In this document: piece after piece, positions 1 to 54,762 of the stretch
How positions within the stretch are numbered: position 1 is the first letter of the stretch
Layout: each line of letters starts with the position of its first letter
Position numbers and translations under genes: made by a program
Notes under the pieces: model-generated
What the model saw: the letters and a program-made list of their open reading frames with translations, nothing else
The model's database searches: none
What the model was told of the DNA's origin: nothing
Assembly: GCA_023150835.1 (NCBI GenBank)
Contig: JAKLKB010000063.1
Span: 1-54,762 of the forward strand
Length of the DNA: 54,762 bases
From: Myxococcota bacterium
GTDB lineage: Bacteria; Myxococcota_C; UBA6777
Direction of reading: 5' to 3'

Positions 1-151
1 TTTTCACGTACTTCACGGACGGAACTCGTAGAAACTGTTTGCTTTGAAAAAAGCAGCCGTCAAAGCGAACAGTCCGGAGCAGAAACCTCGTTACGCAGGG
101 AAAAAAGAGTCGTGTTGTCAGCGAAACGAATCGATTGAGTGGGTCCAAGTG
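1..151. repeat. 151-bp dispersed repeat, copy A (may continue left of the window)
   Basis: Read on the other strand, this segment matches 20126-20276 over 151 bases with one difference (base 62). It starts at the first base of the window, so its left end is not defined here. It contains a small hairpin (TGCTTT/AAAGCA near position 50). The short reading frame across it gives nearly the same peptide in both copies, but it has no ribosome site and the identity is explained by the DNA repeat, so I do not call a gene. Together with the element fragment that follows, it fills the gene-free 1-299 stretch. Confidence 0.9.
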
Positions 152-204
152 CACACCTGTCTGCCCCTACATTTTTACGATAACACAACGGGCGGATTTC
201 GTAT
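146..204 (+). repeat. MITE-like palindromic element, right half only
   Basis: It carries the tail of the dispersed element: the CTGCCCCTAC core arm, the TTTTACGATAACACAA stretch and the terminal CGGATTTCGTA. The left half is replaced by the 151-bp repeat, the same association as near 20.1-20.4 kb. Confidence 0.75.
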
Positions 205-299
205 CACCCCCCCCACACGCTCAGATCATAGGCAACATAAAAAGAACTCGACTCTTCAGAAACATTTGAAAGCTGCGTTGCAGTGGGGTCCGAAGTGCC

Positions 300-971
300 T
301 CAGTTGTTTTGTGCGCCCTGCTTGATCCAGTCTTCGAATTTCTGGATCTCGTCTGCGGCCAACGCTCCTCCCCTTGGCATCCGCGCCCCCGAAGGCGGAT
401 TGGGTTTCAATTTTAGCAATAGGTAGCTGTTGCTTGGATCGTTGGGAATCACGTACGTAGAAGAAGGATCGATCTTGCGTTTGACGTTGACGATGCTTGC
501 GTGAAGATTGTTTGCGTCGATCTTGAACTGCCCGCTGCTACCGTGGCAACCAAGACAGCCGTTGCTCTGGATGATCGGCAACAGATCTTTTTGCAAAGAG
601 ATCCCTGTGGACGTTTCAGGCGCAGGTTCGGGGTTCGCTTCGGTTTGGGGTTCGGGGGTCGCCTCAGCTTGCGCTTCGGGAGTGGCTTCTTGACCTGCTT
701 CAGGGGTCACTTCGGTTTGGGGTTCGGAAGTCACTTCGGTTTGGGGTTCAGAAGCTATTTCGGCTTGAGGTTCAGGAGTCGCTTCGATCTGGGGTTCGGG
801 GGTTGTTTCTTGGCCTGCTTCGGTGGCTACCTCTTGTACAGACTCAGCGGTGTTTTCGGTCGATGGGGGGCCACCACAGCCCGCAACAAACGAGACAGCA
901 GGGGCAGAAACAGCGATCAAGAGGGCCAACAAGAAACCAAGGGGATGTTTTGCTTTCGTGGGGGTAAGCAT
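300..971 (-). CDS. Lipoprotein with a c-type cytochrome (CxxCH) domain
   Basis: A 223-residue predicted lipoprotein. It has a hydrophobic signal sequence ending in a lipobox (SFVAGC, Cys32), then a long Pro/Glu/Thr spacer made of about ten EPQTEVT- or PEAGQEA-like repeats, then a C-terminal domain. That domain holds one heme-attachment motif CLGCH and a downstream RMPRGG stretch whose Met could be the distal ligand. This is the layout of the small single-heme domains common in secreted proteins of myxobacteria and planctomycetes. The start at 971 is chosen because the signal peptide begins there and GGAG lies about nine bases upstream; an in-frame ATG ten codons earlier would break the signal peptide. 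The role is probably electron transfer at the outer membrane or cell surface. The partner is unknown and no oxidase genes are nearby. Confidence 0.8.
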   Translation of the reverse strand: MLTPTKAKHPLGFLLALLIAVSAPAVSFVAGCGGPPSTENTAESVQEVATEAGQETTPEPQIEATPEPQAEIASEPQTEVTSEPQTEVTPEAGQEATPEAQAEATPEPQTEANPEPAPETSTGISLQKDLLPIIQSNGCLGCHGSSGQFKIDANNLHASIVNVKRKIDPSSTYVIPNDPSNSYLLLKLKPNPPSGARMPRGGALAADEIQKFEDWIKQGAQNN

Positions 972-1085
972 CACGTCACACTCCATTTCAAGAAGAAGCA
1001 CATATTATCCATTTCGATGACAAACATCAGGCCACGCGGCCATCCCGAAGGATGAACGGTTTCGCACAAAAAGGCAAGCGACCGA

Positions 1086-3662
1086 TCAGGTGGATGAGGT
1101 GGGATGGAGCACTCGATGGAGGGTATCGAGAAGTGTTTGTGCGTTGTACGGTTTGGGTAAAAAGTGCCGAACACCCGCATCCGCAGCGCGAGCCACACCG
1201 CCATTTCCATCCAGACCGCTCGCCGCGATAATCAGGACATGGGGATTCATTCGCATCAAAGCGCGGATGGTGGTTGGGCCGTCCATGATCGGCATCATGA
1301 TATCCGTCAGCACCAATGCGATCTCATCGCCTCTTCGCGCATAGACAGCGACGGCATCCGCCCCATCCGTCGCGGTCACCACCCGATATCCAAAGACCTC
1401 AAGAGTCTGTTCTGTGATCTCGCGCACAGAGTGTTCATCATCCACGACCAAGATCAATTCGCCATTTCCGCGCTTGAGCTCGATCGCGGCTTTGTTGGAT
1501 GCGGATAGACCGCTCTGTTGAGCCGCAGGAAAATACAAACGAAAGGTGGTACCTTTGCCCACTTCCGAATAGACATTCACAAAGCCCCCATGACTACGCA
1601 TGATCGCGTCCACCGTAGAAAGCCCCAGACCTGTCCCTTTGCCGACTTCTTTGGTGGTAAAAAAGGGATCGAAGATCTTTTGCATCACTTCTTTGTTCAT
1701 CCCCACGCCTGTGTCCGAGATCGACACGCGTACATACTTGCCGACCAAAACATCTTCGCTCATCGCGGCATAATGTTCATCGAGCGCCACGTTCTCGGCA
1801 GAAACCATGATCAAGCCGCCCTGAGGCATGGCATCACGGGCGTTCACAAAAAGGTTCAACATGACCTGATGGATCTGTGTTGGATCGCCAAGGATCGGCC
1901 AGAGTTCGGGCGGAAACGCTGTTCGCATCGTGACGGTTTTGGGGAAAGTATCTCGAACCACGCGCACCAGTTCGGAAACCACCCGATCCAACGAGATCGC
2001 CACCTTTGCACCTTCGACGCCTCGCGCAAACGCCAGCACTTGCTTGACCATCTCGGCCCCGCGCTGTGCGCTCGCCTCGATCGTTGCGAGGGTATCCATC
2101 AGCATCGTCTCTCGGATCTCCGAACGCAGCACATCGATCGCAAGCAAGATCGGCGTCAACACGTTGTTGAGATCATGTGCGATCCCGCTCGCCAACGTAC
2201 CAATGCTTTCCATCCGCTGCGCTCGTAAAAATTGCGCCAAGAGTTTTTTTCGCTCCGTGATATCCGTGTTGATGCTCAACACACGATGGGGCCGCCCTTG
2301 TGCATCGCGCAACAAAGACCAACGGCACTCCATCGTACACGTCGTCCCATCTTTTTTGCGATGAACGGTTTCTCCTGTCCATTCGTTCGAGAGCAACAAG
2401 CTTTGCATCGCCTCGTCAAACCGAGAAAAATCCGTACACAACAGCGCTTTGCTCGATGCCCCAACCATCTCCTGTTTGGTCCAACCATACACCCGCTCGG
2501 CTCCATGGTTGGCATACAGGATCGTGTGATCCAATCCGCGCACCAAGATCGCATCTTGCGCACGATCCAACAGCTCGGCTTGCTCTCGCAGTCGCTCGAT
2601 GTTCTCCAAAAAGGGCGTCTCATCCGCCATCCCGCCCACCATCCGAATCGCACGCCCTTTGGCGTCTCGCGAAATCAACGCACGATCCATCACCCACGCA
2701 TACGTCCCATCGCTGCGCTGAAATCGATAGTGCGCGTGCCAAGTTTCCTCCCGACTCTCCAAGGCTCGATCGATCCCGCCCATCACGCGGTCGTGATCTT
2801 CTGGATGGATTCGACGTTTCCACAACGCGATATCGGACCCCAGTTCCGCAGGCGACAAACCAAAAGCCTTGTGAACCCCATCACTCCACCAAAGCACATC
2901 CGCCAACAGATCCCAGTCCCAGATCACATCACTGGTTGCGCGTGCCGCACTCCGAAACAGCGCCTCCATCCGACGCAGATCATCGATATCGCTCGATGAA
3001 CCATACCAACGCCGCGCTCTCCCATCTTCCGAGATTAACGGCATCGCTTGCACAAGATGCCAACGATACACCCCATCGTGCCGACGCAAGCGATATTCAC
3101 AAAGATACGGCTGCTTCGACGAAAACGCTTTCCACCATTTTTCGACCGCCTCTGCGGCATCTTCTGGATGCAACACACCCGCCCAGTCCCCTCGCGCCAA
3201 CACCTCATACGACACACCGCTGTAGCGCGTAAAACGCGATGTCACATAATCCACTTCGCCCTTCTCATTGGCTGTCCACACCATCGTCGGCATCGCTTCC
3301 GCAAGATGATGAAACGCTGCCTCGCTCTCCAACAACGCTTGTTCTGCCCGCTCCAACACCCCCCGATCATGTTCTTCCAAAAAGGCCCGTGTGGCCTTCA
3401 TGGCCTCTTCTTCTCCGTAAGATGCGATGATACGAATCCGCTCCAGTACCTCTCCAAGATATTTCTTTTCTCGCTCTATCGGACACATACCAATACCCAC
3501 GCCCTTCTCAAACAACCCTCGCCCAACCGATCGACAATCGAGTTTTTGTGTCTCTGCGCCTCTTGCATCGGTCTTTTGTGCCTCTACGCCTGTTCTATCG
3601 GCCGTTTGTGGCTCTGATCTCCACCTGCTCGCTGCACTCCACAGACTTTTTCGTAAGGACAT
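1086..3662 (-). CDS. Hybrid sensor histidine kinase with three PAS domains and a receiver
   Basis: An 858-residue multidomain kinase without membrane helices, so probably cytoplasmic. Three PAS/PAC units lie at about 110-225, 235-355 and 365-480. They are followed by the dimerisation helix with phospho-acceptor His496 (GIAHDLNN), an ATPase domain with an N box (NLFVNARDAM) and G boxes (DTGVGM, GTGLGLSTV), and a C-terminal receiver with phospho-acceptor Asp787 (LTDIMMPIMDG). Such proteins usually relay phosphate from His to their own receiver or onward to a phosphotransfer protein; none is adjacent. The N-terminal 58 residues contain imperfect repeats and no good ribosome site precedes codon 1. 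The start could instead be at 3488 (MCPIERE), which would make 3500-3662 leader. It is divergent from the TonB receptor, with a 106-bp shared upstream region. Confidence 0.93.
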   Translation of the reverse strand: MSLRKSLWSAASRWRSEPQTADRTGVEAQKTDARGAETQKLDCRSVGRGLFEKGVGIGMCPIEREKKYLGEVLERIRIIASYGEEEAMKATRAFLEEHDRGVLERAEQALLESEAAFHHLAEAMPTMVWTANEKGEVDYVTSRFTRYSGVSYEVLARGDWAGVLHPEDAAEAVEKWWKAFSSKQPYLCEYRLRRHDGVYRWHLVQAMPLISEDGRARRWYGSSSDIDDLRRMEALFRSAARATSDVIWDWDLLADVLWWSDGVHKAFGLSPAELGSDIALWKRRIHPEDHDRVMGGIDRALESREETWHAHYRFQRSDGTYAWVMDRALISRDAKGRAIRMVGGMADETPFLENIERLREQAELLDRAQDAILVRGLDHTILYANHGAERVYGWTKQEMVGASSKALLCTDFSRFDEAMQSLLLSNEWTGETVHRKKDGTTCTMECRWSLLRDAQGRPHRVLSINTDITERKKLLAQFLRAQRMESIGTLASGIAHDLNNVLTPILLAIDVLRSEIRETMLMDTLATIEASAQRGAEMVKQVLAFARGVEGAKVAISLDRVVSELVRVVRDTFPKTVTMRTAFPPELWPILGDPTQIHQVMLNLFVNARDAMPQGGLIMVSAENVALDEHYAAMSEDVLVGKYVRVSISDTGVGMNKEVMQKIFDPFFTTKEVGKGTGLGLSTVDAIMRSHGGFVNVYSEVGKGTTFRLYFPAAQQSGLSASNKAAIELKRGNGELILVVDDEHSVREITEQTLEVFGYRVVTATDGADAVAVYARRGDEIALVLTDIMMPIMDGPTTIRALMRMNPHVLIIAASGLDGNGGVARAADAGVRHFLPKPYNAQTLLDTLHRVLHPTSST

Positions 3663-3768
3663 CTACCAAGAGAGGCTTTTGATCTCCCTGATTGGCAGAA
3701 AGCGCGGTGTGTGGTGAATTGAAAACGGTCAACCACCACGATCTCCATATCGACCAAGGAGAGAAAAC

Positions 3769-6024
3769 GTGAAACGCTTGTCCTTTGCCATTTGTTGTCT
3801 GTTTTTGTGTAGCCTCGCAACCCCCCTATCGTACGCATCCCCACCCACAACACAACCCAACCCCGCTTCTTCCCCCACAACTTCTTCCACCCAAAAAGCC
3901 CAAACCACCGAGGAAAAAAAACACACCCCATCCCCCAAACACGCCCCATCCTCCAAAAAACGCCGCGCCCCTCCAGCCTACGAAGCCATCACAGTCGGGA
4001 CAAGACAACACGAAGACGCCTTCCGTTCGCCGCGAAGCTACAACCTACTCGACCGCAAACGCCTCGAAGAAAAGCGGCCTCGCAGCGTTCCCGAAGCCCT
4101 CCAAGAAGAAGCCGGGATCTTTGTCCAAAAAACCAGCCACGGCGCAGGCGCTCCGATCCTGCGCGGAACCATCGGCCCCCAAGTCTTGCTCGTCATGGAC
4201 GGGATCCGACTCAACAACGCGACGTATCGCTCAGGCCCCAACCAATACCTCAACGTCATCGATCCTTGGTCTCTTCAACGCATCGAAGTGTTGCGTGGCC
4301 CGGCTTCGTTGGCTTATGGAACCCAAGCCTTCGGTGGCGTGATCCGCCTCGAAAGCCAACGCCCGCTGCTTTCGTCCTCAGGCTCCCCTCTCTTTGGAGC
4401 CGAAGCCATCGGACGCTACGGCAGCAGCGACAACGAACGTACAGGGCACGCTGCCTTTCAGTTCTCGGCGGGTGGCCTTGGCCTCCACGCAGGCGTCACG
4501 TACAGCGACTTTGGCGACTTGCGGGCAGGAGGCGTCTTCACTAGCCCCAACAACACCACCCTCCAACGCAGCAAAACGCCCTTTGGCGACTTGATCACCG
4601 ACAGCCAAACAGGCGCACAAGCCTACAGCGCCTATCGTGCGCTGTTTGTGGATCTGCACGCCGAAGCCCGCCTGCACGACCGATGGACGCTTTCCGCCGT
4701 CTACCAACGCGCCATGATCTTTGACGCGGGACGCACCGACCAGTTGGCCAGCGGCGACCTGCGCTTCTACGACAACACCCGCGATCTCGCATACCTGCGC
4801 ATCAAAGGCCGTTTCGACGAATGGAACACGCGCCTCCAACTGGCCCTTTCTTTTCAAGATCAGTACGAAAAACTCGAACGCCCCCGCTACGACAAAGAAA
4901 CCCTGCTCAAGCTACAACGCACAGATCGGGGCAAAGACAACACCATGACATTTGGCTCCCAACTGTTCGGAGAGACAAGGCCCACAACATGGCTGCTCTT
5001 GCACTACGGCTTCGAGCATTACAGCGATCTGATCGCCACAGAAGCGTCTCGTGATGGAACTCCCCGAACACCCGAACTCGCCAACGGTTCCACCTACCAC
5101 ACCCTCGGAGGATACCTACACGGTCGCGCCAAGCTGTGGGGATGGGAACCCGAAAGCGGTTTGTACCTTCAACTGGGCGGGCGCTTTGGCGGAGATCTGG
5201 CAAATGCCCCTGCTCGCGACAACATCGAAGCTGTCGCCTTCCAACAGATCAATTACGCCCTTTCGGGCAGCGTCCAATTCCTCTACCGACGTTTTCTCAA
5301 CGTCAGCTTTTCCTATTCGGAGGGGCAGCGTTCCCCCAACATCCAAGAAACCACCACGCTCGGAGACACGGGCAATTCCTTTGAAGTCCCCAACCCTTCT
5401 TTACGACCCGAGATATCGCGTAGCCTCGAATGGATGATCCGAGGCCAATACCACAAACGCATCACGGCTTGGGTCAGCGGTTATTATAGCTTTTGGCAAG
5501 ATCTGATCACCCGAGAGAAAACCACTTACAAAGACCAAGACACCATCGACGGAAAACCTGTCGAACGCAACATCAACCGCCAACGCGCCGATGTCATGGG
5601 CGTAGAAAGCGGCTTGAGCCTCTGGATCGTCGCAGGATGGAGCGTTTCGGCATCGCTGACATGGACACGCGGGATCAGCTATCTTGACAATGGACAAACA
5701 GAACCTGTCTCCCGCATCCCACCGCTGTTTTCCACTCTTGCGATGCGCTATCACTTCGGAGAGTTCGCCTTCTTGGAGTTTTTTGCGCTGCTTGCCACCA
5801 CCCAAGATCAGCTTTCGGCCCGCGACAAAACCGACACTCGCATCCCCGAAGGCGGAACCCCGGGATGGTACACCCTCAACTTGCGCGGTGCCGCCAACCT
5901 ACACCGAAACATCCGCCTCGCGCTCCTGATAGAAAACTTGCTCAACTCCCCTTACAAATATCACGGCTCAGGCATCCTCGCCCCCGGCCTCAGCGCACGC
6001 CTCTCCCTCGAAGCCCGCCTCTAA
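3769..6024 (+). CDS. TonB-dependent outer-membrane receptor
   Basis: A 751-residue outer-membrane receptor of the TonB-dependent family. A GTG start is preceded by AAGGAGAG. A signal peptide (about 1-24) is followed by a Pro/Thr/Lys-rich stretch, then the plug domain (about 75-210) with the usual sequences PEALQEEAGIFVQ, LRGTIGPQVLLVMDGIRLNN and IEVLRGPASLAYGTQAFGGV. The C-terminal two thirds alternate aromatic and polar residues as in a 22-strand barrel and end in SARLSLEARL, so the last residue is Leu rather than the more usual Phe. The family imports siderophores, heme, cobalamin or oligosaccharides using TonB energy. Nothing in the sequence or neighbourhood fixes the substrate, and no TonB/ExbB/ExbD genes are in the window. 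The adjacent divergent kinase could be a regulator, but only adjacency supports that. Confidence 0.93.
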   Translation: MKRLSFAICCLFLCSLATPLSYASPPTTQPNPASSPTTSSTQKAQTTEEKKHTPSPKHAPSSKKRRAPPAYEAITVGTRQHEDAFRSPRSYNLLDRKRLEEKRPRSVPEALQEEAGIFVQKTSHGAGAPILRGTIGPQVLLVMDGIRLNNATYRSGPNQYLNVIDPWSLQRIEVLRGPASLAYGTQAFGGVIRLESQRPLLSSSGSPLFGAEAIGRYGSSDNERTGHAAFQFSAGGLGLHAGVTYSDFGDLRAGGVFTSPNNTTLQRSKTPFGDLITDSQTGAQAYSAYRALFVDLHAEARLHDRWTLSAVYQRAMIFDAGRTDQLASGDLRFYDNTRDLAYLRIKGRFDEWNTRLQLALSFQDQYEKLERPRYDKETLLKLQRTDRGKDNTMTFGSQLFGETRPTTWLLLHYGFEHYSDLIATEASRDGTPRTPELANGSTYHTLGGYLHGRAKLWGWEPESGLYLQLGGRFGGDLANAPARDNIEAVAFQQINYALSGSVQFLYRRFLNVSFSYSEGQRSPNIQETTTLGDTGNSFEVPNPSLRPEISRSLEWMIRGQYHKRITAWVSGYYSFWQDLITREKTTYKDQDTIDGKPVERNINRQRADVMGVESGLSLWIVAGWSVSASLTWTRGISYLDNGQTEPVSRIPPLFSTLAMRYHFGEFAFLEFFALLATTQDQLSARDKTDTRIPEGGTPGWYTLNLRGAANLHRNIRLALLIENLLNSPYKYHGSGILAPGLSARLSLEARL

Positions 6025-6060
6025 TACGATATCCGAAAGACGTGCATTTGTGGCAAATGA
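6025..6060 (+). repeat. Fragment of the MITE-like element (left end)
   Basis: The end sequence TACGATATCCG begins at the first base after the TAA stop of the receptor gene, just as the full copy at 10119 follows a TAA stop. The rest of the element is not recognisable. Confidence 0.5.
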
Positions 6061-6089
6061 TCGATGGTGTTCGAACGGACTCCTGTGTT

Positions 6090-6851
6090 TTACAAGCTCG
6101 GTGCGGTGGGATTTTTTGCGTAGCAAAAGCTGCGAAAGGGTAAGCCTTGGCGCAAACAATACACCTCTCGCTCTGTTGGGGCAAAGTCATCGAAGATGAT
6201 CGGTTCGAATTCAGGGCGCAACACAAAACGCGGATCTTCGGCGAACATCGCTTCGACAATCTCAGCATAAGGCAACACGTCGGTTTTGATGCTCAAGACC
6301 CCGTCATCCGTCAACAAAGGATAAAGCAGGTCGAGAAAAACAGGGGTGAGCAGCCTTCGCGGGATGTGTTTGCGCTTCCACCAAGGGTCGGGGAAAAACA
6401 CAAATGCGCGGTCGATGCTGCGTTCGGGCAACAGCGACGGTAACGCAGCCCGACTATCCTCGAAGCATATCCGCAAGTTCGTGAGGCCCTGTTGGTGGAT
6501 CCTGTCCGCCATATCGATGCAGAGATGCTTGTGGATCTCGAAGCCAAGAAAGTGTTTGTGTGGAAAACGAGCCGCTCGATGGCGCAAAAACCCACCTCGA
6601 CCAAAACCGATCTCGACTTCGATAGGGGTGTGGCGCAAAAACGCCGATTTGTCGGCTTCTTCGGCAGCATCTTCAGGATGACGGCGGATCTCTGGGGCGG
6701 GTTGAAAGGTCAGATCATGAGCAAACCCTTGGCGTGTGGGCATCCGGGTGATATCACCCCCATAAATCCCCTTCCCGCGCTGGATCTGCTCGCGTACAGC
6801 TTCGGTTCTTTCTGGATCGATGGTAAAAGTGCGATTCTTTCCAATTCGCAT
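6090..6851 (-). CDS. trmB: tRNA (guanine-N7-)-methyltransferase
   Basis: A 253-residue SAM-dependent enzyme of the TrmB family, which methylates N7 of G46 in the variable loop of tRNA. The SAM-binding motif is EIGFGRGGFL and the next strand FLGFEIHKH. The family signature PDPWWKRKH and the following RRLLTPVFLDLL match the PDPWxKxRH active-site region, and the C-terminal TEREVYCLRQG fits the conserved substrate-binding tail. There is an N-terminal extension of about 60 residues before the catalytic core, as in several proteobacterial forms. The start at 6851 (MRIGKNRTF) is chosen because the upstream in-frame region is low in conservation, but the ribosome site is weak. It is divergent from mutM across about 220 bp. 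Confidence 0.93.
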   Translation of the reverse strand: MRIGKNRTFTIDPERTEAVREQIQRGKGIYGGDITRMPTRQGFAHDLTFQPAPEIRRHPEDAAEEADKSAFLRHTPIEVEIGFGRGGFLRHRAARFPHKHFLGFEIHKHLCIDMADRIHQQGLTNLRICFEDSRAALPSLLPERSIDRAFVFFPDPWWKRKHIPRRLLTPVFLDLLYPLLTDDGVLSIKTDVLPYAEIVEAMFAEDPRFVLRPEFEPIIFDDFAPTEREVYCLRQGLPFRSFCYAKNPTAPSL

Positions 6852-7074
6852 CGTTGGTCCATTTTCTGTTGGTTGGGTGGGATGAAAGCTATGTGATGTG
6901 GTTGAAGCAGCGCATCTTTTTGGTCGACAGAGCATCTTGAGTAGAGTGTCCTTCCGCATCGAATATGCGGAACATCGGGCTGTTTTGTATCAAGAAGCAG
7001 ACTCCGCAGACCACGAAAAAACATAGAGATGCCACAGATCCACGGCCTACGCAAATAAAAAGGAGAAAGCAAAG

Positions 7075-7941
7075 ATGCCGGAGCTACCCGAGGTTGAGAC
7101 GGTTCGACGTGGTTTAGAGCGGGTGTTGTTGGGACAACAGATCGTGGGGGGAGAAGTTTTGTTGGCGCGGAGTTTTTCGGGGGAGTGGTCGGAGCTGATA
7201 GGGCGGAAAGTGAGGGAAGTGGGACGGCGTGGAAAGGTCTTGCTGATCGGACTCGATCAAAAAAAAACAGCGTTGGTGCATTTGCGGATGACGGGGCAGT
7301 TGATCTACCAACCCCAAGACGGCAGTCCACGCGAGGGTGGCGGGCATCCAAGCGATGCGCTGATCCGCAAACTTCCCAATGCTCATACCCGCGTGTTCTG
7401 GGAGATGTCGAGTGGGGCTCGCCTCTTTTTCAACGATCAACGGACGTTTGGCTCGATCAAGCTCTTGGAAGATACAGAACTGCCGACAGAACCTTTTCTT
7501 GCGAAGTTGGGGCCTGAACCGTGGGACAAGGCTTTTTCTGTTGAAGCCTTGCATCAGGCGTTTCAACGCAGAAGCCGTTCGTCCGTCAAGGCGGTGCTGT
7601 TGGATCAAGAAGTGGTCGCAGGGATCGGGAACATCTATGCGGATGAATCGCTGTTTTTGAGCAGGGTCCATCCCGCCACGCCCGCAGGTGCGCTCCCGAA
7701 AACGCAGATCAGGCCGCTGATCGCAAAGATACGCGAAGTCTTGGAGCGCGGGATCGAGTACGGCGGGGTTTCTGCCCGTGATTACGTCAATGCCGAAGGT
7801 CTGCGTGGTCGTATGCAAGAACAATTGTACGTGTATGGCCGCGATGGGATGCCCTGCAAGCTGTGCGATACAACTCTTCAAAAGCTCCGAACAGCGGGCC
7901 GAGGAACCCACATCTGCCCTCGGTGTCAAAGCCAGCCCTAA
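7075..7941 (+). CDS. mutM: Formamidopyrimidine-DNA glycosylase (Fpg)
   Basis: A 288-residue base-excision repair enzyme that removes 8-oxoguanine and formamidopyrimidines and cleaves at the abasic site. The N-terminus MPELPEVETVRRGL gives the catalytic Pro (N-terminal after Met removal) and the following Glu. The conserved Lys lies in GRRGKVLLI and the helix-two-turn-helix region in VAGIGNIYADESLF. The C-terminal zinc finger is intact (CKLC, then CPRC 18 residues on). The length is close to the family norm, with a modest insertion before residue 90. AAGGAG precedes the ATG by about 10 bases. Its neighbour trmB is transcribed the other way. Confidence 0.97.
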   Translation: MPELPEVETVRRGLERVLLGQQIVGGEVLLARSFSGEWSELIGRKVREVGRRGKVLLIGLDQKKTALVHLRMTGQLIYQPQDGSPREGGGHPSDALIRKLPNAHTRVFWEMSSGARLFFNDQRTFGSIKLLEDTELPTEPFLAKLGPEPWDKAFSVEALHQAFQRRSRSSVKAVLLDQEVVAGIGNIYADESLFLSRVHPATPAGALPKTQIRPLIAKIREVLERGIEYGGVSARDYVNAEGLRGRMQEQLYVYGRDGMPCKLCDTTLQKLRTAGRGTHICPRCQSQP

Positions 7942-8138
7942 CCCTCCTCCACAAACGCTTCGCTGCGATCGCCTTCACCAAGGCCAACCCGAAAACTATC
8001 CTTAGAACATCGGCCTTGATCGTCTTTGCTAAAGATTTTTTTGCAGCGATGTAAACGGCTTTCGCTTGGGGCGGGTCTGACGGGCTGTTGGCAAAGATGT
8101 GTTGGAGGCAGATTTTCACGGATAGAAGGTTGAAGACG

Positions 8139-8801
8139 ATGATCGCGACAGAGAAACTTCGACTCCCCCCCGCCGAGATCGAATCGCTGAGCAACGGGAC
8201 AACGCTCCAAACACAAGCCACACAGGCCAAAGAAAAAGAAAAGCTCTTCCGCGATCTGGTCACGCGCAATCGCCAACGTGCCTATTGGATGGCCTACGAT
8301 ATCTTACAAAATGCCGCAGAAGCCGAAGATTTGAGCCAAGAAGCGTTTTTGCGCGCTTACGAAAAATGGGACGAATTTCGCGGTGAATCCAGCCGCGATA
8401 CATGGACCTTGCGGATCTTGATCAATCTCTGCCTGAGCCACCGCCGACGCCGTGGCTTATGGAATCGGATCTCCGATTGGTTGCGCCAAGAAAGCCCTGA
8501 TGCCCAACTGATGGGGGGAAGCGATCACCCCCGAAACGCCGAACAGCACGCCGTCGATCACTCGATCTCTGAGGCCATCCGCGAAGCGATGAAACATTTA
8601 TCCGAAGGACAACGCACAGCCTTTGCCTTGCGCTACCTTCACGAGATGTCCATCCAAGAGATCGCCGAAGCCACAGGCAGCGCCGAAGGGACCATCAAGT
8701 CTCATTTGTTTCGGGCTTTGCGTGCGATGCGCATACACCTCGAAGCGCTCGGTATCTCTGACGAAGGACTCGCGAAACCCGAAGAAGGGTCAAAGACATG
8801 A
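8139..8801 (+). CDS. ECF-type RNA polymerase sigma factor
   Basis: A 220-residue sigma factor of the extracytoplasmic-function group. Region 2 (about 35-105) has the usual AYDILQNAAEAEDLSQEAFLR with the AEDL(S/T)QE signature. Region 4 (about 145-200) has LSEGQRTAFALRYLHEMS followed by the helix-turn-helix IAEATGSAEGTIKSHL. The start is placed at 8139, downstream of GAAGG; an upstream ATG at 8088 is in frame but lacks support. Its stop overlaps the start of the next gene (ATGA), so the two are translationally coupled, the usual arrangement for a sigma factor and its membrane anti-sigma factor. The likely targets include this operon and the LTxxQ gene downstream, by analogy with CpxP/Spy and RpoE-type envelope-stress circuits. 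Confidence 0.93.
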   Translation: MIATEKLRLPPAEIESLSNGTTLQTQATQAKEKEKLFRDLVTRNRQRAYWMAYDILQNAAEAEDLSQEAFLRAYEKWDEFRGESSRDTWTLRILINLCLSHRRRRGLWNRISDWLRQESPDAQLMGGSDHPRNAEQHAVDHSISEAIREAMKHLSEGQRTAFALRYLHEMSIQEIAEATGSAEGTIKSHLFRALRAMRIHLEALGISDEGLAKPEEGSKT

Positions 8802-9412
8802 ATCGCTCAAACCCAACAACACCATCCGCGATCTTGGAGGCCAAAGACACCACAGAGCTTTCGCCCGAGATCCGCGCCTCCCTCACACAAGATGAAACGC
8901 TCCAAGAAACGTGGGCGCTTCATCAAATGGCCCTTCGATTCGGTGAATCTGTCCGCACCAAACGCAGCGAACAGCCGATCTCCGCGCTGTCTTCGCAAGG
9001 ATACCTCCAACGGATCGAAGCGCGCCTCGCACAACGCAAACAACAACAATCCCAAAAAACGTGGTGGCTTCGCGTTTATCAGGTCGCAGGGTCGGGCGTT
9101 GTGGTCGCAGCTTCGGCGATGTTGTTGTGGTGGACGCCCCAAAAGATCGCCCAAGATATCGCCCTTTCCTCCGAGCCGTTGAACCGCTCGATCCAACCAC
9201 GAACGCCTACAGCGATCGCCAAAAAAGACAACCTCGACCTTTGGCTGCAACGCCTCGATGGAAGCGCACTGTCCGAAATTGAACTCAACGAAACTCCATC
9301 ACGTTCGGACGATCCCCTCGCCGCCTTCGTCGATTCCGATGGACTCGCCCCGATCTCGCAAACCATCCCTGCCGCGCTGGAGGGCGTCTCCATCCTTTCC
9401 GAAGAAGAATAA
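8798..9412 (+). CDS. Single-pass membrane protein, probable anti-sigma factor
   Basis: A 204-residue protein overlapping the sigma-factor gene by four bases. The N-terminal 90 residues are charged and probably helical. One membrane segment lies at about 95-115 (VAGSGVVVAASAMLLWW) and the C-terminal 85 residues would be periplasmic and acidic. It lacks the HxxxCxxC zinc motif of ZAS anti-sigma factors, so the assignment rests on the coupled position, size and one-helix topology rather than on sequence. The C-terminal tail is probably the sensing part, if the function is right. Confidence 0.65.
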   Translation: MNRSNPTTPSAILEAKDTTELSPEIRASLTQDETLQETWALHQMALRFGESVRTKRSEQPISALSSQGYLQRIEARLAQRKQQQSQKTWWLRVYQVAGSGVVVAASAMLLWWTPQKIAQDIALSSEPLNRSIQPRTPTAIAKKDNLDLWLQRLDGSALSEIELNETPSRSDDPLAAFVDSDGLAPISQTIPAALEGVSILSEEE

Positions 9413-9524
9413 TTCGCCACGTTGAACGTGCCTTGACAACAATTTGTACTGCGTCAGGAGCCTGCGAAAAAGGCGAATGTTGCGCTCTTTCCGTCTCCTG
9501 ATCCTTCTCCAAAGGAGAACGTCG

Positions 9525-10118
9525 ATGAAACAGATGCTTCGATGGTTGGGAATGGCTGCTCTTGCCGCAATGACCGCTTCTACTGCGTATGCAGGCCCGG
9601 GCAAATGGGGCCGCAACGGTGGCGATGGAGGAGGAGGCGGTGGCCTCGGATTCACTCGTCTTGCGGAGATGCTCAACCTCACCCCCCAACAGCGCGATGC
9701 GATCAACAAGCTTCGTTACGACAATCAACGTGCGGTGATCCGTTTGCGTGCAGAACTCCAACTCGCACGATTGGATCTACGCCAACTGACCGAACAACAT
9801 CGCCCCGATCTCAAGCAAGTAGAAGCCATGATCGACAAAGTCGGACGCCTTGAGATCCAACTCAAAAAGTCCCGCATCCTGATGATGCTCAAGATGAAAG
9901 CCGTCTTGACCCCCGAACAAGCCGCAAAAGTCGCTGAACTGCGCAAACAACGCCGCGCACGATGGGGGAACCGTGGTCAGATGTGGCGTCGTCGCATGAT
10001 GTGGCGTCAACGCATGATGCAACAACGGATGGGCGGCGATCCCGACGGAGCCCCACGCGGCCCCGTCCCTCCGCCCCCACCCTCTGGCCCCGACAAATCC
10101 GACCCCGATCACAAATAA
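9525..10118 (+). CDS. Periplasmic Spy/CpxP-like LTxxQ protein
   Basis: A 197-residue secreted protein. It has a signal peptide (MKQMLRWLGMAALAAMTAS, cleavage near AYAG), a Gly-rich stretch, then two LTxxQ motifs (LTPQQRDAINKLR and LTPEQAAKVAELRKQ) about 75 residues apart separated by charged helices. This is the hallmark of the Spy/CpxP/ZraP group of periplasmic chaperones and metal-stress sensors. The C-terminal region is rich in Met and Arg (MWRRRMMWRQRMMQQRM), which could bind metal, and ends in a Pro tail. AAAGGAGA sits just ahead of the ATG. It follows the sigma/anti-sigma pair by 112 bp in the same direction and is a reasonable target or accessory of that pair. Confidence 0.82.
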   Translation: MKQMLRWLGMAALAAMTASTAYAGPGKWGRNGGDGGGGGGLGFTRLAEMLNLTPQQRDAINKLRYDNQRAVIRLRAELQLARLDLRQLTEQHRPDLKQVEAMIDKVGRLEIQLKKSRILMMLKMKAVLTPEQAAKVAELRKQRRARWGNRGQMWRRRMMWRQRMMQQRMGGDPDGAPRGPVPPPPPSGPDKSDPDHK

Positions 10119-10230
10119 TACGATACCCGCAAGATGCGTGATCGAAGGATCGTGCGTAGATGCCCTACGGTTGGGCAGCCACACCTTGCTGCCCCTACGT
10201 TTTATGATCACACGATGGACGGATCTCGTA
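10119..10230 (+). repeat. MITE-like palindromic element, full copy
   Basis: A 112-bp element bounded by TACGATACCCG and CGGATCTCGTA (imperfect inverted ends) with the central GGGCAGCC...CTGCCCCTAC inverted arms. It starts at the base after the TAA stop of the LTxxQ gene and fills the gap to the convergent Thg1-like gene. Confidence 0.85.
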
Positions 10231-10237
10231 TAACCTC

Positions 10238-11020
10238 TCACACCTTTTCCGAGCCATGCCCGTCCAAGATCGCACGAATCATCTCTGCATAAGCCTCTTT
10301 GAGGGGGAGTTCGAGATCGCGGTGGATACGGCGTCTTGTGGTGGTGGTCTCTTGTTGGGTGAGGGGGTTGTGGGCGCTTTTCTCGTAGGCCTCCCAAAAA
10401 AAGCCTGCGCCGCGCCGCTGCCACGCGGGAAGATCGTTAAAGTTGAGTCCGCCTTCTTGGAACAACAGCTCGTTCTTTTCGCTCACAGAAAGCCCTTCGA
10501 TCCGCTTGCTGGCTTGACGTGCGTTGAGTCCTTGTTGGTTGCGAAGCATCCAGTAGCAATGGCCGTTGAGCGCGTTGCGATGGGCATCTTCGTGCCTCCA
10601 ACGAAAATAATCGACCACCAATTCGGGCGTCGGAAAGGTACTCAGGCGGCAATCGAAGGACGCGATCGCCCCAAGCTGCAAGGAAAAACAAGCGCTTGCT
10701 TCTCCAGCCAACACAGAATTAAACTTGCGAAACTTTCGCTGAAAGCTGTTCTCGTCGCGGTGCATCAGCAAAGAGATCTCGTCGCTTTGCGTATAAGCGT
10801 AGATCACATGAAACCCGCATCCCATCAGGTGTTCCGTCGTGTGGTGCATCATGTCTCGAAAACGCGGATCGAAGGGGGCCTCAAAATCATGGCGTTCTTT
10901 GGTCAGCTTGGTGAAGCCGCGTCCATCGATCCGCGCAACGATAAAAAGCCCGGGAAGAACACAAAGATCGTGCGCTGTTTCGTAAACGCGCATCTTCGCA
11001 TCAAGATCATCAAACCGCAT
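10238..11020 (-). CDS. tRNA(His) guanylyltransferase-like protein (Thg1-like, 3'-5' polymerase)
   Basis: A 260-residue member of the Thg1 family, which adds nucleotides in the 3'-to-5' direction to tRNA 5' ends. The N-terminus MRFDDLDAKMRVYE and ARIDGRGFTKLTKE match the family closely, including the metal-binding Asp32 in RIDGRG. The second metal carboxylate is Asp80 in YTQSDEISLL. In eukaryotes Thg1 adds G-1 to tRNA-His. Bacterial homologues (TLPs) mainly repair 5'-truncated tRNAs in a template-dependent way, and in bacteria G-1 is normally encoded, so repair is the likelier role here. AAAGGAG precedes the ATG. It lies downstream of osmC but is separated from it by a strong terminator. Confidence 0.93.
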   Translation of the reverse strand: MRFDDLDAKMRVYETAHDLCVLPGLFIVARIDGRGFTKLTKERHDFEAPFDPRFRDMMHHTTEHLMGCGFHVIYAYTQSDEISLLMHRDENSFQRKFRKFNSVLAGEASACFSLQLGAIASFDCRLSTFPTPELVVDYFRWRHEDAHRNALNGHCYWMLRNQQGLNARQASKRIEGLSVSEKNELLFQEGGLNFNDLPAWQRRGAGFFWEAYEKSAHNPLTQQETTTTRRRIHRDLELPLKEAYAEMIRAILDGHGSEKV

Positions 11021-11094
11021 CGCCTCGCTCCTTTCGCAAGATCCATCCCGATCCCATACGACCCACGCTGGTGCGGCTGTGCGTGTAGGGCCGT

Positions 11095-11123
11095 AAAAAA
11101 CAAAAAGCCCGCCAAAGACGGGC
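11095..11123 (-). terminator. Rho-independent terminator after the OsmC gene
   Basis: On the minus strand the hairpin GCCCG-TCTTTGG-CGGGC is followed by TTTTTGTTTTTT. It lies about 50 bases after the stop of the OsmC gene and ahead of the Thg1-like start, so the latter needs its own promoter. Confidence 0.9.
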
Positions 11124-11171
11124 CTTTTCGCAACAAGGTTCAGAGATCGCGCAGCGACGAGACGAAGAGGC

Positions 11172-11627
11172 TTATGCGATCACGGGTTCGATGATCACTT
11201 CGGACTTGATGGATTGGGCGATAAAGCAAGCACCGTGTGAACGCTCGTGGATGCGAGCGATCTCTTCGGCATCGGGCTGACGTTCGCCTGCAAAGATGGC
11301 TTTGGGATGCAACGTGATGCGTGTGACGGCCATCTTGCCCTCTTGGTTTTTTTCGAGGACACCCACAGCGTGATCTTCGTAGTGTTGGACATGATAGCGT
11401 TTTTTGGACATATACGCCAAAAACGTCAGCATGTGGCAACTCACCAACGCAGCCACCAACAATTGCTCAGGATCAAGAGCGTCAGAGTCTCCAGAAAATC
11501 CCGCAGCAGCGGAGTTTTTCACCGTCAAACCATTTTGAAAAGTCAGCGTGTGCGACCGATTGAATTCTTCGTATTCAAACCCCTCAGTCGCCAATTCCCA
11601 CTTGAGCGCCACTTGATGCTCGGACAT
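11172..11627 (-). CDS. OsmC/Ohr-family peroxide-detoxification protein
   Basis: A 151-residue protein of the OsmC family, thiol-dependent peroxidases that reduce organic hydroperoxides. FNRSHTLTFQNGLTVKNSAA leads into a sheet typical of the fold. The two family cysteines are plausible in the ALVSCHMLTFLAYM helix and in the HGACFIAQS stretch near the end. The start at 11627 (MSEHQVAL) gives the usual length and has AAAGG nearby; 27 upstream in-frame codons look like leader. Oxidative-stress use fits loosely with mutM nearby, but they are not in one operon. Confidence 0.9.
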   Translation of the reverse strand: MSEHQVALKWELATEGFEYEEFNRSHTLTFQNGLTVKNSAAAGFSGDSDALDPEQLLVAALVSCHMLTFLAYMSKKRYHVQHYEDHAVGVLEKNQEGKMAVTRITLHPKAIFAGERQPDAEEIARIHERSHGACFIAQSIKSEVIIEPVIA

Positions 11628-11712
11628 ACCTTTGTCTCCTGTTTTGTATGACATCACTCCGCCCGATAGGCCGCAAACAACGTCAGGCAGAACCCATCCA
11701 ACCCGCAATCAT

Positions 11713-11824
11713 TACGATATCCGAGTGATCTATGATCGAAGGATAGCGCCCAGACGCCCTGTCCTTGGGCAGCCACACCTGTCTGCCCCTACGTTTTACG
11801 ATCACGCTCCCTGCGGATATCGCA
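11713..11824 (+). repeat. MITE-like palindromic element, full copy
   Basis: The ends are TACGATATCCG and CGGATATCGCA. The central arms are GGGCAGCCACACC and TGTCTGCCCCTAC. Length 112 bp, same orientation as the copy at 10119. Confidence 0.85.
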
Positions 11825-11895
11825 TCACCACTTGAAGAGATCACATCCCCCCCAAACGATACCGCACAACATAATCCATTCTTTTGCACTTGACA

Positions 11896-12000
11896 AACGC
11901 GGCCTCGACTTCTTTCGCACAGCAGGAGGCGAGTTCAATTCACCGCGTCACGCTCCCCCTCAGATACGCGGCCCCAACTTCTTTCACGCAGCAGGGGGCT
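11896..12000 (+). repeat. Pair of imperfect 35-base direct repeats
   Basis: Copies near 11896-11930 and 11966-12000 share ACGCGGCC, ACTTCTTTC and a CAGCAGG block. They lie between two MITE-like elements. Function unknown. Confidence 0.6.
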
Positions 12001-12070
12001 AGGCAAAGCAAGCCGACGTGATCACAATGCACCGAGGCCAACGCGCCACTTCCCGCAAAAGCGACAGTCA

Positions 12071-12183
12071 TACGATATCCGCCTGTTGTGTGATCGTATA
12101 AATGTAGGGGCAGACAAGTGTGGCTGCCCGATTACAGGGCGTCTACGCACTCTTTTTTGTTTACACATCACTCGGATATCGTA
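12071..12183 (-). repeat. MITE-like palindromic element, inverted core
   Basis: The ends TACGATATCCG and CGGATATCGTA form a perfect 11-base inverted repeat. The core reads GTAGGGGCAGAC...GTGGCTGCCC, the reverse of the copy at 11713. Confidence 0.88.
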
Positions 12184-12271
12184 CAAGAGCAGATATCTTT
12201 CCAGTTCGATCCCTGTTGCTTGACAGGATCGCGAAGCCCTCCAAAAGCACAGCGAGAGAGGAGACCCCCAG

Positions 12272-13120
12272 ATGCCGATGCTACTGATCAAAGGAACCTT
12301 CCACGTGAAGGGGTATTCGCCCGATGGAGACTCGATCAAGTTCAAAGCCCAAGACGGTTCACTCTGGCGAAAACTCGAAGGCGGCTACGTCAAGAAGAAT
12401 TGGTGGGGACACACCCAACTACGCATCGAGGCCATCGATGCGCCCGAGACGCACTTCAAAGACGCCCATCAGCCGCGCAAATGGGCGGATGCTGCGACCG
12501 ACGCGCTCTTGCAGATCATGGGCTTCCGCGATGTCGCATGGGATAGCGGACGCAGCGCCATCAAAAGCGTGGCGCAAGACGGCTTACCCGGCTATATCTT
12601 GAGCCGCGCAACAGACACCTACAAACGACCGATCGCTTTTGTGTTTTCGGGAGAAACGGCCCACGCAGACGGGGCATCGGTCAACCTCGATGTGGCAATG
12701 CTCAAAGAAAGCCTCAACTACAAGATGATGGCCGCAGGCCAAGCCTATCCGATGTTTTATCAAGGCTTCTTTTCCGATCTGCGCGAGGCGATGGTGGCCG
12801 CCCTTAACGAAGCACGCAACAAAGGGACGGGGTTATGGTCTGCGGATCGTTCGAGAGCAGGTGATGATCTGCCCGATCTCAAGAGCATTACAGAAAAGAC
12901 CTTGATCTTTCCAAAGCTGTTTCGTCGGATGGTGACGCACTTTAGCAGCGGAGGCCGCGTGGAAGATCTGCCCAAGTTTCTCGAAGGCTTAAAAGAACCT
13001 GTGTTGATCCTGTCCAAACAACACTTCACGCACTTTGACAACGTGATCGCCGTCGAAGGAAAGCGTGTGAAGATGTTGTATCCGCCCGAAGATCTGGTCT
13101 TTTTGCCCGTGCCGTCCTGA
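12272..13120 (+). CDS. Staphylococcal-nuclease-like (SNase fold) protein
   Basis: A 282-residue protein resembling thermonucleases. The first 180 residues show the OB-fold pattern of the family: YSPDGDSIKFKA (the DGD loop), LRIEAIDAPETHF (matching the RLxGIDAPE strand), a central helix, then AAGQAYPMFY and ARNKGTGLWS. The Arg35-type catalytic Arg is probably the R of LRIEAIDAPE. The Glu43 and Arg87 equivalents cannot be placed with certainty because of an insertion around residues 65-110, so activity is unproven. There is no signal peptide, unlike most secreted SNases. The C-terminal 80 residues are not recognised. GAGAGGAG precedes the ATG. The LRR gene starts 15 bases after the stop, so the two are probably co-transcribed. 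Confidence 0.75.
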   Translation: MPMLLIKGTFHVKGYSPDGDSIKFKAQDGSLWRKLEGGYVKKNWWGHTQLRIEAIDAPETHFKDAHQPRKWADAATDALLQIMGFRDVAWDSGRSAIKSVAQDGLPGYILSRATDTYKRPIAFVFSGETAHADGASVNLDVAMLKESLNYKMMAAGQAYPMFYQGFFSDLREAMVAALNEARNKGTGLWSADRSRAGDDLPDLKSITEKTLIFPKLFRRMVTHFSSGGRVEDLPKFLEGLKEPVLILSKQHFTHFDNVIAVEGKRVKMLYPPEDLVFLPVPS

Positions 13121-13135
13121 TGTGGAGATGTGTGG

Positions 13136-14266
13136 ATGTCTGGATTTGCGCAACTACGGGCCATCTTGATCAAAGAGCCAAGCAAAGAGCATTGGGAACG
13201 CTTGTTGGGAGTGTTCTTGAACTGGCCGACCTCCGATGAACGCGATGCTGCCGTCATGTACGCACGAGGGCACCTTGGGAGGTGGCCTCCTTGGTTGCGG
13301 TGTTTTTCGTCGATCGCTCCGCATCATCCGGCATGGCCACTGGCGCAATCGGTGACGCTCAAAGAGGCTGAATGTCGCCATTGGCGACGACTCAAAAGCT
13401 ATCCGCAGATCACCCACCTCACGCTCGAAGCTCCGCTTTCTCGCCGCGATATCGAAGGACTCGAAGAGTTGGAGACTTTGCGCGGGCTTTGCTTGAAACG
13501 CTGTGTTTGGCTCGAAGATACGCAGCGGTTGGCGGGACTGACCCACCTCCAAACCTTGTGGTTGCAAGGATGTGATCAAGTCCGTGAAATGAGCGGGATC
13601 ACCTCTTTGCGCAACCTGCGGTCCTTGGATGTCACGGAGGCCCCGCAACTTCTGGACGTTGCTGCACTTGCTGCGTTGCCATTGGAACGTTTGTCTTTGC
13701 GCGGGAACTTGGCCCTCTCGACGATCCGCCCTCTCGAAGCGATCCCCTCGCTTCAAACCTTGGATATCGGATCTTGCGTTCAATTGGAAACACAAGATCT
13801 GGACTTGCTGTCGAAACTTCCGCACCTGCGGTCGCTTTCGCTTTGTGGCCTCCCCGCCCTCAAACGCCTGCCTTTGCTTCCTGCCCTTTCCTCCTTGGAT
13901 ATCAGCTTTTGCGGAGCTATCGAATCGCTCGAAGGTCTCGAACAATCCGCATCTCTGACACAGATCCAAGCCGTCGGTGCGACGCTGTTAAAAGATATCC
14001 GTGCCTTGGCAGGGCATCGATATCTCGAACGGCTCGACTTGAGCCGCTGCCTTGCTCTCAAACATATCGCTGCGCTGGCCTCTTTGCCCGCCCTCTCCGA
14101 CCTGAACCTGCGCATTGGAAAAGGAAAAACCAGCTACGCCGAGCCGTTGCCTCACCTTCAACCCAAGCCTTACGTCGCTTGGATGGAAGTTCGCGGCATG
14201 GTGGAACCCTACCAACAACGCATCGCCCAACATTGGGGATCATGCAGCGAATCGCCTCTCGCCTAA
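13136..14266 (+). CDS. Leucine-rich-repeat protein
   Basis: A 376-residue cytoplasmic protein without signal peptide or membrane segments. From about residue 95 to 345 it contains roughly ten irregular leucine-rich repeats of 20-24 residues (for example LRSLDVTEAPQLLDVAALAA, LERLSLRGNLALSTIRPLEA and LQTLDIGSCVQLETQDLDLL). These would fold as a solenoid for protein binding. The N-terminal 90 residues are helical and Trp-rich and not recognised. The ATG at 13136 is chosen, though GTG at 13130 is in frame. It follows the SNase-like gene by 15 bases. The last codons run into a 35-bp tandem repeat (RIAQHWGSCSESPLA) that continues downstream, so the C-terminus may have been extended by repeat growth. 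Confidence 0.8.
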   Translation: MSGFAQLRAILIKEPSKEHWERLLGVFLNWPTSDERDAAVMYARGHLGRWPPWLRCFSSIAPHHPAWPLAQSVTLKEAECRHWRRLKSYPQITHLTLEAPLSRRDIEGLEELETLRGLCLKRCVWLEDTQRLAGLTHLQTLWLQGCDQVREMSGITSLRNLRSLDVTEAPQLLDVAALAALPLERLSLRGNLALSTIRPLEAIPSLQTLDIGSCVQLETQDLDLLSKLPHLRSLSLCGLPALKRLPLLPALSSLDISFCGAIESLEGLEQSASLTQIQAVGATLLKDIRALAGHRYLERLDLSRCLALKHIAALASLPALSDLNLRIGKGKTSYAEPLPHLQPKPYVAWMEVRGMVEPYQQRIAQHWGSCSESPLA

Positions 14267-14366
14267 CCTTGGGGATGATGCAGCACACCACACAGCCCAA
14301 CATTGGGGGGACGATGCAGCACATCACACAGCCTAGCATCGGGGATGATGCAGTGGCTCACACACA
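14225..14366 (+). repeat. Four-copy tandem repeat of about 35 bp
   Basis: Copies begin near 14225, 14261, 14295 and 14331, each with GCC(C/T)A(A/G)C(A/C)TTGGGG followed by GATGCAGC-like and CACACA sequence. The array runs from the end of the LRR gene into the leader of the sensor kinase. The reading frame of the kinase is open through it, so it could also be coding if an upstream start (for example 14275) is used. Confidence 0.85.
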
Positions 14367-14409
14367 GCCCCAAACACAGCCCGCGCAGCTCGCGGCGCAT
14401 GGAGGCAGG

Positions 14410-15435
14410 ATGCAACGAAGCTACCACTTGTGGGTTCCGATCTTGTGGGGGGTATTGGCGATCTCCTTCACGTTGGCAATCCTTGTGGGTTGGAGCATTT
14501 TATTTACTTACTACTACACTCTGCACACGCGCATCCATCGGGTTCCTGATCTGGGGGTGGGATATTGGTTTTTGTTGGCGTTGGGATGTTTGTTTTTGGT
14601 GGCGATTATCGTGGCGGTGATCTTTTTGTTGATCGGAAACATCCGAAAAACCTTGGATATCCGCCATCAAAATGTCTTTTTGGATGGAGTCACCCACGAA
14701 TTCAAATCACCTCTTGCAAGCATCCGTTTGTGCCTTGAGACGATGGAGATGCGCAGCCTTTCGCCTGATCTACAAAAGCGCTTTGTGCAGATGATGATGA
14801 AAGATGTGGAGCGATTGAGTACATTCGTCGAGCATATCTTGGGAGCAAGTCGCATCGAACACGGAGCTTGGGGCATGCAAAAAAACCCCGTGATTTTGCA
14901 AGAGATCGTCTCGCGCAGCATCCAAGCCGTTCGCGGTCGCTACGAAAAAAACTTCCCTGAGATCGATCGTGTGGATCGGCTTGGCACTGCACCAACGGTC
15001 CTTTATACCGATCCGCTCGCCCTTGAGACCATCTTGATCAACCTACTTGACAACGCGATCAAATACTCACCCGATCCAGCGCACGTCATCGTTTACCTCG
15101 AAAAGCACGAAAGCTCCGTGTGCATCACCGTGGAAGATCAGGGCATCGGTATTCCCAAACGCTTTTTAAAGCGGATATTTCAGCGTTTTTATCGAATACC
15201 TCGCGAACAAACACCGATGCCTCGTGGAACAGGGCTTGGTTTGTATGTGGTCGCCTCATTGGTTCGGCGTCTAGGCGGCAGCATCCAAGCCCAAAGCAAA
15301 GGTGAAGGCCAAGGCTCTCGCTTTTTGGTGGATCTGCCTTGCCAAACCACCCCCGCTCAGGCCGATATCCACAAGACCGCAACCGAAAAAAACGATGGCA
15401 ACGAGAGCATCGTTGAAAAAAGCAAAGGAGTTTGA
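14410..15435 (+). CDS. Membrane sensor histidine kinase
   Basis: A 341-residue kinase. Two membrane helices lie at about 9-33 and 52-76, with a very short periplasmic loop of about 18 residues between them, so sensing is probably in the membrane. The dimerisation domain has His96 in VTHEFKSPL. The ATPase domain has NLLDNAIKYS (N box), DQGIGIP (G1), RFYR (F box) and RGTGLGLYVV (G2). GGAGG lies four bases before the ATG at 14410. The frame is open far upstream through the tandem repeats and inside the LRR gene, which I do not take as coding. The stop at 15433-15435 is one base before the regulator start, so the pair forms one operon with the kinase first, the less common order for OmpR-type pairs. 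Confidence 0.92.
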   Translation: MQRSYHLWVPILWGVLAISFTLAILVGWSILFTYYYTLHTRIHRVPDLGVGYWFLLALGCLFLVAIIVAVIFLLIGNIRKTLDIRHQNVFLDGVTHEFKSPLASIRLCLETMEMRSLSPDLQKRFVQMMMKDVERLSTFVEHILGASRIEHGAWGMQKNPVILQEIVSRSIQAVRGRYEKNFPEIDRVDRLGTAPTVLYTDPLALETILINLLDNAIKYSPDPAHVIVYLEKHESSVCITVEDQGIGIPKRFLKRIFQRFYRIPREQTPMPRGTGLGLYVVASLVRRLGGSIQAQSKGEGQGSRFLVDLPCQTTPAQADIHKTATEKNDGNESIVEKSKGV

Positions 15436-15436
15436 T

Positions 15437-16147
15437 GTGTCTCAAACAAAGATCTTGTTGGTGGAAGATGAGGAACACCTCGCTTTTACGCTCAACTTCA
15501 ACCTACAAGCAGAAGGTTACACCGTCACAACGGTTGGGACACTTCGCGAAGCGCGCCAAGCCCTCGCACAGAACGAACCCCATCTGATCGTCTTGGACGT
15601 CATGTTGCCCGATGGCGAGGGTTATGCGCTTTGCCAAGAACTGCGCAGCGCACAAAAACGCCTTCCGATCTTGCTGTTGACAGCCAAAGGCACCCCCGAA
15701 GATATCGTCAAGGGCCTTGAGTCGGGTGCGGACGACTACGTCACCAAGCCCTTTGTATTAAAAGAACTTTTGGCGCGGCTCAAAGCCCTGTTGCGCCGAC
15801 ATCTGTGGCGCACTCCCGTTCCCAAAACCAGCGAACATATCTACCAGTTTTCCCAACACAGCGTCAACTTCGATACCTACGAAGTCAAAGCTCACGGTCA
15901 GCCTGTCGAACTGACCCCGCTAGAGATCCGATTGTTTCGCTACTTTACCGAACACGAAGATCAAGTCGTCTCCCGTGAAACCTTGCTCGAAGAAGTCTGG
16001 GGGGTTTCAGGGCAGAATTACACACGAACGGTCGATAATTTTTTGATGCGTCTGCGTCGGACTTTTGAGGATGATCCCACCCAACCCAAGCACTTTTTGA
16101 CTGTACGCGGTGCAGGTTATCGCTTCTTGTCATCTCCTCCCTCGTAA
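15437..16147 (+). CDS. OmpR/PhoB-family response regulator
   Basis: A 236-residue regulator: receiver domain (1-120) with the acidic pocket Glu10/Asp11, phospho-acceptor Asp54 (VLDVMLPDG), Thr82 and Lys104 (TKPF), then a winged-helix DNA-binding domain (about 135-234) with ELTPLEIRLFRYFTEH and the recognition region YTRTVDNFLMRLRRTFE. The start is a GTG at 15437 preceded by AAAGGAG with a six-base spacer; the frame is open upstream but only as overlap with the kinase. It is the partner of the sensor kinase immediately upstream. Targets are not evident. Confidence 0.95.
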   Translation: MSQTKILLVEDEEHLAFTLNFNLQAEGYTVTTVGTLREARQALAQNEPHLIVLDVMLPDGEGYALCQELRSAQKRLPILLLTAKGTPEDIVKGLESGADDYVTKPFVLKELLARLKALLRRHLWRTPVPKTSEHIYQFSQHSVNFDTYEVKAHGQPVELTPLEIRLFRYFTEHEDQVVSRETLLEEVWGVSGQNYTRTVDNFLMRLRRTFEDDPTQPKHFLTVRGAGYRFLSSPPS

Positions 16148-16212
16148 AAAAACCGAATAGACGGGGAGATTCAAGCCGACGGCAGAAAGCACGCATCTTA
16201 GGGAGTTTTGCG

Positions 16213-16304
16213 GATCAGGCGAGCGCACGACCACAGATCAGGCGAGCGCACGACCACAGATCAGGCGAGCGCACGACCACAGATCAGGTGAACGCACTAC
16301 CACG
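16213..16304. repeat. 23-bp tandem array, four copies, reaching into the kinase stop codon
   Basis: The unit GATCAGGCGAGCGCACGACC plus ACA is perfect at 16213-16235, 16236-16258 and 16259-16281. A fourth, degenerate copy at 16282-16304 covers the TAG stop of the minus-strand kinase. There are no spacers, so it is not a CRISPR. Confidence 0.95.
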
Positions 16305-18435
16305 AGAGAGGGAGGCGAGACAGCGTGTTGGTTTGGAAGAGAAGGGTTTTGCATTGGCGTTTGGTGGCGTCGCGTTGTTGAAGAAAACACAGATCTTGTT
16401 TTCCACTACGCACAGAGATCGTTTCGCCCGATGGGCCTAAGCGGATGGAAGCGCCTCGATTCATCCAATACACCCAGACGGAAGGGTCGCTTGTGACGAA
16501 AAGGGTTGCTGTCTGCGATGTTTTCCCGAGCGTTTGCCTGCCACGAGTTTGGGAAGGAGCAGAACGCTCGTTGCGGGGGCGAGAGGGCGGTGTTCTTCCG
16601 CGATCGGTGTGGGGTTGAAGGATCTGGGGTTCGCCGTTGTCTGCGGGGGCTTGGGTTTGTTGAGGAACCAAGAAAGCGAACGCAAGCAGGATCGTCGCCA
16701 AGATCAAAAGCAAGACAAGGATCGTTCCCCACAAGCGCAAGCGGTTGGGTCGCTGAGTCTCATCGGGCTGTGGAGGAGGCGATAGTTGCGGGACGACAGC
16801 GATCTCGTTTACGTTGGCGGGGACAGCGCGCCCGAGAGGTTCAGCAGAGAGCGAGCCATTCGACGAGATGGCTTTGGCCTCGGAGGCTTGACGGGCGGCT
16901 TTTTCTGCTTCTGCAAGCGACTTGGCTTTTTTGTCAGCCTGCTGGATAGCGAGCAACTCCTCGCTCGGTTCGACCACTTGGGTCTTCGAGGAAGCAACAG
17001 GTACTTGGCGCGCAGCAGAATCCGCCGAAGGATGGGGCCAAGCCGCTGCCTCCGAATTCTTCGGATGGGGTTCACTGCTCATTCTCGCATTGTGTTCGCG
17101 TGGTTGGCTGCGTGCTTTGTTGGCGAGCGTCGGTTCAACGTCGTCAAGGATATCCGAAAAAGAGAGATCCCCTGCAAGGGCCGTCGTATCGCCATGTTCG
17201 CTAGGTGGTGCGTAAAGCATCAAGGGCGAAGAACCTTGAACCGTTTGCAGCGCGGCCACCGTGGCTTCTTCGGGAGGCTCATCAGGAAGCAAGCCCCGCA
17301 AGTCAGGGGGAAGTGAAGGCTGCTTGGGTGCGTGATAGGCAGAAGGTGGCGGATGGATGGGCGGTTTCGCAGGGAGGGCTTGGCTTTCTGTGGTGTTGCT
17401 GTTGTCCGCACCGCGTGGGTCGGTATCCAACGAACCTTGCTCGCGTTGTGCGGCAAGATTTTCGACCAAAGCACCGATGTCATCGTCCTGTTCGTCGGTG
17501 GCCTCTTTGTAAAAACCGGCGAGATCTTCTTGATCGATGAATTGGTTGTATTGTCGGAGGATCTTGTCGAGGGCGCGTTGGACTTCGCGTGCATTTTGAA
17601 AGCGTTCGCTGGGATCTTTGGCCAACAACCGAAAGATCAATGCTTCGATCTCGGGGGGAAGCCCACGAACCCATCTTCCGAGCGGTTCGGGCTGTCCTTG
17701 GGAGACAAGCATCATGATGGAAAACACATCATCGCTTTCAAAAGCACGATAACCACAGCATAATTCGTAAAGGATCGAACCCAACGCAAACAGATCAGAG
17801 CGCGCATCCAAGGGGCGTGATAAGACTTGTTCGGGGGACATATACGACGGAGTCCCTTTGATGCGTCCTGCGCTAGTTTCATCGCCGCTGCTTGGGGCAT
17901 TGGTGGCTTTGGCGATGCCAAAGTCGATCACTTTGACGTACCCCGTCCCAGTCAAGAGGATATTGCTCGGTTTGAGATCACGGTGGACAAGATGAAGCGC
18001 GTTGCCGTCTCGATCGATGTGGCTGTGCGCATAATGAAGCCCTTTGCACACTTCCATTACGATGGTGGCCGCAACAGACCACGGGAACGCAGAATGGTTT
18101 TTGCGTTGCCGATGTTGGAGCAGCATCTCCAGATCCAAGCCTTGGATTCGCTCCATCGCGATATACACGAGATCTTGTTCTTCGCCGATATCGTAGATCT
18201 CGACGATGTTGGGGTGTTGCAGCCTTGCAGCAAGGCGTGCCTCGCGCAACAACGCTTGCTGCATATCGATCTCGTTTTCCCCTTCCACACGAACACATTT
18301 GAGCACCACGTCCTTGGAGAAATCCGCCATCCCCATCTGATGGGCTTCCCAGACCTCTGCCTGTCCGCCTTCGCGCAAACGACCCGTCAGTTGGTACTTT
18401 CCGTTGCCGATTGTGATGCCCGGTCTTAGATCCAT
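16297..18435 (-). CDS. Membrane-anchored Ser/Thr protein kinase (Pkn type)
   Basis: A 712-residue kinase. The catalytic domain (about 12-285) has Lys46 in VVLK, Glu in helix C, HRDLKPSN with Asp153, DFG at 171-173 and GTPSYMSPEQV, so it should be active. The glycine loop is LREGGQAEVW, lacking the first Gly of GxGxxG. A 300-residue Pro/Ser/Glu-rich cytoplasmic linker follows, then one membrane helix (about 590-612, WGTILVLLLILATILLAF) and a 100-residue extracytoplasmic tail ending in a small beta domain with two Cys (TLFVTSDPSVWVYW onward), PEGA-like in pattern. The tail is a likely sensor. Its own gene start lies divergent from the repeat-rich protein gene. The substrate is unknown. Confidence 0.93.
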   Translation of the reverse strand: MDLRPGITIGNGKYQLTGRLREGGQAEVWEAHQMGMADFSKDVVLKCVRVEGENEIDMQQALLREARLAARLQHPNIVEIYDIGEEQDLVYIAMERIQGLDLEMLLQHRQRKNHSAFPWSVAATIVMEVCKGLHYAHSHIDRDGNALHLVHRDLKPSNILLTGTGYVKVIDFGIAKATNAPSSGDETSAGRIKGTPSYMSPEQVLSRPLDARSDLFALGSILYELCCGYRAFESDDVFSIMMLVSQGQPEPLGRWVRGLPPEIEALIFRLLAKDPSERFQNAREVQRALDKILRQYNQFIDQEDLAGFYKEATDEQDDDIGALVENLAAQREQGSLDTDPRGADNSNTTESQALPAKPPIHPPPSAYHAPKQPSLPPDLRGLLPDEPPEEATVAALQTVQGSSPLMLYAPPSEHGDTTALAGDLSFSDILDDVEPTLANKARSQPREHNARMSSEPHPKNSEAAAWPHPSADSAARQVPVASSKTQVVEPSEELLAIQQADKKAKSLAEAEKAARQASEAKAISSNGSLSAEPLGRAVPANVNEIAVVPQLSPPPQPDETQRPNRLRLWGTILVLLLILATILLAFAFLVPQQTQAPADNGEPQILQPHTDRGRTPPSRPRNERSAPSQTRGRQTLGKTSQTATLFVTSDPSVWVYWMNRGASIRLGPSGETISVRSGKQDLCFLQQRDATKRQCKTLLFQTNTLSRLPLSW

Positions 18436-18878
18436 CCCGGCTCTCCGTTGCCCGTGTGCATATCCAAGTTTTTGTTTCCCTTTATCAAACTACCCTTGCG
18501 CGCAGTGCATCGCATCCTAGCAGATCCAAGATCACTTGGCTACAATCTCGACGCGCTCCTCATCTCTTGCGCCTTTCGCACCTGCCGTCTTCCGCACACA
18601 GCGGCTTGCTCCAAAGAGCTTTTCGGGTCTCGCTTAGAATAATACCTCTCCTCCGCTGAAATCGAAAAAGATGTTGAGTCTTTGCAAAAAAATCCGTACC
18701 CTATCCCAAGACTCCCTTTGTGGCCGCTTTTGACACAACGCGGCCCATTCGCGCTGTCCGCCCCCGCAGATCGAGGCACCAACGATTTCACGATCTCGAT
18801 CTTTTGTTTTCTCCCGAACGGCACATCTTTGATCTCGCATCTCTGGGGCGACCTCTCTTGCTGTTGAAGGCTTTTTCG
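18436..18878. other. 443-bp divergent intergenic region
   Basis: This lies between the start of the minus-strand kinase and the plus-strand repeat-rich gene. No credible gene, element copy or hairpin is seen, and the open plus-strand frame from 18720 lacks a ribosome site. It presumably holds both promoters, which I cannot place. Confidence 0.5.
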
Positions 18879-20039
18879 ATGAAGCAACTCATTGAGCTTA
18901 TCCACGAATATCAAAACCTTAGCCGCAAGCGCAAGCGCTCAAACCAGCCGCTCAGCGAACCAGAACAAGCACGCCTCGATGAACTCCGCCTGTATCTCGA
19001 TCAACATCTGCGCAACGAACACAACGCACACAACGCACACAACGCACACAACGCACACAGCGCACACAGCGCACACAACGCACACAACGCACAACGCCAC
19101 CGCCAAAGCCGACCGCGCATTCAGCCCATCAACCTCGAAGAAACTTACCGCGACCTTGATGCGCTCTCTCTCCAAGCCCCCCAAACAGAGAGATCCGCGC
19201 CTTCCACACAATCACCAGTCTATCATGCCCCATCTTCCGCGCCTTCCACACAATCACCTGCTTACTGCCCCCCATCTTCCGCGCCTTCCACACAATCACC
19301 TGCTTACTGCCCCCCATCTTCCGCACCCTCCACACAATCACCCGCTTACCGCCCCCCATCTTCCGCACCTTCCGCTCAATCAACCACCTATCAGGCTCCA
19401 TCTTCCGCACCTTCTCTTCCAACAAGGCCCGAAGATGCGCCCTACATTCCCTCGGGGCCTTCGCTTCCCGCCGCATCTCTCGAAGTCCTCGACCTTCAGC
19501 GCCTGCGTGAACAAATCGAACACCCCAAACGCACCCATACCGAACAACCCCAACCCGCGTTCCATCCCCCAAGCCATACCAGTATCCACTCGCTCCGCCA
19601 TCTCTCCAACCAAGGCCCTTCTTCGATCGATCAACTCCCCGAAGCCTCTGCACTCAAAACATCTCGCTCTCAACCTCACCCCTCTCAACCCCCCGTCCCT
19701 CCGTCAAATACATCGTCCCAAGACCGCTGGCACTTTCTTCCACGCCCCGCCACCCACGCCGAGGCAGAGGCATTACCTGTTCGCGTTCATTCCCCTTCCA
19801 CCGCCGGTATCGTAGAGCACGACCTTACTCACCTTGGCCTCGAACTCAACCTCCCCGAAGAAGAGACCTCTCACCCCCATTCGTCTCCCTTTGGAACCGC
19901 CGCACCTTCCGCGCTTTCTCTTCCCTTGTTGATCGAACTTCGACGTCTCGAACACAAGCGCCGTCGAAGCCCCCTCGCCGCTCACGAAGAAACCCGCTTT
20001 CGCGAGATCATGGATCAAGTGTTTCTCGCCATCGATTGA
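18879..20039 (+). CDS. Repeat-rich protein with related charged helices at both ends
   Basis: A 386-residue protein of unknown function. The N-terminal 45 residues (LIELIHEYQNLSRKRKRSN, then PLSEPEQARLDELRLYLDQ) and the last 40 (LIELRRLEHKRRRSPLAAHE, then ETRFREIMDQVF) are variants of one helical motif. Similar motifs occur in proteins of myxobacteria, often beside PilZ domains, though no PilZ domain is seen here. Between them lie nine His-Asn-Ala-type tripeptides coded by a 9-bp repeat (19018-19097), then a 42-bp repeat giving PPSSAPSTQSPAY units (19195-19400), then Pro/Ser-rich sequence that is probably disordered. There is no signal peptide or membrane segment. GAAGG precedes the ATG at 18879. 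A scaffold or linker protein is a guess from composition only. Confidence 0.7.
   Translation: MKQLIELIHEYQNLSRKRKRSNQPLSEPEQARLDELRLYLDQHLRNEHNAHNAHNAHNAHSAHSAHNAHNAQRHRQSRPRIQPINLEETYRDLDALSLQAPQTERSAPSTQSPVYHAPSSAPSTQSPAYCPPSSAPSTQSPAYCPPSSAPSTQSPAYRPPSSAPSAQSTTYQAPSSAPSLPTRPEDAPYIPSGPSLPAASLEVLDLQRLREQIEHPKRTHTEQPQPAFHPPSHTSIHSLRHLSNQGPSSIDQLPEASALKTSRSQPHPSQPPVPPSNTSSQDRWHFLPRPATHAEAEALPVRVHSPSTAGIVEHDLTHLGLELNLPEEETSHPHSSPFGTAAPSALSLPLLIELRRLEHKRRRSPLAAHEETRFREIMDQVFLAID
19018..19097 (+). repeat. 9-bp in-frame tandem repeat (His-Asn/Ser-Ala)
   Basis: About nine units of AACGCACAC with two AGC variants, in frame with the host gene, giving a His-rich stretch. The length could vary by slippage without shifting the frame. 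Confidence 0.9.
19195..19400 (+). repeat. 42-bp in-frame tandem repeat
   Basis: About five units containing CCATCTTCCGCGCCTTCCAC and CAATCACCTGCTTA, each giving 14 residues (PPSSAPSTQSPAYC-like). The middle units are nearly identical, suggesting recent expansion. Confidence 0.9.
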
Positions 20040-20055
20040 TGTGATCTCTGAGTGA

Positions 20056-20406
20056 TACGATATCCGTGTGATGTGTGATCGAAGGGTCGTGCGTAGACAC
20101 CCGATTGTTGGGCAGCCACAGCTGTCACTTGGACCCACTCAATCGATTCGTTTCGCTGACAACACGACTCTTTTTTCCCTGCGTAACGAGGTTTCTGCTC
20201 CGGACTGTTCGCTTCGACGGCTGCTTTTTTCAAAGCAAACAGTTTCTACGAGTTCCGTCCGTGAAGTACGTGAAAAAGTAGGGGCAGACAGGTGTGGCTG
20301 CCCAATCACAGGGCGTTTACAGATCGCAAACGAATGGCATGAGTTGGTCCAAGTGCACACCTGTCTGCCCCGACCTCTTTGCGATAACGCAACGGCGAAT
20401 TTCGTA
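20056..20406 (+). mobile_element. Composite MITE-like element interrupted by the 151-bp repeat
   Basis: It begins with TACGATATCCG and ends with CGAATTTCGTA. Inside are, in order, a GGGCAGCC arm, the 151-bp repeat, a GGGGCAGAC...GGCTGCCC arm pair, a spacer and a second CTGTCTGCCCC arm. The layout suggests one element opened by insertion or recombination with another copy. Confidence 0.75.
20126..20276 (-). repeat. 151-bp dispersed repeat, copy B
   Basis: Inverted relative to copy A at 1-151, with 150 of 151 bases identical. Such identity against diverged element copies elsewhere implies a recent duplication or gene conversion. Confidence 0.93.
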
Positions 20407-20415
20407 CGAGTCCTG

Positions 20416-22110
20416 TCATGCGTCGGACTGTGCGGCGATCGACAACGCAAGACGTGTCGCTTCGGAGCGGTTGATCTTTCCGTGATTTCCACGCGGTAGC
20501 GCGGAGACCACAAAGACCTGACGAGGCCGTCGATACCCCGCCACATGCTCTGCAGCCCATACCAAAAAGGCTTCTGTATCAAACTGTTCGGGAGATCGTT
20601 TGGGGATCAGCAACGCCACAGGACGCTCTCCCAAGCGACTGTCAGGCAATCCCACCACCGTCACTTCTGCGACTTCGGGATACGAACGTAAGATCTCTTC
20701 AACTTCTGCGGGGAAAACCGAGAAGCCACCGACCTTTAAGCGATCGCGACTCCTTCCCACAAACGAGAACAACCCGCCCGGCCACACCCGCGCAAGATCG
20801 CCTGTGGTAAACCAACCGTCGGCATCAGGCCCTGCATCCGCGGCTCCTTCGTAGGTCTTCAAGACGCCTGCTCCGCGCACTTGAAGCCCGCCCACTCGCC
20901 CCCATCCCACAACACGGCCTTGTTCGTCGACGGCACGCACTTCAAAACCCGGCAAAACAAACGACAACACGGGCAGATCGATCTGGTGGCTTGGCGAGGA
21001 AGGGTACAACCGCAACGCCATCGGCCCCGAAAGTTCGACCATTCCGTAGATATCCGCAAAGATCGCTGTTCCCAACGGTCGCCCAAAAACTTGGGTAAGC
21101 GCCCCATAACGCTGGAAACGCCTCGCTCGATCAGGCGGCATCACGTCCGCCCCACTGACCCACATCTGCACACTTGACAAGTCACGCTCCGCAGCCCCCG
21201 CACGTTCGAGATCTGCGTACATCGTCGGCACACCCACGATCACGTTGGGCCGTTCCACTTCCAATCGGCTCAAAAAAACATCGGGTTCAAAAGATTCCAG
21301 ATGCAGCAACCGAATCCCTGCACACAACGCCGCAAAATGCGCACTCAGGCCCATGACATGCGTTAGAGGAAGCGCACACATCAGCAGATCGCGGCCTTTT
21401 CGCCATCCCACTTGCAGGCCCACAGGGGCCGCCAACAAACGCCCCAACGTTCCCAATAATCCTGCGCTCGTCAATGCCGCAGCCTTCGGCTTTCCAGTCG
21501 TTCCCGAAGTACACAACAACAACGCGACTTCGTTCGGATCGTCGGTTCCCATCGCATGGATCGACTCTGTGGTGTGAGACGCCATCCAATCCACCAGATC
21601 GCGCACCTGTTTTGCCTGTGGTTTTGCTCCGTGGCCGCTCCAGCAACACCGCAGATCGGACCGCAACAATCCTCCCTCGTGCATACGACCCAACACATCG
21701 CCGTCGGCAACAACCGCCTGCGCTTGTGTCACCTCCAAGATCGCGCCCAACTCTTCGGCCTTGAGGCGTGCGTTCACAGGAACAGGAACCCCTCCTGCCC
21801 TTGCCACCGCAAACAAATGAAAAAGAACGTCGATGCGGTTTTGCAAGATCACCAAGACCCGTCGCCCTTCGCCGTGACCGAACGCTTCGTGCGCTGCGGC
21901 AAGTCGTGCGATATCTTCTTCCAACGTCGCGTACGTCCACGAAGACCGATCTTCTAGGCCAAGCGGCGCACGATCCGCAAAGATCGCGGGCCGCTCCCCA
22001 TAGCTTTCCGCCAACACAGAAGTCAAACGACCCAACCCCACCCCTCCGCCAAGCAACATCTGACCGACGGTTCGCCAATACTCCGGGATCTGCACGATCT
22101 TCTCCATCAT
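20416..22110 (-). CDS. AMP-forming acyl-CoA synthetase / ligase
   Basis: A 564-residue member of the ANL superfamily. The ATP-binding motif LLCTSGTTGKPKAA, the aromatic/Glu motif IYGMVELSG, GWFTTGDLARV, the hinge region RSRDRLKVGGFSVFP and the C-terminal catalytic Lys in RGNHGKINR are all present, so the enzyme should be active. It activates a carboxylic acid to an acyl-adenylate and normally passes it to CoA. The substrate is not readable; the sequence is closest in style to fatty-acid or malonyl-type CoA ligases. The start at 22110 has GGAGGAG eight bases upstream, although the frame is open 41 codons earlier. It is the last gene of a long minus-strand block, with a 100-bp gap from the gene before it. 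Confidence 0.93.
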   Translation of the reverse strand: MMEKIVQIPEYWRTVGQMLLGGGVGLGRLTSVLAESYGERPAIFADRAPLGLEDRSSWTYATLEEDIARLAAAHEAFGHGEGRRVLVILQNRIDVLFHLFAVARAGGVPVPVNARLKAEELGAILEVTQAQAVVADGDVLGRMHEGGLLRSDLRCCWSGHGAKPQAKQVRDLVDWMASHTTESIHAMGTDDPNEVALLLCTSGTTGKPKAAALTSAGLLGTLGRLLAAPVGLQVGWRKGRDLLMCALPLTHVMGLSAHFAALCAGIRLLHLESFEPDVFLSRLEVERPNVIVGVPTMYADLERAGAAERDLSSVQMWVSGADVMPPDRARRFQRYGALTQVFGRPLGTAIFADIYGMVELSGPMALRLYPSSPSHQIDLPVLSFVLPGFEVRAVDEQGRVVGWGRVGGLQVRGAGVLKTYEGAADAGPDADGWFTTGDLARVWPGGLFSFVGRSRDRLKVGGFSVFPAEVEEILRSYPEVAEVTVVGLPDSRLGERPVALLIPKRSPEQFDTEAFLVWAAEHVAGYRRPRQVFVVSALPRGNHGKINRSEATRLALSIAAQSDA

Positions 22111-22210
22111 CGCCCACGCTCCTCCATCCGTGAATTCTTGACAAGATGGCGCGTTGTACCCCACATCCCCCCTCAAAAACAAGCCTTCTTCTCCAAAAAA
22201 CACACACGAT

Positions 22211-24829
22211 TTAAGGCGAGGGCGAAGCACCAAGTACTTTGCCGAGGGTCTTTTCTATGCCAACGATGTTGTAGGCCCCGACTTGATACAACACCACGCG
22301 GCCTCGGTGAAGCAAGGCAAAGGTCGGCGTTGCACGGATGCGAAACTGTGCCGAGAAGAACCCGTTGGGATCGGAGACATGGGCAAAAGGCATCTTGCGG
22401 GGATGTTGTTTGAGCCAGTCGTCTAAGACTTGCAAACTTTCGGAGCTTACCGCAACGACTTTGAATCCTTTTGAAGCGTACTTTTTCTGCCAGCGACGGA
22501 TCATCGGGATGGGAGGTTTGCACGGGCCGCACCATGTGGCCCAAAAGAAAAACAGCACAGTATCTTTGGCGAGCGCAGGCAAGGCTTCGCGTGCGTAAGG
22601 TTTTTGGGGATCGTGTGGAAAAGTATGGATCGTCATCCACGAACGGATCGATTGCCCGAGAACAGGGGGATGTTTGAGTTGCGGCTCAGTCGTCATGCGT
22701 TGCAGTTGGAGAGACAACGTGAGGCTTTTTCCTTCGCGCAAGACAGCCATCGGTAAGGGCTGATCTGCCGGCGCAAGCATCACTCGCTCACGGATCTCGT
22801 AAGGTTCGTGCAGTGGAGCCCCCCCCACTTCAACGACCGTATCTCCCACACGCAAGCCCGCTTTTTCCGCAGGACTCCCCACCCCAACGAGGCGCACCAA
22901 CACCGCCCCTTTCGGAAGCCCCATCGCCCCTTGCAAGGGGCGAAATTGAATCCCCAACCAAGAAGGCAACGGCGGAGACTTCATCGCCAAAAAAGGCTTC
23001 TCTGCGGCAGAAGGCGCAGGTTTCGGCCCAAGAGGCGTCGCCTCACAAGCCAGCAGACGCGCTAAACCTCCTCGATAAGCCCGCACTTCTGGGCGTGCAT
23101 CCGCCTCCAAAAGAAAACGCCCAGCCATCCGATACAACAGATGATCGATCCGCAACAATGCTGCACTTTGGATCTGGAGCCAAAAGACATAACGGTGCAT
23201 CTCTTGTTCTTTTTCGTGCATCTGCTTGAGACGCAGCGCAAGGCCGGGAACGCCTTGAACATACCGCAAGAAGCCGTCCCGCAGGCGCTCACCAATTGCC
23301 GAATCTTCGGCATCTCCGCCCCCTCGATAGGGTTCGCGCACACACGCGATCCGCTCCTGAGACCAAGAAGGCCCATGCCACACCAACTGCGCCAGCGTAG
23401 GCGTAGCATGGGTGTGTTGTGCCAAGCGTTGGAGCTCCATCCGCACCAAATGCTGCATCTTTGGGTTTTGTGCGTACCAACGTTTGAGGTGATGATCGCG
23501 AGCGGTACGAAACAACGTCTGCCATTGATTTTCAACATTTTTCCACCACTGATAGCGCTGTTGCAAAACCTTTTGCTGTTCGTGTGAAGCGGCGATGCTC
23601 ACAGGACGGGGAAGATCAAAACGCCGAGCGACCGCCAAGATCATCGCTTGATCTTCTTGTGTGGCGGTATCTTTTTGCGCGGCATAACGGCGCAACAGTC
23701 GATCCGTCAAGTCGGTCAATGTCACCCCTTGTTCGCGGGCCTCGGCCTCCAATATCGAACGCAGATAACTATCCGAGCTGCGGATCGGGACGTCAGGCGT
23801 CCGATCTGTCAAAAGGACGGTGCGATGGGCTTCATCAAATGTTTTTGCGTGTTTCATCGCCAAGATAAAGTGATAAGCATGCCCAATCGACTCCCCAAGC
23901 CGTGTATCCGCAAAACACCCATACGCGGGGCGATCGGGCGTGGTTGCAAAAAAGCCACAGCGATCTCCACTCGGTACATTCAACTGCGAGGGTTGTGGGT
24001 AGATGCTCCACGCAAAAGAACCCGAAAAGCATTGCGACATCACAGAGATCACACGGCGCGCTCCAAAAGGCTGCAACATCCGATGGTAGGACTGTACATC
24101 AAGGTTATCTCGCCACAGCGAGATGTAATGATTGCGCGTCGAAGAATCGCGATTTTGCGTCCCATGATCGGTGACAAACATCAACACAGGGCGCGGATCT
24201 TCGGGCGCTATCTGCTGTGCGATACGACGGGTTTGATCGCGCAACACCTCTTGCGTGGCCGCCAGTAGGCGCGCCCCTTGGATCTGTGTATTCACCAGTT
24301 TTGGCTTCTCCGCAAAGAACCGACTTTCGGGGATGTGCGCAAACAGTTCTGAACCGACGACGTTGCGAGAGCGCAAGACCAATAGATCTTCGCTTGGATC
24401 GTCGCCATCGGACGCAAACACCGTCATCGCAGGCGAAGACATCCCCCGCCCTTGCAGCGTCCCAAGCATCATCCGCAGATACAACACATGCGAATAAAAG
24501 TTGAGTTGTGGCTGCGCTCCACCGTTGAGCAAAAAAGCATGCGCCAACGCAGCCGAGCGCCAACGCCCTCCTGCCTGTGGCGCTCCAGCCAGACGCTCAG
24601 GCTGTGGACGCAGGGGAGGCGTCACGGGACGAGGTGGTGTCGCAGGACGCACCAACGATGTGCTGGCTGTAGGCTTTTTCGGCCAATGCGCGTGAACGTC
24701 CACCTCTTTGCGTTGTTGTACCCGTGTCGTCGTGCAGGCCCCCAACAACCCCCATCCAAGCCCCAAAAGCCCCAAAACCACCCCGATACGTTGGGATGGT
24801 GATGTCTGAACACGTTGAGATATCTTCAT
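22211..24829 (-). CDS. Lipoprotein fusing a C13/caspase-like domain, PDZ domain and thioredoxin domain
   Basis: An 872-residue lipoprotein (lipobox LLGAC, Cys32). Residues about 95-330 resemble clan-CD proteases of the legumain/GPI-transamidase (C13) type: a strand MTVFASDGDDPSED, then the His of MFVTDHGTQ (His222) at the end of a hydrophobic strand and the Cys of VMSQCFSGSF (Cys267) at the end of the next, the expected His-Cys dyad. A helical region follows (about 330-600). A PDZ domain lies at about 640-735 (LGIQFRPL, GSPAEKAGLRVGDTVVEV). The C-terminal domain (about 745-870) is a TlpA/ResA-type thioredoxin with FWATWCGPCK (Cys767, Cys770) and the cis-Pro in RATPTF. The start at 24829 has AGGAAGG upstream. 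Neighbours are an FGE-fold protein and an acyl-CoA ligase. Substrate and localisation side are unknown. Confidence 0.85.
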   Translation of the reverse strand: MKISQRVQTSPSQRIGVVLGLLGLGWGLLGACTTTRVQQRKEVDVHAHWPKKPTASTSLVRPATPPRPVTPPLRPQPERLAGAPQAGGRWRSAALAHAFLLNGGAQPQLNFYSHVLYLRMMLGTLQGRGMSSPAMTVFASDGDDPSEDLLVLRSRNVVGSELFAHIPESRFFAEKPKLVNTQIQGARLLAATQEVLRDQTRRIAQQIAPEDPRPVLMFVTDHGTQNRDSSTRNHYISLWRDNLDVQSYHRMLQPFGARRVISVMSQCFSGSFAWSIYPQPSQLNVPSGDRCGFFATTPDRPAYGCFADTRLGESIGHAYHFILAMKHAKTFDEAHRTVLLTDRTPDVPIRSSDSYLRSILEAEAREQGVTLTDLTDRLLRRYAAQKDTATQEDQAMILAVARRFDLPRPVSIAASHEQQKVLQQRYQWWKNVENQWQTLFRTARDHHLKRWYAQNPKMQHLVRMELQRLAQHTHATPTLAQLVWHGPSWSQERIACVREPYRGGGDAEDSAIGERLRDGFLRYVQGVPGLALRLKQMHEKEQEMHRYVFWLQIQSAALLRIDHLLYRMAGRFLLEADARPEVRAYRGGLARLLACEATPLGPKPAPSAAEKPFLAMKSPPLPSWLGIQFRPLQGAMGLPKGAVLVRLVGVGSPAEKAGLRVGDTVVEVGGAPLHEPYEIRERVMLAPADQPLPMAVLREGKSLTLSLQLQRMTTEPQLKHPPVLGQSIRSWMTIHTFPHDPQKPYAREALPALAKDTVLFFFWATWCGPCKPPIPMIRRWQKKYASKGFKVVAVSSESLQVLDDWLKQHPRKMPFAHVSDPNGFFSAQFRIRATPTFALLHRGRVVLYQVGAYNIVGIEKTLGKVLGASPSP

Positions 24830-24908
24830 TTTCGCCCTTCCTCTCGCCATGAGACGCCCCCTCAAGATTTGTTGAACACACAGCGCTGTCAATCCTCCAA
24901 CCTAATTT

Positions 24909-26285
24909 TCAGGGTTCCGCAGCAGGCACGGACTTTTCGGGCGGAGCGTCTTCTGCGCAACGAAACCCCACAGAAAGGCTTTGCGTCTCCGAGGGGGCGG
25001 GCTGGCGAGCAGTCACACGAAGATCCCACGGAGGACTCGACCACGCCCCACCACGTATCACACGCATCAGACACGACTGTACTTGGTGCAAAGGATTTTT
25101 CTCGGGAGCGACGCGAAAATAAGAAGCGTGATAGCAATCCGCAACCCACTCCCGCAGATTCCCCGCCAGATCAAAGATCCCGTAAATCGAGCGATCTTGT
25201 GGATAACGGCCCACCATCGCCTCAAAAAGCGCCCCATCCCCCGCAAACGGCCCCGAGGTTTGGCGCTCAGGAAAGAAGACGCCGTGGTTGGCTGCCCCCT
25301 GCTTCCATTGCTCTCCCCACACAAACAGCCTTCCATCCGCACCACGCGCAGCCATCTCCCACTCTGCTTCGCTTGGCAAACGCCCCCCCGCCCAACGGCA
25401 ATACGCCGCCGATTGCGACCACGACACTCCCAACACGGGAAGCTCCGACGCCTCGCGCAGATAACGTGGGGCCGAACAAGCCCCCACCACCACGCAGCGC
25501 TTGTAGCGCGCTTGGGTCACTTCCACCTGATCCATCCAAAAACCACCTGCTTCGATCCAGCGTTCGGGTTGTTCGTCGCTCCACCACGAGACACGACAAT
25601 CCTTTCGAGATCGCTGACACAGCGATTGGACTTGTTTGATCTTTTGCTCCGACAAGCCGCGCAAAAACCCACCGCGTGGGATCCAACGCCGAGTCCCCCC
25701 ATCGACCGCCGTCTTGGAAGCTCCGCCGAGCGGGATGCTCCAACGCTGGAGTTGTTTTGTCGCAGCACGTATCGCGATATCCTGTTCAACGGCCACCAGC
25801 GCAGGAAAAGATAGTCGAAGCCGATACATCCGAGGTTTGAGCATCGTCTGGATCGGCGTCGTGCCGATATCGCGCTGATTCAACAGAACACGCGCCCCCG
25901 AAGGCAACGAATCGATCAAGACCGCAACAGGCAACGGCTCCAAAAAAAGGCGAACCATGGTTGCATCTTCGGCATGAACACGCACAGACTTCACGATCCC
26001 CTCGTACCCTTCGGCTGTTGCGTGGATATCGTATCGACCCGGCCTCAAGGCCATGCCGCCTTTTTCCCATGCCCACACCTTCCCGCCCACCCGCACCTGT
26101 GCTTGTGCAGGTTCAACCCGCGCCATCACATACCCCGCGATCGGCTTCTCAGGAGCGCGTTGTGCCACCCACCCTGCGGTCTCTTTGCTTTGCCCCCACA
26201 CCAACCAAAGCAACAGGCCCCACGCCCCCAAAAACGTCAGCCAGACCATTTCCTGCAAAAAGGCGGAGGATGGTCTTGTACTCAT
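24909..26285 (-). CDS. Membrane-anchored PEGA and FGE-fold (formylglycine-generating-enzyme-like) protein
   Basis: A 458-residue protein. One N-terminal membrane helix (about 12-32) is followed by two PEGA-like beta units (about 45-165; the second has IDSLPSGARVLLNQRDIG). The C-terminal 230 residues form an FGE/sulfatase-modifying-factor fold: GGFWMDQVEVTQARYKRCV, PVLGVSWSQSAAYCRW, GGRLPSEAEWEMAARG, FDLAGNLREWVADCY and the terminal GFRCAED. In true FGE the active-site Cys pair lies between the RGG motif and the final GFRC. Here that stretch is RVIRGGAWSSPPWDLRVTAR, without cysteine, so oxidase activity is unlikely and a binding role is favoured. Its ATG overlaps the stop of the Ser/Thr kinase gene (ATGA), so the two are coupled. 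Confidence 0.9.
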   Translation of the reverse strand: MSTRPSSAFLQEMVWLTFLGAWGLLLWLVWGQSKETAGWVAQRAPEKPIAGYVMARVEPAQAQVRVGGKVWAWEKGGMALRPGRYDIHATAEGYEGIVKSVRVHAEDATMVRLFLEPLPVAVLIDSLPSGARVLLNQRDIGTTPIQTMLKPRMYRLRLSFPALVAVEQDIAIRAATKQLQRWSIPLGGASKTAVDGGTRRWIPRGGFLRGLSEQKIKQVQSLCQRSRKDCRVSWWSDEQPERWIEAGGFWMDQVEVTQARYKRCVVVGACSAPRYLREASELPVLGVSWSQSAAYCRWAGGRLPSEAEWEMAARGADGRLFVWGEQWKQGAANHGVFFPERQTSGPFAGDGALFEAMVGRYPQDRSIYGIFDLAGNLREWVADCYHASYFRVAPEKNPLHQVQSCLMRVIRGGAWSSPPWDLRVTARQPAPSETQSLSVGFRCAEDAPPEKSVPAAEP

Positions 26286-28168
26286 TGCAAAACAAGAAAG
26301 ACGATCAAGAGGCCGACCCCAAAGATCAGCCCGCCCAACATGATCCACAACCAAAGCCGATTTTTGGGGCGCTGTGGATAAGCCGCGATCACGGTGCGTT
26401 GCGTTGCGACGTGTTCTTGCTCTGGCTCTTGGTAAGGCCGTTGAGACGGCGCGGATGAAGAGCGCCGATCCGTAAAGTTCTGTATCGGTGGGCGTGAGCG
26501 CGAAAGATCGGCGGTGGGTTCTGCACCAAAAGACGTCAGCGCCGAAGCGGGGATGCCTTGTTGCGGTTGCAAAGCCTCGGCTCCGCCCACAGCGAGGACT
26601 ACGGTGGCCTCGTGTGTCTGGCCGATTCCTTCGGTATCCAGCACAACGGTGGCTTCGCTTGTTGCCATCGGCGCTCCCCCACTCCCCCCGAGAGACGGGC
26701 GATAAGAAGGCTCCATCTGTGCAAAAGGGCTTCCCCCGCCAAACGAAGAGGACGGATGCGTCGAAGCGGGCGGAGTATACGGTGGGGATGGCGGATAGGA
26801 TGGGGATGGCGGATGCAAGGAAGAGGGAGCAAAAGACGGAGAGGGAGCGGTCGCATAGCCCATCCCATACGGCGAAGAGGCAGGGGGTTGAGGGCTTGGC
26901 GATGCAGCAGGAGAGCGTTGTGCGGGTGCGCCCGTAGCGCCCATCTGTCCCATCGCTCGGCTATCGAAGGTGTGCGAAGCCGAAGCGCTACGGCTATCGA
27001 AGGTATGCCCTGAGCCACCCAGCGAAGCATTGGCCGCAGGTCCCAAGGCTTGGCGGATACGTTGCATCTCAGGATCGTTTTCGTCGCTGCTATCGGGAGG
27101 TTGGGCGCTGATCGTATGGCTTGGCGCTCGTCCCATCTGCGCGCTTGCGGGTGTCGAGGCCCCTCGCGCAGCAGGCGGAGTCGCCATCGTTGTGTTGCCT
27201 GTGTAAGCATCGCTGTGGCTGGAACCCGCCCCTGCTTGCCCAAAGATCCGCGCAAGATAACCCGCCAGATCGGACTCTGTCACCGCGATCCCCTGTTGGA
27301 TCAGGTGGGCTTCGAGGGCGCGTTGCATCTCTTGGGCGTTTTGAAAACGATCCGCCTTTTTCTGCGCGAGGGAACGCTTGACACATTCGACGATATCAGA
27401 CGGACAATCTTTGCGTTTCGCGACCACATCGGGCATCGGCTCATTGAGTGCTTCGTAGAAGATCTCTAACAGATTGCTTCCACGAAAACGAGGCTCCAAG
27501 GTCAACAACTCATACATGACCAAGCCGAGCGAAAACACATCGGATCGGGCATCCAGCTCTTCCGAAGAAAGCTGTTCGGGCGACATATACTGCAACTTTC
27601 CAACGATCACGCCCGTTCGTGTGCGCGAGCTTTTTTCACGCGCTTTGACCACGCCAAAGTCGATGATCTTGATCACGCCGCTCGACGCCACCACAAGGTT
27701 TTGAGGCGAGATATCCCGATGAACCAGTTCTAACAATTGACCGCGATCATCGCGTACGGTGTGGATGATCTGCAACCCCTTCAAAGCGTCGGCCATCAAG
27801 CGGCAGATCAGCGCGATGGGGATGTTGCTGTGTTTCTTTTTGCACTGCTCGATCAAGGCTTCGAGATCGTGGCCTTGGATGTATTCCATCACCAGATAAA
27901 AGATGCCGTCTTGTTCGCCAAAGTCGTAGATCTCGACCACGTTGGGGTGGCGGATCTTCGAGGCAAATTGGGCTTCATCAAAGAAGCGCGAACGGGCTTC
28001 GTGTTGCTCGTTGAGATCGGGATGGATCATCTTGACGATCACCGTTTTGGAGAAGCCGTGCATCCCGCGCTGCTGTGCAAGCCATACCTCGGCCATCCCG
28101 GTGCGCTTGAGGCGATCGCGCAACACATAACGCCCATCTGATAACTCTGTTCCGACTTGCATCCGCAT
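26282..28168 (-). CDS. Membrane-anchored Ser/Thr protein kinase (Pkn type)
   Basis: A 628-residue kinase. The catalytic domain (about 12-285) has Lys46 (VIVK), HRDISPQN with Asp152, DFG at 170-172 and the GKLQYMSPEQL activation segment. The glycine loop LKRTGMAEVW lacks the first two glycines. A long Ala/Pro/Ser/Gly-rich linker (about 310-600) includes repeated SHTFDSR and YPPSPPYTPP-type sequence. The protein ends in a single membrane helix (about 603-626, LWIMLGGLIFGVGLLIVFLV) with almost nothing outside, so any signal must come through the partner protein or the linker. The coupled FGE-fold protein, itself mostly extracytoplasmic, is a natural partner. The start at 28168 gives the compact kinase N-terminus; the frame is open 43 codons further. 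Confidence 0.93.
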   Translation of the reverse strand: MRMQVGTELSDGRYVLRDRLKRTGMAEVWLAQQRGMHGFSKTVIVKMIHPDLNEQHEARSRFFDEAQFASKIRHPNVVEIYDFGEQDGIFYLVMEYIQGHDLEALIEQCKKKHSNIPIALICRLMADALKGLQIIHTVRDDRGQLLELVHRDISPQNLVVASSGVIKIIDFGVVKAREKSSRTRTGVIVGKLQYMSPEQLSSEELDARSDVFSLGLVMYELLTLEPRFRGSNLLEIFYEALNEPMPDVVAKRKDCPSDIVECVKRSLAQKKADRFQNAQEMQRALEAHLIQQGIAVTESDLAGYLARIFGQAGAGSSHSDAYTGNTTMATPPAARGASTPASAQMGRAPSHTISAQPPDSSDENDPEMQRIRQALGPAANASLGGSGHTFDSRSASASHTFDSRAMGQMGATGAPAQRSPAASPSPQPPASSPYGMGYATAPSPSFAPSSLHPPSPSYPPSPPYTPPASTHPSSSFGGGSPFAQMEPSYRPSLGGSGGAPMATSEATVVLDTEGIGQTHEATVVLAVGGAEALQPQQGIPASALTSFGAEPTADLSRSRPPIQNFTDRRSSSAPSQRPYQEPEQEHVATQRTVIAAYPQRPKNRLWLWIMLGGLIFGVGLLIVFLVLQ

Positions 28169-28303
28169 GATCCCGACCTCGTCTCGTCTTTCCTTTTTGC
28201 CGACGTTCTCTTGCCTCACGTTGCTTCGGTTGGCGCGTAGGGGACAGCGCCCACACAAAACCAACCCAACAAACCACTCTTCTCGGTATTTGCTCAAGCA
28301 GGC

Positions 28304-30163
28304 TTAATGTACTTTGCGCATCAACGCAAGGAGATCCGTGGGCGACACAAAGCCGATGATCAGCGGCTTTGAAAGAAGCTGCCCATTGCTATCGACAAAA
28401 CGCACCCACGGCAAGCCGCTAATGCCGTATTTTTTCTCCAGACGTTCACTTTCGGCGTGGCTTGCGGTCTGCTCCAATTTCAACATCACAAAACGCCGAC
28501 TTTCTTTGACCACCTCGACTTGCGCGAAGCTGATCTTTTCGAGGCGTTTGCATGCCTCACACCATTCTGCCCAAAAATCAAGGATTATCGGTCGTTTTAG
28601 ACGTTTTGCACAGGCGATCCCTTGGGGTTCAGATGTGAGCCAAAAAGGCTTGTGCTGTGGATAATCGGGCGGAGGAAGACAAGCCGCCAGCGCAGGATCG
28701 GTCGGCGCATTGGAAGTCTGCGCGGCGCGGGTCACGGGCAACGAAGAGGCGGATCGAGCCGGGCCTGTCAACGAAGAGGCGTCCGTTGCAACGACGTTCG
28801 TCGAAGCCATCTTACTCGGGGTCGGTGGTATGGGCAAAAAATAGCCCTTGTGTAACCAGATCTGCACAAACAACACGCTGCCCACAAGCAAGTTCAAGAC
28901 GCCAAACACCTGCTTGCTGCGCACCCACCATCCGTCTTCTTCATGGTACGGGCGCAACGCCCCCGCAAAGATCCCCACACAGATCAAGACTCCACCCAAG
29001 ATCAACGAATACAGCGCAGGGTCCGAAGAAAAAAGCCCTCGACCATACAAAAACGCAGCCCCCAAAAACACCACACCAAACACCTTTTTGACTTCGGTCA
29101 TCCACGTCCCGCTGCGCGGAAGCGCCGCAACAAAGCCCGTCCCCAATAACAGAAAAGGCACCCCGATCCCAAAAGCCATCACCGTCGGCAAGACGACCCC
29201 CCAAAACACGCTGCCCGTCTGCGCAACAAACGCCAACAGGCCGATCATCGCAGGGCCAGAACACGGCGTAGACAGCACGATCCCGATCATGCCCAACACA
29301 AAAACCCCGAGATATCCGCGCCCTTGGATCATCGACAACCGCGTCTGTATCCCCGTAGGAAGGGCCAGATCAAACATCCCAAACATACTCAACGCCATCA
29401 ACAAAAACAGCAGCGTCAAAAACACCACAAAGAAGGTGCTTTGCATCAACGCCCCCATCATAAACGGCTGCTTGCCGATCAGGGCGACCACAGCCCCCAA
29501 GATCGCCGCAGGAAGGGCCATTCCGAGGACGTACATCAGCGAAAGCAAAAAGGCATGACCGCGTTCTCCTTCTTTCTTCGCGCTGCTCGCCCCGATCACG
29601 GCGATGGTGATCGGGATCATCGGATACACGCAGGGCGTCAAACTAATCAAAAATCCCGCACCAAAGATCAACAACAACGCCAACAGTGGGCCTTTGTTCC
29701 AAAATTCATCCCGAAATTGCTGCGCGATCATGCCCGTCACTTCGTTCTTTTTGTCTGCTGCGTCGGAAACGCTTGGGGCTTTTTTCACAACACCCGTCCG
29801 CACTCCCGAAACCGCCCGAGGCAAGGGCTTTTCGGACGTAACGATCCCTTTCCTCGGTGTGTTTGTCGAAGGGCGTCCACCGTCCTGCTGTTTTGTCGCT
29901 GTTGGCCGTCCGTCGGCCTGCTGTTTTGTCGCTGTTGGCGTCTCTTGGGTTGGAGCTTTTGTCGCCTCTTGCGCTGGTTTTTTTACGACCTCTTGTGCGA
30001 GGGGTTTTGCCGCCTGCGTGGTTGGAGCGCCCACCGCAGGTCGCAACGGAGCAACAGGCCGAGAAGAAGGCGGGTCTGCAAAGACCCACGCCCCGCTCCC
30101 GATCCTCCACAGAGCGATCATCCCAAGCACACCAAACGCCACTCCTCGCATCAGGCTTTTCAT
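28304..30163 (-). CDS. dsbD: DsbD-like thiol:disulfide interchange protein
   Basis: A 619-residue inner-membrane reductant conductor. A signal or first helix is followed by a low-complexity Pro/Thr/Lys/Gln stretch (about 30-130, including repeated ATKQQ-GGRP units) where the classical alpha domain would be. Eight membrane helices follow (about 150-440) with the paired cysteines in SLTPCVYPMIPI and STPCSGPAMIG. The C-terminal thioredoxin domain (about 500-619) has FWAEWCEACK and a cis-Pro in SGLPWVRF. DsbD moves electrons from cytoplasmic thioredoxin to periplasmic targets. The missing alpha domain implies that the C-terminal domain hands over directly, or that another protein such as the thioredoxin-lipoprotein at 22.2-24.8 kb accepts electrons. 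AAGGAG lies 11 bases before the ATG. Confidence 0.92.
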   Translation of the reverse strand: MKSLMRGVAFGVLGMIALWRIGSGAWVFADPPSSRPVAPLRPAVGAPTTQAAKPLAQEVVKKPAQEATKAPTQETPTATKQQADGRPTATKQQDGGRPSTNTPRKGIVTSEKPLPRAVSGVRTGVVKKAPSVSDAADKKNEVTGMIAQQFRDEFWNKGPLLALLLIFGAGFLISLTPCVYPMIPITIAVIGASSAKKEGERGHAFLLSLMYVLGMALPAAILGAVVALIGKQPFMMGALMQSTFFVVFLTLLFLLMALSMFGMFDLALPTGIQTRLSMIQGRGYLGVFVLGMIGIVLSTPCSGPAMIGLLAFVAQTGSVFWGVVLPTVMAFGIGVPFLLLGTGFVAALPRSGTWMTEVKKVFGVVFLGAAFLYGRGLFSSDPALYSLILGGVLICVGIFAGALRPYHEEDGWWVRSKQVFGVLNLLVGSVLFVQIWLHKGYFLPIPPTPSKMASTNVVATDASSLTGPARSASSLPVTRAAQTSNAPTDPALAACLPPPDYPQHKPFWLTSEPQGIACAKRLKRPIILDFWAEWCEACKRLEKISFAQVEVVKESRRFVMLKLEQTASHAESERLEKKYGISGLPWVRFVDSNGQLLSKPLIIGFVSPTDLLALMRKVH

Positions 30164-30416
30164 CGAAAAAATGCTCCTTCTTGTGTTCTTGTTGCGTCTT
30201 TGTCGTCTTGTCCCCCACAACGCTCAAAACCATTTCGACGCCGTTTTATGCCCCTTCAAAGCTGGGGCAAAAAACCCCGTGTTCGCGCAACTCCAAGCGG
30301 AGCGGCTGTGGGTCTGAAAAACACCTGTTTGCTCGGCCAATACGGAGTCAAGGGGGCAAGACCCCTTGTGGGGGCCCCACAACACCATTCAACCGCGTAA
30401 GTTGTATGCCCCTCGG

Positions 30417-31580
30417 CTACAGCCGATCTCCCGCAGCATCCATCGAAAGCAAGCGAGTGGGCGTGCGAGCAGGAGGGAAACAAACAGTGCTTCGTTTGTT
30501 TGCGTGACAAGAGGCCACCGCAGCATCGGCGCGTGGCGGTTTTTTGGATGCGAGCCGTAGCTTTTGAGATCGCAGTTGCTTTTGCGATCGCGGATGCAAG
30601 GTCATCGGCGCATAACGATCATCGCGGGAAGTTCGGCTTACTCCGCTGCGAGACTTTAAGATCCCAGAATACATCAAGCCCGCCACCGCAAGCGCTGCTC
30701 CACCCGCGATCAACAAAGAAAAGGCGGTGGTTCGGTTGGACTGTGCGTTGAGATGTTCGCTGTAAGCGTCCACCTGCGTTCGCTTGCGATCGTTGGCGGC
30801 ATCCAAACTCCCTTGGGACAAACCAAAGAAGACTCCGCCTGCGATCCCACAAGCCGCTGCGATCGCCAACGGAACCCAAGGGATCGGGCGCGGCGTCTTT
30901 GTTTTTTTGGCGGGTTGGGTTGTGGCGGTCATTTTGTTCTGTGTCGTTGGTTGCGAAACAGGCGGTGGCAAGGCCCGATTTGGTGGAGCGTCTGGACTCC
31001 CTTCGGGAGGCGTTTTCAGCGCGTGTTGTGACGCTCCCGCCCCGAACGTTGGGGACGACGTAGGCTCTTGCGATCTGTCTCGGAGATGTGGGGGGTTGGG
31101 CGATGTCGTGGGCGCGGAGGTCGGTGCAGTGCGCACAGAAGGTAAGTCTGTTGCTCCTCTCCTTGCTGCGGGGATATCGCGTGCGGGATCGGGCTGTCTT
31201 GCGGTGGGAGGTGCGCGTAGGGTGGGAGGCAACAAGACGCCGCGCACCAACGGCGGTGGTGTTGGGCCAAGTGTCGGCGGAGAAGGAGTGGTCTGCGCGA
31301 TCAACTCAACGTCCAAAAAGACAGGCTTTCCCGACTCGGCACGCAAACTACGGGCCTCTTCATAAAATCCCGCTCGCTGGATCACCAAGCGATACACCCC
31401 CGCTGCGATCTTTCCCACAAAGGGCGTTTTCCCTTCCAACACGCGCTTGCCTTGCCCATCCAAAAGCTGAAACGACGCTCCTTCGGGCTTTGTCCCCAAT
31501 GCCAACGGAACATCCGCCCTCGCCCGCGCCTCCCAAACTCCGCCACAAAACACAAGCATGATCCAAAAAGCCCATCGCAC
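30417..31580 (-). CDS. PEGA-domain membrane protein
   Basis: A 387-residue exported protein. A GTG start at 31580 is chosen because AGGAGA lies seven bases upstream and a clear signal peptide follows (VRWAFWIMLVFCGGVWEARA). Residues about 25-95 form a PEGA-type beta unit (LGTKPEGASFQLLDGQGKRV, FVGKIAAGVYRLVIQRAGFY). A Pro/Thr-rich linker of 150 residues leads to two membrane segments (about 255-275 and 305-325) and a basic tail. PEGA domains are thought to bind surface polymers or act as extracytoplasmic modules. The frame is open another 68 codons upstream, and that extension resembles the one upstream of the small lipoprotein at 48.7-48.9 kb (see the repeat entries). Confidence 0.75.
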   Translation of the reverse strand: MRWAFWIMLVFCGGVWEARARADVPLALGTKPEGASFQLLDGQGKRVLEGKTPFVGKIAAGVYRLVIQRAGFYEEARSLRAESGKPVFLDVELIAQTTPSPPTLGPTPPPLVRGVLLPPTLRAPPTARQPDPARDIPAARRGATDLPSVRTAPTSAPTTSPNPPHLRDRSQEPTSSPTFGAGASQHALKTPPEGSPDAPPNRALPPPVSQPTTQNKMTATTQPAKKTKTPRPIPWVPLAIAAACGIAGGVFFGLSQGSLDAANDRKRTQVDAYSEHLNAQSNRTTAFSLLIAGGAALAVAGLMYSGILKSRSGVSRTSRDDRYAPMTLHPRSQKQLRSQKLRLASKKPPRADAAVASCHANKRSTVCFPPARTPTRLLSMDAAGDRL

Positions 31581-31770
31581 CGTATCTTTCTCCTGATAGA
31601 AACGACGCCTCTCGATCGATGTGCGGGGCTTTGCCCCACACCCCGCCATAGAGCGCGACTCCCTTGACCCCGTTTTGGCGAAGTGATCATCCTTTTTCAA
31701 ACAAACGGCTCTGTCGCTTGATGTCACACAAACACGGGGTTTTTTGGCCACTGCGTCACTCCTCCCCTGA
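31581..31770 (-). repeat. Leader repeat, copy 1 (ungapped match to 48921-49110)
   Basis: It aligns without gaps to 48921-49110, best over 31640-31770 at roughly 70 percent by eye, with CTGTCGCTTG and TTTTGGCCA blocks shared. It lies just upstream of the PEGA gene in the same orientation and reading frame as the second copy has to its lipoprotein gene. This copy holds a GGGGC-TTT-GCCCC hairpin. Confidence 0.7.
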
Positions 31771-31776
31771 CTTCTT

Positions 31777-32184
31777 TCACACATCGCTCGCCCCCTCTGG
31801 TGTGGTTTCTTTCACGCGCTCCGTTTCAGGTGCCGCTTCTGCTGCATCCGTAGGCTCGGCAGTTTCGGGCTTTGGTTCGTTTCCTTCGGTCGGTTCGGTC
31901 ATTTCGGGCTTTGGTTCGTTTCCTTCGGTCGGTTCGGTCATTTCGGGCTTTGGTTCACTTCCTTCGGTCGGCTCGCCTGCGTCGGAGCCTTCTCCTGCGT
32001 TGGGAGTTTCTTCGCTAGGCACCGAGAGTTCGCAGACATTCGCCACACAGGCGTACCCTTGCAAACAATCTGCGTTGCTGGAGCAACGGTAGCCACGCGG
32101 ATCGAACGGTGGAACATCGCACGCAAGAGAAAGCAAGCCCCACCCCAACAAAACAAACATCACCCACAACCCTGTTTTCCACAT
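31777..32184 (-). CDS. Small lipoprotein with Cys knot-like motif and acidic repeats
   Basis: A 135-residue predicted lipoprotein (lipobox LLSLAC, Cys22). After the lipid anchor comes a short Cys motif (YRCSSNADCLQGYACVANVC) of the CxxxxDCxxxxxCxxxxC kind that recurs in the neighbouring MopE-like protein and in the lipoprotein at 48.7 kb. The remainder is an acidic spacer of three 13-residue repeats (EPTEGNEPKPEMT) coded by a 39-bp DNA repeat, plus a tail. Position 32184 is taken as the start because the signal peptide begins there; the ribosome site is weak. It follows the MopE-like gene by 94 bases and is probably co-transcribed. Function unknown. Confidence 0.75.
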   Translation of the reverse strand: MWKTGLWVMFVLLGWGLLSLACDVPPFDPRGYRCSSNADCLQGYACVANVCELSVPSEETPNAGEGSDAGEPTEGSEPKPEMTEPTEGNEPKPEMTEPTEGNEPKPETAEPTDAAEAAPETERVKETTPEGASDV

Positions 32185-32278
32185 CAACGCGCTGCCGTCT
32201 TTCTTTTCGTTGGCACTCGCGCCACATCCGTTTGTTCGCACCAAGCGAGCCAACGCAGAACCACCACCCAACAAAAGA

Positions 32279-34066
32279 TTAGCGGCACTCTTGCGGCTTC
32301 GAGATCGTTAAGGGAAAGCACTTTCCTACATCAAAGCGGCAAGCGTCAACCCAGCTTCCATTTTTTCCGCAATCAGGGATGCCATCGACAAAGCCTTGGT
32401 CAAACAAAGGTGTTGTGCAACCCTTACAAGATCCGACTTGGGTGTAGCGTTTTTGTTGCGTGTTGTCGCAGTTGTAATCAAAGCTCCCATCCCCCCGATG
32501 CACCGAGAAAAACCCTGTTTGCCCGGGGAAAACATCTTTGTTTTTGTCGTAGCAGTCTTGGTTGTTTGTTGCGTAGCCTGCGGGTTTTGTGCATGCCTTG
32601 AGTGGTTTGGCGGGATCACCGTACCCATCGCCGTCGGTGTCTGCATAGTAGGTAAAGCCCGATGCGCCGTTGTCGATCTGACCGTCGCAGTCGTCATCCA
32701 CGCCGTTGCAGATCTCTTGACGCGGAGGTTCGAGCGGCTCGCAGGTTTCCTTTCCGGCTTTGCAGACATAAGCACCGCGATCACAGATCCCCGGCTTTCC
32801 TGTGTTGCAGAAGCGCCCCATATTCGGGGAGTTTTCGTCGATCAAACCATCGCAGTCATTGTCGATGCCATCGCAGATCTCGGCTTGTGGCAAGACTTGC
32901 CCTTGACAAGGCCCCCATGTTCCGTTGCCTTGACAAGTGCGCGTCCCCTCTTTGCAAGGGGCTCGGCCTTGTGTACCTGCGGGGCCGCTGTAGCAAGGTT
33001 GCGTCGTTCCCGCTTTGCAGGCCGTACAGTTCTCATCGACTAATCCATCGCAGTTGTTGTCTTTTCCATCACAACCTGCCTCTGCTCCGGCTTGATAATC
33101 GACCGAGTGTTTGACATACGTCGCATCATCACACGAAAGCCATCCCTTGGCTCCACCGCAAAGCTGTGTTGCCCCTGCGCAGATCCCTGTCTGTTTCGGA
33201 CACAACGGCCCACGTATATCGTTATCGACCAATCCATCGCAGTTGTCGTCGATGCCATTGCATTGTTCGAGGGTTGGCTTGACAAAGCCTGCGCAAGCCC
33301 CCCATCGACCGTTCGCTTGGCAGATCTGCGCTCCGACTTTGCACGAGCCTTTGCAAGAATACGCGGTGGTTGCGATCTTTTCGCATCCTGAGGTGTTTGT
33401 GGGATAACATTGCTGCTGCTCCCCTTGGCGGCACTCAAAACAATTGTCGTCGATCTGCCCGTTGCAGTCGTTGTCTTCGCCATCGCATCGCTCTTCTTTG
33501 GGCAAGACTTCTCCAACGCAGTTCCCCCACGTCTTGTCGGATCGGCAGGTCTGTACGCCATCTCGACACAACCCACGCAGCCTTGTTCCTTGCGGGCCGT
33601 TATAACAGCTTCGCGTCTCACCCGCTTTACAAACACCGCAACCATCGTCCACAAGACCGTTGCAATCGTCGTCATAACCATTCGCACAGATCTCTTTTTC
33701 GGGCAGGATCTCTCCAACGCATTCGCCCCACACACCGCGCACACACAGCTGCTCACCAAGCTGACAGATCCCCACGCCTTTGGTGGTCGCGGGGCCAGAA
33801 TAACACGAGCGGCGTTGTCCTGTTTCGCAAGTTCCCGTTGTACCGTCGCCGCCACCGCCATCGGAGATATCTCCGTCGACGGAGCTTTTTTCGATGTGGC
33901 TTCCTTCTACGCCACTGCGCAAGACGCAGCGTCCCCCCACGCAGGTGTAATCAACACTAAAACAATCCAAATCCTTGTGACAATCGGGCTTTTGAAAGAG
34001 GCCACAGCCCATTCCCCACCACAAACCGCCCAACAAACAAAGGCCCCAAACCTTCTTGATCCACAT
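32279..34066 (-). CDS. MopE-like Cys-rich, putative metal-binding lipoprotein
   Basis: A 595-residue lipoprotein (lipobox GMGC, Cys21). It starts with a CxxDxDC-type Cys motif and then alternates two repeat types. The first gives six MopE-type motifs of the form C-x-G-x-D-(D/N)-(D/N)-C-(D/N)-G-x-(I/V)-D (for example EICDGIDNDCDGLIDE). The second type has CYSGPAGTQGRAPCKEG followed by GNGTWGPCQGQVLP. Near the end are a type-3 Asp-rich calcium-like stretch (YYADTDGDGYGDP) and a Cys-rich C-terminus. MopE-type repeats are annotated as putative metal binding by analogy with the surface protein MopE of Methylococcus. The many Cys pairs need disulfide formation in the periplasm or outside. It sits upstream of the small lipoprotein in the same direction. 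Confidence 0.9.
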   Translation of the reverse strand: MWIKKVWGLCLLGGLWWGMGCGLFQKPDCHKDLDCFSVDYTCVGGRCVLRSGVEGSHIEKSSVDGDISDGGGGDGTTGTCETGQRRSCYSGPATTKGVGICQLGEQLCVRGVWGECVGEILPEKEICANGYDDDCNGLVDDGCGVCKAGETRSCYNGPQGTRLRGLCRDGVQTCRSDKTWGNCVGEVLPKEERCDGEDNDCNGQIDDNCFECRQGEQQQCYPTNTSGCEKIATTAYSCKGSCKVGAQICQANGRWGACAGFVKPTLEQCNGIDDNCDGLVDNDIRGPLCPKQTGICAGATQLCGGAKGWLSCDDATYVKHSVDYQAGAEAGCDGKDNNCDGLVDENCTACKAGTTQPCYSGPAGTQGRAPCKEGTRTCQGNGTWGPCQGQVLPQAEICDGIDNDCDGLIDENSPNMGRFCNTGKPGICDRGAYVCKAGKETCEPLEPPRQEICNGVDDDCDGQIDNGASGFTYYADTDGDGYGDPAKPLKACTKPAGYATNNQDCYDKNKDVFPGQTGFFSVHRGDGSFDYNCDNTQQKRYTQVGSCKGCTTPLFDQGFVDGIPDCGKNGSWVDACRFDVGKCFPLTISKPQECR

Positions 34067-34389
34067 GACGAGCTCCTGCGTGTGCTACAAGCAAGCTACC
34101 TTGTAGTCTCTCTGCGCTCTCTTGCCAAGACACGCCCCCAAAGACCCCAAGACCCCGCGCCGTAGTCTCGTCTTCAATTGAAGTCTAACGACATACCTGT
34201 ACTTTTTGGATCGTGATCTCTTTGCACATCCCGCCGTCAAATCGACACAGATCCAACCACGCTCCAGCCGTTCCACAGATCGGAATCGCGCCGAGTCTGA
34301 TAGAAAACAAAAGGTCGACAGGGGGGATCGCGAAGAAGAGAGAGCGAAGGAGAGAGAGCGAAGAAGAGAGAGCGAAGAACGGAGGATGC
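34067..34389. other. 323-bp intergenic region with a purine-rich tandem repeat
   Basis: This lies between two minus-strand genes. It contains a GA-rich tandem repeat (34330-34378) of about 14-bp units close to GCGAAGAAGAGAGA. No gene or element copy is seen in the rest. Confidence 0.6.
34330..34378. repeat. GA-rich tandem repeat of about 14 bp, three to four units
   Basis: Units such as GCGAAGAAGAGAGA and GCGAAGGAGAGAGA follow one another just downstream of the stop of the lipoprotein gene at 34390. The strong purine asymmetry could favour unusual DNA structure; no function is evident. Confidence 0.85.
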
Positions 34390-34797
34390 TCAATCGCGGA
34401 GGATGCGGAAGCTGTAAGTTTTTTGGGGGGAAGGTTTATCAAGCAAGACATCACGCGGCTCGACAACGATGTTGTTTTCGGAGTCATCGACGCGGATGTA
34501 GTAATGGATGACTTGCCCTGCGATCTGCCCGGGGATAGCGCCTTGGTAGACTTGTGGACTGATCTGTTTCATCTCGACGGACTTGCTGGTTTGCCAAGCA
34601 TCTGTCGAGTAGAGCAGATTGATCTTAAAGGGTTGATAATCGCCCAAGATCACAGCCTTGACTTCATAAGGGCCCTTGGCATCGGTGGTATTGAGAACCG
34701 TAGACGACTCAAGGATCTCGGTGGCGCGTTGGCCGCAGCCGACGGAAACTAAGGCCAGAAACAAACTGAAGATCCAAGCTTCCCAACGTGTTGTCAT
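34390..34797 (-). CDS. Hypothetical lipoprotein
   Basis: A 135-residue predicted lipoprotein (signal peptide, then lipobox VSVGC, Cys21). The mature part reads as a single beta-sandwich-like domain: repeated alternating strands such as YEVKAVILGDYQPFKINLLY, then VIHYYIRVDDSENNIV. The pattern (effect of a load on a body, then symmetric strands) recalls fibronectin-type or pre-set immunoglobulin-like domains, but I do not recognise a family. AAGGAGG lies eight bases before the ATG at 34797; the longer open frame upstream is leader. It may open the minus-strand block that includes the MopE-like gene, although 323 bp separate them. Confidence 0.7.
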   Translation of the reverse strand: MTTRWEAWIFSLFLALVSVGCGQRATEILESSTVLNTTDAKGPYEVKAVILGDYQPFKINLLYSTDAWQTSKSVEMKQISPQVYQGAIPGQIAGQVIHYYIRVDDSENNIVVEPRDVLLDKPSPQKTYSFRILRD

Positions 34798-35027
34798 CGA
34801 AAAGCCTCCTTGTATCCGACACCCTCTCAAAGAGGGAGACAAAAGCAAATCCCACAGATGCGACCCCGCACGAGGCGTCTGTGTTTTGACACAACTTCGG
34901 GTATCGACGAGGAAAGTTGACACCCAATTCAACAAAAAAGAAAAGGGATGGATTTGACTGCACATTTTCTGTGCGCAGCGCTTCGGGTGATCTCGCTGCC
35001 GATCACAAAAAAGTACACGCCCCAACC

Positions 35028-35060
35028 CCCCCTGTCAAACGCATCTTTGCGCACAGGGGG
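35028..35060 (-). terminator. Hairpin directly after the NamZ-like gene
   Basis: A perfect 8-base stem (CCCCCTGT/ACAGGGGG) with an inner CGCA/TGCG stem abuts the TAA stop. On the minus strand a run of six T follows about 12 bases after the stem, so it may act as a terminator or as a 3'-end stabiliser. Confidence 0.5.
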
Positions 35061-36248
35061 TTATGTGTAGAGCAAGAAAGGCTTTCTTTGTTCGCAAAAG
35101 GCATTCTGTTCGGCCTGCCAACTTTGCTCGATATCACGCAAGGTTGCACCACTTTCGAGGGCTTTACGAATGTTTTCACTGCCAAAGAGCAGATCGATGG
35201 CGAGACGATCGGAGACAAATTCGTAGGTCTCTGTTCGCCATGCAAAGGCTTCGGGAGCGACCGTTTGGGCAGCGCGCAGCACAGCGATCCCCGTCAAGAA
35301 AGGCAAAAAGCTGTTGCGGTCCGTCACATGGATCTGAACACCACCACAAGACTGGCGGCCCCACTTGTGGAAGGTCGGCATAAAGCGCAACGGTCGGAAA
35401 AAGACGCCGGGAAGATCTTCGCGGTTGAGTGCGTCCGCAAAGGCAAAGGGATCGAGGTACGCAGCGCCCACCAGTTCAAAAGGCCGCGTAGTTCCGCGCC
35501 CTTCGGAAAGGTTGGTTCCCTCAAACAAGCATCCTCCCGGGTACACGATGGCGGTATCAAGCGTCGGCATATTGGGCGAAGGCATCACCCAAGGAAGCCC
35601 CGTTTGGTCGTACCACATCGATCGCGACCACCCTTCCATCGGGATCACTTCTAACGCGCAGGAAACGCCGCAGACATCGCGGAAATACAACGCCAACTCT
35701 CCCGCAGTCATGCCATGACGATTGGGCAACGGATGATGCCCCACAAAGGATCGAAGATCATCCTGAATCATCGGGCCTTCGACGCCGATCCCATTGATCG
35801 GATTGGGCCGATCCAAGATCCACACTTCGACACCAACTTGACCTGCGACTTCCATCAGATAGCTCATCGTATAAACATACGTATAATAACGACTTCCGAT
35901 GTCTTGGATATCAAACAACAAGACATCGATCCCTTGCAGCATCGAGGGTTTTGGGCGCAAAGAGGCTTCATCATGGCCGTACAAGCTGTAGATCGGTACG
36001 CCTGTTTCGGGATCGGTGACGCCGCCATCGACGCTGATCATGTCTTGCGCTTCGCCGCGGATCCCATGTTCCGGCCCAAACAGCGCCACAAGCTCCACTC
36101 CTGAGATATCCTTGATCAGCGAAACAAGATGGCGCAGATTAGAATCCACCGCCGTCGGATTACAACAGATCCCGATCCTCCGGCCTTTGAGCCGCCCGAT
36201 CTCTTTTTCCAACAACCGCTCCAGCCCCGTCTTGACTTTGACTTTCAA
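35061..36248 (-). CDS. namZ: DUF1343 / NamZ-like exo-beta-N-acetylmuramidase
   Basis: A 395-residue protein of the DUF1343 family, whose characterised member NamZ removes terminal N-acetylmuramic acid from peptidoglycan fragments. Family blocks are present: GRRIGICCNPTAV, ELVALFGPEHGIRGEAQDM, LLFDIQDIGSRYYTY, VEVWILDRPNPINGIGVEGP and HGMTAGELALYFRD. No signal peptide is seen at this start, so it would act in the cytoplasm on recycled fragments or be exported by another route. The start is a TTG at 36248 with AGGAG about eight bases upstream, four bases after the stop of the IMPase gene; an ATG four bases earlier opens a frame that stops after two codons. Co-transcription with the IMPase gene is therefore very likely. 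Confidence 0.9.
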   Translation of the reverse strand: MKVKVKTGLERLLEKEIGRLKGRRIGICCNPTAVDSNLRHLVSLIKDISGVELVALFGPEHGIRGEAQDMISVDGGVTDPETGVPIYSLYGHDEASLRPKPSMLQGIDVLLFDIQDIGSRYYTYVYTMSYLMEVAGQVGVEVWILDRPNPINGIGVEGPMIQDDLRSFVGHHPLPNRHGMTAGELALYFRDVCGVSCALEVIPMEGWSRSMWYDQTGLPWVMPSPNMPTLDTAIVYPGGCLFEGTNLSEGRGTTRPFELVGAAYLDPFAFADALNREDLPGVFFRPLRFMPTFHKWGRQSCGGVQIHVTDRNSFLPFLTGIAVLRAAQTVAPEAFAWRTETYEFVSDRLAIDLLFGSENIRKALESGATLRDIEQSWQAEQNAFCEQRKPFLLYT

Positions 36249-36252
36249 TGCA

Positions 36253-37122
36253 TCACTCCTCTACCCGTTTGATATCTCCGACGATTCCGTGTTTTTGGGC
36301 GTAGGGTTGCAGAACGTCCAACACCTGCGGATGCAATGTCGGTCCCGCAGCAACGACATGGCCGGCCAACAACCCGCAAGGTCCGCCATCATAACCCGTG
36401 ATCCGCCCACCCGCTTCTTGCACCAACAAGAGGCCACCCGCAAGATCCCACGGCTGAAGCTTTTCTTCCCAATAAGCATCCAAACGACCACAAGCGACGT
36501 ACGCAAGATCCACCGAGGCGGCTCCCATCCGCCGAAAGCCCCGAACCAGCTTGATCATACGGGCTGTATTTTCCACGTTGTCTCGTGCGTCGATGTGCTT
36601 GTCGTACGGATATCCCGTCGCCACGACAGCATCGCTGAGCGCGGCACAGTCCGAAACGCGCACCGCGATCCCATTGCGCGTCGTTCCCATGCCCACGCCC
36701 GCACAAAACATCTCATCCATGATCGGGAGATAGACCACCCCCACTTGCGGCACACCATCGTGGAGCAAGCCGATGGAAACGGCATAAATCGGCAGATGAT
36801 GTGCATAATTGACCGTCCCATCGAGCGGATCGATCACCCACAACAGCCCTTTTTGATGGAGGTCATTGGTGCTTCCCGTCCCTTCTTCCCCTAGGATGCG
36901 GTGCGTTGGATAGGATCGACGGATCTCTTGCACCAACAACGCTTCGCTTGCACGATCCGCATCCGTCACCAGATCGCTGCGTGTCGACTTGCGATCGATC
37001 GTCCGCATCGCCTCCATGCGTTCCAACAACAACGCTCCGCTCGTCCTCGCCAAATAACACGCAAAATCCATCCACTCTTTCAAGGCCATCGTCTTGCCGT
37101 TCAAAAAATCTCGACTCTGCAT
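36253..37122 (-). CDS. Inositol-monophosphatase-family phosphatase
   Basis: A 289-residue member of the IMPase/SuhB/CysQ family, magnesium-dependent sugar- or nucleotide-phosphate phosphatases. The metal-binding residues are visible: Glu in LGEEGTGS, the two Asp of VIDPLDGTVNYAHH and the Asp of PWDLAGG. The GSASVD-type motif appears as MGAASVDLAYVACGR. Substrates in this family range from inositol phosphate to fructose bisphosphate and PAP, and the sequence does not decide between them. GAGG lies just ahead of the ATG at 37122 (GTG at 37125 is also possible). It is the first gene of a two-gene operon with the NamZ-like enzyme. Confidence 0.93.
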   Translation of the reverse strand: MQSRDFLNGKTMALKEWMDFACYLARTSGALLLERMEAMRTIDRKSTRSDLVTDADRASEALLVQEIRRSYPTHRILGEEGTGSTNDLHQKGLLWVIDPLDGTVNYAHHLPIYAVSIGLLHDGVPQVGVVYLPIMDEMFCAGVGMGTTRNGIAVRVSDCAALSDAVVATGYPYDKHIDARDNVENTARMIKLVRGFRRMGAASVDLAYVACGRLDAYWEEKLQPWDLAGGLLLVQEAGGRITGYDGGPCGLLAGHVVAAGPTLHPQVLDVLQPYAQKHGIVGDIKRVEE

Positions 37123-37597
37123 CACGCCTCACTTTGGCGGGCAGCATACGCAAGCCCACATACGCCGTCAACCCATTCTCCTCCCGATCCACCATCCCAT
37201 CGACGCATCCACCCATCCCATCGATGTATGTATACGATATCCAAGCGATGTGTACGTACGCAGACACCCTGTAATAGGGCAGCCACGGCGGGCTGCCCCT
37301 ACATTCGTACGATCAGACAACGGGCGGATCTCGTACCACACTCGATCAACTGATCCGCCCATCCCATCGCCCAAGTCGCCAACGCTGCATCTTCCCCCTA
37401 CGCCTGCGGCGATCTTGCGACATTTGGCGCAAGATCGCTACACACACACCTTTTCATCAAGATGCCACGTCATCGGTTTGTCCCGTCACATCGACACATT
37501 GCAATACAACACCACGCGGCCTATTTATTGCTGACTGCCGCACCCAAATGCTGCAACACGCGACTCGTTCTCCACTACACCGAACCAAGAGGCTGTC
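37123..37597. other. 475-bp divergent intergenic region with a MITE-like element
   Basis: The region separates the IMPase and oxidosqualene-cyclase genes, so it should carry promoters for both. It holds one full element copy (37233-37335). Short CCATCCCATCGA-type repeats lie at about 37190-37225. No gene is supported. Confidence 0.7.
37233..37335 (+). repeat. MITE-like palindromic element, full copy
   Basis: A 103-bp copy with ends TACGATATCCA and CGGATCTCGTA and a perfect core hairpin GGGCAGCC-ACGGCG-GGCTGCCC. Confidence 0.85.
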
Positions 37598-39646
37598 ATG
37601 TCCCCGTACGAAACGCCCTCCAACACCCACGCTGTGATCACGCCCGACTGTTCGGGATTACAACAACCACACGATGCTTTTTCAACACAACCCATCCCAC
37701 AAAGCGCACTCACCGACGCTCTGGATCGCGGCCTCGCCTTTTTTGCATCGATCCAAGAAGAGGACGGGAGTTGGTGTGGTGATTATGGCGGTCCAATGTT
37801 CTTGCTTCCGATGTACGTCGCCGCCACCGCCATCTGCAAACGCCCTCCAAGCGAGACCCAACGCGCCGAGATGGTGCGTTATTTCCTCAGTGCGCAAAAT
37901 GCCGATGGTGGCGTGGGGATCCACGCCGAAGCCGACGAAAGCATGATGTTTACGACGGTCCTTTCGTACGTTGCGCTGCGTTTGTTGGATGAGGCCCCTG
38001 ATCGCGAAGAGATGGCCCGTATGCGCCGATGGATCCGCGATCACGGTAGTGCGCTGGCTGCGGCAAGTTGGGCCAAATGGATCTTGTGTGTTCTCCATCT
38101 CTACGAATACGACGGCCTACATCCGATCCTCCCCGAACTGTATCTGCTCCCTGCACAAGCCCCCCTTCATCCCGGACATCTGTGGTGTCACGCACGCCAA
38201 GTTTATCTGCCGATGGCCTACCTCTACGGAACAAGAGCCAAGATACCAGCAGATCCGCGCATTCAGGCCCTACGCAGCGAGATCTACACACAGCCTTACG
38301 AACGCATCCGCTTCGCCAAACACCGCGACACACTTTGCCCGAACGACCGCTCCTACACGTTGTCTCCGTTTGCACATCTCGCCAATGCCGCCATGCACGC
38401 CTTCGAGCGCTTGCACTCCCCCGTGTTGCGCAAACGCGCCCTCGATGAAGTCAAACGCCACATCGACCACGAAGACCGATCCACAAACTTTATCCGCATC
38501 GGCCCCGTCAACGCCGTCCTCAACACCCTTGTTCATTACTTTGATAATCCTCAAGGTGCAGGGCATTTGCGCAGTTGGGAGACGCTGCCGACGTACCTTT
38601 GGCAAGGGCACGACGGCCTCAAGATGAATGGCTATAACTCCTGCAAACTCTGGGACACCGCCTTTGCGGTGCAGGCCATCCAAGCCACTCCCCACGCCGA
38701 AACCTCTACAGCCCAAGCCGCGCTACAACAGGCTTACCGCTACATCAAAAACAATCAAGTCCTCGAAGATGTCCCCGAAAAAGACCGTTATTTCCGTCAC
38801 GCAAGCCGAGGTGGGTGGCCGTTTAGTGATCGCCTTCATGGGTGGCCGATCACCGATTGCACCTCCGAAGGTTTCAAAGCAGCCGTCGCTCTTGAAGCAC
38901 AAGCCACCGATCCGATCTCCGAAGATCTGTTGCGCGACAGCATCCGCTTGATCCTTTCCTTCCAAAATCCAGACGGAGGATGGGCCTCTTATGAACGACA
39001 ACGCACAGGCTCGTGGATCGAGCGTTTCAATCCCTCCCAAGCTTTTCGCGATATCATGGTCGATTATTCTTATACCGAATGCACTTCGGCCTGCCTTCAA
39101 GCCCTCGATACCGCACAACAGCGTTTTCCGGGATTTTTGACAGGGCAGATCGAACGCGCCAAACAGCGCGGACAACAATTCTTGCGCGACAAGCAGCGCG
39201 AAGACGGCAGTTGGGAAGGGTCTTGGGCTGTGTGCTTCACCTATGGAACATGGTTTGGCGTGTGGGGACTGCTCGCCACAGGCATTCCCTCCGATGCACC
39301 CGCCATCCAAAAAGCATGCGCCTTTTTACTCGATCACCAACACCAAGACGGCGGATGGGGCGAACACTATCAAAGCTGCCTTCAACGCCATTATGTCGAT
39401 CACCCAAACGCGCAAGCCGTCCAAACCGCGTGGGCGCTGATGACCCTCTGCAAGGCAGGTCACGCCCAACATCCCGCCGCCCACCGCGCAGCCCGATTCC
39501 TCGTGCAACGCCAACAAGCCGATGGAGACTGGCCTCGCGAAGCAATGGTTGGCGTCTTTAACAAAACCACCCTGATCAATTACGAAAACTATCGGCGCAC
39601 CTTCTGCCTTTGGGCTCTTGGCCTGTACACACAGGCCCACGCATAG
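37598..39646 (+). CDS. Oxidosqualene cyclase (sterol-forming, cycloartenol-synthase-like residues)
   Basis: A 682-residue triterpene cyclase. The acid motif is DCTSE (Asp420) as in oxidosqualene cyclases, not the DxDDTA of squalene-hopene cyclases. The C-terminal half matches lanosterol/cycloartenol synthases closely (DIMVDYSYTECTSACLQAL, DGSWEGSWAVCFTYGTWFG, GDWPREAMVGVFNKT). QW-type repeats are spread through the protein. Three positions that steer product outcome read Tyr346 (NGYN), His414 and Ile418 (HGWPITD). These correspond to Tyr410, His477 and Ile481 of plant cycloartenol synthase, so cycloartenol is the predicted product. No membrane anchor or signal is seen; the family is monotopic. 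AGAGG lies a few bases ahead of the ATG. Squalene monooxygenase, needed to make the substrate, is not in the window. Confidence 0.92.
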   Translation: MSPYETPSNTHAVITPDCSGLQQPHDAFSTQPIPQSALTDALDRGLAFFASIQEEDGSWCGDYGGPMFLLPMYVAATAICKRPPSETQRAEMVRYFLSAQNADGGVGIHAEADESMMFTTVLSYVALRLLDEAPDREEMARMRRWIRDHGSALAAASWAKWILCVLHLYEYDGLHPILPELYLLPAQAPLHPGHLWCHARQVYLPMAYLYGTRAKIPADPRIQALRSEIYTQPYERIRFAKHRDTLCPNDRSYTLSPFAHLANAAMHAFERLHSPVLRKRALDEVKRHIDHEDRSTNFIRIGPVNAVLNTLVHYFDNPQGAGHLRSWETLPTYLWQGHDGLKMNGYNSCKLWDTAFAVQAIQATPHAETSTAQAALQQAYRYIKNNQVLEDVPEKDRYFRHASRGGWPFSDRLHGWPITDCTSEGFKAAVALEAQATDPISEDLLRDSIRLILSFQNPDGGWASYERQRTGSWIERFNPSQAFRDIMVDYSYTECTSACLQALDTAQQRFPGFLTGQIERAKQRGQQFLRDKQREDGSWEGSWAVCFTYGTWFGVWGLLATGIPSDAPAIQKACAFLLDHQHQDGGWGEHYQSCLQRHYVDHPNAQAVQTAWALMTLCKAGHAQHPAAHRAARFLVQRQQADGDWPREAMVGVFNKTTLINYENYRRTFCLWALGLYTQAHA

Positions 39647-39698
39647 CCGAACAACCTCCGCAACACTCAACGATCCCGCACAACCGAATCGCCTCCGC

Positions 39699-39764
39699 AA
39701 AACGCAACGCCCCCACCCCAAAAGCCCGCCACGACAAAACGCAACGCCCCCACCCCAAAAGCCC
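39699..39764. repeat. Two identical 29-bp direct repeats
   Basis: Copies at 39699-39727 and 39736-39764 (both begin AAAACGCAACGCCCCCACCC) lie in the gap between the convergent cyclase and membrane-protein genes. A looser pair around CAACACTCAACGA flanks them at 39661 and 39772. Confidence 0.9.
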
Positions 39765-39777
39765 ACTTCCACAACAC

Positions 39778-40326
39778 TCAACGACCTCGTCCAAAAAGAA
39801 TGTATGCAGCCATCGAGCAGATCCCCAAAAACACCATCGTTCCGTAAGAAAGGTTGGGGTGATTGCCAAACGCGATATCGCGCTGGCTGCCGTAGATTCG
39901 CACCAAAAGCAAGATCACCGTCGGCAACAGAGACAAACACCCTCCCCAAAAAACACCCGCAGCGCGCATCATCACCCGAGACAAGGGCCAAAACAACACC
40001 AGCCCCACCACCGGTTCCAACACAAAGTACCGATAACCCGGATCGACCGCACGAATCCCCACAAAGGGTCGCATCGCAAAGGCCAATACCACCAAAGACA
40101 ACGCAACGATCCAACGCGCTCGCTGGGCCTGTTGTTCAGGATCCAACATAGACTTTGACAACCGATCCGTCGGGATCATCGGATCTTTCGAGAGATGGTG
40201 TCCGTTGGACTTTGAGGGAGACGAGGAACCCGAGCGAGTCGTCTGAGAAGAGGGCTTCATCAAAAACAATTCTCCACATCCGCAAAAGGCATCGCATCCG
40301 CAAGCACAACACACATCGGGTCGCAC
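39778..40326 (-). CDS. Hypothetical membrane protein with Cys-rich N-terminus
   Basis: A 182-residue protein with three membrane segments (about 71-88, 103-120 and 123-142) and probably a fourth near the C-terminus (YGTMVFLGICSMAAYILFG). With the GTG start at 40326 (GAAGG six bases upstream) it begins with a Cys cluster, CCACGCDAFCGCGE, that could bind metal and would face the cytoplasm. If the ATG at 40260 is used instead, that cluster is lost. The better ribosome site favours the longer form. Function not recognised. It is convergent with the oxidosqualene cyclase, so a link to sterols is only positional. Confidence 0.65.
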   Translation of the reverse strand: MRPDVCCACGCDAFCGCGELFLMKPSSQTTRSGSSSPSKSNGHHLSKDPMIPTDRLSKSMLDPEQQAQRARWIVALSLVVLAFAMRPFVGIRAVDPGYRYFVLEPVVGLVLFWPLSRVMMRAAGVFWGGCLSLLPTVILLLVRIYGSQRDIAFGNHPNLSYGTMVFLGICSMAAYILFGRGR

Positions 40327-40560
40327 TTGACACCTTCAAAGAGGTCCGTTAACGTATGCCGACCGAGCCAAAGGCTGTGACGCCTACCGCACCCAACAGC
40401 CGCCCCCATCATCGGTGCTGACCCCCGCGCAACCGCGCAAGATAGACAACAACGCTGCGAGAGCGCCCGTTATGTTAGAGTACATCAACGCTCTTGCAAA
40501 GGGCTTGACCTTCTCGTTTGACGCCTGTCCTTTCGAGAGGCTTTGTGGGATTCTCACAGG

Positions 40561-42342
40561 ATGCGACTTACCTGCTTCAGTTGCCATTACCTCTTTGAGG
40601 TAGACCCCGCCCAATGCCCAGAAGGTGTTGTTTATTGTCCGCAATGCTATGCGGCCAATCCCCTCACCCAAGCCTATCTGACCATGACCCTCGAAGACGG
40701 AAGCACCAAGCAGTACCGTCTCGGAACCCACAACACCGTCGGTCGACACCCCAACAACACCATCCAGATCCTCGACCGCATGATCTCCAAAGATCATGCC
40801 CGTATCTCGCTGGAAAACGGCCACTACAAAGTGACGGATCTCGAAAGCCGAAACGGAACCTTCGTCGACGATCAACAAGTCACAGATGCCATCTTGACCG
40901 ATGGCACCGAAGTTCGCTTTGGAACGGTCGCCCTGCGCTTCCACGTCCGCCCGATCTCCGACCTCCACCACACACACCCCGAAGCCATGAACACCATGGC
41001 CGAAAGCACTTTCTTTTTCCGCGAACGCGAAGAGTCCGGACGCCGACAAGTCACCATCATCGCCGATGTCAACGCGGCCCAATCCAACATCTCCAAGATA
41101 TCCCGCGACGTCAACAAAGACTTCCTCCCCGAAAAAGAGATCCTCGACACGGATCAGATCCGCAAAGACTACGAAAAACTCCGCATCGCCCACATGCTCA
41201 ATCGCAAGATCGGCATGGAACTCAATCTCGACAAACTTCTCGATCTGATCCTCGAAGAAACATTTCGCGTTGTACCCGCTGATCGCGGCGTCATCTTCTT
41301 GTTCAACGCGCAAGGCGAAGCCGTCCCCCAATGCGTCAAACGCCGAGGCTCCCGCGACAACGAAGAAAACGACTTTAGCATCTCCAGCACCCTCCTCAAC
41401 ACCGTTGTTCGCGAGCGCGCCGGCGTGATATCTTCCGATGCCAAACTCGACGAACGCTTTGCTCGCGCCGAAAGTATCATCCTCCAAGGTATCCGCTCCG
41501 CCATGTGCGTCCCCTTCATCTCACGCTCTAGCAACGGTATCCTCGGCGTCATGCACCTCGATACACAAAGCGCCGTCGGCGTCTTTACCGAAAAAGATCT
41601 TCAACTCGTCAGCGTCGTCTCTTCGCAAGCGGCCATCGCCATCGAAAACGCCCAACTCACCCGCAAGATCGAAGAAGAAACCTTGATCCGCGCTCACCTC
41701 CAACGCTTTCTCTCCCCCGCCGTCATGGATCGCCTCAACAAAGACCACCTCACCATCCGCATGGGGGGTGAACTCGCCGAAACCACCATCATGTTCACCG
41801 ATATCCGTGGCTTCACCTCCATGAGCGAACGCTACGACGCCGAAGAGCTCGTCGCCGATCTCAACGAATACTTCGAGCTTTTGGTCGATATCATCTTTGC
41901 TCACGAAGGCACTCTCGACAAATTTATCGGCGATGCCATCATGGCCGTCTGGGGAACCCCCCAAAGCAGCCCCGAAGATCCTCGCCGCGCCGTCTTGGCT
42001 GCCCACGAGATCCAAGTCCGACTCAAAGACTTCAACGACTCCCGCATCGCCAATGGCCGACCTCCGCTTCGCACAGGTATCGGCATCAACAGCGGAAAGG
42101 TCGTCGCAGGAAACATGGGCTCCCAAAAACGACTCGAATTCACCGTCATCGGCGACAACGTCAACATCGCCTCCCGACTTTGCAGCCAAGCCGCCGGAGG
42201 CGAAGTGATCATCTCTCACTCCACCTACCAAGCCGTCCGCGAATACTTTTTGTGCGATGAACTCCCTGCTGCCGAAGTCAAAGGCAAGGCCGAAGCCCTC
42301 CAGATCTACCGCGTCGAAGGTGTTCGCGTCCCCGGACTCTAA
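40561..42342 (+). CDS. Zinc-ribbon, FHA, GAF and class III adenylate cyclase protein
   Basis: A 593-residue soluble signalling protein. Two CxxC pairs at the N-terminus (CFSC, CPQC) suggest a zinc ribbon. An FHA domain follows (about 45-125, with GRHPNNTI, SKDHARI and ESRNGTFV), which binds phosphothreonine and suggests input from the Ser/Thr kinases of this organism. A GAF domain occupies about 215-380. The class III cyclase domain (about 410-585) has both metal Asp residues (FTDIRGF and IGDAIMAVWG), the purine-selecting Lys of DKFIGDA, the Asp of VIGDNVN and the Asn/Arg pair in NIASRL. This set indicates adenylate rather than guanylate cyclase and an active enzyme. The ATG at 40561 begins the zinc ribbon; an in-frame GTG lies six codons earlier. 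Confidence 0.93.
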   Translation: MRLTCFSCHYLFEVDPAQCPEGVVYCPQCYAANPLTQAYLTMTLEDGSTKQYRLGTHNTVGRHPNNTIQILDRMISKDHARISLENGHYKVTDLESRNGTFVDDQQVTDAILTDGTEVRFGTVALRFHVRPISDLHHTHPEAMNTMAESTFFFREREESGRRQVTIIADVNAAQSNISKISRDVNKDFLPEKEILDTDQIRKDYEKLRIAHMLNRKIGMELNLDKLLDLILEETFRVVPADRGVIFLFNAQGEAVPQCVKRRGSRDNEENDFSISSTLLNTVVRERAGVISSDAKLDERFARAESIILQGIRSAMCVPFISRSSNGILGVMHLDTQSAVGVFTEKDLQLVSVVSSQAAIAIENAQLTRKIEEETLIRAHLQRFLSPAVMDRLNKDHLTIRMGGELAETTIMFTDIRGFTSMSERYDAEELVADLNEYFELLVDIIFAHEGTLDKFIGDAIMAVWGTPQSSPEDPRRAVLAAHEIQVRLKDFNDSRIANGRPPLRTGIGINSGKVVAGNMGSQKRLEFTVIGDNVNIASRLCSQAAGGEVIISHSTYQAVREYFLCDELPAAEVKGKAEALQIYRVEGVRVPGL

Positions 42343-42481
42343 CACAACCGCCCCTCTCTTCGACCTTTTGGAGGCTCACGACTCACCCCAAACAACGCTG
42401 CCGCCTGAAACAACACCGCCCCAAACACAACAAGACCTCCAAACCTCCCAACCCACAACACACTTCCACAAGGAGCGCGCA

Positions 42482-43684
42482 TTGAGTGGCTTTCATCCAT
42501 ACGGTCAAGGCGTTCATCTTGCCGAAGACGCCGAAGTCTTTGGCTGTGTCCTTGAATATGTCCACGTCGGACGCGGTTGCAGATTGTTTCACTCCGAGAT
42601 CCGAGGCTGCCCTGAATCCCCCGTGATCCTCGAAGACCACGTCTCGCTCTCTCAATGCTACGTCACCGCAAGCCCCGAAACCTACAAACACGCTTGGGGG
42701 CCTTGGCAGTTTTCCGCACAAGGAACCCGCATCGGCACAGGCAGCCGCTTTGTACAAAGCCAGATCATCAACGCACAGATCGGTCGCCACTGCCAAGGAC
42801 TTCGCTGCTCTGTCCAACGCAGCACACTTGGAGACGAGGTTCAGCTGCGGGTGCATGCGCATGTCACACTTTCCTCCCTTGCCTCCGGCACACACATCGG
42901 CTCCGAGATATCCAAGTCCATCGTCCAAGGCTCAGGCTTCGTTTCCGAACACACCGCCTCTTATCTTTCGCTCGTTGCGCCCTCTGCTTTTCCTGTCCTT
43001 GATGCCCAAGGCCGAGAGCAACTTCTCACCGACCTTCCCAACACCACCAACATCGGCGCTGGAACGGTGTTTGCGAACTACAGCGGCGAACCCCTCCCCG
43101 CTGAAACCCTCGATGCTTCGCCCGGATCACAAAAAGGAACCGCACTGATCTTCGGGGCCTTTACAGCCGTCAATAGCGTGATCGTCAACCGTTACGGAAC
43201 TCCCGACACAAACGCCGATCCCTTCGCGCTTTTACGCGATCGCGATCTCACCATCCTCGGATTTGGCTGCTTTGTCGAAAAAAAGGTGACGGGTCGCATC
43301 CCAGCTTTTTCTTATGCAGGAAGCCCCCATGCCTCAGATATCCGTATCGGATGGGTTCTTGACAAACACCCCGGCATCCTTTTGAACTTGCTCAAAAAGA
43401 TGAAGAAATCTTTACCCTCTCAGGCTCACCGCCTTCAACATCTTGTCGAAGGTACACTGCGCCTTGAGATCCGCTTGCTCGAAGAAGCTCTCCAAACCCC
43501 CCAACGCAGCCCCTTCCACCCAACACAGATCGAAGCGGGCCTCCGATGTTTTCATTCCCATCTTGACGGGCGATGGAAGATCGACGAACAAGGCGATCTC
43601 TGCACCCGTTGGTTCGCCGACGACCTCACCAAACGCTGGACTCCCGCAGCTTCCATAGACCCCACACAAAGGAAAGCTCATTGA
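42482..43684 (+). CDS. Parallel beta-helix (hexapeptide-type) protein, putative nucleotidyl/acyltransferase relative
   Basis: A 400-residue protein. Residues about 10-150 are a run of short repeats of the left-handed beta-helix kind (HLAEDAEVFGCVLEYVHVG, then GTRIGTGSRFVQSQIINAQI, then GSEISKSIVQGSGFVSEHT). The fold is used by sugar-nucleotide acetyl/uridyltransferases. A second half with NTTNIGAGTVFANYSGE and an Asn/Gly-rich loop continues the helix, and the C-terminal 100 residues are helical. No nucleotidyltransferase signature is visible, so the activity is open. The start is a TTG at 42482 chosen because AGGAG lies six bases ahead; no ATG fits. It follows the cyclase by 139 bp and its stop overlaps the yicC start. 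Confidence 0.7.
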   Translation: MSGFHPYGQGVHLAEDAEVFGCVLEYVHVGRGCRLFHSEIRGCPESPVILEDHVSLSQCYVTASPETYKHAWGPWQFSAQGTRIGTGSRFVQSQIINAQIGRHCQGLRCSVQRSTLGDEVQLRVHAHVTLSSLASGTHIGSEISKSIVQGSGFVSEHTASYLSLVAPSAFPVLDAQGREQLLTDLPNTTNIGAGTVFANYSGEPLPAETLDASPGSQKGTALIFGAFTAVNSVIVNRYGTPDTNADPFALLRDRDLTILGFGCFVEKKVTGRIPAFSYAGSPHASDIRIGWVLDKHPGILLNLLKKMKKSLPSQAHRLQHLVEGTLRLEIRLLEEALQTPQRSPFHPTQIEAGLRCFHSHLDGRWKIDEQGDLCTRWFADDLTKRWTPAASIDPTQRKAH

Positions 43685-44589
43685 ACAGGACGCCTGCCCC
43701 CCTCCCGATCTACAGCATGACTGGCTTTGGCCGCGCAGAACGCCGTGTCGATGACATCCCCTTGATCGTCGAGATCAAAGGCGTCAACCACCGCTACAAC
43801 GATATCAAGATCCGCCTCCCTTCTTTCCTCAACGATTGCGAACACCTCATCCGACAACATCTGCAAAACACCCTCTCTCGCGGCAGAACCGAAGTCTCTA
43901 TCCGCTTTGGTGACAACCCCGAACTGCTCAGCCATCCACGCCTCAACCTTGAACTCGTCCACCACTACCGCCGTCTCTACGCCCAACTCCAAGCCACCCT
44001 CGACAACGACGACCATCCCACACTCTCCGCAGAAAAGCTGTTCCTCTTCCCCGGCATCCTTCTCACAGGACTCGATCCCACAGACTCCGAAGAACTCCGC
44101 TCTCATCTCTTTGAGACCCTCGAATCCGCCCTCCAACCCTTCTTGCAGATGCGCCAAAGCGAAGGCGAGCATCTACGCCTCGATATCCAACAGCGCCTCC
44201 AATCCATCCAAGACGCCCTCCACCAGATCGCCGAGCGCGCCCCCTCCCTACCGATGGAACAGTTTCACAAGCTTCAACAACGCCTACACTCCTTTCCGCT
44301 CACACAACCGATCGAACCCCAACGCATCCACCAAGAGATCGCTCTGTTGGCCGATCGTGCCGATATCTCCGAAGAGATCACACGCCTCCAAAGTCACCTC
44401 ACACAATTCCTCCAACTCCTCGAAACAGGCGGTGTGATCGGCAGACGCCTTGACTTTCTCTGCCAAGAGATGCACCGAGAAGCCACCACCATGGGCGTCA
44501 AAGCCCAAGACGGACCCATCACACACCTGCTTTTGCCCATCAAAGCCGAGATCGAAAAGATCCGCGAACAAGTCCAAAATATCGAATGA
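43681..44589 (+). CDS. yicC: YicC-family endoribonuclease
   Basis: A 302-residue protein of the YicC/YloC family, endoribonucleases that degrade small RNAs and mRNAs. The hallmark N-terminus SMTGFGRAE and VEIKGVNHRYNDIKIRLPS are intact. The C-terminal block VIGRRLDFLCQEMHREATTMG with the conserved Glu-rich helix matches the catalytic DUF1732 region. A TTG at 43681 overlaps the previous stop (TTGA) and has AAGGAAAG upstream; the ATG at 43717 would give the canonical 290-residue form but has no ribosome site. It lies directly before gmk, a conserved gene order in many bacteria. Confidence 0.93.
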   Translation: MNRTPAPLPIYSMTGFGRAERRVDDIPLIVEIKGVNHRYNDIKIRLPSFLNDCEHLIRQHLQNTLSRGRTEVSIRFGDNPELLSHPRLNLELVHHYRRLYAQLQATLDNDDHPTLSAEKLFLFPGILLTGLDPTDSEELRSHLFETLESALQPFLQMRQSEGEHLRLDIQQRLQSIQDALHQIAERAPSLPMEQFHKLQQRLHSFPLTQPIEPQRIHQEIALLADRADISEEITRLQSHLTQFLQLLETGGVIGRRLDFLCQEMHREATTMGVKAQDGPITHLLLPIKAEIEKIREQVQNIE

Positions 44590-44615
44590 CTCGACCCCAA
44601 AAAGGAACCGCACCC

Positions 44616-45251
44616 ATGTCCGCGCCATTTCAAGGAGAAGGTCTGTTGTTGGTGATCGCCGCAAGCTCGGGTACCGGAAAATCCACCCTTTGCCAAGCGC
44701 TTTTGCACACCTCGCCCCGCTACACTCTCTCCGTCTCCTACACCACCCGCCCTCCCCGAAACAACGAACAAGACGGCGTCCACTACCACTTTGTCTCCAA
44801 AGACACCTTCGAGCAGATGATCCAACGCGAAGCTTTTCTCGAATGGGCCTGTGTTCACGACAACTACTATGGGACAGGCCGCAGCGCCACCGAAGACCTT
44901 CTCCGTCAAGGCTACGACGTCCTGCTCGATATCGACGTCCAAGGCGCTCGACAGATCCGCAAGATCTTTGGAAACCAAGCCACGCTGATCTTCTTGCTGC
45001 CCCCCTCTTGGGACGCGATGGTTCAACGCCTTGTCGGGCGCGGCACAGAATCCCAAGAAAAGATCCAACGGCGGCTCCAAACCGCTCGCACCGAACTCCC
45101 TGCTGCCACCGAGTTTGATTACATCGTCGAAAACGACGCTCTCGACGAAGCGGTCCAAACATTCCACTCGATCTGCCGCAGCGAACGCCACACCGCCAAA
45201 CGTATGCACGCTCATCTCCAAGCTTTTCTTCAACGCATCCCTTCCCCCTAA
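44616..45251 (+). CDS. gmk: Guanylate kinase
   Basis: A 211-residue kinase that converts GMP to GDP with ATP. The P-loop reads ASSGTGKST; the GMP-binding region has SVSYTTRPPRNNEQDGVHYH and FLEWACVHDNYYGTG; the VLLDIDVQGARQI strand and the RLVGRGTESQEKIQRRL lid follow. The length is typical. The ATG at 44616 has AAGGAA nine bases upstream. An alternative ATG at 44586 overlaps the yicC stop (ATGA) and would add ten residues. The rpoZ gene that often follows gmk is absent here; a crotonase gene follows instead. Confidence 0.96.
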   Translation: MSAPFQGEGLLLVIAASSGTGKSTLCQALLHTSPRYTLSVSYTTRPPRNNEQDGVHYHFVSKDTFEQMIQREAFLEWACVHDNYYGTGRSATEDLLRQGYDVLLDIDVQGARQIRKIFGNQATLIFLLPPSWDAMVQRLVGRGTESQEKIQRRLQTARTELPAATEFDYIVENDALDEAVQTFHSICRSERHTAKRMHAHLQAFLQRIPSP

Positions 45252-45275
45252 ACGACCAACCCAAGGAGCTTTCTC

Positions 45276-46058
45276 ATGTCTGGATTGCAACATCTCCTAA
45301 TCGAAGATCGCGATGGCACCCGCATCATCACCCTCAACCGCCCCCAAGCCCTCAACGCCCTCAACAAAGACGTCTTGATCGAACTCGACCAAGCCCTCAA
45401 CCACACCATGATGGACAACAATATCGGTGTCGTGATCCTCACTGGTGCGGGAGATCGAGCCTTTGTCGCAGGTGCCGATATCAAGTCCATGCAAGACTTT
45501 AACACCGCTGACGCTTACGCCTTCGCAAGCATCGGACACAGCGTCTTTATGCGGCTCGAAGCCATGCCCCAACCTGTGATCGCTGCCGTCAATGGCGTCG
45601 CTTTTGGCGGTGGCACCGAACTCGCGCTCGCTTGTGACTTTATTTATGCCTCCTCCAAAGCCCGCTTTGGACTCCCCGAAGTCAAACTCGGCCTGATGCC
45701 CGGCTTTGGCGGAACCCAACGCCTGATGCGCAAGATCCCCCAAGGCATGGCCCGCGAACTCATCTACACCGGCGAACCCATCTCCGCCGAAGAAGCCCTT
45801 CGCCTCGGACTCGTCAACAAGATCACCGAACCCGACGCACTCCTCGATGCTTGCCTTGCGACCGCCCAAAAGATCCTCGCACGCAGCCATATCGCCGTCG
45901 CCTCCGCAAAAAAAACCATGCTGCATGGCGCAGAAGTCAGCCTCCCTCACGGATGTACCGCAGAGATCAGCACCTTCGCCATGCTGTTTTCGAGCGATCA
46001 CCCCCGCGAAGGCGTCTCCGCTTTCCTCGAAAAGCGCGACCCCCAATTCAAAAAATAG
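45276..46058 (+). CDS. Enoyl-CoA hydratase/isomerase family protein
   Basis: A 260-residue crotonase-fold enzyme. The oxyanion-hole block AFVAGADIKSM and the second block NGVAFGGGTELALACD are present. Both catalytic glutamates of true enoyl-CoA hydratases are in place, Glu115 (GGTELA) and Glu135 (FGLPEVKLG), twenty residues apart as in the rat enzyme. This favours hydration of 2-trans-enoyl-CoA, as in fatty-acid oxidation. AAGGAG lies seven bases ahead of the ATG. It follows gmk by 24 bp in the same direction and is probably in the same transcript, without an obvious functional link. Confidence 0.94.
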   Translation: MSGLQHLLIEDRDGTRIITLNRPQALNALNKDVLIELDQALNHTMMDNNIGVVILTGAGDRAFVAGADIKSMQDFNTADAYAFASIGHSVFMRLEAMPQPVIAAVNGVAFGGGTELALACDFIYASSKARFGLPEVKLGLMPGFGGTQRLMRKIPQGMARELIYTGEPISAEEALRLGLVNKITEPDALLDACLATAQKILARSHIAVASAKKTMLHGAEVSLPHGCTAEISTFAMLFSSDHPREGVSAFLEKRDPQFKK

Positions 46059-46169
46059 TCCCTGCCACCCCCTCCCTCTCATCACACAGCCTCTCAATCG
46101 CCCTGACGACACACCTCAACATCCCCATCCATCAGACAAATCGCTCATGCCTCAATGAAAGGAAACCAG

Positions 46170-46895
46170 ATGACCACTCCCGACACACCACCCAAAACCT
46201 TGATCATCGTCCCCACCTACAACGAGCGCGAAAACCTCCCGCGCTTGCTTGATTCCATCCATCGCGCAGCCGAACACGCCCATGTCCTCGTCGTCGACGA
46301 CAACTCTCCCGACGGCACAGGCGATCTCGCCGAACAACGTGCTCAACACGATGATCGCGTCTTCGTTCTCCGACGCCCCGGAAAACTCGGCCTTGGCACC
46401 GCTTACCTCGACGGCTTTCGCTACGGACTCGATCGCGACTACCTGATCTTCCAACAAATGGATTGCGACTTCTCCCACGATCCAAACGATCTCCCCCGTT
46501 TCTTTTCCGCTCTTCAAGACGCTGATCTCGTCCTCGGTTCCCGCTACGTCGACGGCGGCGGCACACGCAATTGGCCGATACGCCGCAAGATCCTCAGCCG
46601 TGGCGGTAGCCTCTACGCCCGCACCATCCTCGGCCTCCCTATCCGCGATCTCACAGGCGGTTTCAAGTGCTTCCGCCGCGAAGTCCTCGAATCCATCGAT
46701 CTTGATAACGTCCGATCCGAAGGCTACTCCTTCCAGATCGAGATGACTTGGCGCACCCTCCAAAAAGGCTTTCGCGTCAAGGAGATCCCTATCCTTTTCG
46801 TCGACCGCGAACTCGGACAATCCAAAATGAACCCCGCCATCTTTCGCGAAGCCGTCCTCATGTGCTGGAAACTCCGCCTCGGCCTCGTCAAATAA
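46170..46895 (+). CDS. Polyprenol-phosphate mannosyltransferase (Dpm1-type GT2)
   Basis: A 241-residue glycosyltransferase of family GT2 close to dolichol/polyprenol monophosphomannose synthases. It has IIVPTYNERENLPRLLDSI, VDDNSPDGTGDLAE (nucleotide and metal binding), MDCDFSHDPNDLPRF (the DxD-like acceptor metal site), GSRYVDGGGTRNW and DLTGGFKCFRREVLE, all diagnostic of the Dpm1 group. It lacks the C-terminal membrane helices found in some bacterial relatives, so it would act as a peripheral protein. The ATG at 46170 has AAAGGA six bases ahead; the in-frame ATG at 46155 would place that site inside the gene. Likely role: lipid-linked mannose or related sugar donor for envelope glycosylation. 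Confidence 0.93.
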   Translation: MTTPDTPPKTLIIVPTYNERENLPRLLDSIHRAAEHAHVLVVDDNSPDGTGDLAEQRAQHDDRVFVLRRPGKLGLGTAYLDGFRYGLDRDYLIFQQMDCDFSHDPNDLPRFFSALQDADLVLGSRYVDGGGTRNWPIRRKILSRGGSLYARTILGLPIRDLTGGFKCFRREVLESIDLDNVRSEGYSFQIEMTWRTLQKGFRVKEIPILFVDRELGQSKMNPAIFREAVLMCWKLRLGLVK

Positions 46896-46913
46896 CCTCC
46901 CTCTTCCTTGTTG

Positions 46914-46940
46914 CAAAAAAAGTTGCATCGCTTTTTTTCC
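46914..46940 (+). terminator. AT-rich hairpin after the glycosyltransferase gene
   Basis: AAAAAAAG and CTTTTTTT pair around an 8-base loop about 20 bases after the stop. The T run is part of the stem, so termination strength is uncertain. Confidence 0.3.
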
Positions 46941-47083
46941 ACCGCCGTCAAAGCCAGCGACGCAAAGAGAAATGCCCGATAGATAGGTCATTTCATTCGA
47001 CAAGAAGCCCACTCAAGGCTGCTTCCCTTACAACATCGGCCTCTCTAAACACGGGTGCCGAACCACAACAAGGAGTGCTCGCC

Positions 47084-47491
47084 ATGAAACATCTTCTCAA
47101 AGTATTTGTTCTCTCCTTCTTGGGACTTGGTTTGTTCCTTTCCGATATGCCACAAGCCGAAGCTGGAAGCCGCCACAAACGCGCCATGTCTTCCCGAGGC
47201 CGCGCTCGCGTCAACGCTCGAAAAGCCCAACGCGCCCGCATCAACGCTCGTGTCCGCCATCGCGCCGCTGTTCGCCGCGCAAACAATCGCGCTCGTCGCC
47301 GTGCCGTTGTCCGTCGCGCCGCTGTCCGTCGCGCTGTCCGTCGTGCCGCTGTCCGTCGCTCTGTCCGTCGCTCTGTCCGTCGCTCTGTCCGTCGTGCCGC
47401 TGTCCGTCGCTCTGTCCGTCGTGCCGCTGTCCGTCGCTCTGTCCGTCGTGCCGCTGTCCGTCGTGCTGTTGTCCGTCGTTCCCGCCGCTGA
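47084..47491 (+). CDS. Secreted, extremely Arg-rich repeat protein
   Basis: A 135-residue protein. A clear signal peptide (MKHLLKVFVLSFLGLGLFLS, cleavage near QAEAG) is followed by about 108 residues that are mostly Arg, Ala and Val. The second half is built from AAVRR and SVRR units coded by near-identical 12- and 15-bp DNA repeats (about 47315-47485). There is no acidic patch, so the mature protein would carry a very high positive charge. AAGGAG precedes the ATG. Family not recognised. Possible roles such as binding DNA, polysaccharide or LPS outside the membrane, or antimicrobial action, are guesses from composition. The longer open frame upstream of 47084 overlaps the glycosyltransferase gene and is not used. 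Confidence 0.72.
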   Translation: MKHLLKVFVLSFLGLGLFLSDMPQAEAGSRHKRAMSSRGRARVNARKAQRARINARVRHRAAVRRANNRARRRAVVRRAAVRRAVRRAAVRRSVRRSVRRSVRRAAVRRSVRRAAVRRSVRRAAVRRAVVRRSRR

Positions 47492-47533
47492 TCTCACAAA
47501 AACTTTCCCCGCCCTTCCCACTGCCGTGACTTA

Positions 47534-47643
47534 TACGATATCCGCAAGATGTGTGATCGAAGGATCATGCGTAGATGCCCTACGGTTGGGCAGCCACAGG
47601 GGTCTGCCTACGTTTTACGATTACACGATGGGCGGATTTCGTA
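47534..47643 (+). repeat. MITE-like palindromic element, full copy
   Basis: A 110-bp copy with ends TACGATATCCG and CGGATTTCGTA. It lies three bases from the next copy, giving a tandem pair. Confidence 0.88.
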
Positions 47644-47646
47644 TGA

Positions 47647-47757
47647 TACGATATCCGTAAGAAGCGTACACAAAGCATCATTCGGAGACGCCCGATAATC
47701 GGGCAGCCACAGAGGGCTGCCTACATTTTTACGATCACACGATGGGCGGATTTCGTA
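47647..47757 (+). repeat. MITE-like palindromic element, full copy
   Basis: A 111-bp copy with the same ends as the preceding one and a core hairpin GGGCAGCC-ACAGAG-GGCTGCC. The internal sequence differs at many positions from its neighbour, so the pair is not a recent tandem duplication. Confidence 0.88.
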
Positions 47758-47786
47758 TCACAAGGGTGCTTTCGCTGCACAAAGTC

Positions 47787-48650
47787 TCAATCGACCGATT
47801 CTTCACCACCCGCCACACCACCTTGCGTTTCGTCATCCATCGAAACGATCGCCATCTCGTCGGCTTCGGTCGCTTCTTCTGGATGCAACAACTCGATCGG
47901 CTCTCCGTACAACACCCGATTGTGTGGCGTAATCTCCACATCGATCAAACGCATCATCGTCCGATAATCGGCAGATTGCGCACGACCAAGCCGCGTCAGA
48001 TCCATCGCCATCCCAAGGTCAGGCAGCGCCGAAAGATCCGCCCGAACAGGACGACACAGATCACGCGGCCACGTCCCTTTCCATCGACGGTTCGGACAAC
48101 AAGGCATCACCAAAAACGGCTCCCGCCTCCTGATCGCCACCGCGATGATCGCATCGGTCAGCTCGCCACATGCGTGACAGCCCATCCAAAAAAAGCGCTG
48201 CCCATCCAACACGGGGTCTTCTTGCACACGCTCGATCCAAGCCCCCAACCGCGTCGGGAGGCGCATCACACGCGAAGAGGCTTGGGGTGACATCTCTGCA
48301 AAGATCGCCGTCAACTCCTCCGAACGGGTCGGTGTGTGCGGATCGATCAAGTACACCGCCCCCAACCGATCTGCCCGCACATACGCCGCCAACAACATCC
48401 CCGTCAAACCGTGACCACACGCGATATCCAAAGCCACCCACGGCCTTTCTTTGTCGAGCCGCTTGATCCGACGTTGCGCAAACCGCGAAAAATACAACGA
48501 CTCAAAAAACTCTTTCTTTGGGAAGTAATGGCGATCGCACAGCCGCAATGCCAAGCGATCCGCAAAACCATCGCTCCCTTCAAAGAACCGACGCTGCCCG
48601 TCCCCTAGCGGATTTCGATTCATCTGGATCATCTGACCGCGATAAAGCAT
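47787..48650 (-). CDS. Class I SAM-dependent methyltransferase-like protein
   Basis: A 287-residue protein with a Rossmann methyltransferase core. Motif I is VALDIACGHGLTGML, followed by an acidic strand end VYLIDPHTPT. The second half has FFWMGCHACGELTDAIIAVA and FLVMPCCPNRRW, a His-Ala-Cys-Gly and Pro-Cys-Cys pattern that resembles the METTL25/GSTCD-type methyltransferase group. The substrate is unknown. The ATG at 48650 has GGAGGAG eight bases upstream; a GTG three codons earlier sits too close to it. It is the downstream partner of the small lipoprotein gene (24-bp gap) on the minus strand. Confidence 0.78.
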   Translation of the reverse strand: MLYRGQMIQMNRNPLGDGQRRFFEGSDGFADRLALRLCDRHYFPKKEFFESLYFSRFAQRRIKRLDKERPWVALDIACGHGLTGMLLAAYVRADRLGAVYLIDPHTPTRSEELTAIFAEMSPQASSRVMRLPTRLGAWIERVQEDPVLDGQRFFWMGCHACGELTDAIIAVAIRRREPFLVMPCCPNRRWKGTWPRDLCRPVRADLSALPDLGMAMDLTRLGRAQSADYRTMMRLIDVEITPHNRVLYGEPIELLHPEEATEADEMAIVSMDDETQGGVAGGEESVD

Positions 48651-48674
48651 GCCCACCACTCCTCCAACACCGCG

Positions 48675-48911
48675 CTATGACTCGATGGCCCCTGCATCGG
48701 GATTGGGTGTCGCTGCAACACATCCGTCGCCCGTTGCGTTGCACACAAACCCCGCCACACAAGCGTTTTGTGATCCGGGAAAACAACGATACATACACGC
48801 CCCGCCCGGGCCGCAACGTAGCTTATTCGGACAATTCGCATCCGACGCACAACCGCATCCTTCTAAACCCAACCCAAACACCATCATCAGTCCCCAAGCC
48901 GCCAACCCCAT
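48675..48911 (-). CDS. Small Cys-rich lipoprotein
   Basis: A 78-residue predicted lipoprotein (lipobox GLEGC, Cys19). The mature part has ten Cys in 60 residues arranged as two CxxxxxCxxxxxC-type loops (CASDANCPNKLRCGPGGAC, then SQNACVAGFVCNATGDGC), like the motif at the N-termini of the lipoproteins at 31.8-34.1 kb. The start at 48911 is placed at the signal peptide; no convincing ribosome site is present, and the frame is open for 154 codons upstream across the leader repeat shared with the PEGA gene, so a longer product cannot be excluded. Function unknown. Confidence 0.65.
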   Translation of the reverse strand: MGLAAWGLMMVFGLGLEGCGCASDANCPNKLRCGPGGACMYRCFPGSQNACVAGFVCNATGDGCVAATPNPDAGAIES

Positions 48912-49340
48912 CCACCCTACGCGGATTTTTTTCCGAACGGGCCGATGCTTCCGCTCTATTCGATGGGGCGCGACCTCATATCCCGCCATCGAGCACTGCC
49001 CCCTTGGTCCCATGTCGGCGAAAAGATCTTCGCTTTTAACACCCACGACTCTGTCGCTTGAACGGGCGAAAACACGAAGGCTTTTGGCCACCGCGTCACT
49101 CTTTTTCCTCGTTGCTCGGCGCTCCACTCGATCACCCTCCACATCGCACACCCCAAGACGCCTCGATACATCGCTCGATTCGAACCTTTTGCATCCACAA
49201 GCAAACGCCCACCGACGAAAAAAGAACCTCTCTCGCCGTGACGTGCCTTGTTTGCTATCTTGATCCGATCCGCACGTCAAGGCGCTCCCAGAAAACAAAC
49301 CAATCCGTCTTTCCGACCCTCTACGAAAAACGAGCCACCC
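48912..49340. other. 429-bp divergent intergenic region with the leader repeat
   Basis: It separates the small lipoprotein from the plus-strand beta-propeller gene. The left half is the leader repeat copy 2 (48921-49110). In the right half I see no gene, element copy or hairpin. Confidence 0.6.
48921..49110 (-). repeat. Leader repeat, copy 2 (ungapped match to 31581-31770)
   Basis: It aligns without a gap to the sequence upstream of the PEGA gene, and the distance from the shared SMAG-coding bases to the signal peptide is the same in both. Either a shared 5' leader or a truly coding N-terminal extension would explain this. Confidence 0.7.
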
Positions 49341-50420
49341 ATGAAACCAAACATATCCCAAAACCGCCGACACCTCGCCATCTCAGTTGTTCTGTTGTCC
49401 ATCTTCTTGGTTTGGTGGCAACGCCCTTCGCCTCCCCCAAAAACCGCCAAAGATCTCCCCTCTCGGCAGTTGCGCATCCTCCGCGCAGCCACCCCGTCCC
49501 CCATCACAGCAGATCGATCGCGCTCCGCACCACCCCAACGCCCCTTGCTGCAACCTCCGATCAACCGCGCATGGCAAGCACAACTCCGCAAAAGTATCCG
49601 TCAGATCGATCGCGAGATGTTGAAAACCGCCGAATACTGGGGGCGATTTCCAGATGGATCTTCCTTGGTCGCCCTGCGCCAACCTCACCCGCCCCACAAA
49701 CACCCCCACGCAGAACGACCCGCTGGGTTTAAGCTATGGCGGGCTTCCCCGCGCAGCGGCCTCGCACCGATCTCCCTCGATCTCGAAGTCGGAACCGCTC
49801 GCATCGACCCAAAACACGGGCGGATCGTCGCAGTCACCCCACACCAAGAGATCTTGATCTCTGCCCCCGATGGAAAAGAACCTTTTACCTCCATCGGCCA
49901 ACAATCCGGGTATTTCCCTTCGTGGAAAGAAGATGGCTCGCAGCTTCTTTTCAGCCAAAAACAGGACATGATCTCGCAAAGCCTTCAGATCTACGATCTC
50001 CAGTCCAAAGCTATCCGACAGCTTCTTGCCCAAGAACCCGGTCTCGCACAGCCGATCTGGTCTCCACGCGGTGACGCTGTCATCTTCATCTCCACACGGA
50101 CAGGCATCGCTTCCCTCTGGCGGCTCGATCTCTCCCAAACAACACCCCGCCAAATCACCAACCAAGGCCTCTCTCTCGGACAAGGACTCCCCGCACAATT
50201 CGTCCCACCACCTCACCTTGGACGCATCCTTTGGGCCGGATACTGGCTTGTTTACGACAGCGGAGATGCCCTCTGGGCTGTTCACGACAACGGCCAATCT
50301 CAAAGAAAACTCGCTGACTCCTCTCCGTTGCGCTTCCAATGGACCCTGCCCGGGCAGCAGATCCAATGGATCTCCCCCCCCAACCAACCACACACCGCCA
50401 ACCTTCCGAACCTCCCTTGA
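49341..50420 (+). CDS. TolB-like beta-propeller protein with N-terminal membrane anchor
   Basis: A 359-residue protein. A membrane anchor or uncleaved signal lies at about 11-27 (LAISVVLLSIFLVWW). After a Pro-rich linker come WD40-like/PD40 beta-propeller repeats (about 120-350): SGYFPSWKEDGSQLLFSQKQ, then PIWSPRGDAVIFISTRTG and SLWRLDLSQTTPRQIT show the SPDG and D-x-A-x-L-W patterns of TolB-type propellers. TolB works with Pal in envelope integrity, but here no tol or pal genes are adjacent, so a general periplasmic binding role is safer. The start at 49341 begins the anchor; no strong ribosome site is seen. Confidence 0.78.
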   Translation: MKPNISQNRRHLAISVVLLSIFLVWWQRPSPPPKTAKDLPSRQLRILRAATPSPITADRSRSAPPQRPLLQPPINRAWQAQLRKSIRQIDREMLKTAEYWGRFPDGSSLVALRQPHPPHKHPHAERPAGFKLWRASPRSGLAPISLDLEVGTARIDPKHGRIVAVTPHQEILISAPDGKEPFTSIGQQSGYFPSWKEDGSQLLFSQKQDMISQSLQIYDLQSKAIRQLLAQEPGLAQPIWSPRGDAVIFISTRTGIASLWRLDLSQTTPRQITNQGLSLGQGLPAQFVPPPHLGRILWAGYWLVYDSGDALWAVHDNGQSQRKLADSSPLRFQWTLPGQQIQWISPPNQPHTANLPNLP

Positions 50421-50478
50421 CCTCACCTTCCCGATTTTTTTGGCAACAAGTGGCCCCGATCACCCCTCCCAACGCTCT

Positions 50479-50587
50479 CCCACACAAGCCACGCCTCAAG
50501 GCCGAAATCTTGACTTTTATTGGGCAGCCACGAGGGGCTGCCCCTACAGATCCCACACAAGCCACGCCTCAAGGCCGAAATCTTGAC
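50479..50587. repeat. 36-bp direct repeat flanking a MITE core hairpin
   Basis: Identical 36-base copies at 50479-50514 and 50552-50587 (each starts CCCACACAAGCCACGCCTCA) bracket a 37-base insert containing the hairpin GGGCAGCC-ACGAG-GGGCTGCCC followed by CTAC (50522-50547). No outer element ends are present. Confidence 0.93.
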
Positions 50588-50669
50588 CCCTTCCCACCGA
50601 GTATGCTACCAACAAAAGCCTGTTTTTTGCTTTCTCGCTTTTTCCATCACAACAAAGGCTCATGCGCTT

Positions 50670-52319
50670 ATGATCTGCCCACGATGTGGCCACCCCAACC
50701 TGCCTGATCGGAAATCTTGTAGCCTGTGCAACACCCCGCTACAAGGCGTTGTCGCGTCGCGTACTTCCAGCGGTTCGATGTCTTCCTTGCACTCCCCACC
50801 CATCGAACCGTTTGCCCCGATCACACGGCCCAAAGTCGACACCCTCGTCGAACCTGCGCACCCTTTTGATCCCGAAGCCACCTACCCTCATTCAAACTTT
50901 CATTCCCCCCCTCATCCACCCGCTCCCTCCGACGCCTACGACGACAACGAGATCACTTTCGCAGGAAACGCCCAAAAACGGGCTTCCGCCAACAGACCGA
51001 GCGATCCCAACCTCGAATGGGATATGTCCGAGATCAGCGACCTTGTCCCCCTGCCTTCTTCGCTCGAACGCGACACCCTCCCCAAAGGCACCGACACACA
51101 CCTCGGACCCCAAGAACCCCAAACCACCGAAAAACACACCGCACCCGGGATGCTGCCTTACCCCGCCGCTACACCGCTCCGCCGCGACTCCATCGAAATG
51201 ACCGTCTCCACCAAAGGAATCCCCACCGATCACCGACTCAACGAAGAATACGGCTTCGACATCGACAACACTCCTCAACAGCCCCCTCCCCCCCCACGCA
51301 GCCCCTTACGCGACACCACACCACGCCCCACCAAACACAGCGAACACACCTTCGCACAGGCTCGCCCCCTCCATGATCACCACGCCACAGACGCCCACTA
51401 CAACGTCTCCGACCCCACAGACGCCCACTACAACGTCTCTGGCCCCACAGAAGAAGTCTCGAAAGACCAAATCCTCCAAGGACTCACCGTTCCTGCCGTT
51501 CCCTCCGCTTCTTTCACCCAACGGCCCGAACCCCCTCCCACCCTCGAAGAACCCAACCCGCTCCGTACCTCTTCCCGACAAACTCCTCCCCTTCAGACCC
51601 CCCCGATCAGCGCACTCCCGCCTTCGCAACCACCGTCATACAAAGAACAGATCGCCCCGATCCAAGACAACCCTTCTCCTCTTCTCCCAAACACCGCACA
51701 ACCAGATACGTCGCTTTTGCAACAAGACTCTCCAATAAATAACATCCGCCCCGAACAACCGACCCTTCGAGACGAACCTATGACTGCCCACGCCCCAGCC
51801 CTTTCACGCAAACCACTCCCCAAACCCCGCATCAAACCCAACTTTGTCTTCGCTGCGCAACTCACTCTCCCCTCCCTCTGGAGACGCGCCCTCGCCGCAT
51901 TTATCGACCTCTCCTTACTCTCTGGACTCGCTTTCCTCTCCACCCGCCTTTTCGGCCCCGCCCTCGCCAAGTCCCCCCCTCCCGATCTCCACCCGCTCGA
52001 TCTGCTTGTCTTTGTTCTCGAACATTACGGCCAACACGTCAGCTTTGGATTGATCGCCTTTTCTCTCTTGTATATTTTGTATAGTATGCTCGGCTTGCTG
52101 CTTTGGCGCGGTTCGCTTGGCAAGTCTCTCTTGGGACTCGAAGTGCTTGATCGCAGTGGTAAAAAACTCGGTCTTCTCGGCGCAATGGTCCGCTCGATCG
52201 CGTTCTTACCTTCTTTTTTCCTCGGGTTGTTTGGTGTCTTTTGGATCTTGATGGACGGCGAATACCGCAGCCTCTATGATCGTGTCGCTGGTTCCATTGT
52301 GGTCTCCAAACAAAATTAA
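50670..52319 (+). CDS. Zinc-ribbon and RDD-family membrane protein
   Basis: A 549-residue protein. The N-terminus is a zinc ribbon (CPRCGHPN, then CSLC). A 370-residue linker rich in Pro, Thr, Ser and acidic residues follows; it contains two DAHYNVS(D/G)PT repeats and is probably disordered. The C-terminal 150 residues form an RDD domain: LWRRALAAFIDLSLLSGLAF, a second hydrophobic segment (HVSFGLIAFSLLYILYSMLGL) and a third region with LGKSLLGLEVLDRSGK and the final YRSLYDRVAGSIVV. The RDD domain has about three membrane helices and is poorly characterised; some members are transporters. The combination with a zinc ribbon is common in myxobacteria. The ATG at 50670 is taken because the zinc ribbon starts there. 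Confidence 0.85.
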   Translation: MICPRCGHPNLPDRKSCSLCNTPLQGVVASRTSSGSMSSLHSPPIEPFAPITRPKVDTLVEPAHPFDPEATYPHSNFHSPPHPPAPSDAYDDNEITFAGNAQKRASANRPSDPNLEWDMSEISDLVPLPSSLERDTLPKGTDTHLGPQEPQTTEKHTAPGMLPYPAATPLRRDSIEMTVSTKGIPTDHRLNEEYGFDIDNTPQQPPPPPRSPLRDTTPRPTKHSEHTFAQARPLHDHHATDAHYNVSDPTDAHYNVSGPTEEVSKDQILQGLTVPAVPSASFTQRPEPPPTLEEPNPLRTSSRQTPPLQTPPISALPPSQPPSYKEQIAPIQDNPSPLLPNTAQPDTSLLQQDSPINNIRPEQPTLRDEPMTAHAPALSRKPLPKPRIKPNFVFAAQLTLPSLWRRALAAFIDLSLLSGLAFLSTRLFGPALAKSPPPDLHPLDLLVFVLEHYGQHVSFGLIAFSLLYILYSMLGLLLWRGSLGKSLLGLEVLDRSGKKLGLLGAMVRSIAFLPSFFLGLFGVFWILMDGEYRSLYDRVAGSIVVSKQN

Positions 52320-52361
52320 CTCACTGACCTTCCCCCAAGCTGTAGGTACAAGAGGTTACAC

Positions 52362-54762
52362 ATGTCGTCTCGCAAGCTGACAAAGCTCCTGACTGAAGCC
52401 GGCCTCCTCCCCGAAGATGCTGCCAACGAATTCCTCCAACAAGAGAAAAACGCCGAACCCCTCACCCTCGATTCCTTGATCTGCAAAAACGGCTTCGCCC
52501 AACCCGTCCAACTCGATCACTTCCTCGCCGAAGCCTTCCGACTCCCCAAAGTCGACCTCCCCCAAGTCCTCTCCCCTCAAAAAGAAGCCCTCGCCCTCCT
52601 CGACGCCGAACAAGTCTCCAAGTTTCAAGTCTTCCCCTACGCCGTCGACGATGAACATCTCTCGATCGTCGCTGCCCTCCCCCTCCGCTTGACTCGCATC
52701 CAAACGCTCAGCGAAACCACAGGCCGAAACCTCAAGATATCCGCACTCAACCAAGTCTACTTTGCCCTTCTTGCCGAGCAATATTACCAAATCGCCCCCC
52801 CCGACGAACTCATCCCCTTGATCGATGAATGGCCTCTCCCTATCCCCGAAGAGGCCGCAGATATGATCTACATCCCTCCCCCCAAAGAAATCAAAAAGAA
52901 AACCAAAACCCTCGGTCGCTCCGAAGACACCGATCCCCACACCAGCGACGAACCCGCCAACGCCTCCGTCGAAGTCTCTGCGGTCTCTCTCCCCGTCAGC
53001 CCTTCTAGCGCTGATCTTCCCGCAAACACCGACCTCTCCGAACCCACTCAAGCCTTCGGCTCCTTTCCCCCCGCCGAATCCGCCCTATCTACCAAGCCCG
53101 AAACGTCCACCGAATCCGCCCTATCTACCAAGCCCGAAACGTCCACCGAATCCGCCCTATCTACCAAGCCCGAAACATCCACCGAATCCGCCCTATCTAC
53201 CAAGCCCGAAACATCCACCGAATCCAGCACACCCGCAAAAACAGCGTCCCCCCCAGAACCCCCCCTAAAAAAACAAGATCCAGCCAAACGTGCCTCCGAA
53301 GAGGCCAAACTTGCGCTGATGGATGTGACGGATATCCTTGGCTTCGAGATGACCGAACTCCTCGGTGGAACCCTACCCGCCCTCCAATTGGACGACCTGC
53401 TCGTTTCCTCTCCTGCGATCTCCACCACAGGCTCGCTCACTGACCTGCCGATCACCTCCCCCATCGAAACAGAAAAGCCCGCAACCACCGAAACAGCGGC
53501 CCCCGTCACCAAAGCCCCGCTCGTCGGATTGGAAAGCATGCCCACCGTGATCCTTCCCTTGGGCGTTTACGAAGCCGAATACCTGTTGCGCAATGCCCAA
53601 ACACGCGATGGCGTCCTTGAGCTGGGCCTGTACTTCTTTGCCACCAAACTCCAACACGCCGCACTGTTCTTGATCCGCAAACAATCCGCCAAAGGTCTCC
53701 GCATGATCGGCCCCGCCGATCTCGACAAAGCCTTCCAAAACATCGAGATATCGCTCGACGCAAGCGCCTTCTTCTCCGCTATGCTCAACGCCCTTGTCCC
53801 CTACAGCGGCTCACCCTCCGAAGACGATGCCGATCGACCTCTGTTTTCCCTCTTCTCGCTACCTCCCAAACACGTCTACCTCTTGCCTGTCCGTGTGCGC
53901 GGTCGTACCGTCGCGATCCTCTACGGACATACCCTCCAAGACGCCCTATCCCACGAAGAATTTGAACAACTCATCCGTTGCACCTACCAGATGGCGCAAT
54001 CCCTTGAACACGTCATCCTTGCCGTCAAAAAGGGCGTCACAGAAGAGTCCACTCCCGTCACACAAGCCCTTGATGCCCTCCGAAAGCACGACGATCTCGC
54101 CCTACGCTCTGTCCTCCAAAACGGACGCAGCGAGATCAACGCCATCGAAGCAGAATCTCTCGCCGCCATCGAGCGCGTCCAGTCCGAAGAAAAACGCATC
54201 GCCCAAGAACGCGCCGAAAAACTCGCTCGCTCCGCAGAACTCGCCCGCGCTGCCCGCGAACAAGCCGCTATCTCAGCCTCCCAAAGCTCCCAAACCACCG
54301 ACTTCCTCGACGCAACCGCCAACCCACCCGACCTCCAAACCTCCACCGACGTCCACTCCTTACACTCTCAAACTGGCGACTTTGCCGCTCCTCGCGCACC
54401 CGCCCCACTCACCCAAACTGGCGACTTTGCCGCAACACCCGCCCCACTCACCCAAACTGGCGACTTTGCCGCAACACCCGCCCCACTCACCCAAACTGGC
54501 GACTTTGCCCAAACACCCCCTCCCGCTCCCGTCACCCAAACCGGCGACTTTGCCCAAACACCCCCTCCCGTCAAAGAAACAGCCGCCTACCTCGACGCCT
54601 TCGTCGTCGATGACGAAACCCGAAAACGGTTCGCCGCACACACGCAAACCACCACCGAGGAAAAAAAAAAGGTAGCGCCTGAGCAAAGCCCTTCTTCCAT
54701 CTCCTCTGAGAAAAATGCGGAGCCTACACCGTTTCAAACAGCCGAACCCAACACGACACCCT
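52362..54762 (+). CDS. GspE N-terminal-domain protein with GAF-like domain (3' end outside the window)
   Basis: At least 800 codons are open from the ATG at 52362 to the window edge with no stop. Residues 1-160 resemble the MshEN/GspE_N domain of type II secretion and pilus ATPases (LTKLLTEAGLLPEDAANEFL, LAEAFRLPKVDL), a cyclic-di-GMP-binding fold in some ATPases. Four perfect 12-residue repeats (ESALSTKPETST, 53076-53219) follow. Residues about 380-545 form a GAF-like domain often paired with GspE_N in myxobacteria (HAALFLIRKQSAKGL, VYLLPVRVRGRTVAILYG). A coiled-coil of Arg/Glu/Ala and five QTGDFA repeats (54366-54560) come next. No ATPase motifs are seen up to the edge. It lies 42 bp after the RDD gene, same strand. 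Confidence 0.75.
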   Translation, partial: MSSRKLTKLLTEAGLLPEDAANEFLQQEKNAEPLTLDSLICKNGFAQPVQLDHFLAEAFRLPKVDLPQVLSPQKEALALLDAEQVSKFQVFPYAVDDEHLSIVAALPLRLTRIQTLSETTGRNLKISALNQVYFALLAEQYYQIAPPDELIPLIDEWPLPIPEEAADMIYIPPPKEIKKKTKTLGRSEDTDPHTSDEPANASVEVSAVSLPVSPSSADLPANTDLSEPTQAFGSFPPAESALSTKPETSTESALSTKPETSTESALSTKPETSTESALSTKPETSTESSTPAKTASPPEPPLKKQDPAKRASEEAKLALMDVTDILGFEMTELLGGTLPALQLDDLLVSSPAISTTGSLTDLPITSPIETEKPATTETAAPVTKAPLVGLESMPTVILPLGVYEAEYLLRNAQTRDGVLELGLYFFATKLQHAALFLIRKQSAKGLRMIGPADLDKAFQNIEISLDASAFFSAMLNALVPYSGSPSEDDADRPLFSLFSLPPKHVYLLPVRVRGRTVAILYGHTLQDALSHEEFEQLIRCTYQMAQSLEHVILAVKKGVTEESTPVTQALDALRKHDDLALRSVLQNGRSEINAIEAESLAAIERVQSEEKRIAQERAEKLARSAELARAAREQAAISASQSSQTTDFLDATANPPDLQTSTDVHSLHSQTGDFAAPRAPAPLTQTGDFAATPAPLTQTGDFAATPAPLTQTGDFAQTPPPAPVTQTGDFAQTPPPVKETAAYLDAFVVDDETRKRFAAHTQTTTEEKKKVAPEQSPSSISSEKNAEPTPFQTAEPNTTP
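53076..53219 (+). repeat. 36-bp in-frame tandem repeat, four copies
   Basis: The unit GAATCCGCCCTATCTACCAA continues to 36 bases, and the copies differ at one or two positions only (ACG/ACA in the Thr codon). This points to recent growth by slippage. Confidence 0.95.
54366..54560 (+). repeat. 39-bp-type in-frame tandem repeat (QTGDFA units)
   Basis: Five copies of ACTGGCGACTTTGCC-like sequence separated by Pro/Thr-coding spacers. The three middle spacers are nearly identical. Confidence 0.93.

Follow-up and report, generated by a model that had tools for sequence, protein, structure and literature searches.

A predicted envelope-anchored C13-type peptidase fused to PDZ and thioredoxin domains in a Myxococcota bacterium

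Results

Architecture of the window gene

One gene of the window, the whole stretch of 54,762 nucleotides analysed here from a Myxococcota bacterium, encodes a predicted lipoprotein in which a C13-like cysteine peptidase domain, a helical region, a PDZ domain and a thioredoxin domain are joined in a single chain. An export signal, a His-Cys dyad in the appropriate fold, an HtrA-type PDZ domain and a reductant-type CGPC thioredoxin domain, co-inherited as one fusion, are evident from sequence, conservation or a structural model. This combination suggests a protease carrying its own reducing partner.

The open reading frame runs uninterrupted on the minus strand from an ATG at 24829 to a stop at 22211 (872 aa), with an RBS-like site (GAGAGGAAG) directly 5' of the ATG. 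A previous sequence-only reading of this DNA had proposed one protein with a lipobox, a clan CD peptidase, a PDZ and a thioredoxin domain. The gene and its four parts were confirmed by the reading frame, Pfam and homologues, and the residue numbering given there was right (His222 in VTDHGT, Cys267 in MSQCFSG, lipobox LLGAC with Cys32, CGPC at 767-770). The features of the gene are as follows.

22211..24829, minus strand: whole gene, 872 aa, lipoprotein / C13-like peptidase / helical region / PDZ / thioredoxin (open frame, RBS-like site, omega)
24734..24829, minus strand: signal peptide with lipobox LLGA-C32, residues 1-32 (sequence; conserved in the clade A orthologue of G001, VAGC in G003)
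24557..24733, minus strand: Pro/Arg-rich low-complexity linker, residues 33-91 (sequence; pLDDT <50)
23735..24556, minus strand: C13-like (clan CD) peptidase domain, residues 92-365 (Pfam, top profile match, AF2 model, VIA)
24164..24166, minus strand: catalytic His222 (TDHG), 29/30 members, aligned to legumain His148
24029..24031, minus strand: catalytic Cys267 (MSQC), 30/30 members, aligned to legumain Cys189
23957..23959, minus strand: invariant Cys291, 30/30 members
23915..23917, minus strand: invariant Cys305, 30/30 members, equal to legumain Cys219 in the HMM alignment, in substrate loop L5 and adjoining the gatekeeper position Gly304
23030..23734, minus strand: helical region, residues 366-600 (DSSP of the AF2 model)
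23045..23047, minus strand: invariant Cys595 (CE motif), 30/30 members
22694..22978, minus strand: HtrA-type PDZ domain (SWLGI loop), residues 618-712 (Pfam PDZ_6 and PDZ_2; DegP/DegQ in PDB profile search)
22232..22597, minus strand: thioredoxin domain of the ResA/TlpA/DsbE type, residues 745-866 (AhpC-TSA 2e-13; PDB profile matches DsbE and ResA)
22520..22531, minus strand: CGPC redox motif, Cys767/Cys770 (CxxC in 28/28 members with a thioredoxin domain)

Pfam matches of the window protein above cut-off were obtained for the thioredoxin domain (AhpC-TSA 2e-13, Redoxin 2.7e-13) and for the PDZ domain (PDZ_6 5.6e-9, PDZ_2 8.7e-9). A PDB profile search retrieved DegP/DegQ for the PDZ domain and ResA and DsbE for the thioredoxin domain. 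The PDZ domain has the SWLGI carboxylate-binding loop and Gly626 (26 of 29 members), and the thioredoxin domain retains the cis-Pro in 27 of the 28 members that possess the domain; the two are assigned by sequence to the HtrA and the ResA/TlpA type, respectively.

Fold and family of the peptidase domain

The Pfam family Peptidase_C13 matched the window protein slightly below the cut-off (7.4e-4; 19.6-21.0 versus 22.8 bits). All 12 near homologues tested matched it (best 7.8e-7), as did 27 of 29 wider members (best 6e-10), and by this profile (PF01650) the family is assigned by sequence homology to peptidase family C13. Searched against the PDB, a peptidase-domain profile of 28 rows gave legumain as top match (E 0.0011) from sequence alone, while a profile limited to the 14 close homologues found no legumain there.

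An AF2 model of residues 92-608, predicted from 29 sequences, reached a pLDDT of 87.5 and a pTM of 0.87. Foldseek returned 23 matches at E ≤0.001 with this model, all of clan CD, with legumain first (2.9e-7) and GPI8 at 1e-5. In VIA-align, legumain scored Z 19.6 (2.7 Å over 208 residues; range of legumain/PAL 19.5-19.7), with similar scores for plant peptide ligases, followed by metacaspase (17.9), GPI8 of the GPI transamidase (17.6) and caspases (≤16.2). His222 follows strand 215-219 and Cys267 follows strand 260-264 in the model, which corresponds to the arrangement of clan CD, in which strands 3 and 4 each end at a dyad residue. The sequence-only reading had staked its case on a caspase-hemoglobinase fold and on conservation of both catalytic residues. 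Both expectations were borne out: the modelled region has this fold and is closest to legumain (Z ~19.6), and Cys267 is found in 30 and His222 in 29 of the 30 aligned members, G611 having SSQG instead. By its modelled fold and its His-then-Cys dyad, the window protein is placed in clan CD. Legumain has a C-terminal activation peptide and a helical LSAM domain. In the model, the helical region comes after the peptidase core, and since structural alignments extend beyond it (legumain 29..282 equals model 5..511), residues 366-600 may be an insertion ahead of the final strand of this fold.

In the alignment to legumain, His148 and Cys189 correspond to the dyad, and His45 and Cys219 to the invariant His114 and Cys305. 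The Asn/Asp-accepting S1 pocket of legumain is formed by Arg44, His45, Ser216 and Asp231 (PMC4357240). Only His45 is kept in the family (His114); Arg44 aligns with a variable residue, Ser216 with Ala302 and Asp231 with His317. As Arg44, Ser216 and Asp231 are not conserved in the aligned members, legumain proper was ruled out, and with the S1 residues replaced, cleavage C-terminal to Asn is not expected from the sequence.

Distribution and evolution of the family

Three paralogues are encoded in the genome of the window, A (the window gene), B and C. All three occur in all five genomes of its phylum, which is represented by one family in the genome collection used (up to three paralogues each); the exceptions are G004, whose A copy is fragmentary and lies at the end of a contig, and G002, in which contig ends or gaps interrupt some of the copies. 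Among 386 genomes sampled across the domain, the sample to which absence from other phyla refers, one further full architecture was found, in G378. In 235 sampled genomes of the phylum of G378, the peptidase unit has 17 homologues, spread over 16 genomes, and all four parts are kept in 16 of these genes (15 of the 235 genomes, G451 counted). A class-level search retrieved additional genomes with the family.

Several variants were observed. In the gene of G451 (L112:8539-11034), a single in-frame TAG, either a sequencing error or a true stop, separates the peptidase half from the PDZ-thioredoxin half; it was bridged with X for the alignment. The homologue of G487 (L098), the only one of the second phylum to end after the PDZ region, has kept the dyad and lost the thioredoxin domain, and that of G611 (L100) has lost the catalytic His and kept the Cys and the CxxC.

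Full-length homologues with all four parts in the same order number 28 and come from two phyla, so the architecture is not a chance one; with the purifying selection and the RBS-like site, these homologues also rule out a gene-calling artefact. Omega ranged from 0.02 to 0.31 for every domain in four orthologue pairs, and from 0.08 to 0.17 in every domain for the window gene compared to its orthologue in G001, which indicates purifying selection on every domain. Separate trees built from the N-terminal unit and from the PDZ-thioredoxin unit recover matching main groups, with mirror correlations of the distances between 0.81 and 0.88. Support was obtained for clades B and C but not for a single clade of the four A copies, which are grouped by their anchor. 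Because the trees of the two halves are congruent and the distances correlated, the sequences indicate one old fusion that has been passed on as a unit, and recent domain shuffling was ruled out by the same congruence.

The window protein is predicted to be an envelope-anchored lipoprotein. The lipobox described by the sequence-only reading is present in this paralogue (LLGA-C32) but does not extend to the family as a trait, other members having a signal peptide or a transmembrane anchor. It is clear in three of four copies of clade A (VAGC in G003) and absent in clades B and C; clade C proteins are anchored by a transmembrane segment, those of clade B have either an anchor or a signal peptide, and so do most proteins of the M1 group in the second phylum. 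The nine members of the M2 subclade have a short hydrophobic start only, lacking a clear signal peptide, and may be non-exported.

Genomic context

The window gene is part of a same-strand run formed by dsbD, a protein kinase gene, a PEGA/FGE protein gene, the C13-PDZ-thioredoxin gene and an AMP-ligase gene.

28304..30220, minus strand: DsbD, CcdA-type membrane domain and C-terminal thioredoxin (Pfam DsbD_TM 1.1e-50), three genes upstream
26282..28297, minus strand: Ser/Thr protein kinase (Pfam Pkinase 2.9e-39)
24909..26354, minus strand: PEGA and FGE-sulfatase-type protein (Pfam 8.8e-46)
20416..22233, minus strand: AMP-binding ligase, overlapping the 3' end of the family gene (Pfam 3.8e-58)

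Of the genome's four matches to DsbD_TM, this dsbD gives the strongest (171.7 bits, the others scoring 58, 47 and 29 bits). Thiol reductases of the ResA/TlpA/DsbE type and Etrx lipoproteins receive electrons via CcdA/DsbD (PMC3914529, PMC8782879), and the DsbD of the window is the likely electron source for the thioredoxin domain. The CGPC motif together with the DsbD context suggests that this domain acts as a reductant. The gene order of the cluster, including the adjacency of DsbD, is common to the genus of the window only. In G000, G001, G003 and G004, which represent three genera, paralogue B is preceded by two genes, one for a TlpA-like thioredoxin and one CcmH-like. Placement of clade B within a larger cytochrome c cluster was not supported, since the Cytochrom_C_asm genes are found on other contigs. 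As judged from the genes nearby, these contexts connect the family to envelope thiol reduction. A defence function was dropped, as the PADLOC defence models gave no match to the window protein.

Further genes were observed in these neighbourhoods. Upstream of dsbD, the window encodes a small lipoprotein with Glu/Pro repeats (31777-32274, minus strand) and a cysteine-rich MopE-type lipoprotein (32279-34066, minus strand); the plus strand has, at 18720-20039, a frame of low complexity in which HNAHNA-type and SSAPSTQSPAY repeats occur in tandem. An exported protein very rich in disulfides (RECK, Kazal and VWC-type modules) is encoded near paralogue C (L042:10795-12708, minus strand). At the loci of paralogue B (L041:5429-10264, L044, L050, L052), the CcmH-like gene has the motif PCC(W/Y), not the usual CxxC. 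A LAM_C/radical-SAM-like gene is found closely 3' of the family gene in six M2 genomes (L115, L112, L117, L121, L118 and L116).

Cysteine pattern

Cys291, Cys305, Cys595 and Glu596 are invariant in the 30 aligned members. The part C-terminal of the linker has six invariant cysteines, and 21 of the 28 full-length members contain exactly those six. Other cysteines amount to 11 in 22,352 residues (0.049%), whereas neighbouring proteins contain 0.60% and 1.36%. The depletion is present in every subclade, M2 included. When a Cys291-Cys305 disulfide was considered, the two residues were placed, by strand order, at opposite ends of strand 5.

A second clan CD-thioredoxin fusion

In a third phylum, a protein of G272 (L123/L130) and its relatives (L131-L149), found in many genomes, combine a clan CD domain with a following WCxxC-type thioredoxin. 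The dyad motifs are GHG and MDQC, and Peptidase_C13 is matched above cut-off (1.6e-5). Like the window family, these proteins have a clan CD dyad followed by a thioredoxin CxxC in one chain; unlike it, they have neither PDZ domain nor evident signal peptide, contain 1.28% cysteine and are remote in sequence. The different architecture and the remote sequence argue for an independent origin, and the pairing of clan CD domain and thioredoxin was probably selected more than once. About a dozen members retain both dyad and CxxC. His, Cys and the first CxxC cysteine are all lost together in L132, and in L142 the Cys is lost and no thioredoxin was aligned; this co-loss is suggestive, with cases too few to count. 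A wider proposal would see self-reducing clan CD proteases as a general design with at least two origins, a C13-PDZ-thioredoxin type of the envelope, present as one fusion in two phyla, and a C13-thioredoxin type of the third phylum that appears to be cytoplasmic, the fused thioredoxin switching the protease via an active-site thiol/disulfide. We regard this as possible, if on balance doubtful.

Discussion

The reading that we favour is an envelope cysteine endopeptidase of C13 fold whose own thioredoxin, recharged via a DsbD-type protein, would keep the active-site thiols reduced and tie activity to reducing power; it is put forward tentatively, its chances being a little short of even. The lipid anchor would tether the endopeptidase in the envelope, and a DsbD/CcdA-type membrane protein would pass electrons from the cytoplasm to the thioredoxin domain. 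We infer that this domain keeps or resets thiols in the peptidase unit: that of Cys267 and perhaps those of a regulatory disulfide formed by two of Cys291, Cys305 and Cys595. The enzyme would then be active in an oxidising compartment and off once reducing power fails. The PDZ domain would dock substrates via exposed C-termini. The redox coupling is supported by the six invariant cysteines with hardly any others, by DsbD three genes upstream, by the TlpA-like and CcmH-like genes next to paralogue B and by the separate fusion in the third phylum, and gating of Cys267 is plausible in this context. Against a strict redox gate stand G487, with the dyad but no thioredoxin, and G611, with CxxC but no His, which imply that neither part strictly requires the other, as well as the possibly non-exported M2 subclade.

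The main rival is reductive quality control, in which the PDZ domain would bind misfolded envelope proteins, the thioredoxin would open disulfides of the substrates rather than act on Cys267, and the peptidase would cut the unfolded chain. The DegP/DegQ type of the PDZ domain agrees with it, as do the TlpA-like and CcmH-like neighbours of paralogue B, which handle thiols of other proteins, and the cysteine-rich exported proteins encoded near paralogues A and C. We consider it somewhat unlikely, as the model does not require the three extra invariant cysteines of the peptidase unit or the absence of others, and lacks a known substrate. The sequence by itself fits this reading as well as the favoured one.

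A transpeptidase or sorting enzyme, comparable to GPI transamidase or the plant asparaginyl ligases, would cleave a C-terminal tag picked by the PDZ domain and attach the protein to a different group. Some of the best structural matches are indeed GPI8 and plant ligases, and a PDZ domain fits C-terminal tags. The position that decides between ligase and protease in plant asparaginyl enzymes is, however, an almost invariant glycine: Gly304, gatekeeper by alignment, is found in 29 of 30 members, and we take it to be the equivalent of the OaAEP1 gatekeeper Cys247, the plant enzymes being one residue longer between catalytic Cys and gatekeeper. In OaAEP1, glycine at the gatekeeper position raises hydrolysis (PMC8209628). 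Gly304 thus points weakly to a protease-like state, hydrolysis appears likelier than ligation for the window enzyme, and neither a sorting partner nor a recurrent tag was found, which leaves a transpeptidase improbable.

Equally improbable is a protein that is first of all a thiol reductase of one pathway (e.g. cytochrome c maturation in clade B) and whose peptidase domain serves as a scaffold or for processing. The order TlpA-like gene, CcmH-like gene and family member in clade B (G000, G001, G003, G004) would suit this role, but the Cytochrom_C_asm genes of the genome are on other contigs, the dyad is retained in 29 of 30 members, and no comparable context exists for A, C or the second phylum. 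A pseudo-protease with a fold serving binding only, as the natural loss of His in G611 and the unconserved legumain S1 pocket might hint, is very improbable given the conservation of Cys267 (30/30), His222 (29/30), Thr220 and Asp221 (29/30) and Gly223 (30/30), and the low omega.

Among known systems, legumain (MEROPS C13, Pfam PF01650) is the best structural match and shares the caspase-hemoglobinase fold, the TDHG and Cys-x-x-Gly dyad motifs, and the pairs His45/His114 and Cys219/Cys305. The window family differs in the replaced S1 residues, its prokaryotic origin, envelope anchoring, the fused PDZ and thioredoxin domains and, probably, a helical region located elsewhere. GPI8/PIG-K of GPI transamidase has the C13 fold as well (VIA Z 17.6), but belongs to a eukaryotic multi-subunit transamidase without PDZ or thioredoxin. 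DegP, DegQ and DegS (HtrA) share the PDZ subtype, the envelope location and probable docking of C-termini, whereas they are serine proteases of trypsin fold with the PDZ directly after the protease and no thioredoxin. The ResA/TlpA/DsbE and Etrx proteins resemble the family in thioredoxin type, envelope anchor and a DsbD-type gene nearby, but are stand-alone reductases without a peptidase. The Trx7/PDZ (seleno)protein NF041199 combines, by its name, PDZ and thioredoxin-type domains in one chain and gave a weak local PDZ match; this match is far under the cut-off, and the profile of 390 positions is too short for the peptidase unit. Searches of open-access papers turned up nothing relevant on C13 with thioredoxin or PDZ or on a bacterial legumain, and, in line with the sequence-only reading, no described system with this domain order was found in that literature or in profile searches.

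The family described here is conserved and unnamed, and standard resources show three unrelated domain labels for it. It represents a bacterial envelope branch of the C13 fold with an altered specificity pocket. Cysteine proteases require a free thiol, and the bacterial envelope is oxidising. A legumain-type active site and its own thioredoxin in one polypeptide make it a tractable question how an envelope cysteine protease stays active and whether the thioredoxin serves as a switch.

Follow-up and report, generated by a model that had tools for sequence, protein, structure and literature searches.

The oxidosqualene cyclase locus

The window (the whole stretch of DNA analyzed here, 54,762 nucleotides) carries an intact open reading frame on the forward strand, opening with an ATG at 37598 and running through its stop codon to 39646, whose predicted product is a 682-aa oxidosqualene cyclase (OSC). 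The gene and the sites within it that bear on catalysis and product control, with the evidence for each in parentheses, are as follows.

37598..39646, + strand: oxidosqualene cyclase (OSC), predicted cycloartenol synthase, 682 aa (TIGR01787, human OSC match, AlphaFold2 model, dN/dS)
38633..38635, + strand: codon of Tyr346, human position 381 (sequence and alignment)
38837..38839, + strand: codon of His414, human position 449 (sequence and alignment)
38849..38851, + strand: codon of Ile418, human position 453 (sequence and alignment)
38855..38869, + strand: DCTSE motif, with Asp420 as the predicted catalytic acid, human Asp455 (sequence and alignment)

The OSC gene is flanked by inositol monophosphatase-like and NamZ genes on the reverse strand and by an FHA-GAF-adenylate cyclase gene on the forward strand, and no sterol genes were recognized beside it within the window. 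An earlier note on this DNA had described the gene as standing alone, which is true of its neighborhood, where the flanking genes are not sterol genes, but not of the genome, in which a squalene epoxidase lies on another contig (C235). Promoter and terminator scans returned no more than in shuffled sequences. Elsewhere in the window are an 893-aa protein (22211-24892, - strand) in which a PDZ domain and a C-terminal thioredoxin-like domain accompany a caspase/legumain-like (Peptidase C13) match that is weak and below threshold, a low-complexity open reading frame (18720-20039, + strand) containing stretches of NAH/SAH repeats and recurring PSSAPSTQSPAY-like units, and a cysteine-rich protein (32279-34066, - strand) with repeated MopE-type metal-binding motifs (PF11617).

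Family models, sequence search and structure comparison bear out the earlier identification of a bacterial OSC. The protein matches TIGR01787 (squalene/oxidosqualene cyclases) over residues 41-678, i.e., full-length, with 587 bits against a cut-off of 322.7, and Pfam likewise recognizes the two halves of the squalene cyclase fold. It scores below the curated cut-off of the 2,3-oxidosqualene cyclase subfamily TIGR03463 (718.8 versus 851 bits), as do ~26 other OSCs (658-838 bits) of the G032 phylum—which we took to be Myxococcota, or its part with Stigmatella-like genera—so we regard this model as narrow. Of the proteins with solved structures, its best match is human lanosterol synthase (1w6k; phmmer E 1e-174), which is 40% identical over its full length and shares the catalytic acid and the checked pocket residues, but has an N-terminus ~35 residues longer. 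An AlphaFold2 model built from an input of 19 bacterial OSCs (mean pLDDT 87.7, pTM 0.88; first 26 residues of low confidence) superimposes on 1w6k with Z 46.0 and an rmsd of 1.7 over 649 residues, above the Z 41.3 obtained against squalene-hopene cyclase, and a Foldseek comparison agrees.

That the protein is instead a squalene-hopene-type cyclase (SHC) acting on squalene is exceedingly improbable: the two enzymes share a superfamily and a fold, and the SHC model TIGR01507 does return 242.8 bits, but this lies far under its cut-off of 431.1, the acid motif is DCTSE rather than the DxDDT of SHCs, the aligned SHCs have Asp at human position 453 where this protein has Ile, and the genome holds an epoxidase.

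Catalytic motif and product-control residues

When the protein is aligned to human lanosterol synthase with MAFFT, Tyr346, His414, Ile418 and Asp420 fall on T381, C449, V453 and D455, respectively; by established numbering, we take the first three to be the equivalents of Tyr410, His477 and Ile481 of Arabidopsis CAS1. The DCTSE motif starts at residue 420, as had been claimed, and the cycloartenol-type triad Tyr346/His414/Ile418 named in the earlier note can be read directly from the sequence, in place of the T381/C449/V453 of the human enzyme. Beyond the triad, all nine human OSC positions checked (Y98, H232, F444, D455, C456, Y503, C533, W581 and F696) are conserved in the window OSC, and D420, C421 and T422 are invariant across 19 OSCs.

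It is rather unlikely that the gene encodes a functional OSC whose main product is lanosterol or parkeol, or that gives a mixture. A few residues govern the product of an OSC, and positions beyond the Y/H/I triad can alter it too. One member of the clade in which the window OSC sits has a changed triad (L116, Y/N/T), and the window OSC itself is far from any characterized enzyme: apart from its nearest relative (93% identity), no sampled OSC is more than 56% identical to it. Against this, the triad is complete: according to PMC5101207, Y/H/I is invariable in cycloartenol synthases and Val marks lanosterol synthases at the third position, human position 453, where this protein has Ile. Furthermore, Wei et al. 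(PMC4919349) found that cycloartenol production went with Ile453 in every bacterium they tested, and 51 of 58 aligned bacterial OSCs carry Y/H/I, the exceptions being Y/N/T, Y/N/V, Y/Q/V, Y/Q/T and A/H/V. Among these exceptions, A/H/V occurs in L083 and L122 (genomes G444 and G305), Y/N/V in L112 (G302) and Y/Q/V in L109 and L113 (G398 and G477); Y/N/V is also the triad given for the lanosterol synthase of Saprolegnia (PMC5101207).

Phylogenetic placement and native status

Five genomes of the window's phylum were sampled, all from one family, and an OSC was found in three of them. For clarity, we refer to the window's own genome as G000, to a second metagenome-assembled genome (MAG) of the same genus as G001, and to a further genome of the same family as G002. 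In the G032 phylum, ~55 of 195 genomes carry an OSC, mostly with the Y/H/I triad, such that the earlier statement that sterol synthesis is rare in bacteria needs qualification.

The earlier note had also proposed placing the gene in an OSC tree. There, 100/100 support sets the OSC branch apart from the SHC outgroup, and the window OSC sits on the OSC side in a 19-row, Myxococcota-type clade (100/100) of G032-phylum OSCs. Residues, scores and tree together led us to reject the identities of squalene-hopene cyclase and lanosterol synthase. Constraining the window OSC to group with the OSC of the same-family genome G002 was rejected (AU p 0.003). As the window OSC groups with G032-phylum OSCs and its union with the G002 OSC is rejected, the tree suggests, with the usual long-branch caution, that the OSC was exchanged between lineages.

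The same discordance, in data from a MAG, could be read as a contig misplaced in the bin, with an OSC from another organism. We consider this very unlikely. The second same-genus MAG (Myxococcota bacterium KLAP109, taken as G001) has the OSC with the same flanking genes at 90-92% DNA identity, and its squalene epoxidase and crt loci match the window genome at levels of identity similar to those of the OSC locus. The GC content of the OSC gene (0.567; GC3 0.61) is likewise in line with the neighboring genes. Bin contamination was thus rejected on synteny and composition.

A contig search from the OSC sequence found KLAP109 as the sole close relative, the other matches being squalene-hopene cyclases or fragments. 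The OSCs of the two same-genus MAGs are 93% identical, with dN 0.038, dS 0.29-0.33 and a dN/dS of ~0.12. This syntenic, 93% identical copy and the low dN/dS show that the OSC gene is native and under purifying selection.

Squalene epoxidase and downstream genes

A single squalene/oxidosqualene cyclase was found in the window genome (7.56 Mb, 93% complete, 2% contamination), with no second one, of the hopene type or otherwise. The earlier note had held that a genome lacking squalene epoxidase would count against its reading; the genome search found an intact one (contig C235:171738-172547, 269 bits), a protein of 476 aa that retains the GDAYNMRHP motif and has a dN/dS of 0.07 between the two same-genus MAGs. 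Its best solved relative is human SQLE (6c6n; 39% identical, E 4e-80), a eukaryotic squalene monooxygenase, from which this bacterial protein differs in a shorter N-terminus; myxobacterial and plasmid-borne epoxidases are 26-32% identical to it.

In the epoxidase tree, which included one eukaryotic sequence and no epoxidases from Nannocystaceae, methanotrophs or planctomycetes, the G000, G001 and G002 proteins cluster with human SQLE (100/100 support) and not with the myxobacterial and plasmid-borne enzymes. Given that sampling, we treat the apparent grouping of the family's epoxidase with the human rather than the myxobacterial enzyme as a lead only. Monophyly of the three bacterial epoxidases to the exclusion of the human one was not rejected (p 0.13), and a transfer from eukaryote to bacterium is therefore not established. 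The OSCs closest to the window's in the OSC tree (L110, L114, L116 and L129) come from genomes that are 92-100% complete (G295, G296, G453 and G293), and no squalene epoxidase match (PF08491) was found for these four (for G453, among the matches listed); they may have an alternative epoxidase, or the match may have been missed.

The earlier note had suggested a search for C14-modifying genes. CYP51 is most likely absent from the window genome, because a P450 search (PF00067) that detects 19 members in G002 and 13 in G004, both of the same family, matched none in G000 or G001; the predicted end product is therefore unprocessed cycloartenol. Sterol methyltransferase (PF08498) gave no match anywhere, the controls being silent too.

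Squalene supply

No squalene synthase was recognized in either same-genus MAG (G000, 93% complete; G001, 86% complete). Both have a single squalene/phytoene synthase domain (PF00494), which in G000 is part of a carotenoid-type fusion on contig C90 (L022:6584-13047) of 1025 aa, combining a CruF-like hydratase, a polyprenyl synthetase and a CrtB/HpnD-like domain. This fusion is adjoined by a crtI-family gene and a CarH-like B12-binding regulator. The locus thus reads as a carotenoid locus, and the fusion as a putative, unusual three-domain carotenoid enzyme. In G002, by contrast, epoxidase, OSC and a separate squalene-synthase-like gene lie within ~6 kb; used as a query against G000, G001, G003 and G004, the latter gene returned only weak matches to carotenoid-type PF00494 genes or at chance level, and no separate counterpart.

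These data bear on the alternative that the pathway is a relic or is fed externally, with its genes retained and squalene scavenged by a genus that has lost its squalene synthase—an alternative that concerns substrate supply and is compatible with the cycloartenol reading. The lack of a recognized synthase in both MAGs, set beside its presence in G002, speaks for it, and chance absence from both would be ~1% if their gaps were independent. Yet both MAGs are drafts (239 and ~520 contigs), from which one locus could be missing twice, and the PF00494 domain of the C90 fusion, whose highest score is to HpnD (204 bits, short of the cut-off of 279), leaves room for an unusual squalene-forming role; the low dN/dS further argues against a relic. 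On balance, we consider a relic or external feeding unlikely. Squalene in this genus may come from a synthase that is missing from the two drafts, may be made by the C90 fusion, or may be taken up.

A probable cycloartenol synthase and its closest known systems

Homology, fold, catalytic and product-control residues, the epoxidase, the searches that returned no P450, and purifying selection form the basis for reading the gene as a functional OSC that probably makes cycloartenol. This interpretation, proposed in the earlier note, is strengthened by the OSC identity, the triad and its published correlation with product (PMC4919349, PMC5101207), and the presence of the epoxidase, with the product itself being a prediction. 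From established OSC chemistry, we infer a reaction course in which Asp420 would protonate the epoxide of (3S)-2,3-oxidosqualene, a substrate that the epoxidase from contig C235 would supply, and the chain would fold and cyclize to the protosteryl cation, followed by hydride and methyl shifts. Tyr346, His414 and Ile418 would then direct proton loss from C19 to close the 9,19-cyclopropane ring, instead of the deprotonation that gives lanosterol. If the genome has no P450, and hence no C14 demethylation by CYP51, the pathway would end, as it does in Stigmatella and Cystobacter, at cycloartenol, perhaps in a C24-reduced form. Product, expression, squalene source and membrane role are likewise inferred.

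The closest known systems are the cycloartenol synthases of Stigmatella, Cystobacter (both of which have cycloartenol as pathway end product) and other Myxococcaceae, which form the TIGR03463 group and resemble the window OSC in length, in the Y/H/I triad and in the presence of an epoxidase in the genome. However, the sampled OSCs that exceed or approach the TIGR03463 cut-off are only ~42-48% identical to the window OSC, which falls under that cut-off, is not adjacent to its epoxidase and is accompanied by an epoxidase of another type. Most Myxococcaceae are without downstream sterol genes (PMC12004948). Uncultured Myxococcota MAGs, for which 121 OSCs have been reported (PMC12004948), offer a second comparison: the clade of the window OSC includes OSCs from families f223, f233 and f238 and from several genera of f29, almost all of them with Y/H/I, but the window's host lies outside the G032 phylum in the classification used and its OSC reaches at most the above 56% identity to those sampled in this analysis. 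Genes do not prove sterol production, since Corallococcus coralloides has both genes and no sterols were detected in it (PMC4919349).

Implications

Cycloartenol, the first plant-type sterol, is generally taken to come from plants and algae. OSCs with the plant-type triad are already known in myxobacteria, and the window OSC is a further case; less expected in its genome are the animal-like squalene epoxidase and the lack of any P450 match and of a recognizable squalene synthase. One explanation, which we offer as speculative and judge unlikely as a whole, is a mosaic cycloartenol route in a small phylum-level lineage, in which a eukaryote-type epoxidase held by the family would act with a cyclase exchanged with Myxococcota, on squalene that is scavenged or comes from an unusual fused prenyl synthase. 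If so, the epoxidase would represent a bacterial branch near the eukaryotic one, bearing on how eukaryotes acquired sterol synthesis. A Myxococcota-type cyclase paired with a eukaryote-type epoxidase would also be a concrete, testable case of the piecewise inheritance of sterol genes that has been raised for Myxococcota (PMC12004948). More broadly, another bacterial lineage predicted to be capable of cycloartenol synthesis would enlarge the range of organisms other than eukaryotes from which sterol biomarkers might come.

Plasmid searches returned distant OSC cassettes only. In Streptomyces sp. YIM 121038 and Planktothrix agardhii, plasmid-borne genes that distantly resemble OSCs (L176 and L177; 35-36% identity) have squalene/phytoene synthase and FAD monooxygenase genes within a few kb and transposases nearby; these loci are possibly mobile triterpene cassettes.
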